DNA from: Candidatus Brocadia sp.
Lineage (GTDB): Bacteria > Planctomycetota > Brocadiia > Brocadiales > Brocadiaceae
DNA length: 64,000 nt
Direction of reading: 5' to 3'
Assembly: GCA_021646415.1 (NCBI GenBank)
Contig: SOEU01000001.1
Span: 124,001 to 188,000, forward strand
The notes below the pieces were generated by a model that worked only from the letters and a program-made list of their open reading frames with translations, searched no databases and was not told the origin of the DNA. Positions 1 through 64,000 of this stretch are shown piece by piece. How positions within the stretch are numbered: position 1 is the first letter of the stretch; every line of letters begins with the position of its first letter. Position numbers and translations under genes: made by a program.

Positions 1-1221
1 CCCAGTGGCGCGGGCCGTGTTTGTTATGGCAACATATAAACCGATGAGCATAATGGCATAAAGCCCGTAATGGATCTTTTTACGATCCCCAACCAGTTTC
101 ATATCCAGCGCTCCATTCACCGGACAAGCATTAACGCAATCGTAGCAGGCTACACATTCATGGGTCAGGACGTGTTTCTTTTTTTCCACAAGGATGTGCA
201 TAGCACATGCCTTCGTGCATTTCCCGCAATCAATACACTTTCCTGTATCGCGAGTAATTCTCATAGGGCTTACGTATCCAATAATACCTAGCAGGGCACC
301 GTATGGACAAAAAAAACGGCACCAAAAATTTTTATTTACCAGCGAAATAATGAGGAATGCCAGGATGACAGACAATGCCATACCAGACATGTTTGTGAAA
401 AATTTCAACATTTTGACATCTGCCACACGGACAAAAGGTACACGGGTATACATGACCTCCAGCTGTGCAATGGGCATTTTGATAATAATGACCTGGATAA
501 AAAAAGCCAGGATTGAATATTTCCAGGCGCGGGCAATAATGTCGTTGACTTTATCAGACCATATCTTTCCGGGGATAACAAATGGCAGTACCATTGCCAG
601 GATATAAGCAGGGGTCAGGTATCTGAAGACAGGCGATTTAAAGCTCTCCATGGTTATGATCTCTAATATCAGCAGGACGATGATGGGAGTAAAAATAAGA
701 CTCAAACCGGCCGTAAATCTGGTTGGGATATTTCGCATTAAGGACGAAACACGTTGTGGGAGTTTCTTTAAAAACCAATCCCCCAGACGCCACTCCCATT
801 CAGAAATGGTGCCAATAGGACAGATCCAACCGCAGAACCCCCTCCTGAAAAATAAGGTCGTCAGGAGTAATGTCCCGAAGATGACGAATCCGGCGGGATG
901 GATAGGGTTAATCGTGCCTGTCCCAAAAAAGTATTTTGTGCCCATGAGGGCGCTGATCGGCAGGAAGGATTCGACCCCAGGCGGCCGCGGCAGATAAAAT
1001 CCCTTTCCGCCAGCCTCACAGTATTTGACAAAGGTATAAAATTGCCAGCCAATAACAAGCACTACGATAAAAAAAGCTATTTGTACAGACCAGCGCAGCT
1101 TCTGAGAATTAAAACCGTTCCGTTTATATTTGCCAGACTTCCTGTTATCCGGTCTTCTTTTCTCAAGATAAAGCCCCTGCGCTGATGCAGGCATTGATTG
1201 CTGTTGTTTAACCTCTTCCAA
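1..1221 (-). CDS. NapH/NosR-type membrane polyferredoxin (4Fe-4S), C-terminus beyond window
   Basis: Translating the minus strand gives an uninterrupted frame of 407 codons that runs off base 1, so the C-terminus is missing. A TTG at 1221 follows a GGGAGG ribosome site by 8 bases; an ATG at 1194 is the alternative. The N-terminus is charged and is followed by a membrane helix near residues 48-66. Next comes the PRPPGVESFLPISALMG stretch and then FCGWICPIGTISEW, both typical of NapH/NosR/YccM-type proteins. More membrane helices follow, then WCRFFCPYGALLG, and then two Cys clusters (CIDCGKC and CVACYDCVNACP) that would bind [4Fe-4S] clusters. The protein is inferred to pass electrons between the quinol pool and a periplasmic reductase or cytochrome. 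The exact partner cannot be told because the downstream genes lie outside the window. Plus-strand frames here are shadows. Confidence 0.88.
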   Translation of the reverse strand, partial: MEEVKQQQSMPASAQGLYLEKRRPDNRKSGKYKRNGFNSQKLRWSVQIAFFIVVLVIGWQFYTFVKYCEAGGKGFYLPRPPGVESFLPISALMGTKYFFGTGTINPIHPAGFVIFGTLLLTTLFFRRGFCGWICPIGTISEWEWRLGDWFLKKLPQRVSSLMRNIPTRFTAGLSLIFTPIIVLLILEIITMESFKSPVFRYLTPAYILAMVLPFVIPGKIWSDKVNDIIARAWKYSILAFFIQVIIIKMPIAQLEVMYTRVPFVRVADVKMLKFFTNMSGMALSVILAFLIISLVNKNFWCRFFCPYGALLGIIGYVSPMRITRDTGKCIDCGKCTKACAMHILVEKKKHVLTHECVACYDCVNACPVNGALDMKLVGDRKKIHYGLYAIMLIGLYVAITNTARATG

Positions 1222-1463
1222 GTAACGAACCTCCCTACTTTATTTGAATTTCAAATTTGTCGAAAAATAAACGCAATATTACTATCCAGTACCAAGTAAC
1301 TCTTTTTGGTCTTCTGTTCCGTTGCAACACGAAAACACTTGATTCACCATAATTTACTGTTTAGAATGCAGTACAGTCTTTTGAAACAATTGTTCTACCT
1401 CTACGGTATAAATAATAATCAAAATCGACCTTTATACGCAAGCAATTTTGGTTCAGATATTTT

Positions 1464-2363
1464 ATGCAATCAGATAAAAAAACCTTTAAGGCAGGTTATG
1501 TAGCCATTGTGGGTAAACCGAATGTGGGGAAATCAACCCTGATCAACGATTTTATGGGATGTAAATTATCCATCGTTACTCCAAAACCCCAGACAACCAG
1601 AAAAAAAATCATGGGCGTATTAACAAGGGAAGAGTATCAGATCGTTTTTTACGATACCCCGGGCATTATGGATCCGAAATATGAATTACAAGAATACATG
1701 GTGAAGACTGCCTACAATACTATAGAAGATGCGGATGTAATATTGCTGATGGCAGAACCTTTTGAGCCTCCTGACAACGTGGACAAGGCAATATTTGAAA
1801 AGTTATCGCGTTTTAATATACCGGTAATTTTAGCCATTAACAAGATAGATTTGGTGGAAAAAGACAGTCTAATACCGATTATTTCCGCGTATAATACTCA
1901 GTTCAAATTTGCCGAGATTGTCCCGATCTCAGCCTTAAAAGGAATGAATCTTGACCTGATACTAACACTCATTGTGAAATACTTGCCAGAAGGAGAACCT
2001 TTCTACCCCGAAGACTACATGACCGACTACAACGAAAGATTCCTCGCTGCTGAAATAATCCGGGAGAAGGTATTCGAGTTTTACGGGGAGGAAATCCCCT
2101 ATTCCACCACGGTCGAGATCGAAGAATTTAAAGAACGGGAGGCAGGGAAGGATTATATTAAAGCCATTATTTACGTAGAACGTGATTCCCAAAAGGGTAT
2201 TATTATTGGTAAAGATGGCAAAGCCATCAAGCGGGTTGGCCTCATTGCAAGGGAAGAGATTGAAAAACAGATAGGCCGAAAGGTATACCTGGAACTTTGG
2301 GTAAAGGTTATGGAGAAATGGCGGAAGGACAAGAGCAAGCTTTATAAATTGGGTTACAAGTAA
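1464..2363 (+). CDS. era: GTPase Era
   Basis: The 299-residue protein has the usual length of Era. The N-terminal GTPase domain shows G1 GKPNVGKST (about 17-25), a G2 threonine in PKPQTTRKK, G3 DTPG and G4 NKID. The C-terminal KH domain carries IIGKDGKAIKRVG (about 250-262). Era binds the 3' end of 16S rRNA and helps 30S subunit maturation at the membrane. It lies divergently from the polyferredoxin gene, with about 240 bases between them that must hold both promoters. No strong Shine-Dalgarno precedes the ATG; a start slightly downstream is possible but would cut into the G domain. Confidence 0.96.
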   Translation: MQSDKKTFKAGYVAIVGKPNVGKSTLINDFMGCKLSIVTPKPQTTRKKIMGVLTREEYQIVFYDTPGIMDPKYELQEYMVKTAYNTIEDADVILLMAEPFEPPDNVDKAIFEKLSRFNIPVILAINKIDLVEKDSLIPIISAYNTQFKFAEIVPISALKGMNLDLILTLIVKYLPEGEPFYPEDYMTDYNERFLAAEIIREKVFEFYGEEIPYSTTVEIEEFKEREAGKDYIKAIIYVERDSQKGIIIGKDGKAIKRVGLIAREEIEKQIGRKVYLELWVKVMEKWRKDKSKLYKLGYK

Positions 2364-2487
2364 CGAGGTTTGAAGGAATTTTATTATAAATGATATATCC
2401 ACTTGATATACTGAAGACATAGTACATAAAAAGAGAGACGAAATAAACGCTTTAGGCCCTTATCATAGAGTAAAAGAGGATGTGTGA

Positions 2488-2798
2488 ATGGAAAAAGAAA
2501 GAATAACAATAGATATCCCTGCCGAAATCTTACCTATAGTGGCAAAAAAAGAAAAGATATACCATCAAAGATTTTTGAATACTTAGTACTCGAACTTTAC
2601 CGAATAGGAGAGATATCCAGCGGCAAGGCGGCACAGTTCCTCGAAATGGAACGTTTCGAATTTATAAAATTTGCTTCGCGAATGGGTATCCCATTTATTG
2701 ATATGGATAAGGAAGAACTTTTAGACGATTATAAATATGCTAGCAGGGCTATAAAAAGTAAGATGATAATCGTTTCAAATGGAAAACCCAAATTATAA
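2488..2798 (+). pseudogene. UPF0175 family antitoxin-like gene split by a -1 frameshift in an A7 run
   Basis: An ATG at 2488, placed 7 bases after AGAGGA, opens a frame MEKERITIDIPAEILPIVAKK that looks like a UPF0175 N-terminus and stops soon after. The rest of the family signature (IFEYLVLELYRIGEISSGKA and then MGIPFIDM) continues to 2798 in the -1 frame. The two frames join at a run of seven A (2554-2560): with eight A the whole protein would be one frame of about 104 residues. It is therefore a decayed gene, a sequencing error, or a gene read by slippage on the A run. UPF0175 proteins are usually antitoxins for DUF3368 or PIN toxins; no toxin follows directly here. Confidence 0.75.
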
Positions 2799-2883
2799 TA
2801 TGTTCATGCATAGGAATTTTTCATTCTATGTAAGCTGGTTCATGGGTGGCATGGACAAACTCTGTTTGTCCGTGCTGTCGTAA

Positions 2884-2943
2884 CTCCATGATCAGGAGTA
2901 AGGACATAAAAACCGGAAATTATTCAGAAAATTCCTTATTTGA
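2884..2943 (+). pseudogene. vsr 5'-end fragment, copy A
   Basis: This stretch closely matches the 5' coding part of the intact vsr gene (around 5640-5700): the ATGATCAGGAG...AAGGACA...GGAAATTATT...CAGAAAATTCCTT pattern is kept, with small deletions. It ends about 10 bases before the Nudix gene. It has no coding capacity of its own and is one of three such fragments. Confidence 0.7.
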
Positions 2944-2952
2944 ATTTCTTTC

Positions 2953-3357
2953 ATGAAACATATTCAGGTCGCTTGTGCAATTATTGAGAAGGAAGGGAAA
3001 GTTCTTTCCACACAGCGGAGCAAGGCTATGAGTTTGCCGCTAAAATGGGAATTCCCTGGCGGCAAGATTAATAACGGAGAAGGCCTTACAGAATGTCTCA
3101 AACGCGAATTGCTGGAAGAATTAGGCATAGAGGCCGCTATAGACCATCCCCTTCCACCGGTAACCCATAACTACCAAACAGTTTCAGTCACGCTCCATCC
3201 CTTTGTCTGCAGAATAGTCTCAGGTGAAATCACGCTCCATGAACATGTGGCACTTGCCTGGTTAACTCCCCGGGAACTTCATACACTCGACTGGGCAGAA
3301 GCAGACGTGCCAGTGATACAGTTATACCGGGAATTTCTCAAGACTCATCAGGGATGA
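2953..3357 (+). CDS. Nudix hydrolase, MutT/NudG-like (8-oxo-dGTP or CTP pyrophosphohydrolase)
   Basis: The 134-residue protein has a complete Nudix box: G(GKINNGEGLTECLK)RELLEELG at about residues 36-58, matching GX5EX7REUXEEXGU. The start KHIQVACAIIEKEGKVLSTQRS and the short length resemble MutT and NudG, which remove oxidised or modified nucleotides such as 8-oxo-dGTP. The exact substrate cannot be read from sequence. No clear ribosome site is seen: the vsr fragment A ends right before the start codon. It sits inside a series of small accessory genes, so it may have been acquired with them. Confidence 0.9.
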   Translation: MKHIQVACAIIEKEGKVLSTQRSKAMSLPLKWEFPGGKINNGEGLTECLKRELLEELGIEAAIDHPLPPVTHNYQTVSVTLHPFVCRIVSGEITLHEHVALAWLTPRELHTLDWAEADVPVIQLYREFLKTHQG

Positions 3358-3453
3358 CGCGGTTAATGCACAATGTCTCTGAAGGACGCACGGATAAAAG
3401 CCAAAAAGATACGCGCAAGTTTTGGGAAAAAGATATTTTTCAGACTGCGCCGC

Positions 3454-3550
3454 AGAGAAGTTATAATATGTCAATGATCAGAAGCAAGGACACAAAGCCG
3501 GAAATCATGGGCAGAAAATTCCTCTTTGGCAATGGATTCAATAAACTCCA
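3454..3550 (+). pseudogene. vsr 5'-end fragment, copy B
   Basis: In one frame it encodes RSYNMSMIRSKDTKPEI followed by GRKFLFGNGF, nearly identical to residues 11-36 of the intact Vsr at 5599. An upstream extension in the same frame (from about 3354) resembles a variant Vsr N-terminus. Homology stops where the PIN gene starts at 3550. The fragment lacks all catalytic parts of Vsr. Confidence 0.78.
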
Positions 3551-3993
3551 TGACTAAAATTTATCTCGATACTAATATTTATAATCGGCCATTTGATGAT
3601 CAGGCACAGGTTAGAATACGGCTTGAAACGATAGCCATCTTCTCTATTTTACAGAGAATAAAAGAAGAAGAATTTTCTCTTTTGTGGTCTTTTATGATTG
3701 ACTATGAAAACAGCCTGAATCCCTATAATGACGTGAGACAAGAAATAGAAATGGCATTTGCTCTCGCAAATGAGACGATAGTTCCTAACGATTTCATTGT
3801 TGCTAAGGCAAGGGAATTTGAAGCTCTTGGTATAAGACCAAGAGACGCTCTTCATCTTGCTTGTGCTTTAAAAGGAGAGGCTGAATATTTTTTAACGTGT
3901 GATAACAAACTGATAAAGAAAGCATTGGAATTGAAAATAAACATTAAGATAATGAATCCTTTAAAATTTATTGAAGAGTGGGAGGTGAGTTAA
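3550..3993 (+). CDS. PIN-domain toxin-like ribonuclease (VapC-like)
   Basis: Beginning at the ATG at 3550, the 147-residue protein reads MTKIYLDTNIYNRPFDD, the typical first strand and catalytic Asp of PIN nucleases. Further acidic sites are in DYENSLNP, PRDALHLACAL and FLTCDNKLIKKA. PIN proteins of this size are usually RNA-cleaving toxins. An in-frame ATG at 3526 would add eight residues that belong to the vsr fragment, so 3550 is preferred. The next gene (3995) starts one base after this stop codon and probably encodes the antitoxin, giving a toxin-first order. Confidence 0.85.
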   Translation: MTKIYLDTNIYNRPFDDQAQVRIRLETIAIFSILQRIKEEEFSLLWSFMIDYENSLNPYNDVRQEIEMAFALANETIVPNDFIVAKAREFEALGIRPRDALHLACALKGEAEYFLTCDNKLIKKALELKINIKIMNPLKFIEEWEVS

Positions 3994-3994
3994 A

Positions 3995-4213
3995 ATGACT
4001 GAAATGACAAGTGATTTTGAAGTAAGAAAGAAAGGACTGAGCGTTCTGTTTGAAAACCTGGGCGAAGTTGATGCTATGAGATTTCTATCCCAAATTACCT
4101 ATGAAAAGAGAGATTCCGTGAAACTTCAGGAAGAACTATTTGAAGGGATGACTGTAGATGAAATTTACAAGAAGGCAGAAGAATATTTTGAAAAGAAACA
4201 GCAAAAAGGGTAA
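3995..4213 (+). CDS. Small putative antitoxin partner of the PIN protein
   Basis: The 72-residue protein is preceded by GGAGGTGAG, overlapping the end of the PIN gene, so the two are translated from one message. It has the look of a widespread uncharacterised family: a KGLSVLFENLGEVDAMRFL helix pair and then ELFEGMTVDEIYKKAEEYFEK. It is strongly charged and mostly helical. Its place beside a PIN gene suggests an antitoxin, but no known DNA-binding fold is evident and this role is inferred from position only. Confidence 0.7.
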   Translation: MTEMTSDFEVRKKGLSVLFENLGEVDAMRFLSQITYEKRDSVKLQEELFEGMTVDEIYKKAEEYFEKKQQKG

Positions 4214-4262
4214 AAGGGAAAACAGGTTGTTTCGTAATTTCTCGGAAAGGCAATAATATTTC

Positions 4263-4356
4263 ATGACAGACGTTCGCAACAGGAAAACCAGAAGTTATAA
4301 TATGCCCATGATCAGGCGCAAGGACACAAAACCGAAATCATCGTCTGAAAATTCCT
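4263..4356 (+). pseudogene. vsr 5'-end fragment, copy C
   Basis: Starting at an ATG equivalent to the vsr start, it reads MTDVRNRKTRSYNMPMIRRK and then DTKP, against MVDVHNKKTRSYNMSMIRSK in intact Vsr. A one-base loss after the DTKP codons shifts the frame, and homology ends near 4356. It lies 46 bases before the next small gene. Confidence 0.78.
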
Positions 4357-4402
4357 AAGTCCTTTGATGCCTTTCATAAGGCAAAAGAGGAGGTGATACA
4401 TA

Positions 4403-4624
4403 ATGTTGAAAATAGTTGATGAAGTACCATTTTTTCAAGACGAAAAAACAAAGGAGAAATTTCTCCTGACTTTAGGCGCCCTGAGCGCACGTCTGATAAG
4501 TTTGAGAAAGGCGGCAGAAATTATGGAATTAGAAGAAGCAACCTTACTTGAAATTATGGAAATGCTCGGTTTTGAATTTTCATACTTAGAGGAAAAGGAT
4601 ATAGAGGTAGAAAGGAACGGCTAG
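4403..4624 (+). CDS. UPF0175-like small protein, putative antitoxin
   Basis: The 73-residue protein follows a strong AGGAGGTGA ribosome site. LRKAAEIMELEEATLLEIMEM followed by LGFEFSYLEEKDIE matches the helix-turn-helix-like core of UPF0175 antitoxins, where the first helix pair is followed by a short 'GIP..D' strand. It is one of three UPF0175-type genes within 2.5 kb (2488, 4403, 4693). No toxin gene directly follows; the next gene is another UPF0175 member, so it may be an orphan left after loss of its partner. Confidence 0.68.
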   Translation: MLKIVDEVPFFQDEKTKEKFLLTLGALSARLISLRKAAEIMELEEATLLEIMEMLGFEFSYLEEKDIEVERNG

Positions 4625-4692
4625 ATTAGAAGGAGGTAGTTAAAAAGATATAAAACAGTCGTCATGTCTATGTGTTAAAAGGGGGTGAATAA

Positions 4693-4947
4693 ATGTCAAT
4701 AGTGTTAAAACTTGATATACCAGAAGGGGCATTTTCGGCACTCCGAAAGGAGCCTTCTGAGTTTGCCAGAGAATTAAGACTCGCGGCAGCAGTTAAATGG
4801 TATGAAATGGGAATAATATCGCAGGAAAAGGCATCGGAAATAGCGGGTCTCACGCGCGCTGAATTTATATTTTCGTTGGGGAAATTTGGTGTTTCGCCGT
4901 TTCAGTACACCGTTGAAGAAATAAAAAAAGAGATATCCGATGAATAA
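4693..4947 (+). CDS. UPF0175 family antitoxin
   Basis: The 84-residue protein follows AAGGGGGTGA. It shows the family layout: a short N-terminal strand (VLKLDIPEGAF), then ELRLAAAVKWYEMGIISQEK and ASEIAGLTRAEFIFSLGKFG. Its 3' end overlaps the DUF3368 gene by 8 bases, so the pair is co-translated. UPF0175 proteins are usually the antitoxin of DUF3368/PIN-like toxins, and this pair is complete. Confidence 0.85.
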   Translation: MSIVLKLDIPEGAFSALRKEPSEFARELRLAAAVKWYEMGIISQEKASEIAGLTRAEFIFSLGKFGVSPFQYTVEEIKKEISDE

Positions 4948-5452
4948 ACGATGGGTTTCTAATACATCACCATTAATCTTATTGAATAAGATAGGATATC
5001 TGCATCTTCTAACAGAATTGTGTGCAGAACTTATAATTCCCAAGGGTGTAATAGACGAACTGTTTTTTCATAAAGAAGAACAATCAAGGTGGGAACTTCT
5101 TCTTTCCTCTAAAAAAGTTATAACTTTAAAAGCCCCACTTCAAATACCTCCGGATGTCGCAGGATGGGATTTAGGAAAAGGAGAATCCGAGGTTGTTACC
5201 TTTGCGGTAGAACAGCCTGGTTGTAGCGTTATTCTGGACGATTTACAGGCAAGGAAATGCGCACGCACTTTTAATGTATCCGTAATGGGAACAGTGGGAA
5301 TTATTCTGTTTGCCAAAAAGAAAAGGTATATTGCAGAAGCAAGTCCTCTCATTAAGTTGTTAATAGAATCAGGTCTGAGATTTGATATAAATTGGATAAC
5401 AAAGGCATTAGAACTTGTTCATGAAAGATTTGAAATCACAAAGACTGAATGA
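4940..5452 (+). CDS. DUF3368 PIN-like toxin
   Basis: The 170-residue protein begins WVSNTSPLILLNKIGYLHLL and continues with IPKGVIDEL, DLGKGESEVVTFA and VILDDLQARKCARTFNVSVM plus GTVGIIL, the standard order of motifs in DUF3368 proteins, a PIN-like nuclease family. The acidic residues in GKGESE and LDD would be the metal site. It is translationally coupled to the UPF0175 gene (overlap 4940-4947) and forms a type II toxin-antitoxin module with it. Confidence 0.87.
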   Translation: MNKRWVSNTSPLILLNKIGYLHLLTELCAELIIPKGVIDELFFHKEEQSRWELLLSSKKVITLKAPLQIPPDVAGWDLGKGESEVVTFAVEQPGCSVILDDLQARKCARTFNVSVMGTVGIILFAKKKRYIAEASPLIKLLIESGLRFDINWITKALELVHERFEITKTE

Positions 5453-5598
5453 AATACTCAAAAATTACTTTAGAAATCTCTCTATTTGCAAGTGATTAAC
5501 TTTCAAAATTTTTCTTCGTGAACTTCTCGTGGTCTTCATGGTTAAAATCCTTTTGGTTGTGGGAATAAAGATAATGCTTATTAGAAAAAGTAGAATTT

Positions 5599-6024
5599 AT
5601 GGTAGATGTTCATAATAAAAAAACCAGAAGTTATAATATGTCCATGATCAGGAGCAAGGACACAAAGCCGGAAATTATTGTCAGAAAATTCCTTTTTGGA
5701 AACGGTTTCAGATATAAACTTTACGATAAAACATTACCCGGCAAGCCAGACCTTGTTTTCCCGAAATATAAAACGGTTATATTTGTTCATGGTTGCTTCT
5801 GGCATGGACATGAAGGCTGTAAATATTTTGTAGTACCCAAAACCCGAACGAAATGGTGGCTGAGTAAAATTAACCGGAATAAACAGCTTGATACCGAAAA
5901 CTCCGGCAAATTAAAAAAGCTGGGCTGGAAAATTTTAACTGTGTTTGAGTGCAAATTGAAACCCGGTAGCATGGAAAAAACCCTGAATCAATTAGCAATG
6001 AGATTAACAAATGAGATTTATTGA
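5599..6024 (+). CDS. vsr: Very-short-patch-repair endonuclease Vsr
   Basis: The 141-residue protein has the normal Vsr length. It shows YNMSMIRSKDTKPE, then KPDLVFPKYKTVIFVHGCFW and HGHEGCKYF (metal and zinc ligands, catalytic Asp) and KTRTKWWLSKI. Vsr nicks DNA at T:G mismatches made by deamination of 5-methylcytosine. It overlaps the methyltransferase gene by 14 bases, the usual vsr-dcm arrangement, so it very likely protects the methylated sites of that enzyme. Three broken copies of its 5' end lie upstream (2884, 3454, 4263). Confidence 0.93.
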   Translation: MVDVHNKKTRSYNMSMIRSKDTKPEIIVRKFLFGNGFRYKLYDKTLPGKPDLVFPKYKTVIFVHGCFWHGHEGCKYFVVPKTRTKWWLSKINRNKQLDTENSGKLKKLGWKILTVFECKLKPGSMEKTLNQLAMRLTNEIY

Positions 6025-7258
6025 CTTATTTGCAGGTGCAGGCGGTTTCGCAGAAGGTTTTAAAAGGGCCGGTTTTGAACCAGTTGCACTAGTTGAGTCA
6101 GATCCCGCTGCGTGTTTTACTCTAAAGACACGTCTTTCCTATTATTACCTTGCAGAGAATAATAAGTCAGATATCTACATCAAATATCTCAAAGGGGAAA
6201 TAAACAGAAATCAGCTTTACTCGTTCATACCTTCTCATATTATAGAATCTGTAATTAATATGTCCATCGGTGATGAGAACAACTCTAAGATTTTCCAGAT
6301 AATAGAAAGATTAAATGGTAAAAAAGATATTGATGTTATAGTGGGCGGTCCTCCGTGCCAGGCATATTCCTTGGTTGGCCGGGCGCGTGACAAAAATGGA
6401 ATGCAGGGGGATCCGAGAAATTATCTATACGTTCAGTATGGAAGATTTCTTAAGAAGTACAATCCAAAAATGTTTGTTTTTGAAAATGTGATCGGAATAC
6501 TGTCAGCAGAAAAAGGAAAGTATTTCAAGAATATCCGGTCATATTTTAGACGTCTTGGATATGTTGTAGAACCACTCAAAGTAAACGCGAATGACTTCGG
6601 AGTACTTCAGAATAGGAGGAGAGTAATAATCGTAGGATGGAAGAAAGACTCGAATCCTTCTATTGGCAATTTGGCTGATCAATGCATCTTCAAATATAAA
6701 AAAGTGGGATCAATTTTTAAAGATCTTCCAAAATTAAATGCAGGCGGAGGCATAGACAAATATCTTACCTACACCGCAGAAATTAACGATTATCTGTATT
6801 TCGCGAAAATAAGAAATGGTATTGATATCTTGACTCAGCATGTCACAAGACCACACACAGAACAGGATAAGGAAATTTACAGAATTGCCGCTGAGAAATG
6901 GAAAATAAGCGAGGAAAGACTTGACTATAATGATCTTCCGGAGAGGCTTAAGACCCACAAAAACAGGGATGCTTTCCTAGACAGATTTAAGATTGTAGCT
7001 GATAATATATCGTATTCACAAACAGTTGTTGCACATATTGCTAAAGATGGACATTATTACATTCATCCAGACATAGAGCAGAATCGTTCAATCTCAGTTC
7101 GGGAAGCAGCCAGGCTTCAGTCATTTCCTGATGATTATTATTTTGAAGGAATAAAAGAAGGACGAAACAGAACGGCTGCATTTAAACAAATTGGGAATGC
7201 AGTGCCGCCCCTTATGGTAGAAAAAATTGCAAGGAAACTTGTTGAATATTTCAAATAA
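6011..7258 (+). CDS. DNA (cytosine-5) methyltransferase
   Basis: The 415-residue protein has the C5-methyltransferase motifs in order: I FIDLFAGAGGFAEGF (about 3-17), IV GGPPCQAYS with the catalytic Cys (about 112-120), VI FENVIGI, VIII QNRRRVIIVGW, and X KQIGNAVPPLMVEKIA near the end. The target-recognition stretch lies between motifs VIII and X; its specificity cannot be read. It overlaps vsr and is followed 24 bases later by the MORC-like ATPase gene. It is the modification enzyme of this restriction system by position. Confidence 0.93.
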   Translation: MRFIDLFAGAGGFAEGFKRAGFEPVALVESDPAACFTLKTRLSYYYLAENNKSDIYIKYLKGEINRNQLYSFIPSHIIESVINMSIGDENNSKIFQIIERLNGKKDIDVIVGGPPCQAYSLVGRARDKNGMQGDPRNYLYVQYGRFLKKYNPKMFVFENVIGILSAEKGKYFKNIRSYFRRLGYVVEPLKVNANDFGVLQNRRRVIIVGWKKDSNPSIGNLADQCIFKYKKVGSIFKDLPKLNAGGGIDKYLTYTAEINDYLYFAKIRNGIDILTQHVTRPHTEQDKEIYRIAAEKWKISEERLDYNDLPERLKTHKNRDAFLDRFKIVADNISYSQTVVAHIAKDGHYYIHPDIEQNRSISVREAARLQSFPDDYYFEGIKEGRNRTAAFKQIGNAVPPLMVEKIARKLVEYFK

Positions 7259-7281
7259 TAATTTGTTAAGGAGAGAATAAC

Positions 7282-8664
7282 ATGCCATATCATACCGAAG
7301 GGAACGAAGTTATTCCATCCGCACGACGTCTTATAAAGTCACTTCGCGATATGGGTTATGACTTCGCGTCTGCCGTTGCTGACCTTGTTGATAACTCAAT
7401 AGAAGCCGGTGCCACGCTTGTTGCAATAGATGTGGAGTTTGACGGCGATGATTCATGGGTTCGGATCGCTGATAATGGCAAGGGAATGACACCTTCTGAG
7501 CTGAGAGAAGCTATGAGATACGGAGCCGAGCGTGAATATGAAAAAGAAGACTTGGGCAAATTTGGTCTGGGATTAAAGACGGCATCATTAAGCCAGTGCC
7601 AGAGGCTTTCCGTAGCGAGCAGGATCAATCCCGCGAGGGCAGACATTACGGCGTACTGCTGGGATATGGCACATATTGATAAAACAAATCGCTGGGAGAT
7701 TCTTCCGCTTGATCGGAACGGACTCGGCCCCGCGATTCGTGAACCACTCAAGGAAACTACTGGAACAGTTGTTCTCTGGCAGAGACTTGACCGGATTCTT
7801 GGCTACAAACATCCTTACGGGGAAATGGCCAGGAGGAGGCTTTCTGCTTTGTGCAGAGACGTGGAGGATCACTTGGCAATGGTATTCCACCGTTTCCTGT
7901 CCGGTAAGATGCCCCGAAGGAAATTCAAGATTCTGCTGAACGGTAATCCCGTAAAGCCGTGGGACCCGTTTGCACGCTGGGAAAAGAAAACAAAGTCTCT
8001 GACTCCGGTTACCCTCAAAATTGAGCATGAGGGAGTATCAGGAGAAGTTAAGCTGGAACCGTTTGTTTTACCTCACCAGAATGATTTCAGTTCTCAGGAT
8101 GCCTTCAAACAGGCCAGTGGTCCGGCAAACTGGAACCAGCAGCAAGGGTTTTACATCTATCGTGCTGGCCGTCTTATCCAGAGTGGAGGGTGGTGCAGAC
8201 TTCGTACCATCGATGAGCATACCAAACTCGCCAGAATCGCCCTCAGTTTTTCTCCGGCGCTGGATGAAGCATTCAAGATCAACGTCGCTAAGATGCGCGT
8301 CCAGTTACCTTTACAGATTCGGGAGCAGATAGAACAGGCAATCAGACAGGTTGTCAAGATGGCAAGGGACGCATATGACCGCCCCTCCTCCCGTCCCCCT
8401 GCAACATCTGTGAACAGACCGTCCACGACTCCTGCAGTGCCGATTACTTCACCTCTGGAAGACTTAACAGAGACCGGACTGTCAATAAAACCCTCTGCCG
8501 GCACTGTCGAGGAGAATTCCTCCCCTTCAGAGGCACAACAGCTTTGGACAATTGATGAACTTCATTCACGCCTCAGGGATATGGCAGAGCCCGAAGAAAG
8601 GCCGATTATTGACAGGGTGTTTAACCGTTTTCTCACGCGCCTTAATAGAGAAGGAGATAGTTAA
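7282..8664 (+). CDS. GHKL (HSP90/MutL/MORC-like) ATPase of a restriction system
   Basis: The 460-residue protein carries the GHKL ATP-binding fold: N-box ASAVADLVDNSIEA (about 29-42), G1 DNGKGM (about 65-70) and G2 DLGKFGLGLKTAS (about 91-103). After the ATPase and transducer domain comes a low-complexity Pro/Ser/Thr-rich linker (about 375-410) and a short helical C-terminus. This matches the MORC-like ATPases found with Z1 and DUF4420 proteins in restriction-modification loci. It probably acts as an ATP-driven DNA clamp. Its stop overlaps the start of the Z1 gene by one base (TAATG). Confidence 0.88.
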   Translation: MPYHTEGNEVIPSARRLIKSLRDMGYDFASAVADLVDNSIEAGATLVAIDVEFDGDDSWVRIADNGKGMTPSELREAMRYGAEREYEKEDLGKFGLGLKTASLSQCQRLSVASRINPARADITAYCWDMAHIDKTNRWEILPLDRNGLGPAIREPLKETTGTVVLWQRLDRILGYKHPYGEMARRRLSALCRDVEDHLAMVFHRFLSGKMPRRKFKILLNGNPVKPWDPFARWEKKTKSLTPVTLKIEHEGVSGEVKLEPFVLPHQNDFSSQDAFKQASGPANWNQQQGFYIYRAGRLIQSGGWCRLRTIDEHTKLARIALSFSPALDEAFKINVAKMRVQLPLQIREQIEQAIRQVVKMARDAYDRPSSRPPATSVNRPSTTPAVPITSPLEDLTETGLSIKPSAGTVEENSSPSEAQQLWTIDELHSRLRDMAEPEERPIIDRVFNRFLTRLNREGDS

Positions 8665-11288
8665 TGACTTTAGAAGAGGCACTTGGCATAGTCCGATTAA
8701 TGATTGATCGTGGGGTTTCCTGTGAAGTCGCAATCGAAAATCCTGCCATTCCGGAAGAGTTCAGACAGCAAATACGTGAGACACTTGCACAGGAAGAAAA
8801 TATCACCCTTGAACCTGCCCGTATGCTTGTGGCGGCACCGCGCCGGGATGAGTGGCTGCGCTATATTGACCGGTCTGACTGGTACTACTGGCCGGCACTT
8901 CGGGAATATCTCCTAGGTGTAAAAGGCTGGTCAATAGCGGACGTTAGATCTCTTGATGAAGTTACTGACCGCACACTCGGGCAATTGGCTCCTCCTTCAA
9001 CCGAGCAGTTTGACATTCGCGGTCTGGTTCTGGGACATGTCCAAAGTGGTAAAACCTCAAACTTTACTGCGCTCATCGCAAAGTCGGCCGACGTTGGTTA
9101 TCGCCTTGTCATTGTCCTGTCAGGGATTGACAATGGTCTTCGCCGGCAAACGCAAATTCGCCTGAAGCGTGAGCTCGTAGGCTACACAGATAATCGGTCA
9201 GGTACAGTGCATCTTCCCCCTCTGGGGCGACAATGGCATGAATTTACGCGGGAAGATCTGAGTGGCGACTTTCAGCCCGGCTTTGCAAATCACGCTGCAC
9301 TCCAAGGTTCTCAGCCAGTGCTGCTCGTCGTCAAGAAAAACGGTCAGGTACTCCGCCGGTTGCTCCGATGGCTGGATGATGCCCCTGAAGAAGTACGCCG
9401 TACGATACCCTTGCTGGTGATAGATGATGAGGCTGATCAGGCAAGCATGGATACCCGGGGGACTTATCAAACAGAAAATGAGCCATTGCCGGATGATTAT
9501 GAGGAGCCTTCCGTAATAAACAGTCTGATTCGTGATCTGCTCCGCAGATTTCAGCGACGTGCTTATGTTGCATACACAGCTACACCATTCGCCAACATTC
9601 TTGTCCCACACGATACATTTGATCCTCAGGTGGAAAACGATTTGTATCCAAAAGACTTTATCGTGGACCTGGCGAAACCGGATCACTATTTTGGCGCAGA
9701 GGAATTATTTGGTCGTTTCGACCCTGTATCAAGCGAACAGGTTGGTGGTCTCAACATTATCAGGGATGTTGCAGACGAGGACCTACATTCACTCGAACAG
9801 GAAGAATTGCCTGCATCAGTTGAGATATCTGTGATAGATTTTGTTCTTGCCGGTGCAGCTAGGGCACATCGCGGTGGTGGTGAACGCCCGGCGACAATGC
9901 TTGTCCATGTGAGCCGTCTCATTGTCGAGCAGCAGAGAATGTCTGATTTGATTTGGCATAGATTTTCTGAACTTAAGGACGAGTGGCGTTACCAGAGGAG
10001 ACACGGAATCAGGGAGCGTCTTCAAGCACGGTGGGAAGAGGAGTTTCGACCAGTAACCAGAGCAAGCCATCTGGAGAGGGATGTTTCCTTTGAACAGATC
10101 GAGCCACATGTAGGGCCTTTTTTTGAGGCCGTGCAAGTAAGAGTAGTGAATAGCGCTACGGGTGAAGTGCTTGATTACGAGAGAGAACCAGGCCTAAAGG
10201 CTATCGCTGTAGGCGGGAACAGGCTGTCCCGTGGACTAACACTGGAAGGATTGCTGATCAGTTTCTTTGTTCGCCAGAGTATTATGTACGATACTCTTAT
10301 GCAAATGGGACGATGGTTCGGCTATCGCAGTGGTTATGAAGACCTCACGCGGATATATACAACCGCTGAACTGGCAGGATGGTTCAGTGATCTAGCTTTT
10401 GTCGAGCACCAGCTCCGTGAAGATTTGGAGGTTTACGAAAATCAGGGGTTGACACCGTACCAGGTAGGAATGAGAATCTGGCAGCATCCTGCGATGCAGG
10501 TAACCAGTCCGCTGAAACGCCGCTTTGCGACAGCCACAATTATATCTCAAACCTATGCAGAACAGTTGGTGCAGACATTTAAGTTCCCCTTGCGCCGTCC
10601 TGATGATCTTGCGGTTCAGGCTGAGGAAAATCTGCTGACTGTGCGGAACTTCTTAACCGGTTTGGGTATGCCCCAATGGGAAATCAATGGACCAGTATGG
10701 TCAGGAGTCTCCCCTGACGCGATACTCGAATTTCTGAGAAGGTATAGCGTCGACGTACAGGCGAGAAGCATTTCACCTCCCCTGATTTGTGCGTATATTG
10801 AGCGGCAGGTTGAGCTAGGAGAGCTTGTTCGCTGGACCGTAGCCGTGTTGGGGAGGGGAAACCAGGACAGAACGCTGGGTGAAGCGCTCTGGAACATTTC
10901 AGGTGGCCATATATGGCAAGTCAGCCGTAGCCGTCTCGGGAATACCGATTCAGTTCGTGCCATTGTAAGTCCGGGAGATGAGGCGGTTGGGCTTTCACTG
11001 GATGCAAGAGCCAGAATGCAGGAATATTTGCAACAAGGCGAGACTGAGAACCGAGCAGCGAGACGTTCTAGGCCACCGGAAGAAGGACTTATAATGCTGT
11101 ATCCCATCAGCAGATTTTCCGGCTATGACCTGCAGCCGGGCGGCATCCGCCGACCACTCTATGATGATCCGGCAGACCCACGGGCACGCGACCTTATCGG
11201 CCTAGCAATATCTTTTCCCACATCAGCACATCCCCAACACGTAGAGGCATATCTGGAAGGCACTGTAGGCTGGAGGCCGGTAGAATGA
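8664..11288 (+). CDS. Z1-domain, helicase-like P-loop protein
   Basis: The 874-residue protein has Walker A GHVQSGKTSN (about 126-135), Walker B LLVIDDEADQAS (about 250-261), AYTATPFANILV, and late motifs GGNRLSRGLTLEGLLISFF and QMGRWFGYR. These are hallmarks of Z1-domain proteins, which resemble superfamily II helicases. With the MORC-like ATPase and the PD-(D/E)XK partner it is thought to form an ATP-dependent restriction complex. It overlaps the next gene by 4 bases (ATGA). Confidence 0.88.
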   Translation: MTLEEALGIVRLMIDRGVSCEVAIENPAIPEEFRQQIRETLAQEENITLEPARMLVAAPRRDEWLRYIDRSDWYYWPALREYLLGVKGWSIADVRSLDEVTDRTLGQLAPPSTEQFDIRGLVLGHVQSGKTSNFTALIAKSADVGYRLVIVLSGIDNGLRRQTQIRLKRELVGYTDNRSGTVHLPPLGRQWHEFTREDLSGDFQPGFANHAALQGSQPVLLVVKKNGQVLRRLLRWLDDAPEEVRRTIPLLVIDDEADQASMDTRGTYQTENEPLPDDYEEPSVINSLIRDLLRRFQRRAYVAYTATPFANILVPHDTFDPQVENDLYPKDFIVDLAKPDHYFGAEELFGRFDPVSSEQVGGLNIIRDVADEDLHSLEQEELPASVEISVIDFVLAGAARAHRGGGERPATMLVHVSRLIVEQQRMSDLIWHRFSELKDEWRYQRRHGIRERLQARWEEEFRPVTRASHLERDVSFEQIEPHVGPFFEAVQVRVVNSATGEVLDYEREPGLKAIAVGGNRLSRGLTLEGLLISFFVRQSIMYDTLMQMGRWFGYRSGYEDLTRIYTTAELAGWFSDLAFVEHQLREDLEVYENQGLTPYQVGMRIWQHPAMQVTSPLKRRFATATIISQTYAEQLVQTFKFPLRRPDDLAVQAEENLLTVRNFLTGLGMPQWEINGPVWSGVSPDAILEFLRRYSVDVQARSISPPLICAYIERQVELGELVRWTVAVLGRGNQDRTLGEALWNISGGHIWQVSRSRLGNTDSVRAIVSPGDEAVGLSLDARARMQEYLQQGETENRAARRSRPPEEGLIMLYPISRFSGYDLQPGGIRRPLYDDPADPRARDLIGLAISFPTSAHPQHVEAYLEGTVGWRPVE

Positions 11289-12292
11289 GCCGAATCGCGC
11301 CGGATGTTTGGTCACGACTTGAACAAGCTCGACCCACTGGTGAAAATCTGACAGCGCGGCAAGCTGTACCTGATATTACTACCAGATTACAGTGCGCGCT
11401 TGATTCAGAAGGAAGGAGACACCTGCTTATTGCATTGCATGCAAATGAACGGGATTTCCGAGATACTCAGAGTAGAGGAATAAACGTTGTTACTCGTGAT
11501 CTGATTATACGAGGTCTACCAATTGCACGCTATTTAGACATTCAATGTCTCGATGCTGCCGGGCATATGGCATTTGATTTGATAGGTGGTGAATTGGCAG
11601 ACGAGCTTTCGCATGCGAACAGAATGCCCGCTGAGATCGTTAAACATGTCCTAGCAAAGTGGCGAAGGTTCTGGGGTCAACTACCGCGGACACTCCTTAC
11701 AAGAGAAGAACTGCTGGGCCTCTTTGCAGAACTCTGGTTCCTCTTTGTTTGGCTGCATCCGTCCGTTGGTATCGATGAAGCTGTACAGCGATGGCGCGGC
11801 CCTTTTGGTTCACGGCATGATTTTGAGTGGGCTGGGAAATCGGTTGAAGTTAAGGCTACAACTTCCTCGCGGGGTCGCATTCACAGAATTAATGGTATCG
11901 ATCAACTATTACCACCGGAAGGCGGGGAACTCCTTTTCTTCAGCTTGCATCTGCGTGAAGAAGCTGGTGCGACAAATACCCTTCCCGCCCTTGTTAATAC
12001 AATTTTGCAATGCCTGAATCCTGACGTTGATGCATTAAGTCGTTTTGAGACTGTACTTGCACAGACAGGATATTCACCATCTCATAATGAGGAGTATTCA
12101 AAATTGCACCTGCGCGTAATCGATGAAGGTCTTTTCTCTGTGAGAGATAACTTTCCGCGAATAACAGCGCATCAATTTCGTGCAGGCGTTCCTGCCGGAA
12201 TTGAAAGAATAGAATATGAAATTAATCTTGGTACTTTTGATTGTTTGCTGATAGCCCGACTACCTCAGGAGGGATCGGTCTTTCTACAATAG
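11285..12292 (+). CDS. PD-(D/E)XK motif protein (DUF4420), putative restriction nuclease
   Basis: The 335-residue protein contains FGSRHDFEWAGKSVEVKATT (about 177-196), which holds the D...E-x-K residues of a PD-(D/E)XK nuclease, followed by a conserved GIDQLLPPEGGELLFFSLHL stretch. This is the DUF4420 pattern. By position it supplies the DNA cleavage activity of the operon. Upstream overlap with the Z1 gene shows coupling, and no further gene follows in the operon. Confidence 0.87.
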   Translation: MSRIAPDVWSRLEQARPTGENLTARQAVPDITTRLQCALDSEGRRHLLIALHANERDFRDTQSRGINVVTRDLIIRGLPIARYLDIQCLDAAGHMAFDLIGGELADELSHANRMPAEIVKHVLAKWRRFWGQLPRTLLTREELLGLFAELWFLFVWLHPSVGIDEAVQRWRGPFGSRHDFEWAGKSVEVKATTSSRGRIHRINGIDQLLPPEGGELLFFSLHLREEAGATNTLPALVNTILQCLNPDVDALSRFETVLAQTGYSPSHNEEYSKLHLRVIDEGLFSVRDNFPRITAHQFRAGVPAGIERIEYEINLGTFDCLLIARLPQEGSVFLQ

Positions 12293-12718
12293 GCTTTTCT
12301 CTTTCAATATTTATTATGTTAAATTTTTCATTGCAAATAAAAATTTCCCGAAACTGACGTCTGATCACCTTAAAAGCCGTTGGATTGTAGGATTTCTGAA
12401 ATCCAATATACAATTGACCTTGAAGGACTACCCGTAGAAGTTTTTGAAAATATTTCATTAGGAAAGTATTTTTATTAAATATTGTCTGCATCCTGCAAAA
12501 CAATTAAGGTCAATTATCAGGCACAGTTATCCATCAGGGATTTTGAGTATAAAAGCAGTTTGGCCAAAATAGAAACTAAAGGCTGATTTAATTTGCAACT
12601 TATTGTTCATAATTTATTGAGTTTTTCTAATACCTGAAAGACGAGAGACTAATAAAAGGCGTATTTTGAAGCGAACTTGAACTTTGATATTTAAATATCG
12701 TTGAAGGAATAAAGACAT
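12293..12718. other. Intergenic region without recognisable gene
   Basis: AT-rich spacer after the restriction operon. A 93-codon minus-strand frame overlaps the end of the DUF4420 gene but has no family features or ribosome site. I see no clear terminator, RNA gene or promoter. Confidence 0.6.
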
Positions 12719-12780
12719 CTGGATTCCCGCTTTTGCGGGAATGACAAAAAGGAAAGACAGGTAATAAAACGGGAATCCAG
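12719..12780. repeat. REP-like palindromic element upstream of GIY-YIG gene
   Basis: CTGGATTCCCGC-TTTT-GCGGGAATGACA forms a hairpin and is followed 30 bases later by the inverted tail CGGGAATCCAG. The same modules recur at 13113, 13258 and 13341, all around the GIY-YIG gene. Confidence 0.8.
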
Positions 12781-12792
12781 AAATGGGATTTT

Positions 12793-13092
12793 ATGAGTTT
12801 TGACAAACATTATTTTGTTTACATTCTTGCAAATAAAAGAAACGGGACTTTATACATTGGCGTTACTAATAATTTGATAAGAAGGGTTTATGAGCATAAA
12901 AATGATTTAATAAAGGGATTTACGAAAAAGTATAGGGTTCATCATCTTGTTTATTATGAAATGACTCGTGATGTAATAAGCGCCATTGAGAGAGAAAAAC
13001 GGTTAAAGAAATGGAATAGAAAATGGAAGTTGGAATTGATTGAAAAGATGAATCCTCAATGGAGGGATTTATATGACGAACTGGTTCAATGA
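12793..13092 (+). CDS. GIY-YIG nuclease family protein (UPF0213/YhbQ-like)
   Basis: The 99-residue protein reads YFVYILANKRNGTLYIGVTN followed by NLIRRVYEHKN, with the GIY/YIG strands, the catalytic Arg and the EH pair, then a helical tail (AIEREKRLKKWNRKWKLELI). Small stand-alone members may act in DNA repair or in mobility of repeats. It is flanked at once by REP-like hairpins on both sides, which is unlikely to be chance. No clear Shine-Dalgarno is present since the upstream repeat ends 12 bases before the ATG. Confidence 0.88.
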   Translation: MSFDKHYFVYILANKRNGTLYIGVTNNLIRRVYEHKNDLIKGFTKKYRVHHLVYYEMTRDVISAIEREKRLKKWNRKWKLELIEKMNPQWRDLYDELVQ

Positions 13093-13112
13093 TACTATTT
13101 ATTTTCTTTAAA

Positions 13113-13185
13113 TGTCATTCGCGTGTACGCGGGAATCCAGAGTAGAGGCGAAGGATACTGGATTCCCACTTGCGTGGGAATGACA
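13113..13185. repeat. Two REP hairpins in inverted order (REPIN-like)
   Basis: TGTCATTCGCG..CGCGGGAATCCAG, a spacer AGTAGAGGCGAAGGATA, then CTGGATTCCCACTTGCGTGG and GAATGACA. The two hairpins point toward each other, as in REPIN elements. Confidence 0.8.
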
Positions 13186-13257
13186 AGAAGAGGGATAATG
13201 GCATAGCGCACTTTGGGAGTAAGAGGAGAGTGAGTTTGAATCTATGATGGTTTTTCA

Positions 13258-13407
13258 TGTCATTCCCGAATGCCTCCCCGTTTTCACGAGGACAAGTTTA
13301 TCGGGAATGACAAATAAAAAGTGGGAATAACAAATAAAAAAACTGGAATCCAGAGTAGAGGAAAAAGAGGTAAAGGATGCTGGATTCCCGCTTGCGCGAG
13401 AATGACA
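13258..13407. repeat. Further REP-like hairpins downstream of GIY-YIG gene
   Basis: TGTCATTCCCGA...TCGGGAATGACA (13258-13312) is an inverted pair with a 30-base centre. A second unit at 13341-13407 has CTGGAATCCAG, the AGTAGAGG spacer and then CTGGATTCCCGC-TTGCGCGAGAATGACA. Both share modules with the units at 12719 and 13113. Confidence 0.75.
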
Positions 13408-13466
13408 AAAAAAAGGAATGACAAGAGAAAAATGAAAATTTTTATACAAGGAATTTAAAACGTTCC

Positions 13467-15044
13467 ATGTTCAACCTCGATAAATATCCCACAAATTATT
13501 TTTCGCCTGTCTATCAGCAGATCGTAAACTCCCTTTATACTGGTATAAATGATGAAGGGGTGAACGGCAGTTCGTCCCTGCGTGTCCTGGAAGGCACAGA
13601 AAGGCTGATTAAGGAAGAATTAGTTCGATGTGTCTGGTTTGGACAGCATATTAAAAAGGACAAGCTTTTTACCGATGACGGCTTTCGCCTTGAAATTCTT
13701 TCTCCAGGATGGTGGAATTCTGAGGGAGGACCTGATTTCAAGCACGCTGAAATTCTCCTGGAAGGCAAAGGTCTCATAAAGGGCAATGTCGAAGTTCATG
13801 TGTTTTCATCCGATTGGATGCGGCATCAGCACGACAAACAAAGTACCTACGATACGGTATGCTTGCATGTCGTTATGTGGGATGACCAGGGAGGGTCCGT
13901 TAAGAATTGTAACGGCCAATTAATTCCTCAATTAACGCTGTCCAAATATTTAGATGCCGAATTGGATGAACTGGTAGAGTTGATCGACGTTGAATCCTAT
14001 CTAAAAGGGAAAAAGGTAAATCCCGGATACTGTCAGACCGAAATGGAAAACCAGAAGGTAAATGATCAATGGATAGGTCGTTTCCTCGATTATGCCGGCG
14101 ACGAGCGCATTCTTCAAAAGGCAAAAAGGTACGAACAATGGGTAGAAAAAAAACCATTAGATCAGGTACTTTACGAGGCTGTGATGGAATCGCTGGGATA
14201 TAAAAACAATAAGGAGCCGTTTTTCACGTTAGCCTCCCGCGTGCCGCTTGAAGACATCAGGTCTTTAATTCCAGAAGATGCCTCTGCCCAAAAAAAGAAA
14301 AAAGATACGCAGGCGTTACTCCTGGGTACAGCGGGTTTGTTACCGCAACAAAGAAATGTAAAACCAGCCTGCGACAAAGAAACTGCGGAATATGTAAACG
14401 ATATTGAACAGGCATGGAATAAAATACAAAAGAAAATAAACCGGGTTCCTTTGACAAAAAATGCCTGGAGCTATGCAGGGATCAGACCTGCAAATTTCCC
14501 GGAAAGAAGGATTGCGGCCATTGCCAATGTCCTTTCGGAGTGTTCATCCCTCAGCATCTTCCGATACCTCTTATCGGTACTTGAAAAGGTGGAAAGTTAC
14601 GAAGATGCACACAAAATCATGAAGAGGCTCATTGAGGATATACAATCTCTCTTTCTTGATATTTATGACCCCTACTGGTCATATCATTATACCTGGTATG
14701 GGAAAAAACTGGCAAAACCCATTAAGTTGCTTGGAAAAGAGAGGACTTCCAATATTTTCATCAATGTTATTATTCCCATCTTGCTTATCTATGCCAGAAA
14801 GCATGACAACACAAAGATGGAAAAGACATTACATCTCGTGTATAGAAATTATTCTCCTCTTTCCGGTACCAGTGTAACGAAGTTCATGAGTCATCGTATC
14901 TTTGGACAGTCAGATGTATCAAAAAAAATAATCACTTCTGCCAGGAGGCAACAGGGGTTGTATCAAATCTTTAAGGATTTTTGCGAGAATGACAATATGA
15001 GCTGCAACAAGTGCGCCTTGTATCTGTCTATGGTTGAAAGCTAG
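13467..15044 (+). CDS. DUF2851 family protein
   Basis: The 525-residue protein shows the DUF2851 N-terminal block: WFGQHIKKDKLFTDDGFRLE, then SPGWWNSEGGPDFKHAEI, GNVEVHVFSSDWMRHQH and TVCLHVVMW. The conserved Asp/Glu/His pattern there resembles a nuclease-like core. The middle and C-terminal parts are helical and end in a Cys motif CENDNMSCNKCALYL that may bind a metal. Members are found mainly in Bacteroidetes, Chlorobi and related groups; the function is unknown. It stands alone, with REP-like repeats before it and a long hairpin after it. Confidence 0.85.
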   Translation: MFNLDKYPTNYFSPVYQQIVNSLYTGINDEGVNGSSSLRVLEGTERLIKEELVRCVWFGQHIKKDKLFTDDGFRLEILSPGWWNSEGGPDFKHAEILLEGKGLIKGNVEVHVFSSDWMRHQHDKQSTYDTVCLHVVMWDDQGGSVKNCNGQLIPQLTLSKYLDAELDELVELIDVESYLKGKKVNPGYCQTEMENQKVNDQWIGRFLDYAGDERILQKAKRYEQWVEKKPLDQVLYEAVMESLGYKNNKEPFFTLASRVPLEDIRSLIPEDASAQKKKKDTQALLLGTAGLLPQQRNVKPACDKETAEYVNDIEQAWNKIQKKINRVPLTKNAWSYAGIRPANFPERRIAAIANVLSECSSLSIFRYLLSVLEKVESYEDAHKIMKRLIEDIQSLFLDIYDPYWSYHYTWYGKKLAKPIKLLGKERTSNIFINVIIPILLIYARKHDNTKMEKTLHLVYRNYSPLSGTSVTKFMSHRIFGQSDVSKKIITSARRQQGLYQIFKDFCENDNMSCNKCALYLSMVES

Positions 15045-15067
15045 TGAGGCAGGTAAAAAACATTTGA

Positions 15068-15137
15068 AACCACAGATTGCACAGATGACACAGATCAAAA
15101 ATACGATCAATCTGTGTAATCAGTGAAATCTGTGGTT
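15068..15137. repeat. Long imperfect inverted repeat
   Basis: Arms of about 30 bases (AACCACAGATTGCACAGATG at the left; its mirrored form ending AATCTGTGGTT at the right) with a loop of about 10. This is a hairpin type that occurs repeatedly in bacterial genomes. It may end the DUF2851 transcript, though no U-tract follows. Confidence 0.7.
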
Positions 15138-15146
15138 GCATTTAAA

Positions 15147-15797
15147 ATGAAAAAACTAAAATTCTTTATCACAGGGATTCTTGGTTCCTGGCTCATAAAA
15201 TTATTGGCCTTGACCATTCGTATTTCCGATTCTCCCAGAGGTTTTAATGAAAAGATACAAACCAACCAGGCTATTTACACCTTCTGGCACTGCCTGATGC
15301 TTATCCCTGCCTATGTGGGCCGCAATAAAAACATACAGGTACTCATCAGCCAGCACTCCGATGGTGAATATATCGCACAGGTAATAAAAAGACTTGGTTT
15401 TGGTGTTATACGAGGGTCAACAACGAGAGGTGGCGCACGGGCTGTAAAGGCCATGGTTGATAAGGTACGTGAAGGGTATCCGGTTGCAATTACCCCCGAC
15501 GGACCACGGGGCCCCCGATTCGTTGTCCAACCCGGAAGCATCTATCTCAGCCAAAAAACAAGACTGCCTATTATTCCCACTACCGTTGGATTATCCCGTT
15601 ATTGGAAGCTCCCAAGCTGGGACGAGTTTCGTATTCCAAAGCCATTTTCCCGGGCATTAATGATGTATGGCGACCCCATCCATATTCCACCCAATCTTAC
15701 CGGGGAAGAAATGGAAAACTATCGGCTTCTGGTAGAAAAAATTATGAAAGAAATGACAGAAAGAGCTGATATCCTGGTACGGCAAAAAAACAGGTAA
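15147..15797 (+). CDS. DUF374 lysophospholipid-acyltransferase-like protein
   Basis: From the ATG at 15147 the protein has 216 residues; an upstream GTG at 15123 lies inside the hairpin and is less likely. After an N-terminal hydrophobic stretch it shows FWHCLMLIPAY, ISQHSDGEYIAQVIKRLGFG, RGSTTRGGARA and ITPDGPRGPR, the DUF374 signature. H-S-D-G stands for the acyltransferase H-x4-D box, here in short form. Members are predicted to acylate lipids such as a lipid A precursor or lysophospholipid at the inner membrane. It appears to be a single-gene unit. Confidence 0.88.
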   Translation: MKKLKFFITGILGSWLIKLLALTIRISDSPRGFNEKIQTNQAIYTFWHCLMLIPAYVGRNKNIQVLISQHSDGEYIAQVIKRLGFGVIRGSTTRGGARAVKAMVDKVREGYPVAITPDGPRGPRFVVQPGSIYLSQKTRLPIIPTTVGLSRYWKLPSWDEFRIPKPFSRALMMYGDPIHIPPNLTGEEMENYRLLVEKIMKEMTERADILVRQKNR

Positions 15798-15992
15798 GCC
15801 ACTCTGTTTGATTTGTGCAGCAAGTGGTTTGCAAATTTACCGGTGTGACAAATAGCAGGCTTGCGGAAAAAATCAGGTACAAAATTTCTCCGGAAAGTCT
15901 TGAATTATCATTTTCAACTATTTTCTGTTTTTGCTTGACATCACCTGCTATGCATGCTTGAATGGAAAAAAATTATTCATGATATAATACAT

Positions 15993-16124
15993 CACGATAA
16001 AGGCAAACCTTGAGTAATCAGGGGACGCAAAGTAAAGGGTCTTAGCCGCTTAAACGGCTAAAAAATAAGACAGCCTTACTGCCGAAGATTTTCACAATGA
16101 ATATCTTTGCAGTAAGGCTTTTTT
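15993..16124 (+). promoter_or_regulatory. Cyclic di-GMP-I (GEMM) riboswitch with overlapping terminator, upstream of CHRD gene
   Basis: The aptamer core is seen as AAAGGCAAACC, then GGGGACGCAAAG, a variable stem closed by GTCTTA/TAAGAC, and GCCTTACTGCCGAAG. The last segment GCCTTACTGC (16073) can instead pair with GCAGTAAGGC (16109) followed by TTTTTT, a Rho-independent terminator. Ligand binding that holds the aptamer should prevent the terminator, so an ON switch is inferred. A TATAAT at 15983 with TTGAAT at 15958 is a possible promoter (19-base spacing). Confidence 0.88.
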
Positions 16125-16309
16125 ATTTTAAGGCCAATTTTATAAAGAGTCTTTACTTATCTATTATGCGGTAATTAAAACTTGTTGCAGAAAGGAGGGG
16201 ATGCTGGTCTTCTTTGATCATTCGTGGACGTTGGTGCTTTGTGTTTCGTTGGATAGCTAAGGAAGATTGAAAAAATGATTAAAAACCCATTATGCTAAGG
16301 AGGAGTAAG

Positions 16310-16858
16310 ATGGAAAAGATTTTTAGGAAAATTGCGGGCATGGCTATTGCCAGCACAAAGATGTCAAAGATTGGACTGATCACTTCGACCATATTTATAT
16401 TTGCATTTACGGTTTCGTTAGTTCCGTTGAATGCATATAGTCAACAGGGCAAAAGCGTAAAGGCATTTACTGCCATTTTGACCGGAGGTCAGGAAGTTCC
16501 ACAAAATGAAAGCAATGCCTTTGGAGTCGCATTTATAACCTTTGAAGAAGACGAAAAACTTCTCTCTTATTCGATAACCTTTACCGATACCAATTTAATT
16601 GGGTCAGAAACTGCGGCACACTTCCATGGCCCTGCCAATCCAGGGGAGAATGCACCGGTGCTCTTTCCGATAACTCCGGTTCCCGGCAGTCCAAAAGTTG
16701 GGAGCGTCGGTCCGCTCACGGGAAAACAGGTCAGGGATTTGAAGAAAGGGTTACTCTACCTCAACATTCACACCGATGAGTTCCCCGATGGGGAGATCAG
16801 GGGACAGGTGCTGCCTGTTCGAGGAATAAATTTTAAAGATGTAAGTGAAGGTGAGTAA
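16310..16858 (+). CDS. Exported CHRD-domain protein
   Basis: The ATG at 16310 follows AAGGAGG by 6 bases; an upstream ATG at 16292 lies before this site and is not used. The protein of 182 residues has an N-terminal signal sequence ending near NAYSQQ. It then has a CHRD domain: FTAILTGGQEVP, GVAFITFEED, AAHFHGPANPGENAPVLFPI and LLYLNIHTDEFPDGEIRGQV. CHRD domains are also found in chordin and in many exported bacterial proteins; their bacterial role is not settled. Its leader carries a c-di-GMP-I riboswitch, so it is probably made in the sessile or biofilm state and located at the cell surface or in the matrix. Confidence 0.9.
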   Translation: MEKIFRKIAGMAIASTKMSKIGLITSTIFIFAFTVSLVPLNAYSQQGKSVKAFTAILTGGQEVPQNESNAFGVAFITFEEDEKLLSYSITFTDTNLIGSETAAHFHGPANPGENAPVLFPITPVPGSPKVGSVGPLTGKQVRDLKKGLLYLNIHTDEFPDGEIRGQVLPVRGINFKDVSEGE

Positions 16859-16878
16859 ATATGAAGGAGGTATAGGAC

Positions 16879-16914
16879 AAAAGGCATCTGAGGCACGTCC
16901 CCTTAGATGCCTTT
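16879..16914 (+). terminator. Rho-independent terminator after CHRD gene
   Basis: AAAAGGCATCTGAGG pairs with CCTTAGATGCCTTTT around a short loop. Confidence 0.8.
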
Positions 16915-17065
16915 TGCTACATACCTGGCAAAACCCTGTCCTCTGTATTCTTTACAGGCGCACCCAAAAACAGAACAGATGCAGGATTAGCATTTGTCAG
17001 TTTATAAATGCCAATCAGAAGAACTGATTTTTCCCTGTTTCAGGAGAAAGGTTGGGAAATGTCTG

Positions 17066-19837
17066 TCAAACAGTTGCCTGAGATACCGGCTGCTGTAAAG
17101 ATGCCTGTGCCGCTGCGAGCCGGGCAATGGGTACCCGAAATGGCGAACAACTCACATAGTTCATTCCCACCTGATGGCAGAATGAGATGGTTTGCGGGTT
17201 GCCACCGTGCTCACCGCAGATACCCACCTTTAAATCGGGTCGCGTGCTCCGTCCCTTCTTAATCCCGATCTCCACGAGTTGTCCTGTACCTTCCTGATCC
17301 AATATCTGGAATGGATCTTTCTCAAGAATGCCTTTTTCAATGTAATCAGGTACAAAGGAACCCACATCATCGCGGCTAAAACCAAAGGTCATCTGGGTTA
17401 GGTCATTTGTTCCGAAGGAGAAAAATTCTGCATGTTTGGCAATCTTATCCGCTATCAGGGCTGCTCGTGGAAGCTCAATCATGGTGCCAACCATGTAGTC
17501 AATCTGCATATCCTTCTTCTTCATAACGTCTTTCGCTATTCTATGGACATCGTCTTTTAATAGATTAAATTCCTGGTCGGCGCTAATGATGGGCAACATG
17601 ATCTCCGGATATACAGTAACACCTTTTTTCTTCACATTGCAGGCAGCCTCAATGATGGCCTGCACCTGCATATCATAGATTTCCGGATATGTGACACCCA
17701 GCCTGCAGCCACGGTGCCCCAGCATGGGATTTAATTCATGAAGCGCAGAGACCTTCTCTTGTATCTCTTTCAGGCTGATCTTCATCTGCCTTGCCATTTC
17801 TTTCTGGTTGCATTCTTCCTGGGGGAGAAATTCATGCAGAGGAGGGTCAAGAAGCCTTATGGTAACCGGGAGTCCGTCCATTACCGTAAAGATCTGTTCA
17901 AAATCACGACGCTGCATGGGAAGCAATTTTTTGAGGGCGGATGTATATAAATTCAATGGTTCTTTGAGCTCCTTTTTGACTTGCATTAATTCCTTTTTAA
18001 TAGCGTCCGATTTCTTATTTAGGGCCTTTGCAAGTTCCTTCTCCAGTGCAGCAATCTTCGCCTTTAAATTTTTTACGTCCGGAGCGGAAAGGATCATCTG
18101 TCGAACAGAATCGATTCTGTTTTCGCCAAAGAACATGTGTTCTGTCCTGCAGAGTCCAATACCCTCTGCACCCAATTCCCTTGCCTTTTTAGCATCCGCC
18201 GATGTATCGGCATTTGTTCTTATCTTCAGTTTGCGGACTTCATCAGCCCACCCCATAAGTGTGGCAAAGTCTCCGCTGAGTCCGGGTTCAATGGTAGGAA
18301 CCATTCCCAGCATTACTTCGCCAGTACTACCATCTATCGAGATATAATCCCCCCTTTTTATTATCTTACCGTTCACCTTAAAGGTCTGACTTTTATAATC
18401 CACTTGTAATGAACCGCATCCGGCAACGCAGCATTTACCCATCCCCCTTGCCACCACAGCAGCGTGCGAAGTCATGCCTCCGCGTGTTGTGAGAATACCT
18501 TTCGCAACATGCATTCCCCCAATGTCCTCGGGCGAGGTTTCTTTTCTGACAAGAATAACCTTCTCTTTCTTTTCAAGAGTCAATTTTTCAGCGTCTTCTG
18601 CGCTAAATACAACCTTTCCCGTAGCCGCACCTGGTGAAGCTGGAAGCCCTGCTGCAATAATCTCTTTTTTTGCCTTGGGGTCAAAAGTTGGGTGTAACAA
18701 CTGATCAAGCTCATTGGGATTAATACGGGAAATTGCAGTCTTTTTATCAATCAGCTTTTCTTTAACCATATCAACTGCAATCTTCACTGCAGCCTGGGTG
18801 GTACGCTTACCGGTCCTTGTCTGCAACATGAACAATCGATTTTCCTGGATGGTGAATTCTATATCCTGGACATCTTTAAAGTGGTTTTCCAGGATATTTT
18901 TATATTTAACAAGCTGTTCGTAAACCTCCGGCATTTCTTTTTCAAGATTTGCAATCGGTTCAGGGGTACGGATTCCGGCAACGACATCTTCGCCCTGGGC
19001 ATTGATGAGGAATTCACCGTAGAATTTGTTTTCGCCGGTCGAGGGATTTCTCGTAAAACATACGCCCGTGGCAGAGTGATTTCCCATATTCCCGAAGACC
19101 ATAGCCTGAACGTTTACTGCCGTTCCAAGGAGTCCCTTAATTTCGTAAAGTTGCCGATATTTTACGGCACGCGGATTATTCCATGAGGCAAATACCGCAT
19201 CTATTGCCTTCTGAAGCTGCACTTTCGGGTCGTTGGGAAAGTTTTCACGGGTCTTCTTTTTATAAACAGCTTTAAATTCTTCGGCAATTTTTTTTAACTG
19301 GTCAGTTGTGAGTTCCGTATCACTTTTTACCCGCGCCTTCTTTTTGTATCTATCAAGAATCTCTTCAAAATAGTGGCGCTCCACGCCCATGACAACGTCA
19401 CCAAACATGGTGATAAACCGTCGGTAAGCATCCCACACGAAGCGTTCGTTGCCTGTCTTTTTTATAAGTCCGTTAACAGCATCCGGAGTTAAACCAAGAT
19501 TTAAAACCGTATCCATCATCCCTGGCATGGATGCTGCTGCACCACTACGGACAGAAACCAATAAAGGATTGTTTGGATCACCCAATTTTGCCCCCATAAG
19601 TTTTTCTAATCGGGAAAGATTCTGTTCTATTTCTCCGGAAAGACCTTTCGGGTACTGCTGATTGTTTTTGTAATACGCATCGCAAACCTCTGTGGTTATG
19701 GTAAATCCCGGGGGGACAGGGATACCCAGATTGGTCATCTCTGCAAGATTAGCACCCTTGCCACCCAGCAGGTGTTTCATATCAGCCCTACCCTCGGCAG
19801 AGCCGTTGCCAAAGAAATAAACATACTTAGGCGACAT
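17066..19837 (-). CDS. ppdK: Pyruvate, phosphate dikinase
   Basis: The 923-residue protein starts at an ATG after GGAAAGGAG. The ATP-grasp part has [20 protein letters not shown] and [20 protein letters not shown]; the swivelling domain has the catalytic His in [23 protein letters not shown]; the C-terminal PEP domain has [24 protein letters not shown] and [18 protein letters not shown], with the Cys in GICGEHGG. It interconverts pyruvate + ATP + Pi and PEP + AMP + PPi, supplying PEP for gluconeogenesis. A Lys/Glu-rich helical insertion of about 40 residues ([20 protein letters not shown] and beyond) precedes [13 protein letters not shown] and makes it longer than usual. Confidence 0.97.
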
Positions 19838-20092
19838 CCAAAAACTCCTTTCCGCAATAGATAAGATTAATACGCACGATGTGCATGCTTTTTTATCATG
19901 AAAATACTGACAAAAAGGTTCTTAATGGTATCAAAAATCCCTGGAACTCGCAAGAGAATTTCATCAACATTGAGATTCCAAACAGACATGTTTTTATTTT
20001 TCTTTGCATTATTACACAATGTTTGATAGTATATTGTTATATGTTGTCTGCTTGCATTTCAAAGTCGTATTGTTATATAGTAACATATAGTA

Positions 20093-20127
20093 AGGCTACA
20101 AGGTTTACAACCTCGTAGCCTTTTTTT
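20093..20127 (+). terminator. Terminator-like hairpin in the leader of the cold-shock gene
   Basis: GGCTAC-A-AGGT pairs with ACCT-C-GTAGCC and is followed by TTTTTTT. On the plus strand it lies 41 bases before csp. No plus-strand protein gene precedes it, so it ends either a small RNA or an attenuated csp leader. The rest of 19838-20092 shows no convincing gene. Confidence 0.65.
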
Positions 20128-20168
20128 GTTGTAAAAGTTTTTAAACTGTGAAAGGGGGTGATTCAGGA

Positions 20169-20369
20169 ATGGCAACAGGAACCGTGAAGTGGTTCAATGA
20201 CAAAAAGGGATTTGGTTTTATTTCCCAGGATAACGGTCAGGATGTGTTTGTACATCAAACATCGATCCAGGGAGAGGGGTTTAGAACCCTTGCTGAAGGT
20301 GATAAGGTCGAGTTCGATGTCATAAAGGACCAGAAGGGCTACAAAGCCACAAAAGTCGTCAAATTATAA
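20169..20369 (+). CDS. Cold-shock domain protein (CspA family)
   Basis: The ATG at 20169 gives a 66-residue protein; the upstream GTG in the same frame lies at the ribosome site. It has RNP1 KGFGFIS and RNP2 DVFVHQTSI, with [13 protein letters not shown] at the start. CspA proteins bind single-stranded RNA/DNA and act as RNA chaperones. The gene has a hairpin with a U-tract in its leader and a strong terminator 110 bases downstream, so it is a single-gene unit. Confidence 0.96.
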
Positions 20370-20477
20370 ATTTATTGAAAAGCACGCTCTTATATTTTAA
20401 AGAATAATCAGTTGCAATAGTTATGGTGTATAAAAATATGGAGTAGCCGTTTAAATTATCGTTATAATTATGACATG

Positions 20478-20514
20478 AAAACCCCAATATCGGTAAAAGG
20501 ATATTGGGGTTTTT
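20478..20514. terminator. Strong terminator between csp and the M48 gene
   Basis: AAAACCCCAATAT and ATATTGGGGTTTTTT form a stem with a 10-base loop. The A-run before and U-run after make it usable on both strands, so it likely serves both convergent genes. Confidence 0.88.
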
Positions 20515-20570
20515 TGTTTGGTGTCTAAACGAAGAACAAGGTTTGTCCGTGCCTCCTGGCAAGCAGTCAA

Positions 20571-21374
20571 TTAAAACTGTTTGTAATATTTCATCGCTTC
20601 AGGGAGTTCATTCTGAAGGTCTTGAATCCTTCTTTCAGGCTCCGGATGCGTAGATAAAAATTCAGGTGGCCGTTCTCCACCAAGGTTATTCATCCTTTGC
20701 CAGAACGGGATGGCAGTTCTGGGATCATAACCAGCCCTGGCCATCAGAATAAGACCGATATGGTCTGCTTCCAGTTCATGACTGCGGCTATAGGGTAAAA
20801 GAACACCTACATTTGCGCCTAACCCAAATGCTTGCATTAATAATTGCCGGGTTTGTTCCGGTTGGCCGCTGAGCGCTGCAGACAGAGAGGTTGCGCCCAT
20901 TTGAACGATAAGGAGCTGGCTCATCCTTTCACCGCCATGATTTGCCAGCGCATGTGCAACTTCATGTCCCATCACAACTGCCAGTCCATCCTCGTCCCGT
21001 GTAACCGGAAGTATTCCGGTATACACGGCAATTTTTCCTCCGGGCATGCAGAAGGCATTTACGGTTTTATCGTCCTCAATAAGTTTAAATTCCCAATGGT
21101 AGTTCTGTATTTCCTTTTCCATCCCGTTTTCACGCATAAACTCTTCAGCTGACGATGCTATTCTACGACCCACATCGACCACCATTTGTGTCTTTTGTGC
21201 ATCACCTGAGAGTTTTGATTCAGATATCAGCTGACGATAGCTATCGGCGCTTGAGATAATAAGCTGGTTCTGTGGTATAAAAGAAAGTTGTTTTCTCCCT
21301 GTTATTGGTACTGTGGAACAACCAACGAAAAACAATACTGTAATGAGTAAGGCTAAAAATCTCGTCTTGAACAT
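20571..21374 (-). CDS. M48 family metallopeptidase, lipoprotein
   Basis: The 267-residue protein begins with a signal and lipobox (LFFVGCSTVP, Cys at about 19), so it should be a lipoprotein facing the periplasm. The zinc site is HEVAHALANH (about 137-146) with the third ligand Glu in SRSHELEADHIGL. FLSTHPEPERRIQDL is the conserved C-terminal motif of the family. Related proteins (LoiP/YcaL/BepA) take part in outer-membrane protein quality control. A ribosome site AGGAGG lies before the ATG. It is convergent with csp. Confidence 0.92.
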   Translation of the reverse strand: MFKTRFLALLITVLFFVGCSTVPITGRKQLSFIPQNQLIISSADSYRQLISESKLSGDAQKTQMVVDVGRRIASSAEEFMRENGMEKEIQNYHWEFKLIEDDKTVNAFCMPGGKIAVYTGILPVTRDEDGLAVVMGHEVAHALANHGGERMSQLLIVQMGATSLSAALSGQPEQTRQLLMQAFGLGANVGVLLPYSRSHELEADHIGLILMARAGYDPRTAIPFWQRMNNLGGERPPEFLSTHPEPERRIQDLQNELPEAMKYYKQF

Positions 21375-21735
21375 GTTAAACCTCCTAAAAACTGAACCAG
21401 ATGATGAAATGAAGGGTAGGTGTGACCTGTTACAGAATTTTTGGTTCAGTATAAATTTTTCTGCAATACTATGTCAATGTAATTATGACGTTTCATAATA
21501 GAATGTCATACTGAACTTGTGTCAGTATCTTTTCGTATAAAAGCCTGATGAGTACAAGATACCGAACAAGTACCGGGTGACAAAAAGACACAAGCAATGT
21601 CTCTTTGGTATAAACGTTTATCCTGGGCTTCTGTTTCCCTTGATAAAATGCCTGGCTTCTGCTACAGTGTAACTAAATTCAGGATGCATTGAAAATACGA
21701 TAGCTACGTAATTATCACCGATAAAGGATAAAATT
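21375..21735. other. Intergenic region between M48 and AsmA genes
   Basis: The region separates divergent genes and must hold both promoters. No RNA gene, repeat or additional reading frame is convincing here. Confidence 0.5.
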
Positions 21736-24384
21736 ATGAAAAAGATCATTATTATTGTTCTGAGTGTGATTTTTGTTCTTCTGGTAGGTGCAGTAGTTAC
21801 ACCATTTCTTATTGATCTCAATAAATATAAAGGGGAAATTATCGACCTTGCGAAGCCGCACGTGGCGAGAGATTTGGATTTTGGCGGAATAAAACTCACC
21901 ATTTTGAAAGGGCTGGGTGCAGAGATTCAGGGACTCCGCATTGCAGAAAATCCGGGGTTTGGTACAGGTGATTTTCTGAATCTGGAACGACTACGGGTAA
22001 AGGTAAAATTATTTCCCCTTCTGAGAAAGCAGATTCAAGTCAAGGAATTAATCCTGGATAAACCAGTGGTACGACTGATAAAAAACACAAAGGGGGAGCT
22101 TAATATCACAGACTTAATGGGTTCCGAAACAAAAGAACAAGAAGATAAAGAACAGAAAGATACTGAAAGCCAGGAGGAAAAAGAGAATAAAAATAATGGC
22201 AGTAAAAACGGTGAGAATGAGGTGAAAAACGGAAGTACCTTTTTGGCGGGATTGCTGGTTTCCAAATTTACTTTGAACCAGGGCCACATCGATTTTATTG
22301 ATGAATTCACTCAGCCCGGCACTACCACAACGACAACGATAGATTTGTTAGACATGAAATTCACGGATGTATCAGTGAATAAACCGATCCGGATGTCCAC
22401 GGTGGCCCGGCTGCCCGGAAGTGCGAAGCAAAATTTCATGATAAAGGGTGCTATGGGACCCATTGGTGATACCCTGGATATAAAACGGCTTTTTATGGAT
22501 ATCGCAGTATCACTCGAAGAATTTGATCTGGGTACCTGTAAATCGTACCTGCCGCCAGACCTGCCTTTATCCCCTGTAGACGGGGTCGTCAGCATGGATA
22601 TCTCTTTAAGGGGGGATATGGCGTCCGGAGTCACTTCAGAAGGTCAGATGCAGTGCAAAGAACTGATACTCGCAGAAGGAAACGATAAGAAAGCCCTCAG
22701 GAAAATGCATATTACCCTCCAGGAAGAAATGAAGTTCGCATGGGAAAAAGGAAGTGCGGACATTGACCGGTTGGATTTGAGCATGGATGAAAATACAATC
22801 TCTCTGACAGGAAGCGTGGAAGGATTCAATACGAAACCACAATGGGATATAACCCTTCGGACACAGGCGATCAATCCGGACTATGTCTTTCTGTTTTACC
22901 CTTCTATCAGGGAATCTTTACCTAAGGATGTGAGCTTTTCAGGTTCATTGGGCATGGAGATGATTTCGAAGGGAAATATGGATAATCTCCAGGCTGATTG
23001 CAACGTGGAGATGAAAGACCTCGATATCCTGTATGGTGAGACATTTCGCAAACCAAGACCTGTCCCCTGTCAAATTTCCGTCAAGGCAAGCAAGACAGGA
23101 GATGATATTCATTTAGACCCGTGTGTTGTCAAAATGCATACCTTATCTCTCAGGACATCGGGAAAAATTACCGGTTTAACGAATCCGCGTTTTGATCTTT
23201 CGATAAACACCGATGATACGTCCCTGAAAGGCTGGGAATCACTGGTCCCTGCACTAAAAGAGTACGAACCAGAGGGGAATTTTGTCCTTCGAAGTTCCTT
23301 GAAAGGAACGATGAACGATGCCGCTGTTAATCTGCAGTTTTCGTCTCCAAGGCTTGCATTTAAGCTCTCTCAGTCATCAGACGATGGCCGGAAAGCTGCA
23401 ACTTCTCAGGGTTTTTTTGAATCCATGGATATGAACGTTCAAGCCGTGAAAAAGGATGAGGCAATCATGGGGAGTGGCAATCTTGAAGTCAGGAAAGGAG
23501 AGGTGCTGGCTGCGCCTTTTGAAAAGATGCAGGCACAGTTCGACTACCAGAACGATATCCTCGGTATTCACGGGTTTCGTGTTCATGCCTTCCAGGGAGG
23601 CGTTGTGATGGACGGTAAAGTAAGGCCCCGCGAACTTCGATGGAACGTGAAACCGGTTATTACGAATATAAATATGGCAGAAGCTATGGATACTTTTACA
23701 CAATACAAGGGTTTATTCAAAGGGCTATTTTCCGGGTCTTTTGTGGCAAACAATGCCGGCGATGAAAAACAGAAAGGGGCTATGAATGCCAGCGGGTCAT
23801 TCCGGCTCGACCAGGGAGAGATTATGAATTTAAACCTTGTAGATACAGTACTGGATGCGCTTTTTGGTATAAAGGGCGTATCTAAGTTTCTGGAAAAAGA
23901 AGGCAGTGAATTGGAGAAACAAAAAATTACCCGATTTGATTACCTGGATGGTGATTTTTCCATGACCGGTAATAAAATATATTTAAAGAAGGCCGCTTTA
24001 CATAATATTCATACTGCAAAAGCAACTGATTCTGATGCGTTTATAGATGGGTTAGTTGACTGTAATACCAGCAGTCTCGACCTTAAGGGCAAGGTCGTTC
24101 TCTCCCAGGAATATTCTGCTAAATTAGCCAAAAAGAACGAACCGCTCAATGCCCTGCTCAATCCAGAAAAACGCATGGTGCTTCCGATTACGGTTACCGG
24201 CACTTTCAGCAAGCCAAGGCCTATCCTGGATATCCCCTATGTAACCAGCGCCATGGCGAAATATTACGGCAGGAAAGAACTGGAGAAATTAGGTGACAAG
24301 ATAGGATTGCCCAAGAAAGGTGACAAAGGAAAACAGGGCAAGGAATCACCCATAGGAAATATTTTAAAGGATATTTTGAAATGA
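21736..24384 (+). CDS. AsmA family protein
   Basis: The 882-residue protein has one N-terminal membrane helix (IIIIVLSVIFVLLVGAVVTP) and then the AsmA block FLIDLNKYKGEIIDLAKPHV with LKGLGAEIQGLRIAENPGFG. A charged low-complexity stretch (about 133-165) and a Thr run lie before the long beta-rich middle part. The C-terminal domain includes FDYLDGDFSMTGNKIYLKKA, and LDIPYVTSAMAKYYGRKELE. AsmA-like proteins are bridge-like proteins of the envelope that affect lipid transport to the outer membrane. A diverged second copy of its 3' part lies at 31390-31725. Confidence 0.9.
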   Translation: MKKIIIIVLSVIFVLLVGAVVTPFLIDLNKYKGEIIDLAKPHVARDLDFGGIKLTILKGLGAEIQGLRIAENPGFGTGDFLNLERLRVKVKLFPLLRKQIQVKELILDKPVVRLIKNTKGELNITDLMGSETKEQEDKEQKDTESQEEKENKNNGSKNGENEVKNGSTFLAGLLVSKFTLNQGHIDFIDEFTQPGTTTTTTIDLLDMKFTDVSVNKPIRMSTVARLPGSAKQNFMIKGAMGPIGDTLDIKRLFMDIAVSLEEFDLGTCKSYLPPDLPLSPVDGVVSMDISLRGDMASGVTSEGQMQCKELILAEGNDKKALRKMHITLQEEMKFAWEKGSADIDRLDLSMDENTISLTGSVEGFNTKPQWDITLRTQAINPDYVFLFYPSIRESLPKDVSFSGSLGMEMISKGNMDNLQADCNVEMKDLDILYGETFRKPRPVPCQISVKASKTGDDIHLDPCVVKMHTLSLRTSGKITGLTNPRFDLSINTDDTSLKGWESLVPALKEYEPEGNFVLRSSLKGTMNDAAVNLQFSSPRLAFKLSQSSDDGRKAATSQGFFESMDMNVQAVKKDEAIMGSGNLEVRKGEVLAAPFEKMQAQFDYQNDILGIHGFRVHAFQGGVVMDGKVRPRELRWNVKPVITNINMAEAMDTFTQYKGLFKGLFSGSFVANNAGDEKQKGAMNASGSFRLDQGEIMNLNLVDTVLDALFGIKGVSKFLEKEGSELEKQKITRFDYLDGDFSMTGNKIYLKKAALHNIHTAKATDSDAFIDGLVDCNTSSLDLKGKVVLSQEYSAKLAKKNEPLNALLNPEKRMVLPITVTGTFSKPRPILDIPYVTSAMAKYYGRKELEKLGDKIGLPKKGDKGKQGKESPIGNILKDILK

Positions 24385-24435
24385 TCATATTTTAATCGAC
24401 AACTACCTGATAGAAAAAACGGAGGGGCGTAAATC

Positions 24436-25245
24436 ATGCAAGGCAATGAATATTTAATGGAAAGCGATGAAGAGGTACTCCGTCTGGATATAAAGACAGA
24501 TAATATAGTTGTTGAGAATCAGGCCCTCTGGGCAGGCATAAAGCCGGGTATGCGTGTTGCGGATATATGCTGTGGTTCAGGAAAAACTACTTCCATACTG
24601 CATAAATTAGTTCAACCTGGTGGTCTCGCAGTAGGAGTGGATGGGTCAAAAAATAGAATTGAATATGCTAAAGGGCACTATGGTGTCCAGGGGCTGGAAT
24701 TTACGTGTAAAGATATACGCGAGTCTCTTGCTGACTTGGGGACATTTGACTTTGTCTGGGTCAGATTTCTTTTGGAGTACTATCTCGCTGATAGTTTTAA
24801 CATAGTTAAGTATTTATCTGAGATTGTAAAACCTGGCGGTATTTTATGCCTGATTGATTTGGACCATAATTGTTTAAACCATTTTGCTCTTCCCCAGAGA
24901 TTGGAAAGAACCATTTTTGCAATGATAAAGTATCTGGAAGAAAAAGCGAATTTTGATCCTTATGCAGGAAGAAAGCTCTATTATCATCTTTATACGCTGG
25001 GATATCATGATATAAATGTAGATGTTGCAGCCCACCATTTGATATTTGGCAAATTAAAGGATATCGATGCCTTCAACTGGATCAAGAAAATTGAAGTTAT
25101 CTCAAGGAAGGTACAATATCCATTTGAAGAATATCAGGGTGGGTATGAAGAATTCTCGGAAGAATTTAACAGATTTTTTGCCGATCCGGGCAGATTTACT
25201 TACACGCCGGTGATTATATGCAGGGGAAAGAAGCCGAGCATGTGA
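24436..25245 (+). CDS. Class I SAM-dependent methyltransferase
   Basis: The 269-residue protein follows GGAGGGG. Motif I is MRVADICCGSGKTTSIL (about 37-53), followed by VGVDGSKNRIEYAKGHYG (motif II), FDFVWVRFLLEYY (motif IV region) and IVKPGGILCLIDLD (motif V/VI). The fold is that of a Rossmann methyltransferase, but the substrate is not evident. It ends just before the convergent HD-GYP gene (1-base gap), so its transcript must run into or end within that gene. Confidence 0.88.
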   Translation: MQGNEYLMESDEEVLRLDIKTDNIVVENQALWAGIKPGMRVADICCGSGKTTSILHKLVQPGGLAVGVDGSKNRIEYAKGHYGVQGLEFTCKDIRESLADLGTFDFVWVRFLLEYYLADSFNIVKYLSEIVKPGGILCLIDLDHNCLNHFALPQRLERTIFAMIKYLEEKANFDPYAGRKLYYHLYTLGYHDINVDVAAHHLIFGKLKDIDAFNWIKKIEVISRKVQYPFEEYQGGYEEFSEEFNRFFADPGRFTYTPVIICRGKKPSM

Positions 25246-25246
25246 T

Positions 25247-27202
25247 TTAAACCTGTAAAACTAACTTGTTCGAGGGGCTCCATTGATATTTATATTTCTT
25301 ATTGTAAAATTTGATAAAAGCATCAACAATCTTTTTATCAAAGCGCTGTCCGCTTTCCTCTTCTAAAAGTTGAAATGCTGTATCAAGTGGCAACGGTTCC
25401 CGGTAATGACGTTTTGATGTAATGGCTTCAAAAAAGTCTGCAACACCAATTATCCTTGCTCCAAGGGGAATTTCTTCTCCCCTGAGTCCTTTAGGATAAC
25501 CGCTTCCGTCAATTTTTTCGTGATGGGATCCTGCAATATCAGGAACTTCTCTGTAAATACCTTCAAAATGTATCTGTTCCAATATTTTTTTAGTTTTTTC
25601 TGCATGAGTTTCTATCTCTTTGCGCTCACCAAAGTCCAGTTTGCCATTTTTCTTTAAGATTGAGTCGTCGATACCTATCTTACCATAATCATGCAGTAAT
25701 GCAGCAACCCGAATCACTTCGCAGTAATCTTTTGATATCTCAAGTTCGTTACAAATGCCCAGGGCATATTCAGTAACCTTTTCGGAATGCCCAGCAGTCA
25801 GGGTATCACGTGCATCAATACTGGCCGCCAAAACCTGTATTATAGATTTAAATTGACGCTCTCTGGCCTCAATAAGCATGCTGTTATGGATACTTATTCC
25901 TATTTCGGGAGCGATACCCATTAATAGACTGACTTCACTCTGAAGTAGTGGCCTTTTTGTCTTTACATTATCTACTGCAAGAATTCCCAGGGACTCCCTT
26001 TCATAGATTATGGGACAACAAATAAAGGATTTTACCCCAATTTTTTTTGCAAATTCTAAGCTGTGAGGTGAAAGAGTGTCTTTTATTTCATTTATGTCAT
26101 TTATTATGAATGGTTTCTGCTTGTGAAAGGATATAACAAATGCCCCTTTTGATTTTGGATTATTTAAATGAAAACTGGTATTCCTCACAATCTGTAGTTG
26201 TTCATCAGTGTAACCAAAACCTGCACGGTATTCGAGCCTGCTTTTGTCCTGATTTGCTAAAAGGATCATGCCCCGATCATAATCAAGTCTTTTTTCCAAA
26301 ACTTGGGTAACATTCGATAAAATACTATCAATATCCATCTGTTTGCTAAGTGCGAGCCCTATCTCGTTTATCATAAGGGCATTGTTATAATTTACATTAA
26401 TCTGTTCCAGTAACTTATCGGGCGAATCCCTGAGGTTATCTATTGCCGTATTTAGTTCCCTCTTCTCCATAATTTTTGAGTACAAGGTTAATGATAAAAT
26501 AACAAATAGTGTGATGGGTAAAACAGCAGTTACTGTAACCTTTGGGTTCACAAAAAACGAGCACATGCAACTTGGTGAAAGAAGCAAGGTTGTATAATTT
26601 CTTATTTTTTCCCAAAAAGCAAAACGTGATTCTTTCCAGGAGACTATATAACGACAAACATCCCCGCCTTTAAAGATACACTCAGGGTGTTCTATTTTTG
26701 GCATTCTACAGTTAAACATGGCACTAACACATTCAAAGTAGCCTATTCTGTTTTCACATTGAAATGGTTTTTCATAAACCCCATCTATGGGCGTAACGAT
26801 AATTTCAACTTTATTAGTATCTATTCTTTTTGATTCGTAAATTGCTGATTTAGTAAAATTAGCCGCCGCCTTTCCTATTGCCTCATATGCTTTGGCCGGA
26901 CCGATATGACTCAGGACAATCTGCCTCATTATCCCCATAGCATCCGGCGATGCCCCAAACCTGCCAGCCTCCCTTGCGATGTCCTTATTTCCAGTTAAAT
27001 ATACCAACCTATCATAGAACAAATCTATCTGTTCCTGGGTAAACCAGTATCCCTCGTCTGAAACCTGATAGGATTCCATCCCCGAGTATTGTAATAGTTC
27101 ATCTACATTGATATAATTATACTTCCTTTTAATGAGCTTTATATAAGTATCTATTATCCGGCTGTTATATAAATGTTTATTCCCTATTTGGGATTTTTCC
27201 AT
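25247..27202 (-). CDS. V4R-like/GAF/HD-GYP protein, putative c-di-GMP phosphodiesterase
   Basis: The 651-residue protein has an N-terminal sensory domain (about 1-190) ending with HPECIFKGGDVCRYIVSW, a Cys pattern seen in V4R/heme-NO-binding-like sensors. Two membrane-spanning stretches lie around 205-245. A GAF domain follows (about 270-430). The HD-GYP domain shows ALLHDYGKIGIDD, HAEKTKKIL and HHEKIDGSGYPKGLRG, which are the metal-binding and GYP motifs. HD-GYP enzymes break c-di-GMP to pGpG/GMP. It overlaps the PilZ gene upstream by 19 bases, so both are one operon. Confidence 0.9.
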   Translation of the reverse strand: MEKSQIGNKHLYNSRIIDTYIKLIKRKYNYINVDELLQYSGMESYQVSDEGYWFTQEQIDLFYDRLVYLTGNKDIAREAGRFGASPDAMGIMRQIVLSHIGPAKAYEAIGKAAANFTKSAIYESKRIDTNKVEIIVTPIDGVYEKPFQCENRIGYFECVSAMFNCRMPKIEHPECIFKGGDVCRYIVSWKESRFAFWEKIRNYTTLLLSPSCMCSFFVNPKVTVTAVLPITLFVILSLTLYSKIMEKRELNTAIDNLRDSPDKLLEQINVNYNNALMINEIGLALSKQMDIDSILSNVTQVLEKRLDYDRGMILLANQDKSRLEYRAGFGYTDEQLQIVRNTSFHLNNPKSKGAFVISFHKQKPFIINDINEIKDTLSPHSLEFAKKIGVKSFICCPIIYERESLGILAVDNVKTKRPLLQSEVSLLMGIAPEIGISIHNSMLIEARERQFKSIIQVLAASIDARDTLTAGHSEKVTEYALGICNELEISKDYCEVIRVAALLHDYGKIGIDDSILKKNGKLDFGERKEIETHAEKTKKILEQIHFEGIYREVPDIAGSHHEKIDGSGYPKGLRGEEIPLGARIIGVADFFEAITSKRHYREPLPLDTAFQLLEEESGQRFDKKIVDAFIKFYNKKYKYQWSPSNKLVLQV

Positions 27203-29283
27203 GAGGATACCTGAGAAAGAGATAACACCTTATTTTCTTCGTGCCTATTGCGATTAATTAAAATTTCAAGGTATTTAAAATAAGGATCGAGATAGTGCAA
27301 ATTTAAAACCCATAGATTATATGTTTTATCATAAGGTATGGATTGACCTTCAGCGTAGCTTACAGGATAGAGCAATGTAGGGATTTCGTCCTGGTCATAA
27401 TATTTTGATAACATAAATAAGCCGGAGCAGAGAGTATCGTAAGGGAGGTCATCTGGGTCCAGAACGATAACTTGAATGCAATTGGTCAGATCAGACATAT
27501 TCAAACCGATATCTGATAGATTCAACACAATAAACGCTTTAAAGATGCCATCTTTCTTTAGCGAGAAAAAGTGTCTTTGCCTCTTCAAACCGAGTCTGTG
27601 ATATTCTTCATTGAGTTCGTTATTATCAATCGTGTCCGGCTTTAAATCAAGGGCATCAAGCATAAGACCGCTGGATTTGTGCTCATAAAAACCTTCTAAT
27701 TCCATGAAGTCTTCGGGTTGGGTTTTCGCAAGGATCCATGGCTCTTTTATTTCCATGTTGTTCAAATTTTTTTCATAATGGAAATAGACAAAAGGATCAA
27801 TAGAAGAACCCTTTAGATTATCTATGTACCGGGTAACTCCTCCAAATACACGATGTGGAAATTTATTGTCTGGCCTAAAGTAACAGCAGGCATAATTCAT
27901 ATGGGTTGAATAGAGAGAATGAAAATCGTTTATATAATGCCCAAGCTGATTCAAAACAACCAATCCCGCCTTGTTACAACCTGATCTGCTGGCAGCATGA
28001 TGATGAATTAACCAGGTATTTTCGCAAAAACGGACCATAGACAGATGTGCTTGAATTTCCCCTTTGTCTTGATATATGAAATGTCTGGCTATATTAGAGC
28101 TCTGGATATATAGCTTCTGATAAATCTCTTTAAACTTTAACTTGTTCTTGTGTATATGGGTGTACTTCTCAGGGTATATGAAGCCTGACTCAAAAAAGAA
28201 TTTCCACAATGCATCTAAATCCACTTTGTGACAACTATATGATTTTTTATTTGTTACTTTATGCAGGAGGCTTGCCAGTTTACTTTGATCTTGCATGTCC
28301 ATTTCTAAAAACGCTATGCCGCATTTTACGTATGTCCTGTCGTCATCAGTTTTATAGTTATTTCTGTAAACAACCTGGGCCTTGCATCTTATCGTAAAAC
28401 CATTTGCAAATTCTATAAATAATTCCGGTATGACCAATCCTGTTAAAAGCACGGAATTTGCCTGGTACTCTTCGACGGAAAGGCCTGAGCAGGATATGTC
28501 TTCGACCTCAAGGTTGATTATTTTCTGAATAATAGGATGTTTGAAAGTAATATTTGGCACAGGGTTTAATTTATGTCTTGGACTCCTGAATTCTTTGGGT
28601 TTAAATCTGCGCATCTGATTTTCTGTAGGTTCTAATACAAAGCAGCGTGTTTTTTGACCGTAAGTTTGCCTGATTATCTTACATTTCCCTGAATAAAAAA
28701 CATCTTGACCTTTTTTCAATACAGCGTCTACCATATTTTCAGGATTAATTAACCAGAACGATTGAGGTGGCACTACTGTTATTTCCGCGCAGAATGAAGC
28801 TGCACTAAAGTCCGAAAGAAATCCGTGAAATATTGCACCGTTTTGAATAAAATCAACCTGTATTCCTTTGCAGGAATTCCTTTTTACTTTTCGGTAATTG
28901 AATTCGAGACATATTTCCGGAAGTTTAAAACATATTCCTGTTTCGCTTATATCTTCTGCGTCAGCTTTAACAAGAATGAGTTTTTGTCCGTCTTTAAGAA
29001 TAAAATCTAGATATTTATATGAATTCAGTTTCTGTCTAAGCCCTGCGGGTTCAATCCAGAAACATTCCAAATGGTCTTCAATACATGGTTGCGGCTTAGC
29101 CTGAAGGGATATGATACGGTCATATTTTACATGTTTGAAATTTACATATATGGTGCCGGCTTGAAAATTAATGTAGTTCAGGGTGTTTATTAAATGTTTT
29201 TTGCTGACCTTGATCCCCTCTTTCTGTTGGCCGTCGACGTTTGTATCTTTAGATTCTTGAATAATTTTTTGGATGCTATCCAA
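27184..29283 (-). CDS. PilZ-domain protein with acyltransferase-like C-terminal part
   Basis: The 699-residue protein is the first gene of the operon with the HD-GYP gene. A PilZ-like domain is seen around 235-345: RSPRHKLNPVPNITF, then LEVEDISCSGLSVEE (the D/N-x-S-x-x-G motif) and YVKCGIAFLEM. An earlier region (80-220) looks like a second, degenerate PilZ/YcgR-N module (VKADAEDISETGICFKL). The C-terminal half has features of a GNAT/N-acyltransferase fold (HLSMVRFCENTWLIHHHAAS and FIVLNLSDIGLNMSDL). A c-di-GMP-responsive enzyme is inferred; the substrate is unknown. Confidence 0.72.
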   Translation of the reverse strand: MDSIQKIIQESKDTNVDGQQKEGIKVSKKHLINTLNYINFQAGTIYVNFKHVKYDRIISLQAKPQPCIEDHLECFWIEPAGLRQKLNSYKYLDFILKDGQKLILVKADAEDISETGICFKLPEICLEFNYRKVKRNSCKGIQVDFIQNGAIFHGFLSDFSAASFCAEITVVPPQSFWLINPENMVDAVLKKGQDVFYSGKCKIIRQTYGQKTRCFVLEPTENQMRRFKPKEFRSPRHKLNPVPNITFKHPIIQKIINLEVEDISCSGLSVEEYQANSVLLTGLVIPELFIEFANGFTIRCKAQVVYRNNYKTDDDRTYVKCGIAFLEMDMQDQSKLASLLHKVTNKKSYSCHKVDLDALWKFFFESGFIYPEKYTHIHKNKLKFKEIYQKLYIQSSNIARHFIYQDKGEIQAHLSMVRFCENTWLIHHHAASRSGCNKAGLVVLNQLGHYINDFHSLYSTHMNYACCYFRPDNKFPHRVFGGVTRYIDNLKGSSIDPFVYFHYEKNLNNMEIKEPWILAKTQPEDFMELEGFYEHKSSGLMLDALDLKPDTIDNNELNEEYHRLGLKRQRHFFSLKKDGIFKAFIVLNLSDIGLNMSDLTNCIQVIVLDPDDLPYDTLCSGLFMLSKYYDQDEIPTLLYPVSYAEGQSIPYDKTYNLWVLNLHYLDPYFKYLEILINRNRHEENKVLSLSQVSSWKNPK

Positions 29284-29365
29284 TATTCACCTGTTATATT
29301 CAAAAGGAAAGCGATAGGAAAAATATTATAGTTTCATGAATCCTGTGTTTTAAAAGTAATAACAA

Positions 29366-30655
29366 TCAGAAATTATAGGTCACGCTGATACCAAACAGAT
29401 GTAAATCCGTTTCATACTTGCCATTTGCGCTGGTGGCAACATTCAGCAACCCATCAGAAGAATTGTCATCTACAGAGTTATCCTTGCTCCGGCCTTCTAA
29501 TTTTTGATAACCATACGCCAGGTCAATTTTAAATTTCTTGAGTTTTACGGATGTCCCAACAGTAAAAAGGTGCGTGCTGGCATCAGGAACAATAGGGTCA
29601 AATGTCCTGTCAGGAACCGGATTTCCTCCGTATAAATAGCCTCCAAGCAACGCAACCCAGTCCCTGAGTTGATATTTAGCACCAAGATTTACAGAATAGG
29701 TATCTTGCCAGTCTTTTTCTGTAATGGATTCACTACTCCCTGCAATTGGATGATCAAAGTCTACCTTTAATTCGTCAAAAGAAGACCAGCCCTCCCATCT
29801 CAAAACAGTTTCAAGTGTTAGACGATCAAAACCTTTATAGCAGATACCTGCATGTACTTGCTGTGGAAGTGTGATGTCCGTTTTACCATCGGTATCTGGA
29901 AATAACGCACCGAGTGGGGAAGGGGTATTAGCAGGAAGATCAAAATCGGAGTTGCCATCAATGTCTACCTTGATTTCACTTCGGTATGAAGCACCGAACG
30001 AGATATCTTCGCTTATGTCATATAAGATGCCAAGGTTATAACCGATGCCATTCCCATCGCCGTTAAATTTTTGGTTTGCATCAGGGAGGCCAAAACCAGA
30101 CAAGTTTATTTTCTTCTCCAATGTAGTGTCAAGTACAAGGACATCCACTCCGGCTGCAAATGCGACATTGGGTAATATTTGGTATGAAACTGCAGGATTG
30201 ATAGTAAGGGTTTTCAAATCCGATTTCGTCCCTATGTACCTCCCTTCCCAATCATCCTCCCAGCTTGTTGCCAGACCAAAAGGGCTAAAGATTCCCATGC
30301 CGGCACTTATCTTTTCATTGAATTTATGGGTGACATAAAACGTGGATGGATAAAACATCTCATCTTCTGTCTCAGCGGTCTTCCCGGTAAGATCACTTTT
30401 AAATTCCCGTGAAGGAAAAATTAATGTCGTTCCTGATTCTATGTGCGTTCCTTCAAGTTTATTAATCAATGCCGGATTAAAAAAAACAGATGAAGGACTA
30501 TCTGTATGTGCAATTACAGAATCTGCCTGCCCCAAAGCAGATGCTCCCTGTGTAAATATTGCAAAACCAGAACTGTATGCATTCCGGAGAGCACATACGA
30601 TGAGGCATAAAAATAGAAAAGTAGATATGCCATTCCATATTTTTTTTTGATGCAT
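29366..30655 (-). CDS. FadL/OmpP1/TodX family outer-membrane transporter
   Basis: The ATG at 30655 follows GGAGG by 8 bases and gives 429 residues; an upstream in-frame ATG at 30685 lies before that site. A signal peptide (WNGISTFLFLCLIVCALRNA) precedes YSSGFAIFTQGASALGQADS, the FadL-type plug start, and SPSSVFFNPALINKLEG. The rest has beta-barrel character and ends in LFGISVTYNF with a terminal Phe, as outer-membrane proteins do. The family imports hydrophobic compounds such as fatty acids or hydrocarbons. Confidence 0.93.
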   Translation of the reverse strand: MHQKKIWNGISTFLFLCLIVCALRNAYSSGFAIFTQGASALGQADSVIAHTDSPSSVFFNPALINKLEGTHIESGTTLIFPSREFKSDLTGKTAETEDEMFYPSTFYVTHKFNEKISAGMGIFSPFGLATSWEDDWEGRYIGTKSDLKTLTINPAVSYQILPNVAFAAGVDVLVLDTTLEKKINLSGFGLPDANQKFNGDGNGIGYNLGILYDISEDISFGASYRSEIKVDIDGNSDFDLPANTPSPLGALFPDTDGKTDITLPQQVHAGICYKGFDRLTLETVLRWEGWSSFDELKVDFDHPIAGSSESITEKDWQDTYSVNLGAKYQLRDWVALLGGYLYGGNPVPDRTFDPIVPDASTHLFTVGTSVKLKKFKIDLAYGYQKLEGRSKDNSVDDNSSDGLLNVATSANGKYETDLHLFGISVTYNF

Positions 30656-31389
30656 TGTAAAATCCTCCAGTGACATGATCGGCAAAATATCTCAGATGAT
30701 TTAGTAGTAAGTTTCATTTAATCCATTTTTTAGCCCTGTTAGACATTGCAGTAAAATTCCCCTCCGGCTAGCAACTTTCCATCGGTATCTTTAAGTAAAT
30801 CAAAAACTTCAAACACAATTGATAGCCTTGCTACGGTCTTAAAATGGCATGGGTACCGATATAAGGATGCTCTGTTGCAGGCAAACCGATTAGCTACCTT
30901 TTGTTGAAATATCACCAAAAATAGTGACATTTCAACAAAAGGCAATACGAGGGAAGGTAGTTCAATATTTTAATTTTGCATTGCTTAATACCGAGCTAAC
31001 TTTAGTGTGAGCATAAAATATGCCAATTCCTAAGGTAGTCTTGTCTTCAGGAAGACTATTTCGGCTATACTTAATGTGGAATTTGTATAGAGGCCACATA
31101 TATTGTATATTCTTAAAAATTAATACATCAGGTTGCATGTGATTCTCAACAATTAATTATGTGTGTATGATTTTTCAATTTATAAATTAAAAACGACTGT
31201 TGCGATATAAGATGGCAATTATGAATTTTGACACACAATTAAGAACATATTTGTGGGAAATTTGTGCAAAAAAGAACGAATTGACAAAATTGTTGGGATT
31301 AGAGATGACGTTGTTATATGTGATGCCGGCATAAAAGCCGTGCATGGTATACAAGAGGAGCGTTTTAATGTTGTATTTTGTTGGGGTAA
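30656..31389. other. Intergenic region with a long hairpin
   Basis: The upstream region of the FadL gene. It holds an inverted repeat at 30897-30942 (CCTTTTGTTGAAAT-ATCAC / GTGA-CATTTCAACAAAAGG) with an 8-base loop and no U-tract, and a small hairpin near 31036. No gene was recognised. Short frames here lack family features. Confidence 0.6.
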
Positions 31390-31725
31390 AATTATGAACT
31401 TAAACTTTATATATACAGTCCGGGACTCATTTTTGGTATGAAAGATGGATCCGGGTTCCTGGTAAAAGAAGGGAGTGAATTGGACAAACAAAAGGCTACG
31501 CGATTTGATTACCTGGATGGTGATTTTTCCATGTCCGATAATAAAATCGATGGGAGTTTCAGCAAGCCAAGGCCTATCCTGGATATCCCCTATGTAACCA
31601 GCGCCATGGCGAAATATTACGGCAGAAGGGAGCTGGAGAAATTGGGTGACAAAATAGGACTGCCCAAAAAAGAAGACAAAGGAAAACAGGGCAAGGAATC
31701 GCCCATAGGCGATATTTTAAAATAA
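31390..31725 (+). pseudogene. Decayed second copy of the asmA 3' end
   Basis: The sequence mirrors the last third of the AsmA gene at 21736: ATGAACTTAAACTTT...ACAGT, then EGSELDKQKATRFDYLDGDF and SM..NKI, then directly SFSKPRPILDIPYVTSAMAK and the same Lys/Gly-rich end. Frame changes near 31430 and a deletion of about 70 codons between NKI and SFSKP show decay. It is on the same strand as asmA, so the two copies flank the genes between them as a direct repeat. Confidence 0.85.
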
Positions 31726-31775
31726 GAGTTAATCCAAAGCTAAAAGCAGATGCTCATTGGCGCGTTATAGAAAGG

Positions 31776-32726
31776 TTATAGCAGTGGTCTGGGATACAAT
31801 CGTGTTTCTCTGACAATTTCGGGGACGGCTTCTTCCCATTCCACAGCCATGATGTGGATACCGGCAATGCCTTTGATTTCTCTAACCTGCTCTATGACCT
31901 CCAGGCATATCCTGATGCCCTCTTCCTTTCCTTTCTTGGCGGCAGAAGCGGCCGTCATACGATTCATGACCTCATCAGGTACATCCATACCCGGCACATT
32001 ATACTTCATATGCCTGGCCATTCCGGCAGATTTGAGCGGAGCCACACCGGCGAGAATAAATGCCTTCTCGTGGAGACCCATATCGGTGACCATTTTCATC
32101 CATTCTTTAAACCTGGCGATGTTATAAATAATCTGGGTTTGTATAAAATCGGCACCGGCAGCAATCTTCTTGGCGAGTCTGATAGCACGGAATTTGAATG
32201 GGTCGGCAAAGGGATTTTCGGCTGCACCGATAAAAAACCTCGGCTCTGATGCCTTTAACTCCTGTCCGCACTGAAATTTTTTCTCATCACGGAGGGACCT
32301 GACCATTTGAATGAGCTGGATCGAATCCATGTCAAAGACGCCCTTTGCCATAGGGTGATCTCCAAATTTCTGGTGGTCACCGGTCAGACATAAGAGGTTT
32401 TTTGCACCAAGTGCCGCAGCACCGAGGAGGTCGCTCTGTATAGCAATACGGTTCCTGTCGCGACAGGTCATCTGGATAATGGGTTCTAAGCCAGCATCCA
32501 GGACCACCCGACCGGCGGCAATGCTGGACATACGCACCACGGCGGTCTGGCAGTCAGTAATATTGAAGGCATCCCCATAGCCCTTCAGCAGCCCTGCCTT
32601 CTTTTCTATCACCGAGCGGTCCGCGCCCCGGGGTGGCCCAAGCTCTGCCGTAACGGCAAATTGTCCGCTTCGAAGGATTTTTTCTAAATTACTGCCTGAT
32701 TTTATTTCAGAACTATTTTCGATCAT
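31776..32726 (-). CDS. metF: Methylenetetrahydrofolate reductase
   Basis: The 316-residue protein fits MetF: TAELGPPRGAD with the catalytic Glu (about 25-35), DAFNITDCQTAVVRMSSIAA, CRDRNRIAIQSDLLGAAALG, LLCLTGDHQKFGDHP, and DFIQTQIIYNIARFKEWM. It reduces methylene-THF to methyl-THF in the methyl branch of the Wood-Ljungdahl pathway. A metV gene lies upstream on the same strand, but the two are separated by 600 bases that hold a broken hicB gene and a MITE, so the original operon was probably interrupted. Confidence 0.93.
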   Translation of the reverse strand: MIENSSEIKSGSNLEKILRSGQFAVTAELGPPRGADRSVIEKKAGLLKGYGDAFNITDCQTAVVRMSSIAAGRVVLDAGLEPIIQMTCRDRNRIAIQSDLLGAAALGAKNLLCLTGDHQKFGDHPMAKGVFDMDSIQLIQMVRSLRDEKKFQCGQELKASEPRFFIGAAENPFADPFKFRAIRLAKKIAAGADFIQTQIIYNIARFKEWMKMVTDMGLHEKAFILAGVAPLKSAGMARHMKYNVPGMDVPDEVMNRMTAASAAKKGKEEGIRICLEVIEQVREIKGIAGIHIMAVEWEEAVPEIVRETRLYPRPLL

Positions 32727-32782
32727 AAATTACGTGATAATAAAACCACAAGTCAAACTGTTTGCCTGCTATTCAAAAGGAT

Positions 32783-33298
32783 TTACAACCTTAACATCTT
32801 CAATTGCTTTAAAATCATTCCCATTTCATGCCTGTTTATATGGATTTCACTTACAGGCAACTCAAGATTATTCGTAACACTTTATTTTTTTGAAAAACTA
32901 TCAAGGCAAAGCCTTGTGCTGATTTCGCCCCGGAGGGGCAAATTGCTCATAGGCAGGCAATTTATTGCCTGTGTTAAGAGAAAGATAAAAATAAGCCCTG
33001 TAGGGGCGAATGAAAAAAATACAGGCAATAAATTGCCTGCCTATTGCCTCACGTCCCTATAGGGACTTAAAAAGCACAACTCATTTTTCAAAAAACTAAA
33101 CTGTTTCGATTATTCTTTAATCTGAAGACAATCCATTCTTCCAATGCTTCTCTGAGTTCCTCTCTGTATTTTTCAAGGGTTTTTGCTTTTCCCCATACAC
33201 CCTGAAAGCCAGAAATCTCCCACCCAGTATGTTCCTTCGTCTTCGATTATCTCATAGTGGGCAAGCCCCATTGTCTTCTGAATATACACGGTTAACAT
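32783..33298 (-). pseudogene. HicB-like antitoxin gene broken by a MITE and a frameshift
   Basis: From an ATG at 33298 (after AGGAG) the minus strand reads MLTVYIQKTMGLAHYEIIED and EGTYWVGDF. One extra base near 33205 shifts the frame; the next frame gives GFQGVWGKAKTLEKYREELR and EALEEWIVFRLKNN. If the MITE (32874-33107) and one copy of its 8-bp duplication are removed, the frame goes on as LELPVSEIHINRHEMGM and ends at 32783. This is a HicB-type fold. No hicA is seen. Confidence 0.8.
32874..33107. mobile_element. MITE family 1, copy 1 (234 bp, 8-bp TSD)
   Basis: The ends are GTAACACTTTA-TTTTTTTGAAAA and TTTCAAAAAACTAAACTGTTTC, imperfect terminal inverted repeats. The duplicated target GATTATTC is at 32866-32873 and 33108-33115. 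The interior is a row of palindromes (CGCCCCGGAGGGGCA, AGGCAGGCAATTTATTGCCTG, GTCCCTATAGGGAC). It lacks a 57-bp segment that copies 2 and 3 have. It sits inside a hicB-like gene. Confidence 0.92.
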
Positions 33299-33328
33299 GG
33301 CATGTTTCTCCTATAAAATAGGACGGTT

Positions 33329-34006
33329 TTATTGCTTTTTCATGACCAGGTGTTCAAGAACCATCTTCCGGGGATGGTTTTCCATACCCGTGGTCCAGTC
33401 CTTTGGGGGTACAATCCTCTCCATCGTCGCTAAAAGCTGCTGGGTGTCCAGCTGGTCATATATCTGATGCCACACACAGGGTGTCTCTTGCGAGACCTCG
33501 CACTTCCCGTTTTGTGAACCGCCGCACGGGCCGTTCATGAGGCTTTTTGCACACCGGCTTACCGGGCACAGCCCTCCCGTAGTTCCCAGGATACAATTCC
33601 CGCAACCGGCACACCGTTCCCAGAAGATGCCTTGTTCGACAGGTCCTCCCATAAAGGTGGTATTTACCCCCGGGAATATCCTGATCCCGGGGAATTTTTC
33701 GGCCATGTACTGCACGCCGACACCACAGGCAATGGAAAGGACGGCATCACAGTCTTCAATTACTTCTTTAATATCATCAATAAATTCCCACTCACACTGC
33801 CTGAGTGTGGAATCTTCTTTCACTTCAATCTGTCTGCCTTCTAATTTCGCAGCAAGACGGAGTTGCGCAGCAAGCTCGGTAACCTGTTTCTCGCCACCCG
33901 TATGGCATATGGTCACACATGAACCGCATCCCAGCACACAAACCTTCCGAAACCCGGAAAGCATCTGTTTGATTTCTGGAAATGGTTTTGATGATGCTAC
34001 AATCAT
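33329..34006 (-). CDS. metV: MetV-like zinc/Fe-S partner of methylene-THF reductase (MTHFR C-terminal domain protein)
   Basis: The 225-residue protein has an N-terminal Cys set VCVLGCGSCVTICHTGGEKQ and a C-terminal set CAGCGNCILGTTGGLCPVSR followed by CAKSLMNGPCGGSQNGKCEV. This is the pattern of MetV, the small subunit that connects MetF to its electron donor in acetogens. It is likely to hold Fe-S clusters and zinc. It lies between metF and the GltD-ferredoxin-MvhD fusion gene, which may pass electrons to it. Confidence 0.9.
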   Translation of the reverse strand: MIVASSKPFPEIKQMLSGFRKVCVLGCGSCVTICHTGGEKQVTELAAQLRLAAKLEGRQIEVKEDSTLRQCEWEFIDDIKEVIEDCDAVLSIACGVGVQYMAEKFPGIRIFPGVNTTFMGGPVEQGIFWERCAGCGNCILGTTGGLCPVSRCAKSLMNGPCGGSQNGKCEVSQETPCVWHQIYDQLDTQQLLATMERIVPPKDWTTGMENHPRKMVLEHLVMKKQ

Positions 34007-34070
34007 TTTGTATATATCCTAGCCCGAACAAGTCGGAAAAGACAAAATCCGAAACACGAAATTCGTGAGT

Positions 34071-34105
34071 TAACCCTGTCAGGGTTTAAAACCCTGACAG
34101 GGTTA
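34071..34105. repeat. Perfect 17-bp inverted repeat
   Basis: TAACCCTGTCAGGGTTT and AAACCCTGACAGGGTTA with a 1-base centre, followed by ATTTT. It lies between metV and the gene upstream. It may be a repeat or a terminator of the fusion gene on the minus strand, but a clear U-tract is only seen on the plus strand. Confidence 0.75.
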
Positions 34106-34248
34106 ATTTTACTCATAATTTTTGTTAAAAATGTCAAAATTATCTTTGGAAGATACTAATCTTTTAATCGACAATGAAACTTACCCTATAAATAGTTTAA
34201 CAAAATATTGTTTCTTTTGCGATTTATTGTTGCATGCATACTAGTTCT

Positions 34249-36318
34249 TTATAAATTTCTCAGTTCTTCAACCATTCTGGACGCAATTTCAAGGATCTCT
34301 TTCCCATCTTGTGATGAAACAAAATGGGTCTGAAATCTTCTGGTATCTATTCCCAATCCACTCAATAATTGACCGGCAAATCTTGCCCGTCTTTCAACCC
34401 ATTCCTGTTCTTTGCAAAAATGACAGGTATCTCCCTCGCATGCCGTCACCAATACCCCATCAGCGCCCCACTCAAAGGCATTGAGATATAAGGAAGGGTC
34501 CACTTTACCCAGCCCCAGAACACCCACCCGCCTGACATGTTTCTCCGTCAAACTCTTTGTTATGCCTTCGTTATAGGTACCGTATTGACAATAAAAGTTA
34601 ATAATCAGTGGTTCCATACCCTGGAGAGACTTATCCAGAAAGACGGCCTTTAGCGTATCTTCACCGCGGTCTTCTAAGGGTGTTTTAAAACTGATGGCCT
34701 TCGCAGGACATTCCACAATACACAAACCGCAGGATTGGCAGTCGCCGTCAATATACGCCGTGGTGTCTCCCCTTTTAATTTTAGGCACTTCAAAAGGACA
34801 TATCCTCACGCAGGTGAGGCATCCCACGCATAAATTATCATCCACAAAGGCGCCAGCGCCGCAGTTCATGCACCGCTGCGCCTCCTTCACGGCTATATTT
34901 AAGGGAAATCCCAGCTCTACCTCATTAAAGGTTTTTAGCCTTTCATCCAAAGGCATGGTAGGCATCTCTTGCTTCTGCTCTTTCTTGATAAGAGGGATTC
35001 TGGATTCAGCCACATCGGGCACTGCAGGCTTTTCTGCCCATTTCTCGTCTTTTACCGCTGCATTTCTTAAGGCGTTATGGATGGCAATCGCCGCCTTTTT
35101 CCCCTGGGCCATACTTTCAGTCATGGTTCCCCGGCCTAACACGACATCACCACCTGCATAGATACCATGCACAGAAGTGCTAAAGGTATTTGGGTTGACG
35201 ATGATCGTGCCGCCGCGCGTGATTTGAATACTTTCCTGCCCTTTCAGGAAAGAGAGATTTGATGCCTGACCAATTGCAAGGATGATAGTATCCGCCTCAA
35301 TAACAGACTCTGAGCCTTCATAGAAGGCGGGATTGAACCGCTTTTGTTCATCAAAAACATATTTCACCTTAAGGGTTTCCAGTCCGGAAACCCTTCCGTT
35401 CTTTCCGAGGATACGTTTCGGGCCTACGGAGTTGTAAAGCGCCACCCCTTCATGAACAGCCTCCTCGATTTCAAAATCGGTTGTCGGCATTTCCTTGCGT
35501 GACTCGAGGCAGGCGACGGATACCTTACCTACCTTCAGGCGCAAGGCCGTTCGTGCACAGTCCATAGCAACGGCTCCACCGCCTATTACCAGCACATTCC
35601 CGCCGATTTTGGCGCTCCCTGTGGTATTTACTTCGTTTAAAAAGGATACGCCTTTGAGGACGCCTTCAAGTTGCACCCCTTCGATATTCAGGCTACGGCT
35701 CTCTGGCAGGCCCACACCGATAAAAACGGCCGCAAACCCATCCTTTTTCAAACTGTCGAAGGTAATATCTGCACCAAATGTCGTGTTGTATTTAATTTCG
35801 ACTCCCAAATCTTTAATAAATTCAACGTCATTATCAATGGCCGTTCTTGGTAAACGATAGGTTGGCACACCCATGCGGAGCATGCCACCCGGAGTGGGAT
35901 TGGATTCAAAGATGGTGCATGAATAGCCCAAAAGGGCCAAATCATTCGCAGCGGCAAGTCCAGCCGGGCCGGCGCCAATGATGGCAATTTTTTCAGGATA
36001 TTTTTCGCTGGTTGTTTTCCCGGTTGCCTGGGAAAAATTATCGCCGAGGAAACGCTTGAGCCATGCAATTGCAATCGGCGCCTCGGTGCTATTCCGACGG
36101 CATTTTGTCTCACAAGGATGGGTACAGATACGGCCACATGCTGAAGGCAGCGGATTTCTCTCCCTTACCAGTCTGAACGCCTCTTGAAATCGCCCTCTGG
36201 CAATGAGCTGAACATAATCGCGGGCATCCTGCCGTATCGGACAGGCCAGGATGCACGGCGCCTCTTCATTTATTTTTTTGTCAGGCGCCGCACATGTATT
36301 CGTTATTGTCATAGCCAA
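34249..36318 (-). CDS. GltD-like FAD oxidoreductase fused to ferredoxin and MvhD domains
   Basis: The 689-residue protein has, in order: an N-terminal Fe-S region (CPIRQDARDYVQLIARGRF and CGRICTHPCETKCRR), an FAD site IIGAGPAGLAAANDLALLGY (about 111-130), an NAD(P) site VLVIGGGAVAMDCARTA (about 245-261), two [4Fe-4S] motifs (CVGCLTCVRICPFEVP and CQSCGLCIVECPAKAI, about 500-550), and a C-terminal MvhD/FlpD domain (YCQYGTY, VTACEGDTCHFCKEQE, about 570-689). It would pass electrons between NAD(P)H, ferredoxin and a partner. Next to metV/metF, it likely feeds methylene-THF reduction, possibly by flavin bifurcation. This is a compact fusion of parts that are separate in many organisms. Confidence 0.9.
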   Translation of the reverse strand: MAMTITNTCAAPDKKINEEAPCILACPIRQDARDYVQLIARGRFQEAFRLVRERNPLPSACGRICTHPCETKCRRNSTEAPIAIAWLKRFLGDNFSQATGKTTSEKYPEKIAIIGAGPAGLAAANDLALLGYSCTIFESNPTPGGMLRMGVPTYRLPRTAIDNDVEFIKDLGVEIKYNTTFGADITFDSLKKDGFAAVFIGVGLPESRSLNIEGVQLEGVLKGVSFLNEVNTTGSAKIGGNVLVIGGGAVAMDCARTALRLKVGKVSVACLESRKEMPTTDFEIEEAVHEGVALYNSVGPKRILGKNGRVSGLETLKVKYVFDEQKRFNPAFYEGSESVIEADTIILAIGQASNLSFLKGQESIQITRGGTIIVNPNTFSTSVHGIYAGGDVVLGRGTMTESMAQGKKAAIAIHNALRNAAVKDEKWAEKPAVPDVAESRIPLIKKEQKQEMPTMPLDERLKTFNEVELGFPLNIAVKEAQRCMNCGAGAFVDDNLCVGCLTCVRICPFEVPKIKRGDTTAYIDGDCQSCGLCIVECPAKAISFKTPLEDRGEDTLKAVFLDKSLQGMEPLIINFYCQYGTYNEGITKSLTEKHVRRVGVLGLGKVDPSLYLNAFEWGADGVLVTACEGDTCHFCKEQEWVERRARFAGQLLSGLGIDTRRFQTHFVSSQDGKEILEIASRMVEELRNL

Positions 36319-36366
36319 GTTTTATAGAGTTAACAAGTTTTCAGAAATTTACGGCAAAAAAATTTA

Positions 36367-36780
36367 TTATTCCCCCATCACTTTAATAACCAGTCGCTTG
36401 CTGCGCTGACCGTCAAATTCGGCATAAAATACCTTTTGCCATGTGCCGAGGTCTAATTTCCCGTCAGTTACCGGTATGACTACCTGGTGCCCGATAAGAA
36501 GATTTCTGAGATGTGCATCACCATTCACCTCTCCTGTCCGGTGATGATAGTAATCGTGACCCTCAGGAATCAGTTTCAGGAGCCACTCTTCAATATCACG
36601 ATGAAGCCCCGGTTCGGCATCGTTAACGAAGACCCCTGACGTTATATGCATGGCAGAAACCAAAACCATACCTTCTTTAATGCCACTTTTCTGAAGTACG
36701 TTATCGATGTCTCTCGTAATGTTTAGAAACTCACGACGCTTTCTGGTATTAAAAGTCATGTATTCGGTCAGAAATTTCAT
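36367..36780 (-). CDS. YjbQ/UPF0047 family protein (secondary thiamine-phosphate synthase-like)
   Basis: The 137-residue protein has the conserved UPF0047 set: [60 protein letters not shown] and [16 protein letters not shown]. The His and Glu residues form the family's metal site. YjbQ has weak thiamine-phosphate synthase activity; its main role is unsettled. It lies 48 bases upstream of the oxidoreductase gene on the same strand and may be in one transcript with it. Confidence 0.93.
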
Positions 36781-37015
36781 GGGGAAAACCTTATTATTGA
36801 GATGCTCAGAAATTTAAAATGAGGCTGGGTTTTAAAAGACAAAATCCGGCAACTTTTTACCCACCTCCTCATCCCCTCCCAAGCAGGGGTTTCTCAGATT
36901 CAGTTCATCAAATACTAAATTTTATCAGTAATTTTAAGCTATTCAAGGAAATTTCATTATTTTTTAGCATACTCCGTTTTTCATTACCGGCAGGACTTTT
37001 TCCCTTCGGCTTAAA

Positions 37016-38632
37016 TCAGGACTTCGCCTTTTTTATGGTGATATGCCTTTTCCAGCGGAGATTATCCGCCGCGGGATGATCTGATCGGTGGTGGACCCCG
37101 CGTGATTCCTTCCGCTTCAGGGCTGATGAAACAATAAGCCTGGAGACGAGAATCATGTTCTGCAACTCCCACCCCGCAGGGCTGGAAAATTCTTTGTCCA
37201 TTACATAGCTGCCCCACATTTCGATCATTTCTTCGGCCTCAAGCAGGTGTCTTTCGTCGCGCTCGATTCCCGCATCCCTCCACATGAGGCTTTTTAAGGA
37301 ATTTCGGATATCATTCAGATCCAACCAGCTAATCTTTGATAAACCCATAGATTCCCGGATGGTATAGGGGACCAATTTCCGTGCACTCTTCTGGATTGAC
37401 TCGCAGGCATCTTTTCCTGCTATATAGCCCGTTACCAGCCCTTCAAGAAGGGAATTGCTGCCAAGCCGGTTGGCCCCGTGCATACCGGTACAGGCCGCTT
37501 CGCCACAGGCATAAAGCTGCCTGACGGTAGTCCTGGAAAATTGGTTGGTCTTGATACCGCCGATCATATAATGGGCGCTGGGGCGCACAGGTATCAGATC
37601 CCTGGCAATATCAATTCCAAAGGAAGCGCAGATTTCTTTGATCTTCGGGAAGCGGGTGTAAAGCCGTTCTCTTGGAATATGACGGACATCGATATACACA
37701 TTTGTATGGTCGGTCTTTTGCATTTCTTTCAGGATACTCTGGCTCACTACGTCTCTGGGTGCAAGTTCTGCCTGTGGATGATACCCCGGCATGAACCGTT
37801 CCCCCCTTTTGTTTCTTAATATGCCACCCTCACCCCGCACGGTTTCTGTAATGAGAAACCGTACAGCTCCGGCAATATAGAGGGTTGTGGGGTGAAACTG
37901 CACAAACTCCATATCCTGAAGGGCGGCGCCGGCCCGGTAGGCCATTGCCAGTCCATCGCCGGTGGCCACATCGGGATTGGTTGTCTCCCGGTAGACCTGT
38001 CCGCACCCTCCGGTGGCCAGAATCGTCTGTTTTGCCCAGATTAAGGTGGTTCCCTTCTTTGCGTGCCAGACAATAGCGCCGTGACAAATACCGTCTCTGG
38101 TAATAAGGTCAGTAGCAAAGGTATGTTCGAGCACCGTAATATTCTTCTTTTCTTTCACATGTTGTATAAGTGCGTGCTCGACTTCCCTTCCGGTTGAATC
38201 GCCCCGGGCACGGATGATGCGCGGGAAACGGTGTCCCCCTTCCTGAGTAAAGATCAAACGATCATCCTCTCTGTCAAATGCTGCACCCCATTTGGTCAGT
38301 TCATGTACCCTTTTCGGGCCTTCGCCGATAATTGTTTTTACCGCCGCTTTATCACACAAGCCCTGCCCGGCATCCAGGGTGTCTTTTATGTGTTTCATTA
38401 TGGTATCACCGGCAGATAATACCACGGCAATACCACCCTGCGCATAGGTGGTGTTATTTTCATCAATCTTTTCCTTGGTAACAACCAGTACTGAACAATG
38501 TTTTGATGCCTCTATAGCAGCGCTGAGTCCCGCCACTCCGCTTCCTAATATCAATATATCAGTAAAGACGTGCGACGAGGTATGACTGTCAAAGGAAAAG
38601 AGATGCCTTTTGGGTTCTGTGTATTTTTTCAT
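37016..38632 (-). CDS. nadB: L-aspartate oxidase
   Basis: The 538-residue protein starts with an FAD-binding site DILILGSGVAGLSAAIEASK (about 25-44), followed by NNTTYAQGGIAVV, RFPRIIRARGDSTGREVEHA, ATGGCGQVYRETTNPDVATG and HYMIGGIKTNQFSRTTV, all typical of NadB. It oxidises L-aspartate to iminoaspartate, the first step of de novo NAD synthesis. NadA and NadC are not in the window. Its upstream region faces the PocR-sigma54 regulator gene, and the palindromes at 38721-38774 lie about 90-140 bases before its start. Confidence 0.95.
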   Translation of the reverse strand: MKKYTEPKRHLFSFDSHTSSHVFTDILILGSGVAGLSAAIEASKHCSVLVVTKEKIDENNTTYAQGGIAVVLSAGDTIMKHIKDTLDAGQGLCDKAAVKTIIGEGPKRVHELTKWGAAFDREDDRLIFTQEGGHRFPRIIRARGDSTGREVEHALIQHVKEKKNITVLEHTFATDLITRDGICHGAIVWHAKKGTTLIWAKQTILATGGCGQVYRETTNPDVATGDGLAMAYRAGAALQDMEFVQFHPTTLYIAGAVRFLITETVRGEGGILRNKRGERFMPGYHPQAELAPRDVVSQSILKEMQKTDHTNVYIDVRHIPRERLYTRFPKIKEICASFGIDIARDLIPVRPSAHYMIGGIKTNQFSRTTVRQLYACGEAACTGMHGANRLGSNSLLEGLVTGYIAGKDACESIQKSARKLVPYTIRESMGLSKISWLDLNDIRNSLKSLMWRDAGIERDERHLLEAEEMIEMWGSYVMDKEFSSPAGWELQNMILVSRLIVSSALKRKESRGVHHRSDHPAADNLRWKRHITIKKAKS

Positions 38633-38720
38633 GAAAGGATTTTATCCCCTGTGAATTTGATTGTCAAAGAAAACCCATCCTACCCAAATAATTTACCACC
38701 TGAATATCCTGATATCTTTG

Positions 38721-38774
38721 ATAAGTGTGTCATGACACACTTATGTGGCGTTGCATTTGTGTGCCATGACACAC
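38721..38774. promoter_or_regulatory. Two related palindromes, putative operator/enhancer sites
   Basis: A perfect 24-bp palindrome at 38721-38744 (core AAGTGTGTCATGACACACTT) and a second site at 38759-38774 (GTGTGCCATGACACAC, one mismatch). Their centres are 34 bases apart. They lie between nadB and the sigma54 regulator gene and fit the upstream activator sites of such regulators. Confidence 0.75.
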
Positions 38775-38892
38775 TTTTTTATTCATCTGATGAAATCAGT
38801 TGCCATTTATACCATCCCTCGCACATTCGTAACATTCTAAAATTAAAGTATTACAGAACAACTTCCAGGGATTTCCCCATTTGCCCAACTAT

Positions 38893-38908
38893 TGGCCTTG
38901 TTTTTGCT
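38893..38908 (+). promoter_or_regulatory. Putative sigma-54 (-24/-12) promoter
   Basis: TTGGCC-TTGTTTT-TGC with GG at 38894-38895 and GC at 38906-38907, exactly ten bases apart. It lies about 90 bases before the regulator start and about 125-160 bases after the palindromes. Confidence 0.6.
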
Positions 38909-38996
38909 TGTTTGATAGAAAATGAGAAAATTATGCATATTTTTGCAACATGGCCTTTGTTTTTTTCTGGTTCCACGCCTGTGAAATGAATAAAAA

Positions 38997-40577
38997 ATGA
39001 TCGATTGGACGAGGATTGTAGAATCACACGTCGTCAGGATATTCAGGAAAACCTGTTACGAGTGGTGGGGTATCGACATCCAGTTTTATGATGAATCTGG
39101 CAACCACCAAAACGCCAATATGTCTTTCCGGAACCCCGTCTGCAGCTTAATCCATTCAGTACCAAACGGGGCGAAACGTTGCTCCCAGACATACCGGAAA
39201 AATCTGAAAAAATTCAGAAAAAAACAAGAGCCGTTTTATTGCCAATGCTTTGCCGGTTTCCAGGGATTTGCCGTTCCCATCCTGGTGAAACAAAAATATA
39301 TGGGAGCTATGATTGCTTCCGGCATCTGCATATTTGAAAAGGATGACCCCCTGCAAAAGAAGTATAAAGAAACGCTCGGAGAACTCGGTTTTGACCGTAT
39401 GGAACTGGACTCATGTTACAAGAGACTGAAAACGATAGACCTGCACAAGAAGGCATATTTGGCTGATTTTATGAAAATTGTTGCCGAAGATGTCGTTGCC
39501 TTTTATGAACTCTTACAGGAGGCGCAGACCTTTACAAAAAAACAATCCTTTCTTTTGGAAGGTATCTACAAAGAAAAGTATAAGGGAATCATTGGTACCA
39601 GTCCGGCAATAAAAAGGGTGTTTGATACCTTGGAACTCATTGAGCGGAGTGAAAGTCCTGTCTTAATCGAAGGGGAAAGCGGCACCGGAAAAGAGCTCAT
39701 AGCAGCAGCCATACATTATAACGGTCAGCGCAGGGATAAAATATTTGTTATTCAGAATTGTTCTGCATTCAGTGATACCCTGCTCAATTCAGAATTATTC
39801 GGACACGAAAAAGGCTCCTTTACCGGTGCCCTCTCAGAGAAAAAAGGCCTCTTTGAAATTGCAGATAAGGGGACATTATTCCTGGATGAGATTGGAGATA
39901 TGAATATAGACATCCAGGCAAAGCTCCTGCGGATATTGGAAGACGGGTCATTTTACCGGGTGGGAGGCACAGAACAAAAAAAGGCAAATGTCAGAATTAT
40001 TGCCGCAACAAATAAACCCTTAAAAGAACTTATGAAACAGGGTCTCTTCAGAAAAGACCTTTTCTACAGGATTAACACGATCCATATCACCCTGCCGCCG
40101 CTGAGAGAGAGAAAAGACGATATCCCACTCCTGATCAATCACTTTCTGGACTATTGCATCATCTCCTGCAATGGAGGCAGGAAGGAGATACATCAGGAGG
40201 CGAGAGAACTCTTGCAGGCCTATCACTGGCCGGGCAATATCCGCGAACTGAAAAACCTGATTGAGCGTTTAGTCCTTTTGGCCGGCACCAGCAATATGAT
40301 CGGAGTCCAACACATTCCCAGGGAAATCCTGGCAGACGTGCATCCTTCCTTACATGCTCATGACCGTACGATGCCAGCCAGACTCGCCGATGCCCTCGGG
40401 GTGCTTGAGAAAAATATGGTCTGTGAGGCCTTAGCACGGGCGAAATGGAATAAGACGCTTGCTTCAAAAGAACTTGGCATCAGTCGTGCAAGCCTGAATA
40501 ACAAGATCGCGGAATTCAATATCCAGTCCAACCCACATCTTCAGAAAAACGTAAGAAAAAGTACGTTACCCTGTTAG
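38997..40577 (+). CDS. PocR-domain sigma-54-dependent transcriptional regulator
   Basis: The 526-residue protein has an N-terminal PocR sensory domain (about 1-165) with conserved Cys (NPVCSLIHSVPNGAKRC and FYCQCFAGFQGFAVP). The AAA+ domain follows: Walker A GESGTGKELIAAAIHYNGQR (about 224-243), the sigma54-contact loop GSFTGA, Walker B GTLFLDEIGDMN and RIIAATNKPLKEL. The C-terminus is a Fis-type helix-turn-helix (NKTLASKELGISRASLNNKI). Palindromes and a -24/-12 promoter just upstream suggest that it controls its own gene. The ligand and other targets are unknown. Confidence 0.92.
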   Translation: MIDWTRIVESHVVRIFRKTCYEWWGIDIQFYDESGNHQNANMSFRNPVCSLIHSVPNGAKRCSQTYRKNLKKFRKKQEPFYCQCFAGFQGFAVPILVKQKYMGAMIASGICIFEKDDPLQKKYKETLGELGFDRMELDSCYKRLKTIDLHKKAYLADFMKIVAEDVVAFYELLQEAQTFTKKQSFLLEGIYKEKYKGIIGTSPAIKRVFDTLELIERSESPVLIEGESGTGKELIAAAIHYNGQRRDKIFVIQNCSAFSDTLLNSELFGHEKGSFTGALSEKKGLFEIADKGTLFLDEIGDMNIDIQAKLLRILEDGSFYRVGGTEQKKANVRIIAATNKPLKELMKQGLFRKDLFYRINTIHITLPPLRERKDDIPLLINHFLDYCIISCNGGRKEIHQEARELLQAYHWPGNIRELKNLIERLVLLAGTSNMIGVQHIPREILADVHPSLHAHDRTMPARLADALGVLEKNMVCEALARAKWNKTLASKELGISRASLNNKIAEFNIQSNPHLQKNVRKSTLPC

Positions 40578-41043
40578 CATTCCAACAGTTGCCATATCTA
40601 ATTAATTTATTACAACTTACTGATTTGTTTTTATCGATTTTATGATACTTGAGTGTTAGATACGTAACATCATATTTCGTATTTTTACCTTCTCAAGGAT
40701 ATCTAAAAGAAGGTTCAAGATTGGCATTGCGTGCAATATATTGTATATAGTTTTACTTGTTATACTATGTATAGCACAATAAAGATTTATGGAGTTTTAC
40801 ATCATGGCCTCTTTCCCAAATTCTCTCGTGATTTTCTTGCTGATATTTATAACCATCTTTTAATAGGACACGTATGATTTATTTTTATATAAAACGCACT
40901 TTTGGTTTCATTTTTGTTTAGGAGGGGATTGTGTGTTGTTGGTTATTATTACTTACCGAAGCAGGATAAATAAAAAGGAGAGGTAAGCATAGTGCAATTT
41001 TGTTGTTTTTCGTAAATAACCGGTCATACCCGGTTGAATATAT
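40578..41043. other. Intergenic region upstream of riboswitch 2
   Basis: AT-rich, with no gene recognised. It must hold the promoter of the STAS-PilZ transcript; no strong -35/-10 pair was chosen. A short frame on the minus strand at 40918-41124 is a shadow of the riboswitch. Confidence 0.5.
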
Positions 41044-41203
41044 CACCCGACAAAGGCAAACCACGGGTGACCGTGGGGCGCAAAGTAACAGGGTCTTCGT
41101 AGGGGCGTATTGCAATACACCCATGCCTCCGATAAAAAGACAGCCTTACTGCCGAAGGTGTTTTTCCAATGATACTATCTTTGCAGTAAGGCTTTTTTGT
41201 TTT
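41044..41203 (+). promoter_or_regulatory. Cyclic di-GMP-I (GEMM) riboswitch with overlapping terminator, upstream of STAS-PilZ gene
   Basis: The core reads ACAAAGGCAAACCACGGGTG, ACCGTGGGGCGCAAAG, then a stem closed by GTCTT/AAGAC, and GCCTTACTGCCGAAG. The terminator pairs GCCTTACTGC (41143) with GCAGTAAGGC (41183) and ends in TTTTTTG. The variable stem holds an additional hairpin (GGGGCGTATTGCAATACACCC) of a type seen as a free repeat in many genomes. An ON switch is inferred, as for the copy at 15993. Confidence 0.9.
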
Positions 41204-41257
41204 TGGAATATCGAAAGTTTTTAAGAAAAGTTTATTCAGTCAAGGAAGACCTGTTTT

Positions 41258-42007
41258 ATGTCGAATACGAACCACATCTTTCCGGCAGGCAATCCAAAGA
41301 TAGAAGTTACCGAGGTCATTGGGGGATTAATCGGCAATGGGACATTGGAGATTCAAAAACATTTATACAGATGTTTGGATGAAGGCAGATGTTATCAGAT
41401 CATCGACCTTGAACACGTAAACCAGATTGACGGGTTAGGGATGGCTTTGATTGAAAATTTTATTTCTCGCGGTTTAGAGATTCGACTTATTAATGTGAAG
41501 CCTGAAGTAAAATCCATTATCTGGATGGCAAAAAAGGAGTCTTTGTTCCGGATAATGTATAACGAGAGAGATCGGACTAAAGCTGCTTCCCTATTTGAAA
41601 AGGATATTTTAGAAAAAAAGGGTATTCCCGGGGATGATGTTCTTAAAAAACGGCTGCATCTTCGGGTCAACACCTCTTTGCCTGCTGAGTTTAAACTTCG
41701 TAAAGATCATGTAAACGCCTCAATCAGGGCAAATATCCTGAACCTGAGTGAGGGCGGTGTACTGGCAGGTCACATGGTTGCTACGAATGTAAATAGGGAA
41801 GAAATTGTCAATTATCATGGGATAGTTGGGCAAGAGATCTCCGATTTGAAGTTCAACCTCAATGGTGATTCGACGTCGATAACTACCCTGGGAAGATGTA
41901 CCAGGGAGTTTACGATCGGGGAATCACTCTATGCAGGGATACGCTTTGAAGAGATAAGTCAGAGACACAGAGAAATTATCCGAACCTTTGTGGATGCCCA
42001 TAAATAA
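41258..42007 (+). CDS. STAS-like plus PilZ domain protein
   Basis: The 249-residue protein has an N-terminal STAS/anti-anti-sigma-like domain (about 10-105: YQIIDLEHVNQIDGLGMALI) and a C-terminal PilZ domain (about 130-245). PilZ features are RLHLRVNTSLPAEFKL (R-x3-R), NILNLSEGGVL (N-x-S-x-x-G) and YAGIRFEEIS. PilZ domains bind c-di-GMP. Its transcript starts with a c-di-GMP-I riboswitch, so both the RNA and the protein should sense the same molecule. It may be a partner-switch protein acting on the exopolysaccharide genes that follow. Confidence 0.85.
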   Translation: MSNTNHIFPAGNPKIEVTEVIGGLIGNGTLEIQKHLYRCLDEGRCYQIIDLEHVNQIDGLGMALIENFISRGLEIRLINVKPEVKSIIWMAKKESLFRIMYNERDRTKAASLFEKDILEKKGIPGDDVLKKRLHLRVNTSLPAEFKLRKDHVNASIRANILNLSEGGVLAGHMVATNVNREEIVNYHGIVGQEISDLKFNLNGDSTSITTLGRCTREFTIGESLYAGIRFEEISQRHREIIRTFVDAHK

Positions 42008-42046
42008 TCTTGCCGGGTTTCTAAAAAAATGCTTTGTGACAGTATA

Positions 42047-42072
42047 TAGAGGCAATTCATGAATTGCCTCTA
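42047..42072. repeat. Perfect 26-bp palindrome after the STAS-PilZ gene
   Basis: TAGAGGCAATTCATGAATTG followed by CCTCTA, self-complementary. No U-tract follows. It resembles other hairpin repeats in the window (44910). Confidence 0.8.
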
Positions 42073-42221
42073 CAGGTACATAGTTATAGTATTGGCGCGA
42101 AAATACCCCTCACCCAGCACCTTTCTTACAAGGGACGAGGGAACTTTCCCTCCCTTGACGGGAGGGATTAAGGGAGGGTGATATATTTTGATGTCCTTTT
42201 GTGAGCCTGCGGCTCATGATT

Positions 42222-42310
42222 GTTTACTGTGGAAAAACTTCTTTTTTTGGGAAGTTTTTTACCACCCCTTGCTCCCCTCCTTCGCAAGGAGGGGAGCAAG
42301 GGGAAGTCAA
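42222..42310. repeat. Repeat family 3, copy 1
   Basis: AAAAACTTCTTTTTTTGGGA, AGTTTTTTACC, then ACCCCTTGCTCCCCTCC with TTCGCAAGGAGGGGAGCAAG as a hairpin. The same unit, in the opposite direction and split by another element, is seen at 50625-51072. Confidence 0.65.
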
Positions 42311-42342
42311 TTTGTTTGCAGCTTTGCTACGCTACGTTATTA

Positions 42343-42369
42343 CAGGAATTTTTCAAAAAACTAAACTAT
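42343..42369. mobile_element. Solo terminal repeat of MITE family 1
   Basis: TTTTTCAAAAAACTAAACTA and TTAC match the family-1 terminal sequence (compare 48944-48966). No second end is nearby, so it is a remnant. It lies 20 bases before riboswitch 3. Confidence 0.6.
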
Positions 42370-42388
42370 TACTAAAAAAATAGATATA

Positions 42389-42547
42389 GCACGACAAAGG
42401 CAAACCACGGGTGACCGTGGGACGCAAAGGAAAGGATCTTACTAAGCGGTTTAAACAGTTTGAACGGTTTAAGCGGTTTAGTGGAAGATAGCCTTACTGC
42501 CGAAAGATGTTTAACATAATTATCTTTGCGGTAAGGCTTTTTGTTTT
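42389..42547 (+). promoter_or_regulatory. Cyclic di-GMP-I (GEMM) riboswitch with overlapping terminator, upstream of polysaccharide gene
   Basis: GACAAAGGCAAACCACGGGT, GACCGTGGGACGCAAAGG, a stem closed by ATCTT/AAGAT, then GCCTTACTGCCGAAAG. The terminator pairs GCCTTACTGC (42491) with GCGGTAAGGC (42528) and ends in TTTTTG. The variable stem is built of repeated GCGGTTTA / GAACGGTTT units. The gene start follows 13 bases after the terminator. Confidence 0.9.
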
Positions 42548-42559
42548 TCAGGAATTACG

Positions 42560-44860
42560 ATGAAGGCGCTTGAGTGCAAGAAAACCATGAACGATCATGA
42601 GCAACAGGATGATTCACGATTTTTTCCCCGGGGTTTTTATCACAACCTGATGCATCCTACGCATCTCAAACGTTTTCTTTTTTTCCTGATCTTTGACTCT
42701 GCAATTATTGTGTTTTCACTCTATGTCTCTTTCTCCATGCGTTTCGAGTTTATCATCCCTTTTGAATACAAAGTCCTCTTGCTGGAAGCATTGCCGGCTT
42801 TTCTTCTGATAAAGCTGGCTGCATTTCTGTGCTTCAAAATTTATAAAATCACCTGGAAGTATGTGGGCCTCAGCGATCTTGTAAACATTGCCATTGCTCA
42901 GACGGCGTCGGTATCCGTGGTACTGATGCTTATTTTGATTCCCATGCCCTCATGGTTTCATCCGGGTATTCCGGGTTTCTTTTCTTTTAACATGCATCTC
43001 AATGGATTCCCAAGAAGCGTCTTTCTCATCGACGGGATTGTCTCCTTTGTTTTATTCTGCGGACTGAGGTTCTCGAAAAGACTATTTTTTGAAATTATTC
43101 ACAAAAGAGCAACCATACATTCCGGCAAGAAAACACTCATTATTGGCGCCGGAAACACGGGAGACATGATCGTGCGGGACATGAAAAGGCAAGGGTATTG
43201 GGATTATTACCCCATAGGAATGCTGGATAACAACAAAAATAAGGTGGGGACATGTATCCACGGTGTAAAAGTACTCGGCACGACAAACCAATTAAAGGAT
43301 GTTGTCTCTCAATATAAAGTCGAGGCAATCATTATAGCCATTCCGTCACTCAATCATAAAATCCTCAGGAAAATTTATGAATCGGCAAAACAGCTCAAGG
43401 TAAACACAATAAAGATTGTGCCGGGGATCTATGATTTCCACAGACCGGATATCAACACGAAGAATCTTGAAGATATATGCATTGAAGACCTTTTGGGACG
43501 GCAGAAAGTACAAGTAGATTACCAGGAGATAAAAGGCTTTTTACAGAACAAGGTAATCCTTATTACCGGGGCTGGAGGTTCTATCGGCGCCGAACTTGTT
43601 ATGCAGGTGTGTTCATTCCAGCCCAGACAAATCGTTCTTTTCGATATCGATGAAACCGAACTCCATAAGGTAAAACTACGGCTGGAAAAGATATTCCCGA
43701 AGTATTTCCACGGTCAACCTTCACATTCGCGGGCACAGGGGAACGTTGTCTTTATCACAGGGGATATACGGGATGAATATGTCGTCAATGAGACGTTCAG
43801 GAAATTTAAACCCCAGGTGGTATTTCACGCCGCAGCCAATAAGCATGTGCCCATGATGGAGATAAATGCCCGGGAGGCGGTCCAGGTAAATATGTTTGGC
43901 ACCTATCGGGTCGCAAAGGCAGCGGCAGGCCACCACGTCGGGAAATTTATTTTGATCTCCACGGATAAGGCTGTGTGCCCAACCAGTATTATGGGCGCTA
44001 CAAAGCGCATGGCTGAATATATCTGTACGGCGCTGAACGGCTGTTCGAATACCGGCTTTATCTCTGTGAGGTTTGGCAACGTCCTGGGCAGCCGGGGAAG
44101 TGTGTTACCCATATTTCTGGAACAATTAAAGAAAGGCGGGCCGCTCACCGTGACCCATAAGGATGTGCAAAGATTTTTCATGACCATCCCGGAGGCGGTA
44201 TCCCTCGTACTTCAGGCATCCATCATCGGCAATGGCGGGGATATCCTTGTGCTGGACATGGGGCAACCGATACGCATTGTAACCCTGGCTGAGGAGTTGA
44301 TACGTATTCATGGGCTCGAACCATATAAAGAAATCGACATAACATTTACCGGCTTGAGGCCAGGAGAAAAGCTCTTTGAAGAAATTCTCACGGCAGAAGA
44401 AGGCACGACTGCAAGCAGGCATAAAAAAATATTTATCGCAAAAAACAGCGAACGATACTCAAAAGAGGATATCGAAAAAATGCTCATGGGTTTTGACAAA
44501 TTGCTCAAGGTATTGCCGGTAACGGAAGATTATGAAATCATCCGGGACGCCCTGAAAATTTATGTAAAGAGCCTCGAAAGAAGGAGGCAAAAAAGACCGC
44601 CCTGCGGGTCTGAAGGCATTGCAAACGTGGTGGTATCACAAACCGATGAAGTGGATAGCCGTTTCCACAAAACGCAGTTTGATGAACTCCTGAAGGTACT
44701 GCCCCTATTGGAAAACCACGAAAAAATTATCCGTGATACCATAAAAAATTACATAAAAAGTCTTGAAATACGGAGGCAAAAGGTAAATTTCCCGGCACAG
44801 CCTGGAATAATGCCGCAGCCGGAGCGGGGCCAAAGCGCGCCTGAAAACCTCAACAGTTAA
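42560..44860 (+). CDS. Membrane nucleotide-sugar 4,6-dehydratase (PglF/CapD/WbpM type) with repeated C-terminal tail
   Basis: The 766-residue protein has four N-terminal membrane helices (about 35-160), a CoA-binding-like Rossmann domain (TLIIGAGNTGDMIVRDMKRQ, about 193-212), and an SDR dehydratase domain with VILITGAGGSIGAELVMQV (about 333-351), FDIDE, AANKHVPMME and STDKAVCPTSIMGATKRMAE. The Met in place of the usual Tyr is typical of this family. It makes a 4-keto-6-deoxy sugar from a UDP-sugar for surface glycans. After the usual end a tail of about 120 residues holds two similar units (FDKLLKVLPVTEDYEIIRDA and FDELLKVLPLLENHEKIIRD, each ending KSLE-RRQK). A c-di-GMP riboswitch controls it. 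Confidence 0.92.
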   Translation: MKALECKKTMNDHEQQDDSRFFPRGFYHNLMHPTHLKRFLFFLIFDSAIIVFSLYVSFSMRFEFIIPFEYKVLLLEALPAFLLIKLAAFLCFKIYKITWKYVGLSDLVNIAIAQTASVSVVLMLILIPMPSWFHPGIPGFFSFNMHLNGFPRSVFLIDGIVSFVLFCGLRFSKRLFFEIIHKRATIHSGKKTLIIGAGNTGDMIVRDMKRQGYWDYYPIGMLDNNKNKVGTCIHGVKVLGTTNQLKDVVSQYKVEAIIIAIPSLNHKILRKIYESAKQLKVNTIKIVPGIYDFHRPDINTKNLEDICIEDLLGRQKVQVDYQEIKGFLQNKVILITGAGGSIGAELVMQVCSFQPRQIVLFDIDETELHKVKLRLEKIFPKYFHGQPSHSRAQGNVVFITGDIRDEYVVNETFRKFKPQVVFHAAANKHVPMMEINAREAVQVNMFGTYRVAKAAAGHHVGKFILISTDKAVCPTSIMGATKRMAEYICTALNGCSNTGFISVRFGNVLGSRGSVLPIFLEQLKKGGPLTVTHKDVQRFFMTIPEAVSLVLQASIIGNGGDILVLDMGQPIRIVTLAEELIRIHGLEPYKEIDITFTGLRPGEKLFEEILTAEEGTTASRHKKIFIAKNSERYSKEDIEKMLMGFDKLLKVLPVTEDYEIIRDALKIYVKSLERRRQKRPPCGSEGIANVVVSQTDEVDSRFHKTQFDELLKVLPLLENHEKIIRDTIKNYIKSLEIRRQKVNFPAQPGIMPQPERGQSAPENLNS

Positions 44861-44909
44861 AGGAGCCACAAAGGCACGAAGAAGCAAAGAAAAAATCCTG
44901 GTGTCTTCT

Positions 44910-44936
44910 GTAGAGCGAAGAGTCTCTTCGCTCTAC
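44910..44936. repeat. Palindromic hairpin downstream of dehydratase gene
   Basis: GTAGAGCGAAGAGTCTCTTCG followed by CTCTAC. It is self-complementary but for its centre and may limit the upstream transcript. Confidence 0.7.
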
Positions 44937-45035
44937 ATTGGAAAAGTAGCTGAAGACCTGATTAAATGTTGAAATTCGATCAGGTAGTCGCATCCCTTTA
45001 GGGTGCGTTCCTGGGCATATATAATTTAAAAGAGT

Positions 45036-45326
45036 GTAACACTTTAGTTTTTTGAAAAACTATCAAGGCAAAGCCTTGTGCTGATTTCGCCCCGGAGGGG
45101 CAAATTGCTCATAGGCAGGCAATTTATTGCCTGTGTTAAGAGAAAGATAAAAATAAGCCCTGTAGGGGCGAATGAAGATTATGGATACACAATCGCCTCA
45201 ATCGTCCCTACGGGACTGTATTTCTCTTTGATAAAAATACAGGCAATAAATTGCCTGCCTATTACCTCACGTCCCTATAGGGACTTAAAAAGCACAACGC
45301 ATCTTTCAAAAAAACTAAACTGTTTC
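45036..45326. mobile_element. MITE family 1, copy 2 (291 bp, 8-bp TSD)
   Basis: Ends GTAACACTTTAGTTTTTTG and CAAAAAAACTAAACTGTTTC. The target AAAAGAGT is duplicated at 45028-45035 and 45327-45334. The interior matches copy 1 but has an additional 57-bp segment with a GTCCCTACGGGAC palindrome. A short frame inside it is also present in copy 3, but I do not regard it as a gene. Confidence 0.92.
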
Positions 45327-45334
45327 AAAAGAGT

Positions 45335-45596
45335 TTATTACAAGTTCTAAAGCCATGAGGCTACCATGTGAAGCGCCGAAGTCCTAATTCAATGGTAAGG
45401 AGTTTCAAACAAAAGCGCCTCCCCCTGTCCCCCTCTAGAGGGGGATAAAGGGGGAGGTTCCCCTCACTGAGAGGGACAGTTGGTAATCCCCCTTAATAAA
45501 GGGGACAAGGGGGTTGTTTTTAACCGACATTGGTCGTGTATCGAAAAAATCGATGCATAATTTTAATTCAATGACATTGCCCGGGAGAGGATTTAG
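45335..45596. repeat. G/C-run hairpins
   Basis: CCCCCTCTAGAGGGGG and related strings form several short hairpins in 45420-45520. No gene is seen. Confidence 0.55.
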
Positions 45597-45986
45597 GGCA
45601 TAGGTGTTAAGTTAAGCGATTTGAGATGCGTGGACAAAACCATGTTTTTTTGCCTACTTGCGACTCACAAAGGCACGAAAACTGCTGGAGATGTTGCAAG
45701 CCATTGTCCCCCGCTGGCGGGGGATTAAGGGGGTGGAATGGCATGAGTGGAAATTCCGGTAATCTTATAACCTGAATATCCAAAAGTTTGTTGAAAAAGT
45801 TCCTATGCAATGATTGCTGAACCATTGCCATAGGGTTCAAGCTGATAGCTTGTATTCATAATAAAGGGGTATGGAGATGAAGTCCGGTCCACCCCCTAAC
45901 CCCCGCCAGCGGGGGACATGTGGGGCGCCTTTCCAAGAGCAAGGAGTTGGTGATAATTATAGGTTCTTAACTTGACACGTATACCC
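45597..45986. mobile_element. MITE family 2, copy 1 (about 390 bp)
   Basis: Left end GCATAGGTGTTAAGTTAAG and right end CTTAACTTGACACGTATAC are inverted repeats. The interior has CCCCCGCTGGCGGGGG near the left and CCCCCGCCAGCGGGGG near the right. No target duplication is seen. A related element with clear duplication lies at 50671. The rest up to 46108 shows no gene. Confidence 0.75.
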
Positions 45987-46108
45987 GGTTGCGCTAGAAA
46001 ATGCCGTCAAAGACATAATGTTACGCACATGAAGATTTCTCCGTGTGTTCTGTGCCCTCTGTGGCTAAAAGTTTGTCGTACGTAAATTCATTTTAAGGAA
46101 TATGCTTT

Positions 46109-48634
46109 ATGTCTGACCATATACCATTACAACAGGACGTGCATTTAATCGACTACCTCAATGTCATCAGAAAACGGAAATGGGTAGTTATCATTTTCTT
46201 TCTGACCGTAGTCACCACCGTTATCGTTGGATCATTCTGTGCCACGCCCATCTATAAGGCAACCACGCAGCTCATGATAGAAAATAATGATTCACTTCTG
46301 AATGAAATGGCAGACGTCTCAAAGGTGAATATGAATTCTGATGTTCAAAACAAGAGCTACTACCAGACACAATACAAATTACTGGTGAGCAGGAGCCTCG
46401 CAAAGGGTGTCATCGATGAATTAGAGCTCTGGAAGGACTGTAAATTAGAGGATAACAGAAGCGCAAAGGAGCAAGACGCATTGCCTGGCAATTCATCTGA
46501 CCAATCGGAGATACGGAATGACCCGCGCATCATCAAGTGGTACCTGAAAAATCTGGAGATATCCCCTTTACGCGAGACCCACCTGGTTGATATCAGTTTT
46601 CAGCATCCGTCGCCGGAAAGGGCTGCGCTTATTGCCAATACCCATGCCCGTGCGTTTATCGAACGGAACAATCATATCCAGCAACTGGCGTCCCGGCAGG
46701 CGCTGGAGTGGTTCAAGGAACAACTTTTTGCACAAAAAATGAAGGTGGGGACTTCACAGAAGGCGGCATACGAATATAAATACAAACAGCTCCGGTCATT
46801 CACCATCGATGACGAAAGCATCTTTTCCATACCGGAAGTGGAGCAAAACGTCGTCATCCGGAATCTGCAGGGCCAATTGGGCAAGCTGAAGGCAGAAAAA
46901 TCGATCCTGGTCACCAGGTATGGTCCCAAGCACCATAAAATCATTGAGATAGATAACAGCATTGGAAAGCTGGAACAGGGGATCATTAATGAGATACAAT
47001 CGATACGGAAGGCAATCAGGGCGGAACTGAACCGGATCGCCGCGATTGAAAAGATCAACCAGCAAAATCGGCATGTACCCCAAGACAACGTGAAACCTCA
47101 AACCGAAAAGGCCATTAACTATGATATGGTGCGCCTGGAGGCCGAAAGCGATAAGGCAATTTATGATGTCCTGCTTACGCAGGCAAAAGAAGTCAACCTG
47201 ACCGGTAACATGGAAAGGAGCAATATCCGCATTGTGGATGAGGCAGAAGTGCCCACTTCCACGGCCAAACCGCGCATCCTTTTAAATGCCCTCCTGTCTG
47301 TTGTGGTGGGACTGACCTTTGGTGTGGGACTCGCCTTTTTCCTGGAATATATGGATAAAACCGTACGAACGCCGGAGGATGTTACCAAACATCTGAGACT
47401 GCCGGTACTGGGTGCGATACCCTACGACAAGTCTTTAAACGGGGGCAAAACGCCTGTCCTTCCATGGAACGATGCCCACCACGGCGGGCAAAAACCAGTA
47501 AAAGAAGGATATGCATCATATGATATCTCAGGCAGCTTTGTCGCCAGATTACCCCTGATGCAATCAGGCATGCACGGACACGTGTATGTGGTGGAAAGCA
47601 CAACCAAGGGAGAAGGGAAGACCACCGTCCTGGCGAAGCTGGCAATAAACCTGGCGAAAGGGGGATTACGCGTGGTCATGGTGGATGCCGACCTGTACCA
47701 TCCTTCACTCCATCAGGTGTTTGGAACAGAGAACGGCGCGAAACGTGGATTGCTCAATGCCATGGAAGGGGTGCTGTCACAGAATATCATGCAGGGCAAT
47801 TTAAAAAATTACAGTGTGGATGACCTCTTTTCCATCATTGCCCTGAAAAGACTCAGTGGGCAACTCGCCATTAAAAATGATATCCTGAGTATGACTGCCC
47901 TCTTTGAAAATGGCCGTTTATTTCATATCCAGAGTAAGGACATTCCGTTTAATAACCGTCTGGGCGCCATGCTCCTCCGCGGGGGGTTTATTACTGATGA
48001 CCAGTTAAAGGATGCCCTGGAACGCAACCAGCGCACAGGATTTCCGCTCGGATACATCCTTATCAATGCAGGGTACGTGAATCAGGAGCAGCTCAAAGGG
48101 CCATTAAAGCTGCAGATGGAGGAACACCTCCAGAAGCTCTTCAGTTGGAAACACGGCACCTTTACCTTTGAACCAGGGAGTTTAGAAATATACGAAGACA
48201 AAAAGATTTACTTTGAAGAGGATTACACACCGGTCGCCAGGCGTTTGGGGCATACATCGGGGAGTCGACTGTTGAAGCGTGAGGTGTTTTCTCACGTTCA
48301 GCAGGTGAATGGATCTAACATATCACTCTTGCCTGTTGGCGCTGGCCATGTAAACCCCGAAAGCCCCATATACTTTGGGCTTCTCTCAAAATTCCTGTAT
48401 CTCCTGAAACAGCAATGCGATGTGGTGCTCGTGGACGCCCCGCCGATGATGGAGGCCATGAACACCGCGATGCCGTTACTGGAATTTGCAGATGGAGCAA
48501 TCTTTGTGATCAAATCAGGGCACGTCCCTATCGATGCCATCAAGAGGGTTACTGCCGGCATGCAGGAAAACAAGACAAAAATCCTCGGCGCCGTCTTAAA
48601 TCAGGCAAAGACAGGAGGATATTATTATGCATAG
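46109..48634 (+). CDS. Wzz/BY-kinase (Wzc-like) with DUF4388 (PATAN)/MshEN-like insertion in the kinase domain
   Basis: The 841-residue protein has a Wzz domain at the N-terminus (first helix VVIIFFLTVVTTVIVGSFCA), a long helical periplasmic part, and a second helix ILLNALLSVVVGLTFGVGLA (about 389-408). The tyrosine-kinase P-loop part begins with Walker A STTKGEGKTTV (about 496-506) and Walker A' VVMVDADLYHPS (about 522-533). About 120 residues then come in (about 568-690), starting LSGQLAIKNDILSMTALFEN and holding RLGAMLLRGGFITDDQLKDA and LGYILINAGYVNQEQL, then WKHGTFTFEP, which looks like a DUF4388 (PATAN)/MshEN-type domain. After that the kinase resumes with NISLLPVGAGHVNPES and Walker B VVLVDAPPMM (about 771-780). 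It ends in GGYYYA, a short tyrosine cluster. It should control chain length and export of exopolysaccharide. Confidence 0.88.
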   Translation: MSDHIPLQQDVHLIDYLNVIRKRKWVVIIFFLTVVTTVIVGSFCATPIYKATTQLMIENNDSLLNEMADVSKVNMNSDVQNKSYYQTQYKLLVSRSLAKGVIDELELWKDCKLEDNRSAKEQDALPGNSSDQSEIRNDPRIIKWYLKNLEISPLRETHLVDISFQHPSPERAALIANTHARAFIERNNHIQQLASRQALEWFKEQLFAQKMKVGTSQKAAYEYKYKQLRSFTIDDESIFSIPEVEQNVVIRNLQGQLGKLKAEKSILVTRYGPKHHKIIEIDNSIGKLEQGIINEIQSIRKAIRAELNRIAAIEKINQQNRHVPQDNVKPQTEKAINYDMVRLEAESDKAIYDVLLTQAKEVNLTGNMERSNIRIVDEAEVPTSTAKPRILLNALLSVVVGLTFGVGLAFFLEYMDKTVRTPEDVTKHLRLPVLGAIPYDKSLNGGKTPVLPWNDAHHGGQKPVKEGYASYDISGSFVARLPLMQSGMHGHVYVVESTTKGEGKTTVLAKLAINLAKGGLRVVMVDADLYHPSLHQVFGTENGAKRGLLNAMEGVLSQNIMQGNLKNYSVDDLFSIIALKRLSGQLAIKNDILSMTALFENGRLFHIQSKDIPFNNRLGAMLLRGGFITDDQLKDALERNQRTGFPLGYILINAGYVNQEQLKGPLKLQMEEHLQKLFSWKHGTFTFEPGSLEIYEDKKIYFEEDYTPVARRLGHTSGSRLLKREVFSHVQQVNGSNISLLPVGAGHVNPESPIYFGLLSKFLYLLKQQCDVVLVDAPPMMEAMNTAMPLLEFADGAIFVIKSGHVPIDAIKRVTAGMQENKTKILGAVLNQAKTGGYYYA

Positions 48635-48676
48635 TGCATGCTTTCTTTTTGGATTTTGGAAATTATTTGGAATTTG

Positions 48677-48966
48677 GAAACAGTTTAGTTTTTTGAAAGA
48701 TGAGTTGTGCTTTTTAAGTCCCTATAGGGACGTGAGGCAATAGGCAGGCAATTTATTGCCTGTATTTTTATCAAAGAGAAATACAGTCCCGTAGGGACGA
48801 TTGAGACGATTTTGTATCCATAATCTTCATTCGCCCCTACAGGGCTTATTTTTATCTTTCTCTTAACACAGGCAATAAATTGCCTGCCTATGAGCAATTT
48901 GCCCCTCCGGGGCGAAATCAGCACAAGGCTTTGCCTTGATAGTTTTTCAAAAAACTAAAGTGTTAC
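48677..48966. mobile_element. MITE family 1, copy 3 (290 bp, inverted relative to copy 2, no TSD)
   Basis: It is almost identical to copy 2 read on the other strand, from GAAACAGTTTAGTTTTTTG to CAAAAAACTAAAGTGTTAC. The flanks GGAATTTG and TAAAGATA do not match, so this copy is probably a recombination junction. The right end cuts a nucleotidyltransferase gene. Confidence 0.9.
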
Positions 48967-49061
48967 TAAAGATAAAAGAACTGAGCGGAAGACCTCAGGA
49001 TTTGTGCGATATTGAAATGCTGAAAAAACTGAAAAAATATATGGGAGAAGGGAATGGATAA
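48967..49061 (+). pseudogene. C-terminal remnant of a nucleotidyltransferase (DUF6036-like)
   Basis: Only the last 30 codons remain: KIKELSGRPQDLCDIEMLKK and a short tail, ending at a TAA at 49059. The pattern SGR-x-x-DL-x-DIE is the usual C-terminus of DUF6036-type nucleotidyltransferases. The 5' part is replaced by MITE copy 3. It overlaps the start of the next small gene by 8 bases. Confidence 0.7.
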
Positions 49062-49224
49062 GGGATTTGTTTATATTTTTGAAGACGAGAAAATCATTGA
49101 ATATATGAAATTATCCACTGAGGATAAATTAAAATGGCTGGAAGAGATCAACGAGTTTACCAACATGGTTTTAAGTGACCGGGAAAAGGAATTAAGAGAA
49201 AAATTGAGGGCATGCGAAATATAA
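49054..49224 (+). CDS. Small hypothetical protein, partner of the lost nucleotidyltransferase
   Basis: A 56-residue frame begins at an ATG preceded by GGGAGAAGGG and overlaps the previous gene. It reads MDKGFVYIFEDEKIIEYMKL, then STEDKLKWLEEINEFTN and a charged end. The KLxWLEE-x-N-x-F pattern recurs in small proteins encoded beside nucleotidyltransferase genes. I cannot assign a function; a toxin-antitoxin-like role is inferred from position. It is complete, but its partner upstream is destroyed. Confidence 0.65.
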   Translation: MDKGFVYIFEDEKIIEYMKLSTEDKLKWLEEINEFTNMVLSDREKELREKLRACEI

Positions 49225-49243
49225 TAGACGGGAATAAATAATC

Positions 49244-49511
49244 ATGATAACAGAAAGATAAGGAAATAATCATACGGTGTGCAAAAAAATATAATGTTGC
49301 TTATGTTATTTTGTTTGGTTCTTCTACACGAAAAGACAGGGGATCTAATGATATAGACATCGGAGTAAAGGGAATAAAACCAGAGTTGTTTTTTAATTTC
49401 TATGCGGAGTTATTCAAAAATTTATCGAAACCTGTCGATCTTGTTGATCTGTCTAAGAAATCATTACTTGTTGAGCTCGTGGAAGAAACAGGCGTAAAGA
49501 TATATGGATAA
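49244..49511 (+). pseudogene. MNT-type nucleotidyltransferase (MntA-like) with N-terminal frameshift
   Basis: The ATG at 49244 gives MITER and then a stop. The body runs in another frame as KEIIIRCAKKYNVAYVILFG, then SSTRKDRGSNDIDIGV, and ends DLSKKSLLVELVEETGVKIYG. GSS-x-x-R-x5-ND-D-D is the MNT catalytic pattern. Two missing bases near 49258 would restore one frame. MntA proteins AMPylate and silence HEPN toxins; this copy is probably inactive unless it starts from a rare codon. Confidence 0.72.
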
Positions 49512-49689
49512 ATTGCCAAAGCAAATTATTGCAGAAAAAGAGTATGTTGAGATGGCGCTGAATAATCTGAAAACGGCTTTGGCAAGAAGAGGGAAAACAG
49601 TTATCGAGCTTTTTAAAGAGATGAGCGATATTTTCATGCAGAAAGACTTGACGAAACAGACCATCTTCCTGAATCAGAACACGATGTGA
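49504..49689 (+). CDS. Short HEPN-like protein, possibly truncated
   Basis: The 61-residue frame overlaps the end of the MNT gene by 8 bases, the standard MntA-HepT order. It begins MDKLPKQIIAEKEYVEMALN and NLKTALARRGKTVIELFKEM, helical as in HEPN proteins. It ends after 61 residues, without the R-x4-H motif that HEPN ribonucleases need. It is therefore either a remnant or an unusual small partner. Confidence in a working toxin is low. Confidence 0.5.
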   Translation: MDKLPKQIIAEKEYVEMALNNLKTALARRGKTVIELFKEMSDIFMQKDLTKQTIFLNQNTM

Positions 49690-49756
49690 AAGACTGAATA
49701 ATTTTGTGGTTAGTCTATAAATTAGGCCTTCGGCGACTTTTAAATACAAATTTTTA

Positions 49757-49850
49757 CGACCGTGAGCCACCCCCTTCACCCCCGCCAGCAGGGGACAGAT
49801 GGTTGTCCCCCTCAGTGAGGGGGATTAAGGGGGAGGAGCTTTTGTTTGAA
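49757..49850. repeat. G/C-run hairpins related to repeat families of this region
   Basis: CCCCCGCCAGCAGGGG and GTCCCCCTCAGTGAGGGGG form hairpins upstream of tmk. They share sequence with the interior of MITE family 2. Confidence 0.55.
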
Positions 49851-49893
49851 ATTCCTCAACACAAATTGTTTTAAACCAACCGGAGTAAATTGA

Positions 49894-50580
49894 ATGCAGG
49901 GAAAGCTCATTGTTATTACGGGAATCGATGGCAGCGGTAAGACGGTGCAGTCAAAGCTCCTGTGCGAACGATTACAGAAAGAAGGATACCCAACCGTTAC
50001 TACGGACTTCCCTCAATATGGCAAAACTTTCTTTGCTGATATGGTCACAAAATATCTTAAAGGTGAGTTTGGCAATGCAGACTCCGTGAGCCCATACTTA
50101 GCATCGCTTCTTTACGCAGGGGATCGCTGGGAGTGCAAGGAACAGATAAACATCTGGCTCAGAGAGGGCAAGATTATTATATCAAATCGTTATGTGTGTG
50201 ATAATATGGCCCACCAGGGTGGTAAAATTAATAGCTCTGCAGAGAAAGAAAAATTTTTTCAGTGGTTGGATACATTGGAACATCAGGTATTTGCTGTCCC
50301 TCGATCGAATCTCAATATTTTACTATACGTACCGGCAGAAATCGCCTATCATCTCATTGAAAAAAAGGAACAACGCGCTTATCTGGCAGGGGAAAAAAAG
50401 GATATCCACGAAGAGGATATTAACCATTTACGATATGCACAACAAACCTTCCTGGAAATTGCCAAGGGAAAGAAGGACTGGATAACTATTGATTGCATAG
50501 AGAATGGCAAGTTATTATCTGAACAGTCAATTGCAGATAAAGTATGGCGAGTAGTTAAAAATATATTACAAAAACAGTAA
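49894..50580 (+). CDS. tmk: Thymidylate kinase
   Basis: The 228-residue protein has a P-loop GIDGSGKTVQSKLL (about 9-22), the DR(W/F) site YAGDRWECKEQI (about 72-83), IISNRYVCDNMAHQGGK (about 98-114) and a lid region VPAEIAYHLIEKKEQRAYL. It phosphorylates dTMP to dTDP with ATP. The DFPQYGKTFFADMV stretch is typical of the longer Tmk group. It stands alone among repeats. Confidence 0.93.
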   Translation: MQGKLIVITGIDGSGKTVQSKLLCERLQKEGYPTVTTDFPQYGKTFFADMVTKYLKGEFGNADSVSPYLASLLYAGDRWECKEQINIWLREGKIIISNRYVCDNMAHQGGKINSSAEKEKFFQWLDTLEHQVFAVPRSNLNILLYVPAEIAYHLIEKKEQRAYLAGEKKDIHEEDINHLRYAQQTFLEIAKGKKDWITIDCIENGKLLSEQSIADKVWRVVKNILQKQ

Positions 50581-50624
50581 GCGGACATCTAAAAATTCCT
50601 GGCGCAGCAAAGCCGTAAACAAAA

Positions 50625-51072
50625 CGGACCACCCCTTGCTCCCCTGCCTTCGCAAGGAGGGGATAAAGGGCATGCGTGTTAAGTTAAGCGGTTTTTGGGG
50701 TGGTATGGGCAAAACGGAGTTTGTCTGTGCTTTCTTGCACACTACAATAGCTTAAAATCTTGTGGGTACGAGTGGCAACTGTCCCCCGCTGGCGGGGGTA
50801 GGGGGTGGAAATTAGAAGAACAACACGACGGATGATTATTTTCCGAGCGCCAGCCAGAAGATGAAGTGTTGCAGAATATAAACGGTAATAAGTAGATGGA
50901 GAGAACGGATGGTAAGCACATTTGGAGAAGTCCTGTCCACCCCCTAACCCCCCGCCAGCGGGGGACAAAACGGAATTAATCCAAACAAGGGGTTGATGAT
51001 AATTATAGATTCTTGACTTAACATGTATGGGATAAAGGGGTTATAAAAAACTTACCGAAAAAAGAAGTTTTT
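50625..51072. repeat. Repeat family 3, copy 2, split by a MITE
   Basis: Its two halves, CACCCCTTGCTCCCCTGCC... (50629-50670) and GGATAAAGGGGTTATAAAAA plus ACTTACCGAAAAAAGAAGTT (51030-51069), together mirror copy 1 at 42222. The MITE at 50671-51029 separates them. Confidence 0.7.
50671..51029. mobile_element. MITE family 2, copy 2 (359 bp, 10-bp TSD)
   Basis: Terminal inverted repeats CATGCGTGTTAAGTTAAG and CTTGACTTAACATGTATG match at 15 of 18 positions. The target GGATAAAGGG is duplicated at 50661-50670 and 51030-51039. The interior shares the GCTGGCGGGG / CCCCGCCAGC hairpin pair and the AGTTAAG ends with the element at 45597. No protein is encoded. Confidence 0.9.
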
Positions 51073-51087
51073 ACAAAGTAATACCAT

Positions 51088-52407
51088 ATGGCAAACAGAA
51101 AAAAAGTCCTTATTATGGGAGCGGCAGGTCGTGATTTCCATAATTTTAATGTCTGCTTCCGTGACAACCCCGAATACGAAGTAATTGCATTCACGGCGGC
51201 GCAGATACCGAATATCGCCGGAAGGAAATACCTATCTTCATTAGCTGGTAAACTGTATCCATTCGGAATTCCCATCGAACCAGAACAAAACCTTTCGTCT
51301 CTCATAAAATTACATTCGATTGATGAAGTAGTATTTTCCTATAGCGATGTATCACACGAATACGTCATGCACAAGGCAAGCCTTGTGAATGCTTCGGGCG
51401 CACAGTTTACCCTCCTTGGTGCAAGGCAAACCATGATTAAAAGCAAAAAACCAGTTATTGCTGTCTGTGCAGTAAGAACTGGCAGTGGCAAAAGTCCTGC
51501 CTCGCGAAGGGTCTGCGAGATTTTAAAAGGAATGGGGAAAAAGGTCGTTGTTATAAGACATCCGATGCCGTATGGTGACCTTTCCCGGCAGCGCCTGCAG
51601 CGGTTCGCTTTCTATGACGACTTTCTGAAGCATGATTGCACCATCGAAGAGATTGAAGAATACGAACCACACATAGAACAACACACGGTCGTGTATGCGG
51701 GTGTAGATTATGCAGCAATTCTTGCAGAGGCCGAAAGGGAGACTGATGTTATTGTATGGGACGGTGGCAATAATGACACCCCTTTCTACGTGCCCGACAT
51801 CCATATTACCGTTGTTGATCCGCACCGGCCCGGACATGAACTCATCTATTATCCCGGAGAAACCAACCTTCTCATGGCAGATATTGTTGTGATTAGCAAA
51901 GAAGACACTGCAAAGCCAGAAAATATAAGCCTTGTTAAAAGACATATAAAACAGTCAAATCCAGAAGCTGCCATTGTAGATGCCGCATTACCGATAAACG
52001 TTGAAAAACCCGAACTCATAAAAGGCAAGCGTGCACTGGTTATTGAGGATGGCCCAACCCTGACACACGGAGGTATGTCATTCGGCGCCGGAGTTCTTGC
52101 TGCAAAACAGTATGGTGCAATGGAGATCGTCGACCCAAGGCCTTACGCGGTAGGGTCAATTGTCGAAACTTTTGGGAAATATCCACAGATGGGCAACCTC
52201 TTACCCGCCATGGGTTATGGGCATGCGCAGATGGAAGAGTTACGTGAAACGATACATCGCACTCCGTGTGACATCGTAATTATCGGCACACCTATCGACT
52301 TAAGAAAACTCATACCCATCGACAAACCAACCGACCGGGTTCGGTATAATTTACAGGAAATAAGTACACCTACACTCAAAGAACTCCTTGAAACAAGGCT
52401 ACGATGA
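51088..52407 (+). CDS. Cyclic 2,3-diphosphoglycerate synthetase-like GTPase/ATPase
   Basis: The 439-residue protein has a Rossmann-like N-terminus (KVLIMGAAGRDFHNFNVCFR), a P-loop AVRTGSGKSPASRRV (about 130-144), VIVWDGGNNDTPFYVPDIHI (Walker B region) and LVIEDGPTLTHGGMSFGAGV. This is the family named after archaeal cyclic 2,3-DPG synthetase. In bacteria it is commonly found beside carbamate kinase or ornithine carbamoyltransferase genes, which suggests another reaction. It overlaps the carbamate kinase gene by 4 bases (ATGA). Confidence 0.85.
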   Translation: MANRKKVLIMGAAGRDFHNFNVCFRDNPEYEVIAFTAAQIPNIAGRKYLSSLAGKLYPFGIPIEPEQNLSSLIKLHSIDEVVFSYSDVSHEYVMHKASLVNASGAQFTLLGARQTMIKSKKPVIAVCAVRTGSGKSPASRRVCEILKGMGKKVVVIRHPMPYGDLSRQRLQRFAFYDDFLKHDCTIEEIEEYEPHIEQHTVVYAGVDYAAILAEAERETDVIVWDGGNNDTPFYVPDIHITVVDPHRPGHELIYYPGETNLLMADIVVISKEDTAKPENISLVKRHIKQSNPEAAIVDAALPINVEKPELIKGKRALVIEDGPTLTHGGMSFGAGVLAAKQYGAMEIVDPRPYAVGSIVETFGKYPQMGNLLPAMGYGHAQMEELRETIHRTPCDIVIIGTPIDLRKLIPIDKPTDRVRYNLQEISTPTLKELLETRLR

Positions 52408-53360
52408 AGAAAACCAAAGTTGTCGTCATTGCCTTAGGAGGAAATGCCCTTATCAGGGAGGGACAACAGGGCACGATTGCAGAGCAATTTGAGAATGTCC
52501 AGAAGAGTCTGGATGGCATTATCTATTGCTTAAAGCAGGGCTTTGAGGTAGTCATTACCCATGGAAATGGACCCCAGGTAGGTAATCTGTTACTCATGGT
52601 AGAGGCCAGCCGGAATCAGGTACCAGAACTTTCCCTGGGTGTTTGTGTAGCCGACACCGAAGGTGCAATAGGGTACATGATCCAGCAGTCCCTAACCAAT
52701 CGTTTACGAAAAGAGGGGATCGGCAGATGCGTTGTTACCGTTTTGACGCAGGTCATTGTTGATAAACTTGACAAGGCATTTTCAAATCCCACCAAGCCCA
52801 TTGGACCCTTTTTTACGAAAGAAGAAGCAGAGAACTTTCGCCGGGAGAAAGGCTGGCATATTGGAGAAGACAGCCACAGGGGATACCGTCGGGTAGTTCC
52901 TTCGCCCAACCCACTGAAAATTGTGGAAGAAAGGGCTATAAAAACCCTGTTAGAGGCTGGCGAAATTGTCATAGCCGCTGGTGGAGGTGGTATCCCTGTT
53001 ATTCTGAAAGAAGACGGAGATTTAGAGGGAGTTGACGTTGTTATTGATAAAGACCTTGCCTCCAGTGTCCTGGCACGGGATATGAAAGCTGATTGTCTCA
53101 TGATGCTTACCGGAGTAGAACACGTCTTTTTAAACTTCAAGCAATCGAATGAGCAGGCATTAAGCAGGTTGACAGTAAATGAAGCCCAAAGATATTTCCA
53201 GGAGGGCCATTTCCCTCCGGGAAGTATGGGACCGAAGATTCAGGTGGCCATGAATTTTTTAACCTGGGGCGGTGAGCTGGCAATCATCACTTCCATTGAC
53301 AAGGTCAAAGATGCCCTTGATGGCCGTACTGGTACAAAAATTATAAAAAATTCAATTTGA
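52404..53360 (+). CDS. arcC: Carbamate kinase
   Basis: The 318-residue protein starts VVVIALGGNALIREGQQGTI and continues with VITHGNGPQVGNLLL, KPIGPFFTKEEAE, RRVVPSPNPLKIVE and IAAGGGGIPVI, all typical of carbamate kinase. It forms ATP from carbamoyl phosphate, or the reverse. It is translationally coupled to the cyclic-DPG-synthetase-like gene. No arginine deiminase genes are near, so its role in this operon is not the standard arginine pathway. Confidence 0.95.
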   Translation: MKKTKVVVIALGGNALIREGQQGTIAEQFENVQKSLDGIIYCLKQGFEVVITHGNGPQVGNLLLMVEASRNQVPELSLGVCVADTEGAIGYMIQQSLTNRLRKEGIGRCVVTVLTQVIVDKLDKAFSNPTKPIGPFFTKEEAENFRREKGWHIGEDSHRGYRRVVPSPNPLKIVEERAIKTLLEAGEIVIAAGGGGIPVILKEDGDLEGVDVVIDKDLASSVLARDMKADCLMMLTGVEHVFLNFKQSNEQALSRLTVNEAQRYFQEGHFPPGSMGPKIQVAMNFLTWGGELAIITSIDKVKDALDGRTGTKIIKNSI

Positions 53361-53440
53361 TAAAGAGGTTTGGTCGTGGTTTTTCCCGACAAAATCTTCA
53401 GCAAATGTGGCAATGCTATCGGGTGATTCCCGTGGTCAGG
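53357..53440 (+). pseudogene. Fragment of a DUF1016/PDDEXK (YhcG-type) gene
   Basis: The frame FGRGFSRQNLQQMWQCYRV resembles the FGRGFS-x-x-NL-x-x-MR-x-FY motif of the DUF1016 N-terminal domain. Homology ends within about 30 codons, and the frame that continues to 53626 has no further family features. The fragment sits directly after arcC. The rest of 53441-53665 shows only AT-rich spacer. Confidence 0.55.
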
Positions 53441-53665
53441 ATCTCACTTCAAATCAGATATGCACGATTGAGAGATGCCTTTAAAACTGGTTGGGGTGTA
53501 ACAGCACAAGGGCAATTTTCTATAAGTGCTGTAATCTTCTCGATACTAACAAAACATATATTAAATAATAGCGCTGCAATATTTAATATATATCGGCATA
53601 TTAAAAGATATTTGATATATTTTTAATATGAATTTTCTTATTAAAAGTTTTATCAACCATCAAAT

Positions 53666-54784
53666 ATGAAAGAAAACACATTTTTGTCCGGTACTTGCAA
53701 ACAGCAATATAAATATAAAAGTTTTAGCCCTTCATTTATCAATAAACCTTTTGAATGGTGTGATGCAAAAATTACTATTCTTTTGGAGGAGGCGGGACGG
53801 TTGCTGGGAGAGCTCAATGCCTATTCACTCCTTGTACCGGATGTTGATTTTTTTATTCGAATGCATGTGGTTAAGGAAGCCACTACTTCAAGCCGTATTG
53901 AAGGTACCCGAACAGGAATCGACGAAGCACTTTTACCGGAAGAAGAAATTGCCCTTGAAAGACGCAATGATTGGGAAGAAGTGCAAAACTATATCCAGGC
54001 AATGAACTATGCTATTGCCGAACTTGAGAAGTTACCGCTCTCTATGCGACTTTTGAAAGAGACTCATAATAAACTGTTTTCAGGCGTACGAGGAAAACAT
54101 AAAAATCCGGGCAAAATAAGAACAAGTCAGAATTGGATCAGTGGATCAAGTTTACGGGATGCCTTTTTTATTCCTCCTTATCAAAATGAGCTTCCTGAAT
54201 TGTTAAGTGACCTGGAAAAATTCTGGCATAATCAGGAATTGAACATTCCTCATCTGATTAACATAGCAATGAGCCATTATCAATTTGAAACTATCCATCC
54301 CTTTTTAGATGGTAATGGGAGAATCGGGAGGCTACTTATTACCCTGCAACTGGTCGAACGGGGAATTTTGCGCAAACCTACATTATATCTTTCTGATTTT
54401 TTCGAACGAAACAAAGGTTCTTATTATGATTCACTGGCACTGGTTCGATCATCAAACAATATCGAACAATGGATTAAATTCTTTTTGTCTGGAATTATAG
54501 AGACCGCCAAAAACGGAGCACAGACTTTTGGAAGTATTATTACGCTCCGTCAGAATTATGAAGCGAAGATAGTAACCCTTGGAAGACGGGCAAAAATAGC
54601 GCAGGAGTTGTTAAAACTCTTATTTTCCAGGCCAATAGTGAATGCTAATCAAATTGCCGAAAAGCTCAAAATAACATTTCCTTCTGCCAATGCGCTTGTA
54701 AAAGATTTTCAACGATTGGGTCTTTTCCAGGAAATTACCGGATTTTGCCCGCAACCGATTATTTGCCTTATCAGAGTATCTTAA
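53666..54784 (+). CDS. Fic family protein (class II)
   Basis: The 372-residue protein carries the Fic motif [14 protein letters not shown] (about 211-224) and the N-terminal inhibitory helix motif TSSRIEGT (about 73-80), as in class II Fic proteins. A Fic_N region precedes it and a winged-helix-like C-terminus ([20 protein letters not shown]) follows. It should AMPylate, or otherwise nucleotidylate, a protein target. It stands alone after a decayed nuclease fragment. Confidence 0.92.
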
Positions 54785-54996
54785 TTTATTTAAGCGATAA
54801 TAGAATCGACCGAAGGTTTTTATTACTGCATGGGTGACAAAAGCTTGCCGATCATATTCTTATTCTTGCGATTGATAGATGGTACGAGGGCCTTTTTTAA
54901 AAGGGGAATATATGACATATGTAATTGTTTCTAGGCTTGCTCATATACTTCTTATTCTAAAGTAATATATTTATATTTTGAAAGAGATTTTTACAG

Positions 54997-56025
54997 ATGA
55001 AGGCAGTTGTTAAAACGAAACGTTCAAGGGGTATGGAGTTTGTGGATATACCCACTCCGAAGATTGGATCAAAAGACGCGCTTATTAAGGTCAGGATTGC
55101 CTCGATCTGCGGTACGGATGTGCATATCTATGACTGGACGCGCTGGGCGCAGCACCGCTTTGCACCACCGCGCATTATAGGACACGAATTCGTGGGAAAT
55201 GTTACAAAGGTTGGGGAGGAAGTGACGCAGGTAAGAGTTGGAGACCGGGTTTCAGCAGAAAGCCATCTTACCTGTGGGTATTGTTACCAATGTGCAAACG
55301 GATATTCGGAGGTCTGCAGAAATTTCAAATTGTTGGGCGTTGACCATGATGGTACCTTTGCCGGGTTCCTCGTCTTGCCTGAACACGTCTTGTGGAAAAA
55401 TGATGAAAAAATTCCCGATGAATGGGCAACCATCCAGGAACCCTTTGGGAACGCCGTTGATACTGTCCTGGCTGATAATATCTCGGCAAAAACAGTCTTA
55501 ATCCTCGGTGCGGGGCCGATCGGACTCTTTGCTACCGGTATTGCCAGGGCATGTGGCGCCTCATTGATCATCGTTTCTGACCCAAACAATTACCGGCTGG
55601 CTATCGGCAAAAAGATGGGGGCACATATTACGGTTAATCCCAGAAAACAGGATATTACCCAAATTACCCTTGAGGCAACAAAAAATAACGGGGTGGACGT
55701 TGTCCTTGAATTTTCTGGCAATAACCAGGCACTCAATCAAGGTCTGAAAGTCATTACCCCTGGGGGGAGAATCTCGATCTTGGGTATTTATGAAAGGCGC
55801 GTTAACATCGACCTGAACAAGGAAGTTATTTTCAAAAAAATCCGTATTTATGGAATAACGGGGCGGAAAGTATTTTCTACCTGGTACAAGACCTCGCGCT
55901 TCTTATCCTCAGGACTCGTTGATCCAAGCCCGATTATTACTCATCAGCTTCCCTTAAAGGACTATGAAAAGGGCATGAAACTCATGAAGGAAGGAAAGTG
56001 CGGGAAGGTTGTTTTAAATGTTTAA
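54997..56025 (+). CDS. tdh: L-threonine 3-dehydrogenase
   Basis: The 342-residue protein is a zinc-dependent MDR dehydrogenase: SICGTDVHIYDWTRWA (catalytic Cys), RIIGHEFVGNVTKVGEEV (His-Glu), the structural zinc site CGYCYQCANGYSEVC, and NAD-binding VLILGAGPIGLFATGIARAC. Sequence details (DWTRWAQHR, EPFGNAVDTVL) fit threonine dehydrogenase. It makes 2-amino-3-ketobutyrate. The kbl gene follows after 78 bases, so the two form the threonine-to-glycine pathway. Confidence 0.95.
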   Translation: MKAVVKTKRSRGMEFVDIPTPKIGSKDALIKVRIASICGTDVHIYDWTRWAQHRFAPPRIIGHEFVGNVTKVGEEVTQVRVGDRVSAESHLTCGYCYQCANGYSEVCRNFKLLGVDHDGTFAGFLVLPEHVLWKNDEKIPDEWATIQEPFGNAVDTVLADNISAKTVLILGAGPIGLFATGIARACGASLIIVSDPNNYRLAIGKKMGAHITVNPRKQDITQITLEATKNNGVDVVLEFSGNNQALNQGLKVITPGGRISILGIYERRVNIDLNKEVIFKKIRIYGITGRKVFSTWYKTSRFLSSGLVDPSPIITHQLPLKDYEKGMKLMKEGKCGKVVLNV

Positions 56026-56103
56026 AAGGATTGTTTAGTCATGAAGACACACGAATAAAAAATATAAAAACAAAAACATCGCGGAAAATTATTGAGGTAT
56101 TCT

Positions 56104-57282
56104 ATGGACAAACTTCATTTTATTACCGAAGAACTCGGCAAGTTAAGAGAAACGGGATTATTGGTTCACATTCGCACGATTGAGGGGCCTCAGGGATCAT
56201 GGATTACTGTTGACGGAAAAAAAGTATTTAATCTCTGTTCAAATAACTACCTGGGTTTTGCTAATAATCCTCAGTTAAAATCAGCCGCACAAGAGGCCAT
56301 CGAAACTTATGGTGTAGGACCCGCAGCGGTAAGGACCATTGCCGGGACAACAACACTCCACAAAGAACTCGAAAGAAAACTTGCGCTCTTTAAGGGGGCC
56401 GAAAGCACCGTATCCTTTCAATCCGGATTCTGTGCAAACCTGGCGGTTATCCCTGCAATCGTTGGGGAAGGTGACGTTGTCTTTTCTGATGAACTCAACC
56501 ACGCAAGTATCATTGACGGATGTCGCCTTTCCAAGGCCAGGATTGTTCGATATAAGCACTGCAATCCCAAAGACCTTGAATTAAAAATATCTGGCGAAAA
56601 GAATATGATGCGCAAGCTTATTATTACTGACGGTGTTTTCAGTATGGAGGGAGATATTGCGCCATTACCGGAAATCGTGGATGTTGCTGAAAATTTCGGA
56701 GCCATTACTATGGTGGACGATGCACACGGTGAAGGGGTATTGGGAAGAGGTGGCAGAGGCATAGTCGATCACTTCAATCTCCATGATAAGGTTGATATCG
56801 AGGTGGGCACAATGTCAAAGGCATTCGGTGTGGTGGGAGGATACATTGCAGGAAGCAAAAGATTGACGGATTTTCTGGCACAAAAGGGCCGTCCCTTCCT
56901 TTTTTCAAGCGCCGTCACTGCACCCGACGTGGCAGCATGCATTGCGGCAGTAGATACTTTGACCAATTCAGACTCACTGGTCAGGCAACTCTGGCAAAAT
57001 ACCGCTTTTTTCCATGAAAAAATGGGGCAAATGGGGTTTAACCTCGGGAATACGAAAACACCTATTACCCCTGTTTTAATAGGGGACGCTAAAATAGCAA
57101 AAGATTTTAGCCAAAGGTTATTTGAAGATGGCATCTTCGCCCAGGCTATTGGTTACCCTACAGTACCCATAGGCAAGGCGCGCATTCGCGTGATGCTTTC
57201 AGCCACACACAGCAGGGAAGATCTCACATGGGCGATAGAATGCTTTGAAAAGATTGGGAAATCACTGGGAATACTGCCATGA
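56104..57282 (+). CDS. kbl: Glycine C-acetyltransferase (2-amino-3-ketobutyrate CoA ligase)
   Basis: The ATG at 56104 gives 392 residues. Features of alpha-oxoamine synthases are [61 protein letters not shown] and the PLP-lysine region [14 protein letters not shown]. It splits 2-amino-3-ketobutyrate with CoA into glycine and acetyl-CoA. Partner of tdh upstream. Confidence 0.95.
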
Positions 57283-57396
57283 GGATATTCTTTCTATTGA
57301 TTTTTAGAAGAAAAGTATTTAGTATGCAGAATAATATCTGTTTTCGTAATTCTTAATTTTTGTTTCTTTTTTTATAAAGTTTTTGGGTGTTTTATT

Positions 57397-57891
57397 ATGA
57401 AGAAATTTCTTATTGTACCAATTGCAATCGTATGTATGTGTATGTTTGGTTGTGGCAAGGAAGAAACGAAGGTGCTAGAGGAAAAACTTGTTTCTCCTGA
57501 AAAGAAGCGAACTGAATCAATCTCACACGAAGAACTTGGTTTTATCAAGAATGAGCAAGGTTTCATAGTACACATGAAAGACATCAAGGTGTTGTTAAAA
57601 CATTTGTCAACATCGATTCATCAGCAGGACTGGGAGGCTATTAAAAAGGACACAAAAAAACTCAAAAATGCAAGCCCTGTGGCCTTCACAGAAGCTGACA
57701 AAAAAGACCTGCCGAAAGAGTTTATCAACCTTGATGTCAAATTCCACATGAGCGCCCTGGAGTTGATCAGCGCCTGTCAGGAGAAGAATAAAGACAAGGC
57801 CACGTCTGCCTTTTTTAAGGTAGTGAACAGTTGTGACGAATGCCACGCCAAATTTAATCCCAAAGAGGCATCTACTTCGTGGTTTCAATAA
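57397..57891 (+). CDS. Lipoprotein with single C-terminal CXXCH heme motif (cytochrome c'-like)
   Basis: The 164-residue protein has a signal and lipobox (VCMCMFGCGKEE, Cys at 19). A helical body follows (VHMKDIKVLLKHLSTSIHQQ and FHMSALELISACQEKNKDKA). Close to the end is CDECHAKFN, the heme c site. Four helices with a C-terminal CXXCH match class II cytochromes c (c'/c556). It should be a membrane-anchored periplasmic electron or gas-binding protein. The gene lies before selD but with its own spacing. Confidence 0.82.
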   Translation: MKKFLIVPIAIVCMCMFGCGKEETKVLEEKLVSPEKKRTESISHEELGFIKNEQGFIVHMKDIKVLLKHLSTSIHQQDWEAIKKDTKKLKNASPVAFTEADKKDLPKEFINLDVKFHMSALELISACQEKNKDKATSAFFKVVNSCDECHAKFNPKEASTSWFQ

Positions 57892-57987
57892 ACGTAACAA
57901 AAATGAATCATTGAAATTTGGGAAATTGGAATTTATTTGTTATTTGTTGCTTGGTATTTGCCATTTCTAAGAGAGGGGGTGATCTCT

Positions 57988-59037
57988 GTGGTTTGGGGAA
58001 AAAAGCGATTGATTGATTATGCTACCTGCGGTGGGTGAGCAGGCAAGATCCCCGTCGAAGACATGGCGTACGTAGTCAAACATTTACCCGATTACCCAAA
58101 TGATCGTGTACTGGTTGGCCCAAAGACCTTTGCCGATGCCGGCATTTATAAGATTAACGAAGATCTGGCGCTGGTAGAGACCCTGGATTTTTTTACGCCG
58201 GTGGTAAACAATCCGTATGATTATGGACAGATTGCCGCTGCCAATGCCTTAAGTGACGTTTATGCCATGGGTGGCAAACCCCTTACAGCCATGAATATAC
58301 TCTGTTATCCCTTAAAATTTCTGGATAAAAATATTTTGGTGGAAATACTCAAGGGGGGCGCAGACAAGGTCAATGAGGCAGGTGCAACGGTTATTGGCGG
58401 CCACACCCTGCAGGATAATGAGATCAAATATGGATTATCCGTTACAGGAACCATTCACCCCGATAGGGTCGTCACCAATGCAGGCGCCAGGGCAGGTGAT
58501 GTGCTGGTATTGACAAAGCCTCTCGGTACAGGGTTGATCATCTCGGCGATCAAGGCCAACAAGGTTTTTGAGGAAGATATAAACCTTGTTACCAGGAGCA
58601 TGTGCCAGTTAAACAAAACAGCGTCAGAAACGATGCTGGAGGTAGGAGTCAGCGCCTGTACGGATATCACCGGATTTGGCCTTATGGGTCACGCATATGA
58701 GATGGCAGAGGCCAGCAAGGTAACACTGTCCTTCTTCGCCGAACGCATACCGGTGTTTGAAGGCTGCGAACGCTATGTCAAGATGGGATTGGTACCGGGG
58801 GTATCAAAGCTCAGTAAAAAATATCTGAAGGATGCCATTACCATCGATTCCACAGTGCCGGAAGCGTTGATTGACATTCTATTCGATGCACAGACCTCCG
58901 GCGGTCTGCTTATTTCGCTTCAAAAAGAAAAAGCGGAGGCGCTCTGTACAAAGCTTCGGGAAAGAGGCACCATGACCGCGAATATCGTTGGCGAGGTAGG
59001 TGAAAGGAAGAACGTGTCTATCATCGTTACACCATGA
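57988..59037 (+). CDS. selD: Selenide, water dikinase with selenocysteine (UGA) at codon 17
   Basis: A GTG at 57988, 8 bases after GAGAGGGGG, opens a frame VWGKKRLIDYATCGG-U-AGK where U is the TGA at 58036-58038. The frame then runs to 59037, about 349 residues. The catalytic C/U-x-x-K site of SelD is normally ATCGC-(C/U)-xK, so the TGA is at the right place for Sec. Later motifs are DFFTPVVNNPYDYGQIAAAN, NALSDVYAMGGKPLTAMNIL, VIGGHTLQDNEIKYGLSVTG and DAQTSGGLLIS. SelD makes selenophosphate. A naive caller would start at ATG 58063 and lose the active site. Confidence 0.93.
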
Positions 59038-59070
59038 GCATTCCCTGAAGACGGAAATCCGGTTAAGTAG

Positions 59071-59096
59071 GGTGGATTAAGCGAAGCGAATCCACC
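59071..59096. repeat. Hairpin after selD
   Basis: GGTGGATT-AAGCGAAGCG-AATCCACC, a short inverted repeat without a U-tract. Confidence 0.65.
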
Positions 59097-59148
59097 ATTT
59101 AGAAAAACGTGGAAGCAGGTAAATTTTTTTCGGAGGAAAAGAAATTCT

Positions 59149-59910
59149 GTGAAGATCATGTATGTCGTGTTTATTACTCTATTCACAGTTATTGTAATTT
59201 CTTGTGCCGCCCGTTTCATACCGGGCAAAAACTTGATCTTTGCCCTGGGCGGCATGGACTCCGTCGTGGATGAAGACACATTTACACGACAGCGGAAGCG
59301 CATGGTAGAAGAACAAATTGCATACCGAGAGGTAAAAGATAAAAGGGTGTTAGAAGCCATGGCGACGGTACCCCGTCACCTGTTTATCCCAGAAGAAAAC
59401 CGTTCGTATAGTTATTACGATCAACCCGTACCCATTGGTTTTGGACAAACCATCTCTCAGCCTTATATCGTTGCCTTTATGACGGAATTATTACAGGCAG
59501 GAAGTAATGACGTTGTACTGGAGGTGGGAACTGGTTCGGGATATCAGGCCGCCATCCTTTCCAGACTGGTAAAGCAAGTCTATACAATAGAAATTATAGA
59601 AGATTTGGGCAAAGAAGCCCAGAAGCGACTAAAATTATTAGGCTATACAAATGTAGAAGTCATGATTGGTGATGGTTATAAGGGATGGGCGGAACATGCG
59701 CCTTTTGATGCGATTATCGTTACCGCGGCAGCAGAGCATATCCCTCAACCCCTTATTGACCAACTCAAACCCGGTGGTCGCATGATTATCCCCGTGGGAG
59801 GCGTTTATGCGGTGCAGGACCTCATGTTGATTACCAAGGATGTCTCCTCAAAGGTCATAAAAGAGTCCATTATTCCAGTCCGTTTTGTTCCTCTTCTCCG
59901 GGAAAAATAA
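59149..59910 (+). CDS. pcm: Protein-L-isoaspartate O-methyltransferase with N-terminal signal/lipobox
   Basis: A GTG at 59149 after GGAGG gives 253 residues. The core is standard: VPRHLFIPEENRSYSYYDQP, IGFGQTISQPYIVAFMTELL, VLEVGTGSGYQAAILSRLV and PGGRMIIPVGG. It transfers methyl from SAM to isoaspartyl residues for repair. The first 25 residues form a hydrophobic signal with VISCAARF, a possible lipobox, so the enzyme may be outside the cytoplasm. SAM availability there is a question. Confidence 0.9.
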   Translation: MKIMYVVFITLFTVIVISCAARFIPGKNLIFALGGMDSVVDEDTFTRQRKRMVEEQIAYREVKDKRVLEAMATVPRHLFIPEENRSYSYYDQPVPIGFGQTISQPYIVAFMTELLQAGSNDVVLEVGTGSGYQAAILSRLVKQVYTIEIIEDLGKEAQKRLKLLGYTNVEVMIGDGYKGWAEHAPFDAIIVTAAAEHIPQPLIDQLKPGGRMIIPVGGVYAVQDLMLITKDVSSKVIKESIIPVRFVPLLREK

Positions 59911-60002
59911 TGCCCTCATAATTTCGGTGAATTCATAATTCTAAAAAAGCAGGTTTTTTAAAGTAATAGTATAAAAGCACCAAAACAACATACATCAATA
60001 AT

Positions 60003-60041
60003 AAAAACCTCCCGCAGGGTGATAAACCCCACGGGAGGTCA
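60003..60041 (-). terminator. Rho-independent terminator of the multicopper oxidase gene
   Basis: On the minus strand GACCTCCCG pairs with CGGGAGG and is followed by TTTTTATT. It lies 22 bases after the oxidase stop codon. Confidence 0.85.
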
Positions 60042-60062
60042 GGGGAGGCTTAATAATCAAAC

Positions 60063-61334
60063 TTAGTGTTCTAATGGATTATACGGTTTACCCTTTATTA
60101 AAGGAACGTCTGGCTTTGCTACCTTCTCTCTGCTTCTTACGTCAAAGATTGTCAAAGCACCCATAGGATATTTACCGGTTGAAACCATGCCTCGAAGATT
60201 ATGATCATGCATGATGGTTATACCAGCACCCAGATTGCAGGACAAACACTTCCTCTGGCTCGCAAAGTGTGGGATCTTTACCAACACATCAACTCTTTCA
60301 CCGCTAGCAATACATATGGTGTCTTTCTCATACGTACTCTTTAATTTTCTGCCATCCATTGCAATTACTTCCATATGATACCCGTGCGGATGGACCGCAA
60401 AGACATGATCGGCACCAATAGCCATCAGGCGTATCAAAACCGTTTCATCCTCATAAGCGACAATCCTTGAACGAGGATCATTGATTATCGAACGTGGGTG
60501 ATAAAGATTATCGGTAAACGTCCTTCCATTAATCAGGAAGTAATCTGCCTTCCAATCCTGTAATCCATGGACAATACCTGTTTCCTGTAACTGTTCATTC
60601 GCAGCGGCAGACATTTCGCTGAAAAACAGGGTATAATCCCTGTCGTATTTATATCCATAAGCTGTCTTTGTCCTGTCCTGGTGAATGATGATTGGGAAAT
60701 ACATACCAGCAAGGATATGATTAAAGCTATCCACATGACAATGACCCAGAAAAGAACCTTCATATTGTGGCGTCAATTCGTAAGTAAAAGCTTTGTGCTC
60801 CAGCACAGGGTCAACCGGCAGCGAAGGTACACCGTCAACAGCTGGCGTTAAATCCAGGCCGTGAAAATGAATGGTATGCGCTACGTGGTTAATCCCAGAG
60901 TGCTCAGCACAATCGTGTATACCCGTATTATGTAACGTAATCCGCGCCTTTTCGCCAACAAAGAGGTGGAGTGGATCACCGGGTACCTTGACGGGCTCTA
61001 ACAATTGTTCCATCTCCTCTTTTGTTTTTACTTCTCCCACATCCTTAAAGCTTCCCTTGGCGTGAGTGTAACCCATCACCCACACCAATTCACCATTGGT
61101 CATTTCTATATAACCATCCGTGGAATAAAGATGGAATTCCCACGCACCGTCCTTTCCACGTTCTCCCGGGATGTCACCGTTTGTTACGTTGTTCAATTCC
61201 TGCTCTTCTTCGCTAAGGCTCCAGGCCTCGGCTTGTTTTGCCTCTTCACCAAACACACCCGGCATAGCAGTATAGGTTGTAATACCTGCCAGCATTATTG
61301 CGGTCGTCCATCCCATTAATTTTAATGCTTTCAT
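60063..61334 (-). CDS. Exported multicopper oxidase with type 1 site in the first domain
   Basis: The ATG at 61334 gives 423 residues; a TTG 18 bases upstream is less likely. A signal peptide covers about 1-30 (LMGWTTAIMLAGITTYTAMP). Copper motifs are HTIHFHGLD (about 151), GHCHVDSFNHILAGM (about 196), HPHGYHMEV (about 315) and MHDHNLRGM (about 373). The four HXH pairs fit a trinuclear site. The type 1 ligands Cys, His and Met are in the second motif, in the first half of the protein, whereas the last motif lacks Cys. This fits a two-domain oxidase with T1 in domain 1. KCLSCN before the last motif is an extra Cys pair. Substrate is unknown. Confidence 0.85.
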   Translation of the reverse strand: MKALKLMGWTTAIMLAGITTYTAMPGVFGEEAKQAEAWSLSEEEQELNNVTNGDIPGERGKDGAWEFHLYSTDGYIEMTNGELVWVMGYTHAKGSFKDVGEVKTKEEMEQLLEPVKVPGDPLHLFVGEKARITLHNTGIHDCAEHSGINHVAHTIHFHGLDLTPAVDGVPSLPVDPVLEHKAFTYELTPQYEGSFLGHCHVDSFNHILAGMYFPIIIHQDRTKTAYGYKYDRDYTLFFSEMSAAANEQLQETGIVHGLQDWKADYFLINGRTFTDNLYHPRSIINDPRSRIVAYEDETVLIRLMAIGADHVFAVHPHGYHMEVIAMDGRKLKSTYEKDTICIASGERVDVLVKIPHFASQRKCLSCNLGAGITIMHDHNLRGMVSTGKYPMGALTIFDVRSREKVAKPDVPLIKGKPYNPLEH

Positions 61335-61473
61335 GACATGCCCTTTCTTCAAAAATTACGTGAAACAAAATATACCGTTACAATTATACAATTCAAATTT
61401 CCTGTCTTAATGACCATTGGAAATACCTTCATTAATCCTAAAAAAATAGTATCATTTTCTTTCCTATCATCTT

Positions 61474-61878
61474 TTATTCCTCCTTTAATAATTGAGTTTG
61501 TATTGTTAACTGTCTTTTGTCCCATATTTTTTTCAATACCAGGATTAACTCATTCACGTTTACCGGTTTCGTGAGGTAGTCGTCAGCGCCATACTTCATG
61601 GCTTCTATCGCCGTTTTTACCGATTTACTCCCGGTAACAACCACAATCGCTATTGGTGTGTTCCTCTTTCTCACTTCATGGATCAGCGATAATCCACTCA
61701 TTCCGGACATATTCATGTCTGTGATAATGATGTCAAAACTTTCTTCGGATAACAGTTTTAACGCATCGCGACCGGATAAAACGCCGGAAACAAGATAACC
61801 ATCGCCCTTCAGTATCTTTACCAATCCATCCAGTGTATTTTTATTGTCGTCTATTAGTAATAATCGCGGCTTTGCCAT
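61474..61878 (-). CDS. Single-domain response regulator
   Basis: The 134-residue protein is a lone receiver domain: RLLLIDDNKNTLDGL (acidic pair about 10-11), IIITDMNMSGMSGLSLI (phospho-Asp about 54), VVVTGSKSVKTAIEAM and YLTKPVNVNELI (Lys about 104). It has no output domain, so it must signal by protein contact, as CheY-type proteins do. No histidine kinase gene is adjacent. Confidence 0.93.
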   Translation of the reverse strand: MAKPRLLLIDDNKNTLDGLVKILKGDGYLVSGVLSGRDALKLLSEESFDIIITDMNMSGMSGLSLIHEVRKRNTPIAIVVVTGSKSVKTAIEAMKYGADDYLTKPVNVNELILVLKKIWDKRQLTIQTQLLKEE

Positions 61879-62628
61879 AACTGAGAATAAATACGAGAGA
61901 GACTGGAAAAATTAATTGTTATCAGGAAGATAACAACTCTCATACCAATTAGATATTTGACTATTGCCACAATTGACGTATCTCTTTATAAATTCAATTA
62001 TTAGAAAAACTGACTTTCTCAATTTAACCGTCACTGAAATTGGTTGGTTCATACGAAAAGGCATTTTTTAGCGAAAAATTTACGGAAATGGGGATTTTTA
62101 CAAGAAAATGATTTGAAAATTTTTCGCTTCTCATTAGCATAAGTTCGGTGAATTTATGCGCAAAAGAAAATTTACTGGTAGTATATTTCTCAGGAGGAAA
62201 TTCTATTGGATTTTCATTAACTGTTCTTTTGTTTCTTCGAGGATAGAAAACAGGTAAAAGGACGGTTTGTTTATTACCAATGACAAACCTGATAACTCTT
62301 ATCGGACATGAATGTGTGGGGCAAGGATCGGGAGATGGATGTATTAGGCTTAGTATCTTCAAGGCCGGTTCAAATCGTGCAGAATGAACCATATATTTGA
62401 ATGGTACTCTAAAGCCTGAACTTGTGCCATGAGACGGAATTATACCAAATATTCCGGTTCAATCGGGGACGATTGAACCACCGAAGAAATGATTTTGTAT
62501 TTTCAATTTTGATTTTACCCTTCTGATTCGTTCAGATTAGGATGGCAATTGATTCAAGATTCAAATCTTTGCCACAAGTCACAAAACAAATCATGTGACT
62601 TGTGGCATGACCGTTTACTTTCTTACCA
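61879..62628. other. Intergenic region with a repeated 27-mer
   Basis: AT-rich. AAAATGATTTGAAAATTTTT and CGCTTCT at 62105-62131 recur with two changes at 63954-63980. A 122-codon minus-strand frame (62024-62392) lacks a ribosome site and known motifs, so I do not call it. Confidence 0.5.
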
Positions 62629-62835
62629 TTAAGAAAGCAATACCTGATATTTTATGCACTGGGTCGGGCAGATATCAGCAGCTCGTTTTATATCCTCAGC
62701 ATGGAGGGCAACATCGACACCGGATTTCACCTGAGGACCAAGTTCTTTCACAAAATCAAATGCCCCGGATGCCTCCTCAACGCACATGGAACATTTAATA
62801 CAATCGCCCTCAAACCAGACTGTTTTCATTTTCAT
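62629..62835 (-). CDS. Single-cluster [4Fe-4S] ferredoxin
   Basis: The ATG at 62835 follows AAGGAGG by 9 bases and gives 68 residues. CIKCSMCVEEASGAF and ADICPTQCIKY give the C-x2-C-x2-C...C-P set of one [4Fe-4S] cluster; Ala stands where a second-cluster Cys would be. It follows the protoglobin gene after 52 bases on the same strand and probably forms an operon with it. An electron-donor role for the heme protein is inferred. Confidence 0.87.
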   Translation of the reverse strand: MKMKTVWFEGDCIKCSMCVEEASGAFDFVKELGPQVKSGVDVALHAEDIKRAADICPTQCIKYQVLLS

Positions 62836-62887
62836 ACCCAAAAACCTCCTTCATGAAACTGTAAACTCACCTCAGAGCCCTGCATTG

Positions 62888-63541
62888 TTACATCCATGGC
62901 CCAAAATAATCGATGTGATAAACATCTATAATTATCCAAAAAAGCTTTGTCCAGGCGGTTGTAATCCTGCGCAACTTCTCCGGATCATTTTTTAACTCAC
63001 TGGCAAAGAGATTAAACAAATATTGATGTATATACCCCCAAAGGGCGAGATTCAGCCTTATCGGTATATACAGGTCTTCAAAGCCAAAGATAGGTACATG
63101 CACCGCACCAACCCAACGGACAAAATTCCAGAACTCTTCATCCCATTTACATTCCAGAATTTTAACCAAAAATCTTTGCTGCCTTGCCCTGCGGATGTCG
63201 ACATATTCTTTAGCTATCTTCCCATTCTCATCCCTGAACCACCTGGATAGCCACGGATCATTTATCAGCTTTTCATAATAAATGTGATCAAGGATCGCTT
63301 TCAGATTTGCGACTATGATATCTTTTGATTCCTTAATAGCCTCAGTGTCCTTATCCGTAAAATTAACACACTGTGCCATATATTCATAACGTTTCATTAT
63401 GTCCAGGCTCGTGTCCCGGTAAAGATTCCATGCCCTGTTAAATTCAGGGACATCCAGAACGGGATTACGCTTGCCGGCCGAAACCTTCTTCTCCGCTTCC
63501 ATCGGAAACATTTTCATATAAGCATCTGACATAATTGACAT
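62888..63541 (-). CDS. Protoglobin-domain heme protein
   Basis: The 217-residue protein follows GAGGAGG. It is almost all helical, with FWNFVRWVGAVHVPIFGFED around the likely proximal His (about 141) and then LYIPIRLNLALWGYIHQYLF. The arrangement and length fit protoglobins and the sensor globin domain, without an added signalling domain. Protoglobins bind O2, CO and NO. Together with the ferredoxin gene next to it, a role in NO handling is a reasonable inference. Confidence 0.75.
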   Translation of the reverse strand: MSIMSDAYMKMFPMEAEKKVSAGKRNPVLDVPEFNRAWNLYRDTSLDIMKRYEYMAQCVNFTDKDTEAIKESKDIIVANLKAILDHIYYEKLINDPWLSRWFRDENGKIAKEYVDIRRARQQRFLVKILECKWDEEFWNFVRWVGAVHVPIFGFEDLYIPIRLNLALWGYIHQYLFNLFASELKNDPEKLRRITTAWTKLFWIIIDVYHIDYFGPWM

Positions 63542-64000
63542 ACTATTTTATCCTCCTCTAAAAACCAAAAATGTTTGTTTAAGATTATTGCGTTTATCTG
63601 TACATACAACGTAACAATACTATGTTGAACCGATATGGTGCTCAACACCACAAATACATTGAGCTACATCCGCACCTCCCCTCCCGTGAAAACTTTGACC
63701 TTATCCTTCCAAGGAAAAACACACAATACAAAGAACTTCAATGCATGTATCTTTACGGCTGATATTCATGTCGTATATTCCTAATAACAAAAGAGATGCC
63801 AACTAGAATATTTTGTTGGACAAAAGTCATAAGTGTCTTTTGGGAAGTACTTAAAACGTCTGTGTTCTTAGTATATGCGACGAAGGAAAAAGAAATGATT
63901 TTATGAAAAATGTGCGTTGTGTGAAAATTTTGCGGGGATCTTGAGGTGTGGACAAAATGATTTGAAAAAATTTCGCTTCTAACTCCACTCCTTTACTTTG
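63542..64000. other. Upstream region of the protoglobin operon
   Basis: No gene was recognised. It holds the second copy of the 27-mer at 63954-63980 (AAAATGATTTGAAAAAATTT plus CGCTTCT). Confidence 0.5.

Follow-up and report, generated by a model that had tools for sequence, protein, structure and literature searches.

The gap between metV and metF in a genome of a Candidatus Brocadia sp. holds the remnant of a hicB-like antitoxin gene that is broken in frame, fused to the tail of a PIN-domain gene and interrupted by a 234-bp MITE with IS66-type ends. We favour, with a probability of roughly 0.87, an account in which a hicBA module was gained early, a PIN gene pair joined it, and a deletion, a frame break and the insertion of an IS66-moved MITE reduced it to its present state. 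The stretch of DNA analysed, here called the window, is 64,000 nucleotides long and belongs to a genome of 3.81 Mb in 42 contigs. The features concerned are the following.

31776-32726, minus strand: metF, methylenetetrahydrofolate reductase (Pfam MTHFR, E 7.1e-40)
32769-32825, minus strand: PIN-domain (VapC-like) gene tail of some 18 codons and the stop (tblastn, 78% over 18 aa)
32846-32873, minus strand: the final 9 or so codons still recognisable as hicB, where BLASTN of the joined flanks ends
32866-32873: target-site duplication copy 2, GATTATTC (8-bp identical repeat)
32874-33107, plus strand: MITE of 234 bp, its interior 56 bp shorter than in the 290-bp full form (copy comparison)
32874-32897, plus strand: terminal inverted repeat, GTAACA end, one mismatch against the IS66-type repeat pattern
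32902-32916, minus strand: terminator-like hairpin from the MITE (consensus scan; others at 33023-33049 and 33021-33044)
32949-33044: palindrome doublet, 27-nt arms at 32949-32975 and 33018-33044, like the doublet beside a Y1 transposase gene
33084-33107, minus strand: terminal inverted repeat, GAAACA end (end-repeat pattern scan)
33108-33115: target-site duplication copy 1, GATTATTC (8-bp identical repeat)
33116-33298, minus strand: N-terminal part of the hicB-like remnant (UPF0150-like), frame break near 33,220
33329-34006, minus strand: metV, MTHFR C-terminal partner, DUF5981 (Pfam PF12225, E 6.4e-36)
45036-45326, plus strand: second MITE copy (L007), exact 8-bp duplication AAAAGAGT
48677-48966, minus strand: third MITE copy (L005), without a matching duplication

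The broken hicB and its PIN tail

Both metV and metF lie on the minus strand and are confirmed by Pfam, as is consistent with the preliminary description, which had placed a gene between them. Upstream of metV, a 689-aa protein bears pyridine-nucleotide oxidoreductase, ferredoxin and FlpD (methyl-viologen-reducing hydrogenase delta) domains by Pfam. The gap itself (32727-33328) is overlapped by no frame of at least 60 aa in the ORF list, stops are present in all three minus-strand frames of the region, and its DNA is most likely non-coding now. Elsewhere in the window, a 170-nt direct repeat (24199-24368 and 31552-31721; 91% identity) and a further repeat pair (23861-23978 and 31430-31547; 85%) suggest a duplicated gene region.

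Read on the minus strand from the ATG at 33298, the hicB read-through matches Pfam UPF0150-like (PF21748) with an E-value of 2.9e-27 over residues 5-67, and its two pieces alone with 1.7e-5 and 9.2e-13; NCBIfam gave the read-through no name. The remnant is 77-90% identical at the nucleotide level to hicB of six relatives, and the frame break announced upstream of the element is present, near 33,220. When the flanks of the element are joined, they align with the relatives through hicB to about position 32846 and then end, leaving some 28 bases of hicB (32873-32846) past the element. From about 32827 to 32727, the window instead matches Brocadia sp. MAG_8 over 101 bp at 92% identity (genome E-value 3.0e-36); in MAG_8 this DNA is the 3′ end of a PIN gene and the following pre-metF spacer, and about 1.3 kb separates hicB from the PIN tail and contains most of the PIN gene along with frames of 211 and 78 aa. 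The window therefore carries a hicB::PIN-tail fusion produced by a deletion relative to MAG_8, in which the 18 or so junction bases (32828-32845) are unassigned. The HicB C-terminus of about 30 codons that removal of the element had been said to restore is thus not one: about 9 codons are hicB, and the rest is mostly PIN (VapC-like) tail read out of frame. A DUF2442-type gene was also considered for the C-terminal read-through and dropped, since MAG_8 shows a PIN gene there.

The MAG_8 PIN gene matches Pfam PIN (E 2.1e-13), the 78-aa gene upstream of it is without a Pfam match, and the 1.3-kb insert also holds, by eye, a scrap like the end of hicA. The 211-aa frame (L082 4493-5128), likewise without a Pfam match, is partly matched in the S40-1 gap (L085) by a relative at 49%.

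Identical copies of GATTATTC on both sides and membership of a 19-copy family bear out the report of a 234-bp MITE within a hicB-like gene, and the exact ends and 8-bp target length given for it agree with the empty sites of relatives. Its terminal inverted repeats have 34-nt arms that are 85% complementary. The element thus displays the hallmarks of a MITE, being geneless at 234 bp (290 bp in full form), with terminal inverted repeats, a target-site duplication and ends common to an autonomous transposon.

The metV-metF gap across relatives

A total of 23 metV-metF gaps was surveyed, the window included. Collinear BLASTN of the joined flanks demonstrates a single-copy site in AMX1, BIN37, MAG_8, S40-1, nzgw512, G022 and the G005 tail. 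Empty sites had been proposed as the check on the insertion, to be contradicted by sites without the predicted hicB frame; they were found, and the relatives carry the frame, with hicB about 16-35 bp after metV. Sequence of hicB is present in 10 of the 23 gaps, namely in the window, as a tail in G005 and Ca. B. pituitae, as a stub in AMX3, broken in AMX1, truncated in MAG_8, and in BIN37, S40-1, nzgw512 (with a run of N) and G022. Five gaps hold hicA sequence, whole in BIN37, S40-1 and G022 and partial in AMX1 and nzgw512, and the PIN gene or its upstream gene occurs in four (a tail in the window, a fragment in G005, a relic in Ca. B. sapporoensis and whole in MAG_8). The other 12 gaps, of 2-171 bp, gave no match; the G021 gap, by eye, opens with a hicB-like leader and stub.

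In BIN37, S40-1 and G022, full-length hicB and hicA stand side by side, the gene for the HicA toxin domain coming after the hicB-like gene as in HicBA modules. The BIN37 HicA matches PF07927 above the cut-off (E 1.3e-8), and its hicB product matches UPF0150-like with 1.2e-29 and HicB_lk_antitox with only 0.032. These pairs are predicted HicBA toxin-antitoxin modules. The search for a hicA partner advised earlier gave a full-length hicA in three relatives and no match in the gap of the window. The matches to hicA within the window's own genome belong to other loci (C2:262790-262996, 45%; C4:6230-6385, 31%). The site in the window differs from a HicBA module in that a broken hicB alone remains, with no hicA match beside it and with a Pfam match to UPF0150-like rather than to HicB_lk_antitox.

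Other invaders have reached the same gap. In Ca. B. pituitae it is filled by a DDE transposase gene. In Ca. Brocadia sapporoensis, a decayed vapBC-like pair lies between metV and metF (L081 4175-4669), and this relic holds a different element of 129 bp, with IS66-type ends and a duplication agreeing in 7 of 8 bases, which is an independent hit on the gap. In Brocadiaceae, the metV-metF gap is a place of repeated invasion and erosion.

It might be asked whether the MITE itself killed a working hicB, the frame break and the loss of hicA following because the module was dead. Over the left 120-141 bases of the window copy, most copies of the element in the genome match it at 96-100% identity, and its duplication is exact, which only marks the insertion as recent. 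The order of events is not readable from one sequence, and G005 and AMX1 lost hicB by other routes in gaps free of the MITE, so that decay in these sister genomes and generally needs no insertion; we consider this order of events unlikely.

Less probable still is that the MITE was retained as a regulatory hairpin attenuating metF relative to metV. Between 32600 and 34100 (1501 bp), a consensus scan gave six terminator-like matches against a shuffle mean of 1.7, three of them within the MITE, and these three on the metF strand. The minus-strand RNA of the MITE-bearing stretch folds at -99 kcal/mol (z -10.3), and its single-stranded DNA at -55.1 kcal/mol (z -9.5). Any copy of so palindromic an element would, however, score alike wherever it lay, and relatives do not share the MITE at this site. 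The hairpins may possibly act on metF transcription as a side effect of the insertion, reducing metF expression.

A MITE with IS66-type ends and an apparent Y1-type interior

In the window's genome, 19 copies of the MITE are readable end to end or nearly so, with 6 further pieces at contig ends. Exact 8-bp duplications surround 11 of the 19, the window copy included, and two agree in 7 of 8 bases; six have no matching flanks (L005, L006, L013, L014, L019, whose left end is lost, and L068). In L068, a second end repeat follows directly, and the flanks match as GATTTAAC if the outer repeat is taken as the end. The 24-nt terminal repeat has 82 matches in the genome and none for the reversed control, which, together with the 19 copies and their duplications, places the window element beyond chance. 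The same repeat also surrounds quite different interiors of 138-349 bp at some places; L102 493-841, L104 296-542 and L105 221-358 show IS66-type end repeats around unrelated palindromic interiors. One copy (L020 1511-1800, L103 584-873) has its interior inverted between the palindromes, with a further IS66-type end repeat some 170 bp away, and a solitary end repeat with one mismatch lies in the window at 42349-42372 on the minus strand. Within the bacterial family, 32 of 33 genomes, this one included, match the 290-bp element somewhere, mostly in part. Near-complete copies elsewhere are found in MAG_8 (97%) and G027 (86%), both with an exact 8-bp duplication, and G025 has a shorter copy without one.

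The ends of the element point to its mover. At C3:170677-171593, the genome contains an IS66-type transposase relic with a MITE end repeat directly after the stop codon; the left end of this relic was looked for and not found, so that an active source is not demonstrated within the genome itself. Relatives of the relic protein, at 82-92% identity, occur in G005, G020, G028 and G029, a subfamily that surfaced only with the relic's own protein as query. Seven IS66 elements (G005, G020, G028) could be read at both ends, and all seven, with lengths of 2412, 2413 or 2368 bp, carry GTAACACTTTAGTTCTTTGAAAAA at both; their 8-bp duplications are exact in five, with 6 of 8 bases alike in one and 3 of 8 in one. 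An eighth stretch was too short for this comparison. The usual left end of the MITE copies agrees with the GTAACACTTTAGTTCTTTGAAAAA repeat in 23 of 24 bases. The transposase of one such element (L191 in G005) matches PF03050 with an E-value of 6e-36, and a DruA-like gene (PF14236, E 1.7e-41) precedes the transposase gene in this element (L191 654-2892).

Members of the IS66 family have GTAA ends. The MITE shares these with the family, along with 8-bp target duplications and a DDE_Tnp_IS66 transposase in full elements with the same ends; it differs in being geneless, with a match seen at the end repeats only. Because its ends match full-length IS66 transposons of sister genomes, an IS66 transposase likely moved the MITE, and we infer that it did so in trans.

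Scans of 30 IS66 loci of this genome and the genus (L076-L079, L114-L139) gave no repeat pair around a transposase; an end repeat lies just after the gene in L076 and L078, both the C3 relic, and elsewhere in the stretch in L115, L127, L133 and L134. L065, a place on C4 where two end repeats stand 1.6 kb from each other, was rejected as autonomous source, because its broken DDE_Tnp_1 gene has different end repeats of its own and both MITE-type repeats face the same way.

The match to IS66 was seen at the ends, and the interior palindromes go with a different transposase. In the genome, 45 occurrences of the palindrome TAGGCAGGCAATTTATTGCCTGT stand against none in the control; by position, 43 of them fall within MITE copies or their end pieces, and the remaining two flank a single Y1 (IS200-like) transposase gene (E 1.7e-27; L066 1211-1822, equal to C2:342711-343321). 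This distribution makes the MITE look like IS66-type ends enclosing a REP-like doublet of Y1 origin. Being short and geneless, with inverted end repeats, target duplications and many near-identical copies, the element resembles other MITEs, from which its palindrome-doublet interior tied to an unrelated (Y1) transposase sets it apart. Two earlier papers (PMC3116915, PMC3733652) describe REP doublets as well as transposase genes bordered by repeats of this kind. The present interior is like the REP doublets, REPINs and RAYT transposases of those papers in forming an inverted hairpin doublet that also flanks a Y1 gene, and unlike the REP doublets and REPINs in that nearly all doublets here lie inside DDE-type end repeats.

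The palindromes beside the Y1_Tnp gene could also be taken to mean that the window element is a REPIN-like doublet moved by the Y1 transposase, and not an IS66-type MITE. We regard this as very improbable, as the mobile unit ends at the IS66-type repeats with their 8-bp duplications, outside the palindromes, and 43 of the 45 palindromes sit in MITE copies or pieces. An assembly chimera at the repeat, brought to mind by the six pieces with which the MITE breaks contigs elsewhere, is hardly credible for a unique 234-bp variant that is internal to a 440-kb contig, has an exact duplication and is bordered on either side by collinear hicB sequence.

History of the gap and its meaning

In the favoured account, the metV-metF gap would have gained a hicB-hicA module early in Brocadiaceae, and in at least some Brocadia this module would have been joined by a VapC-like (PIN) gene pair. 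In the lineage of the window, a deletion would then have taken hicA and everything up to the PIN-gene tail, the hicB frame would have broken, and an IS66-moved MITE would have entered the hicB part with its 8-bp duplication. That the module arrived early, and in what order the frame broke, the deletion occurred and the MITE came in, is what we infer. The proposal that the operon was split first by an antitoxin gene and then by a MITE keeps its order, according to the empty sites of relatives, and needs correction as to an antitoxin alone, since the cassette was a full hicBA module.

A MetV-MetF tree of 22 rows groups the window with G005 and AMX1 at 93/93, just below the starred level, and hicB is broken differently in each (MITE, frame break and deletion in the window; the tail alone in G005; frame trouble and a partial hicA in AMX1). 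On this tree, presence and absence of cassette traces require at least five changes, four of them forced by well-supported branches. The likeness of the leader that follows metV in several genera points to an old module, often lost. Identity of hicB follows that of metV only moderately (r 0.58 over 21 pairs) and exceeds it in some pairs, such as the window and BIN37 (89.4 against 83.2), so that horizontal exchange of the hicBA module between genomes is possible. Against the account as a whole count the at least five changes of gap state and this moderate tracking, the relic state of IS66 in the window's genome, the right end of the MITE, which is GAAACA and not GTAACA, and the 6 of 19 copies without matching flanks.

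A search of open-licence papers on anammox mobile elements, toxin-antitoxin systems, metV/metF and IS66 MITEs found nothing on this MITE. The case in the window is well explained by known processes and documents genome decay clearly, if in a fairly ordinary form. One operon gap of a slow-growing bacterium presents a series of toxin-antitoxin modules, intact, truncated, fused, MITE-bearing and erased. It can be advanced tentatively, and with considerable doubt, that IS66-type ends in anammox bacteria may serve as a general carrier that captured a Y1 palindrome doublet, that the resulting hybrid MITE of two transposases spread through the genome, and that such elements may repeatedly seed transcription-stopping hairpins in the toxin-antitoxin debris of the methyl-branch operon (in the window and, independently, in Ca. 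B. sapporoensis). A MITE family and its probable transposase are defined here in Ca. Brocadia, with inside and ends that trace to two unrelated transposase classes, and it is this hybrid make-up, together with the repeated invasion of a single operon gap, that forms the more interesting side of the finding.
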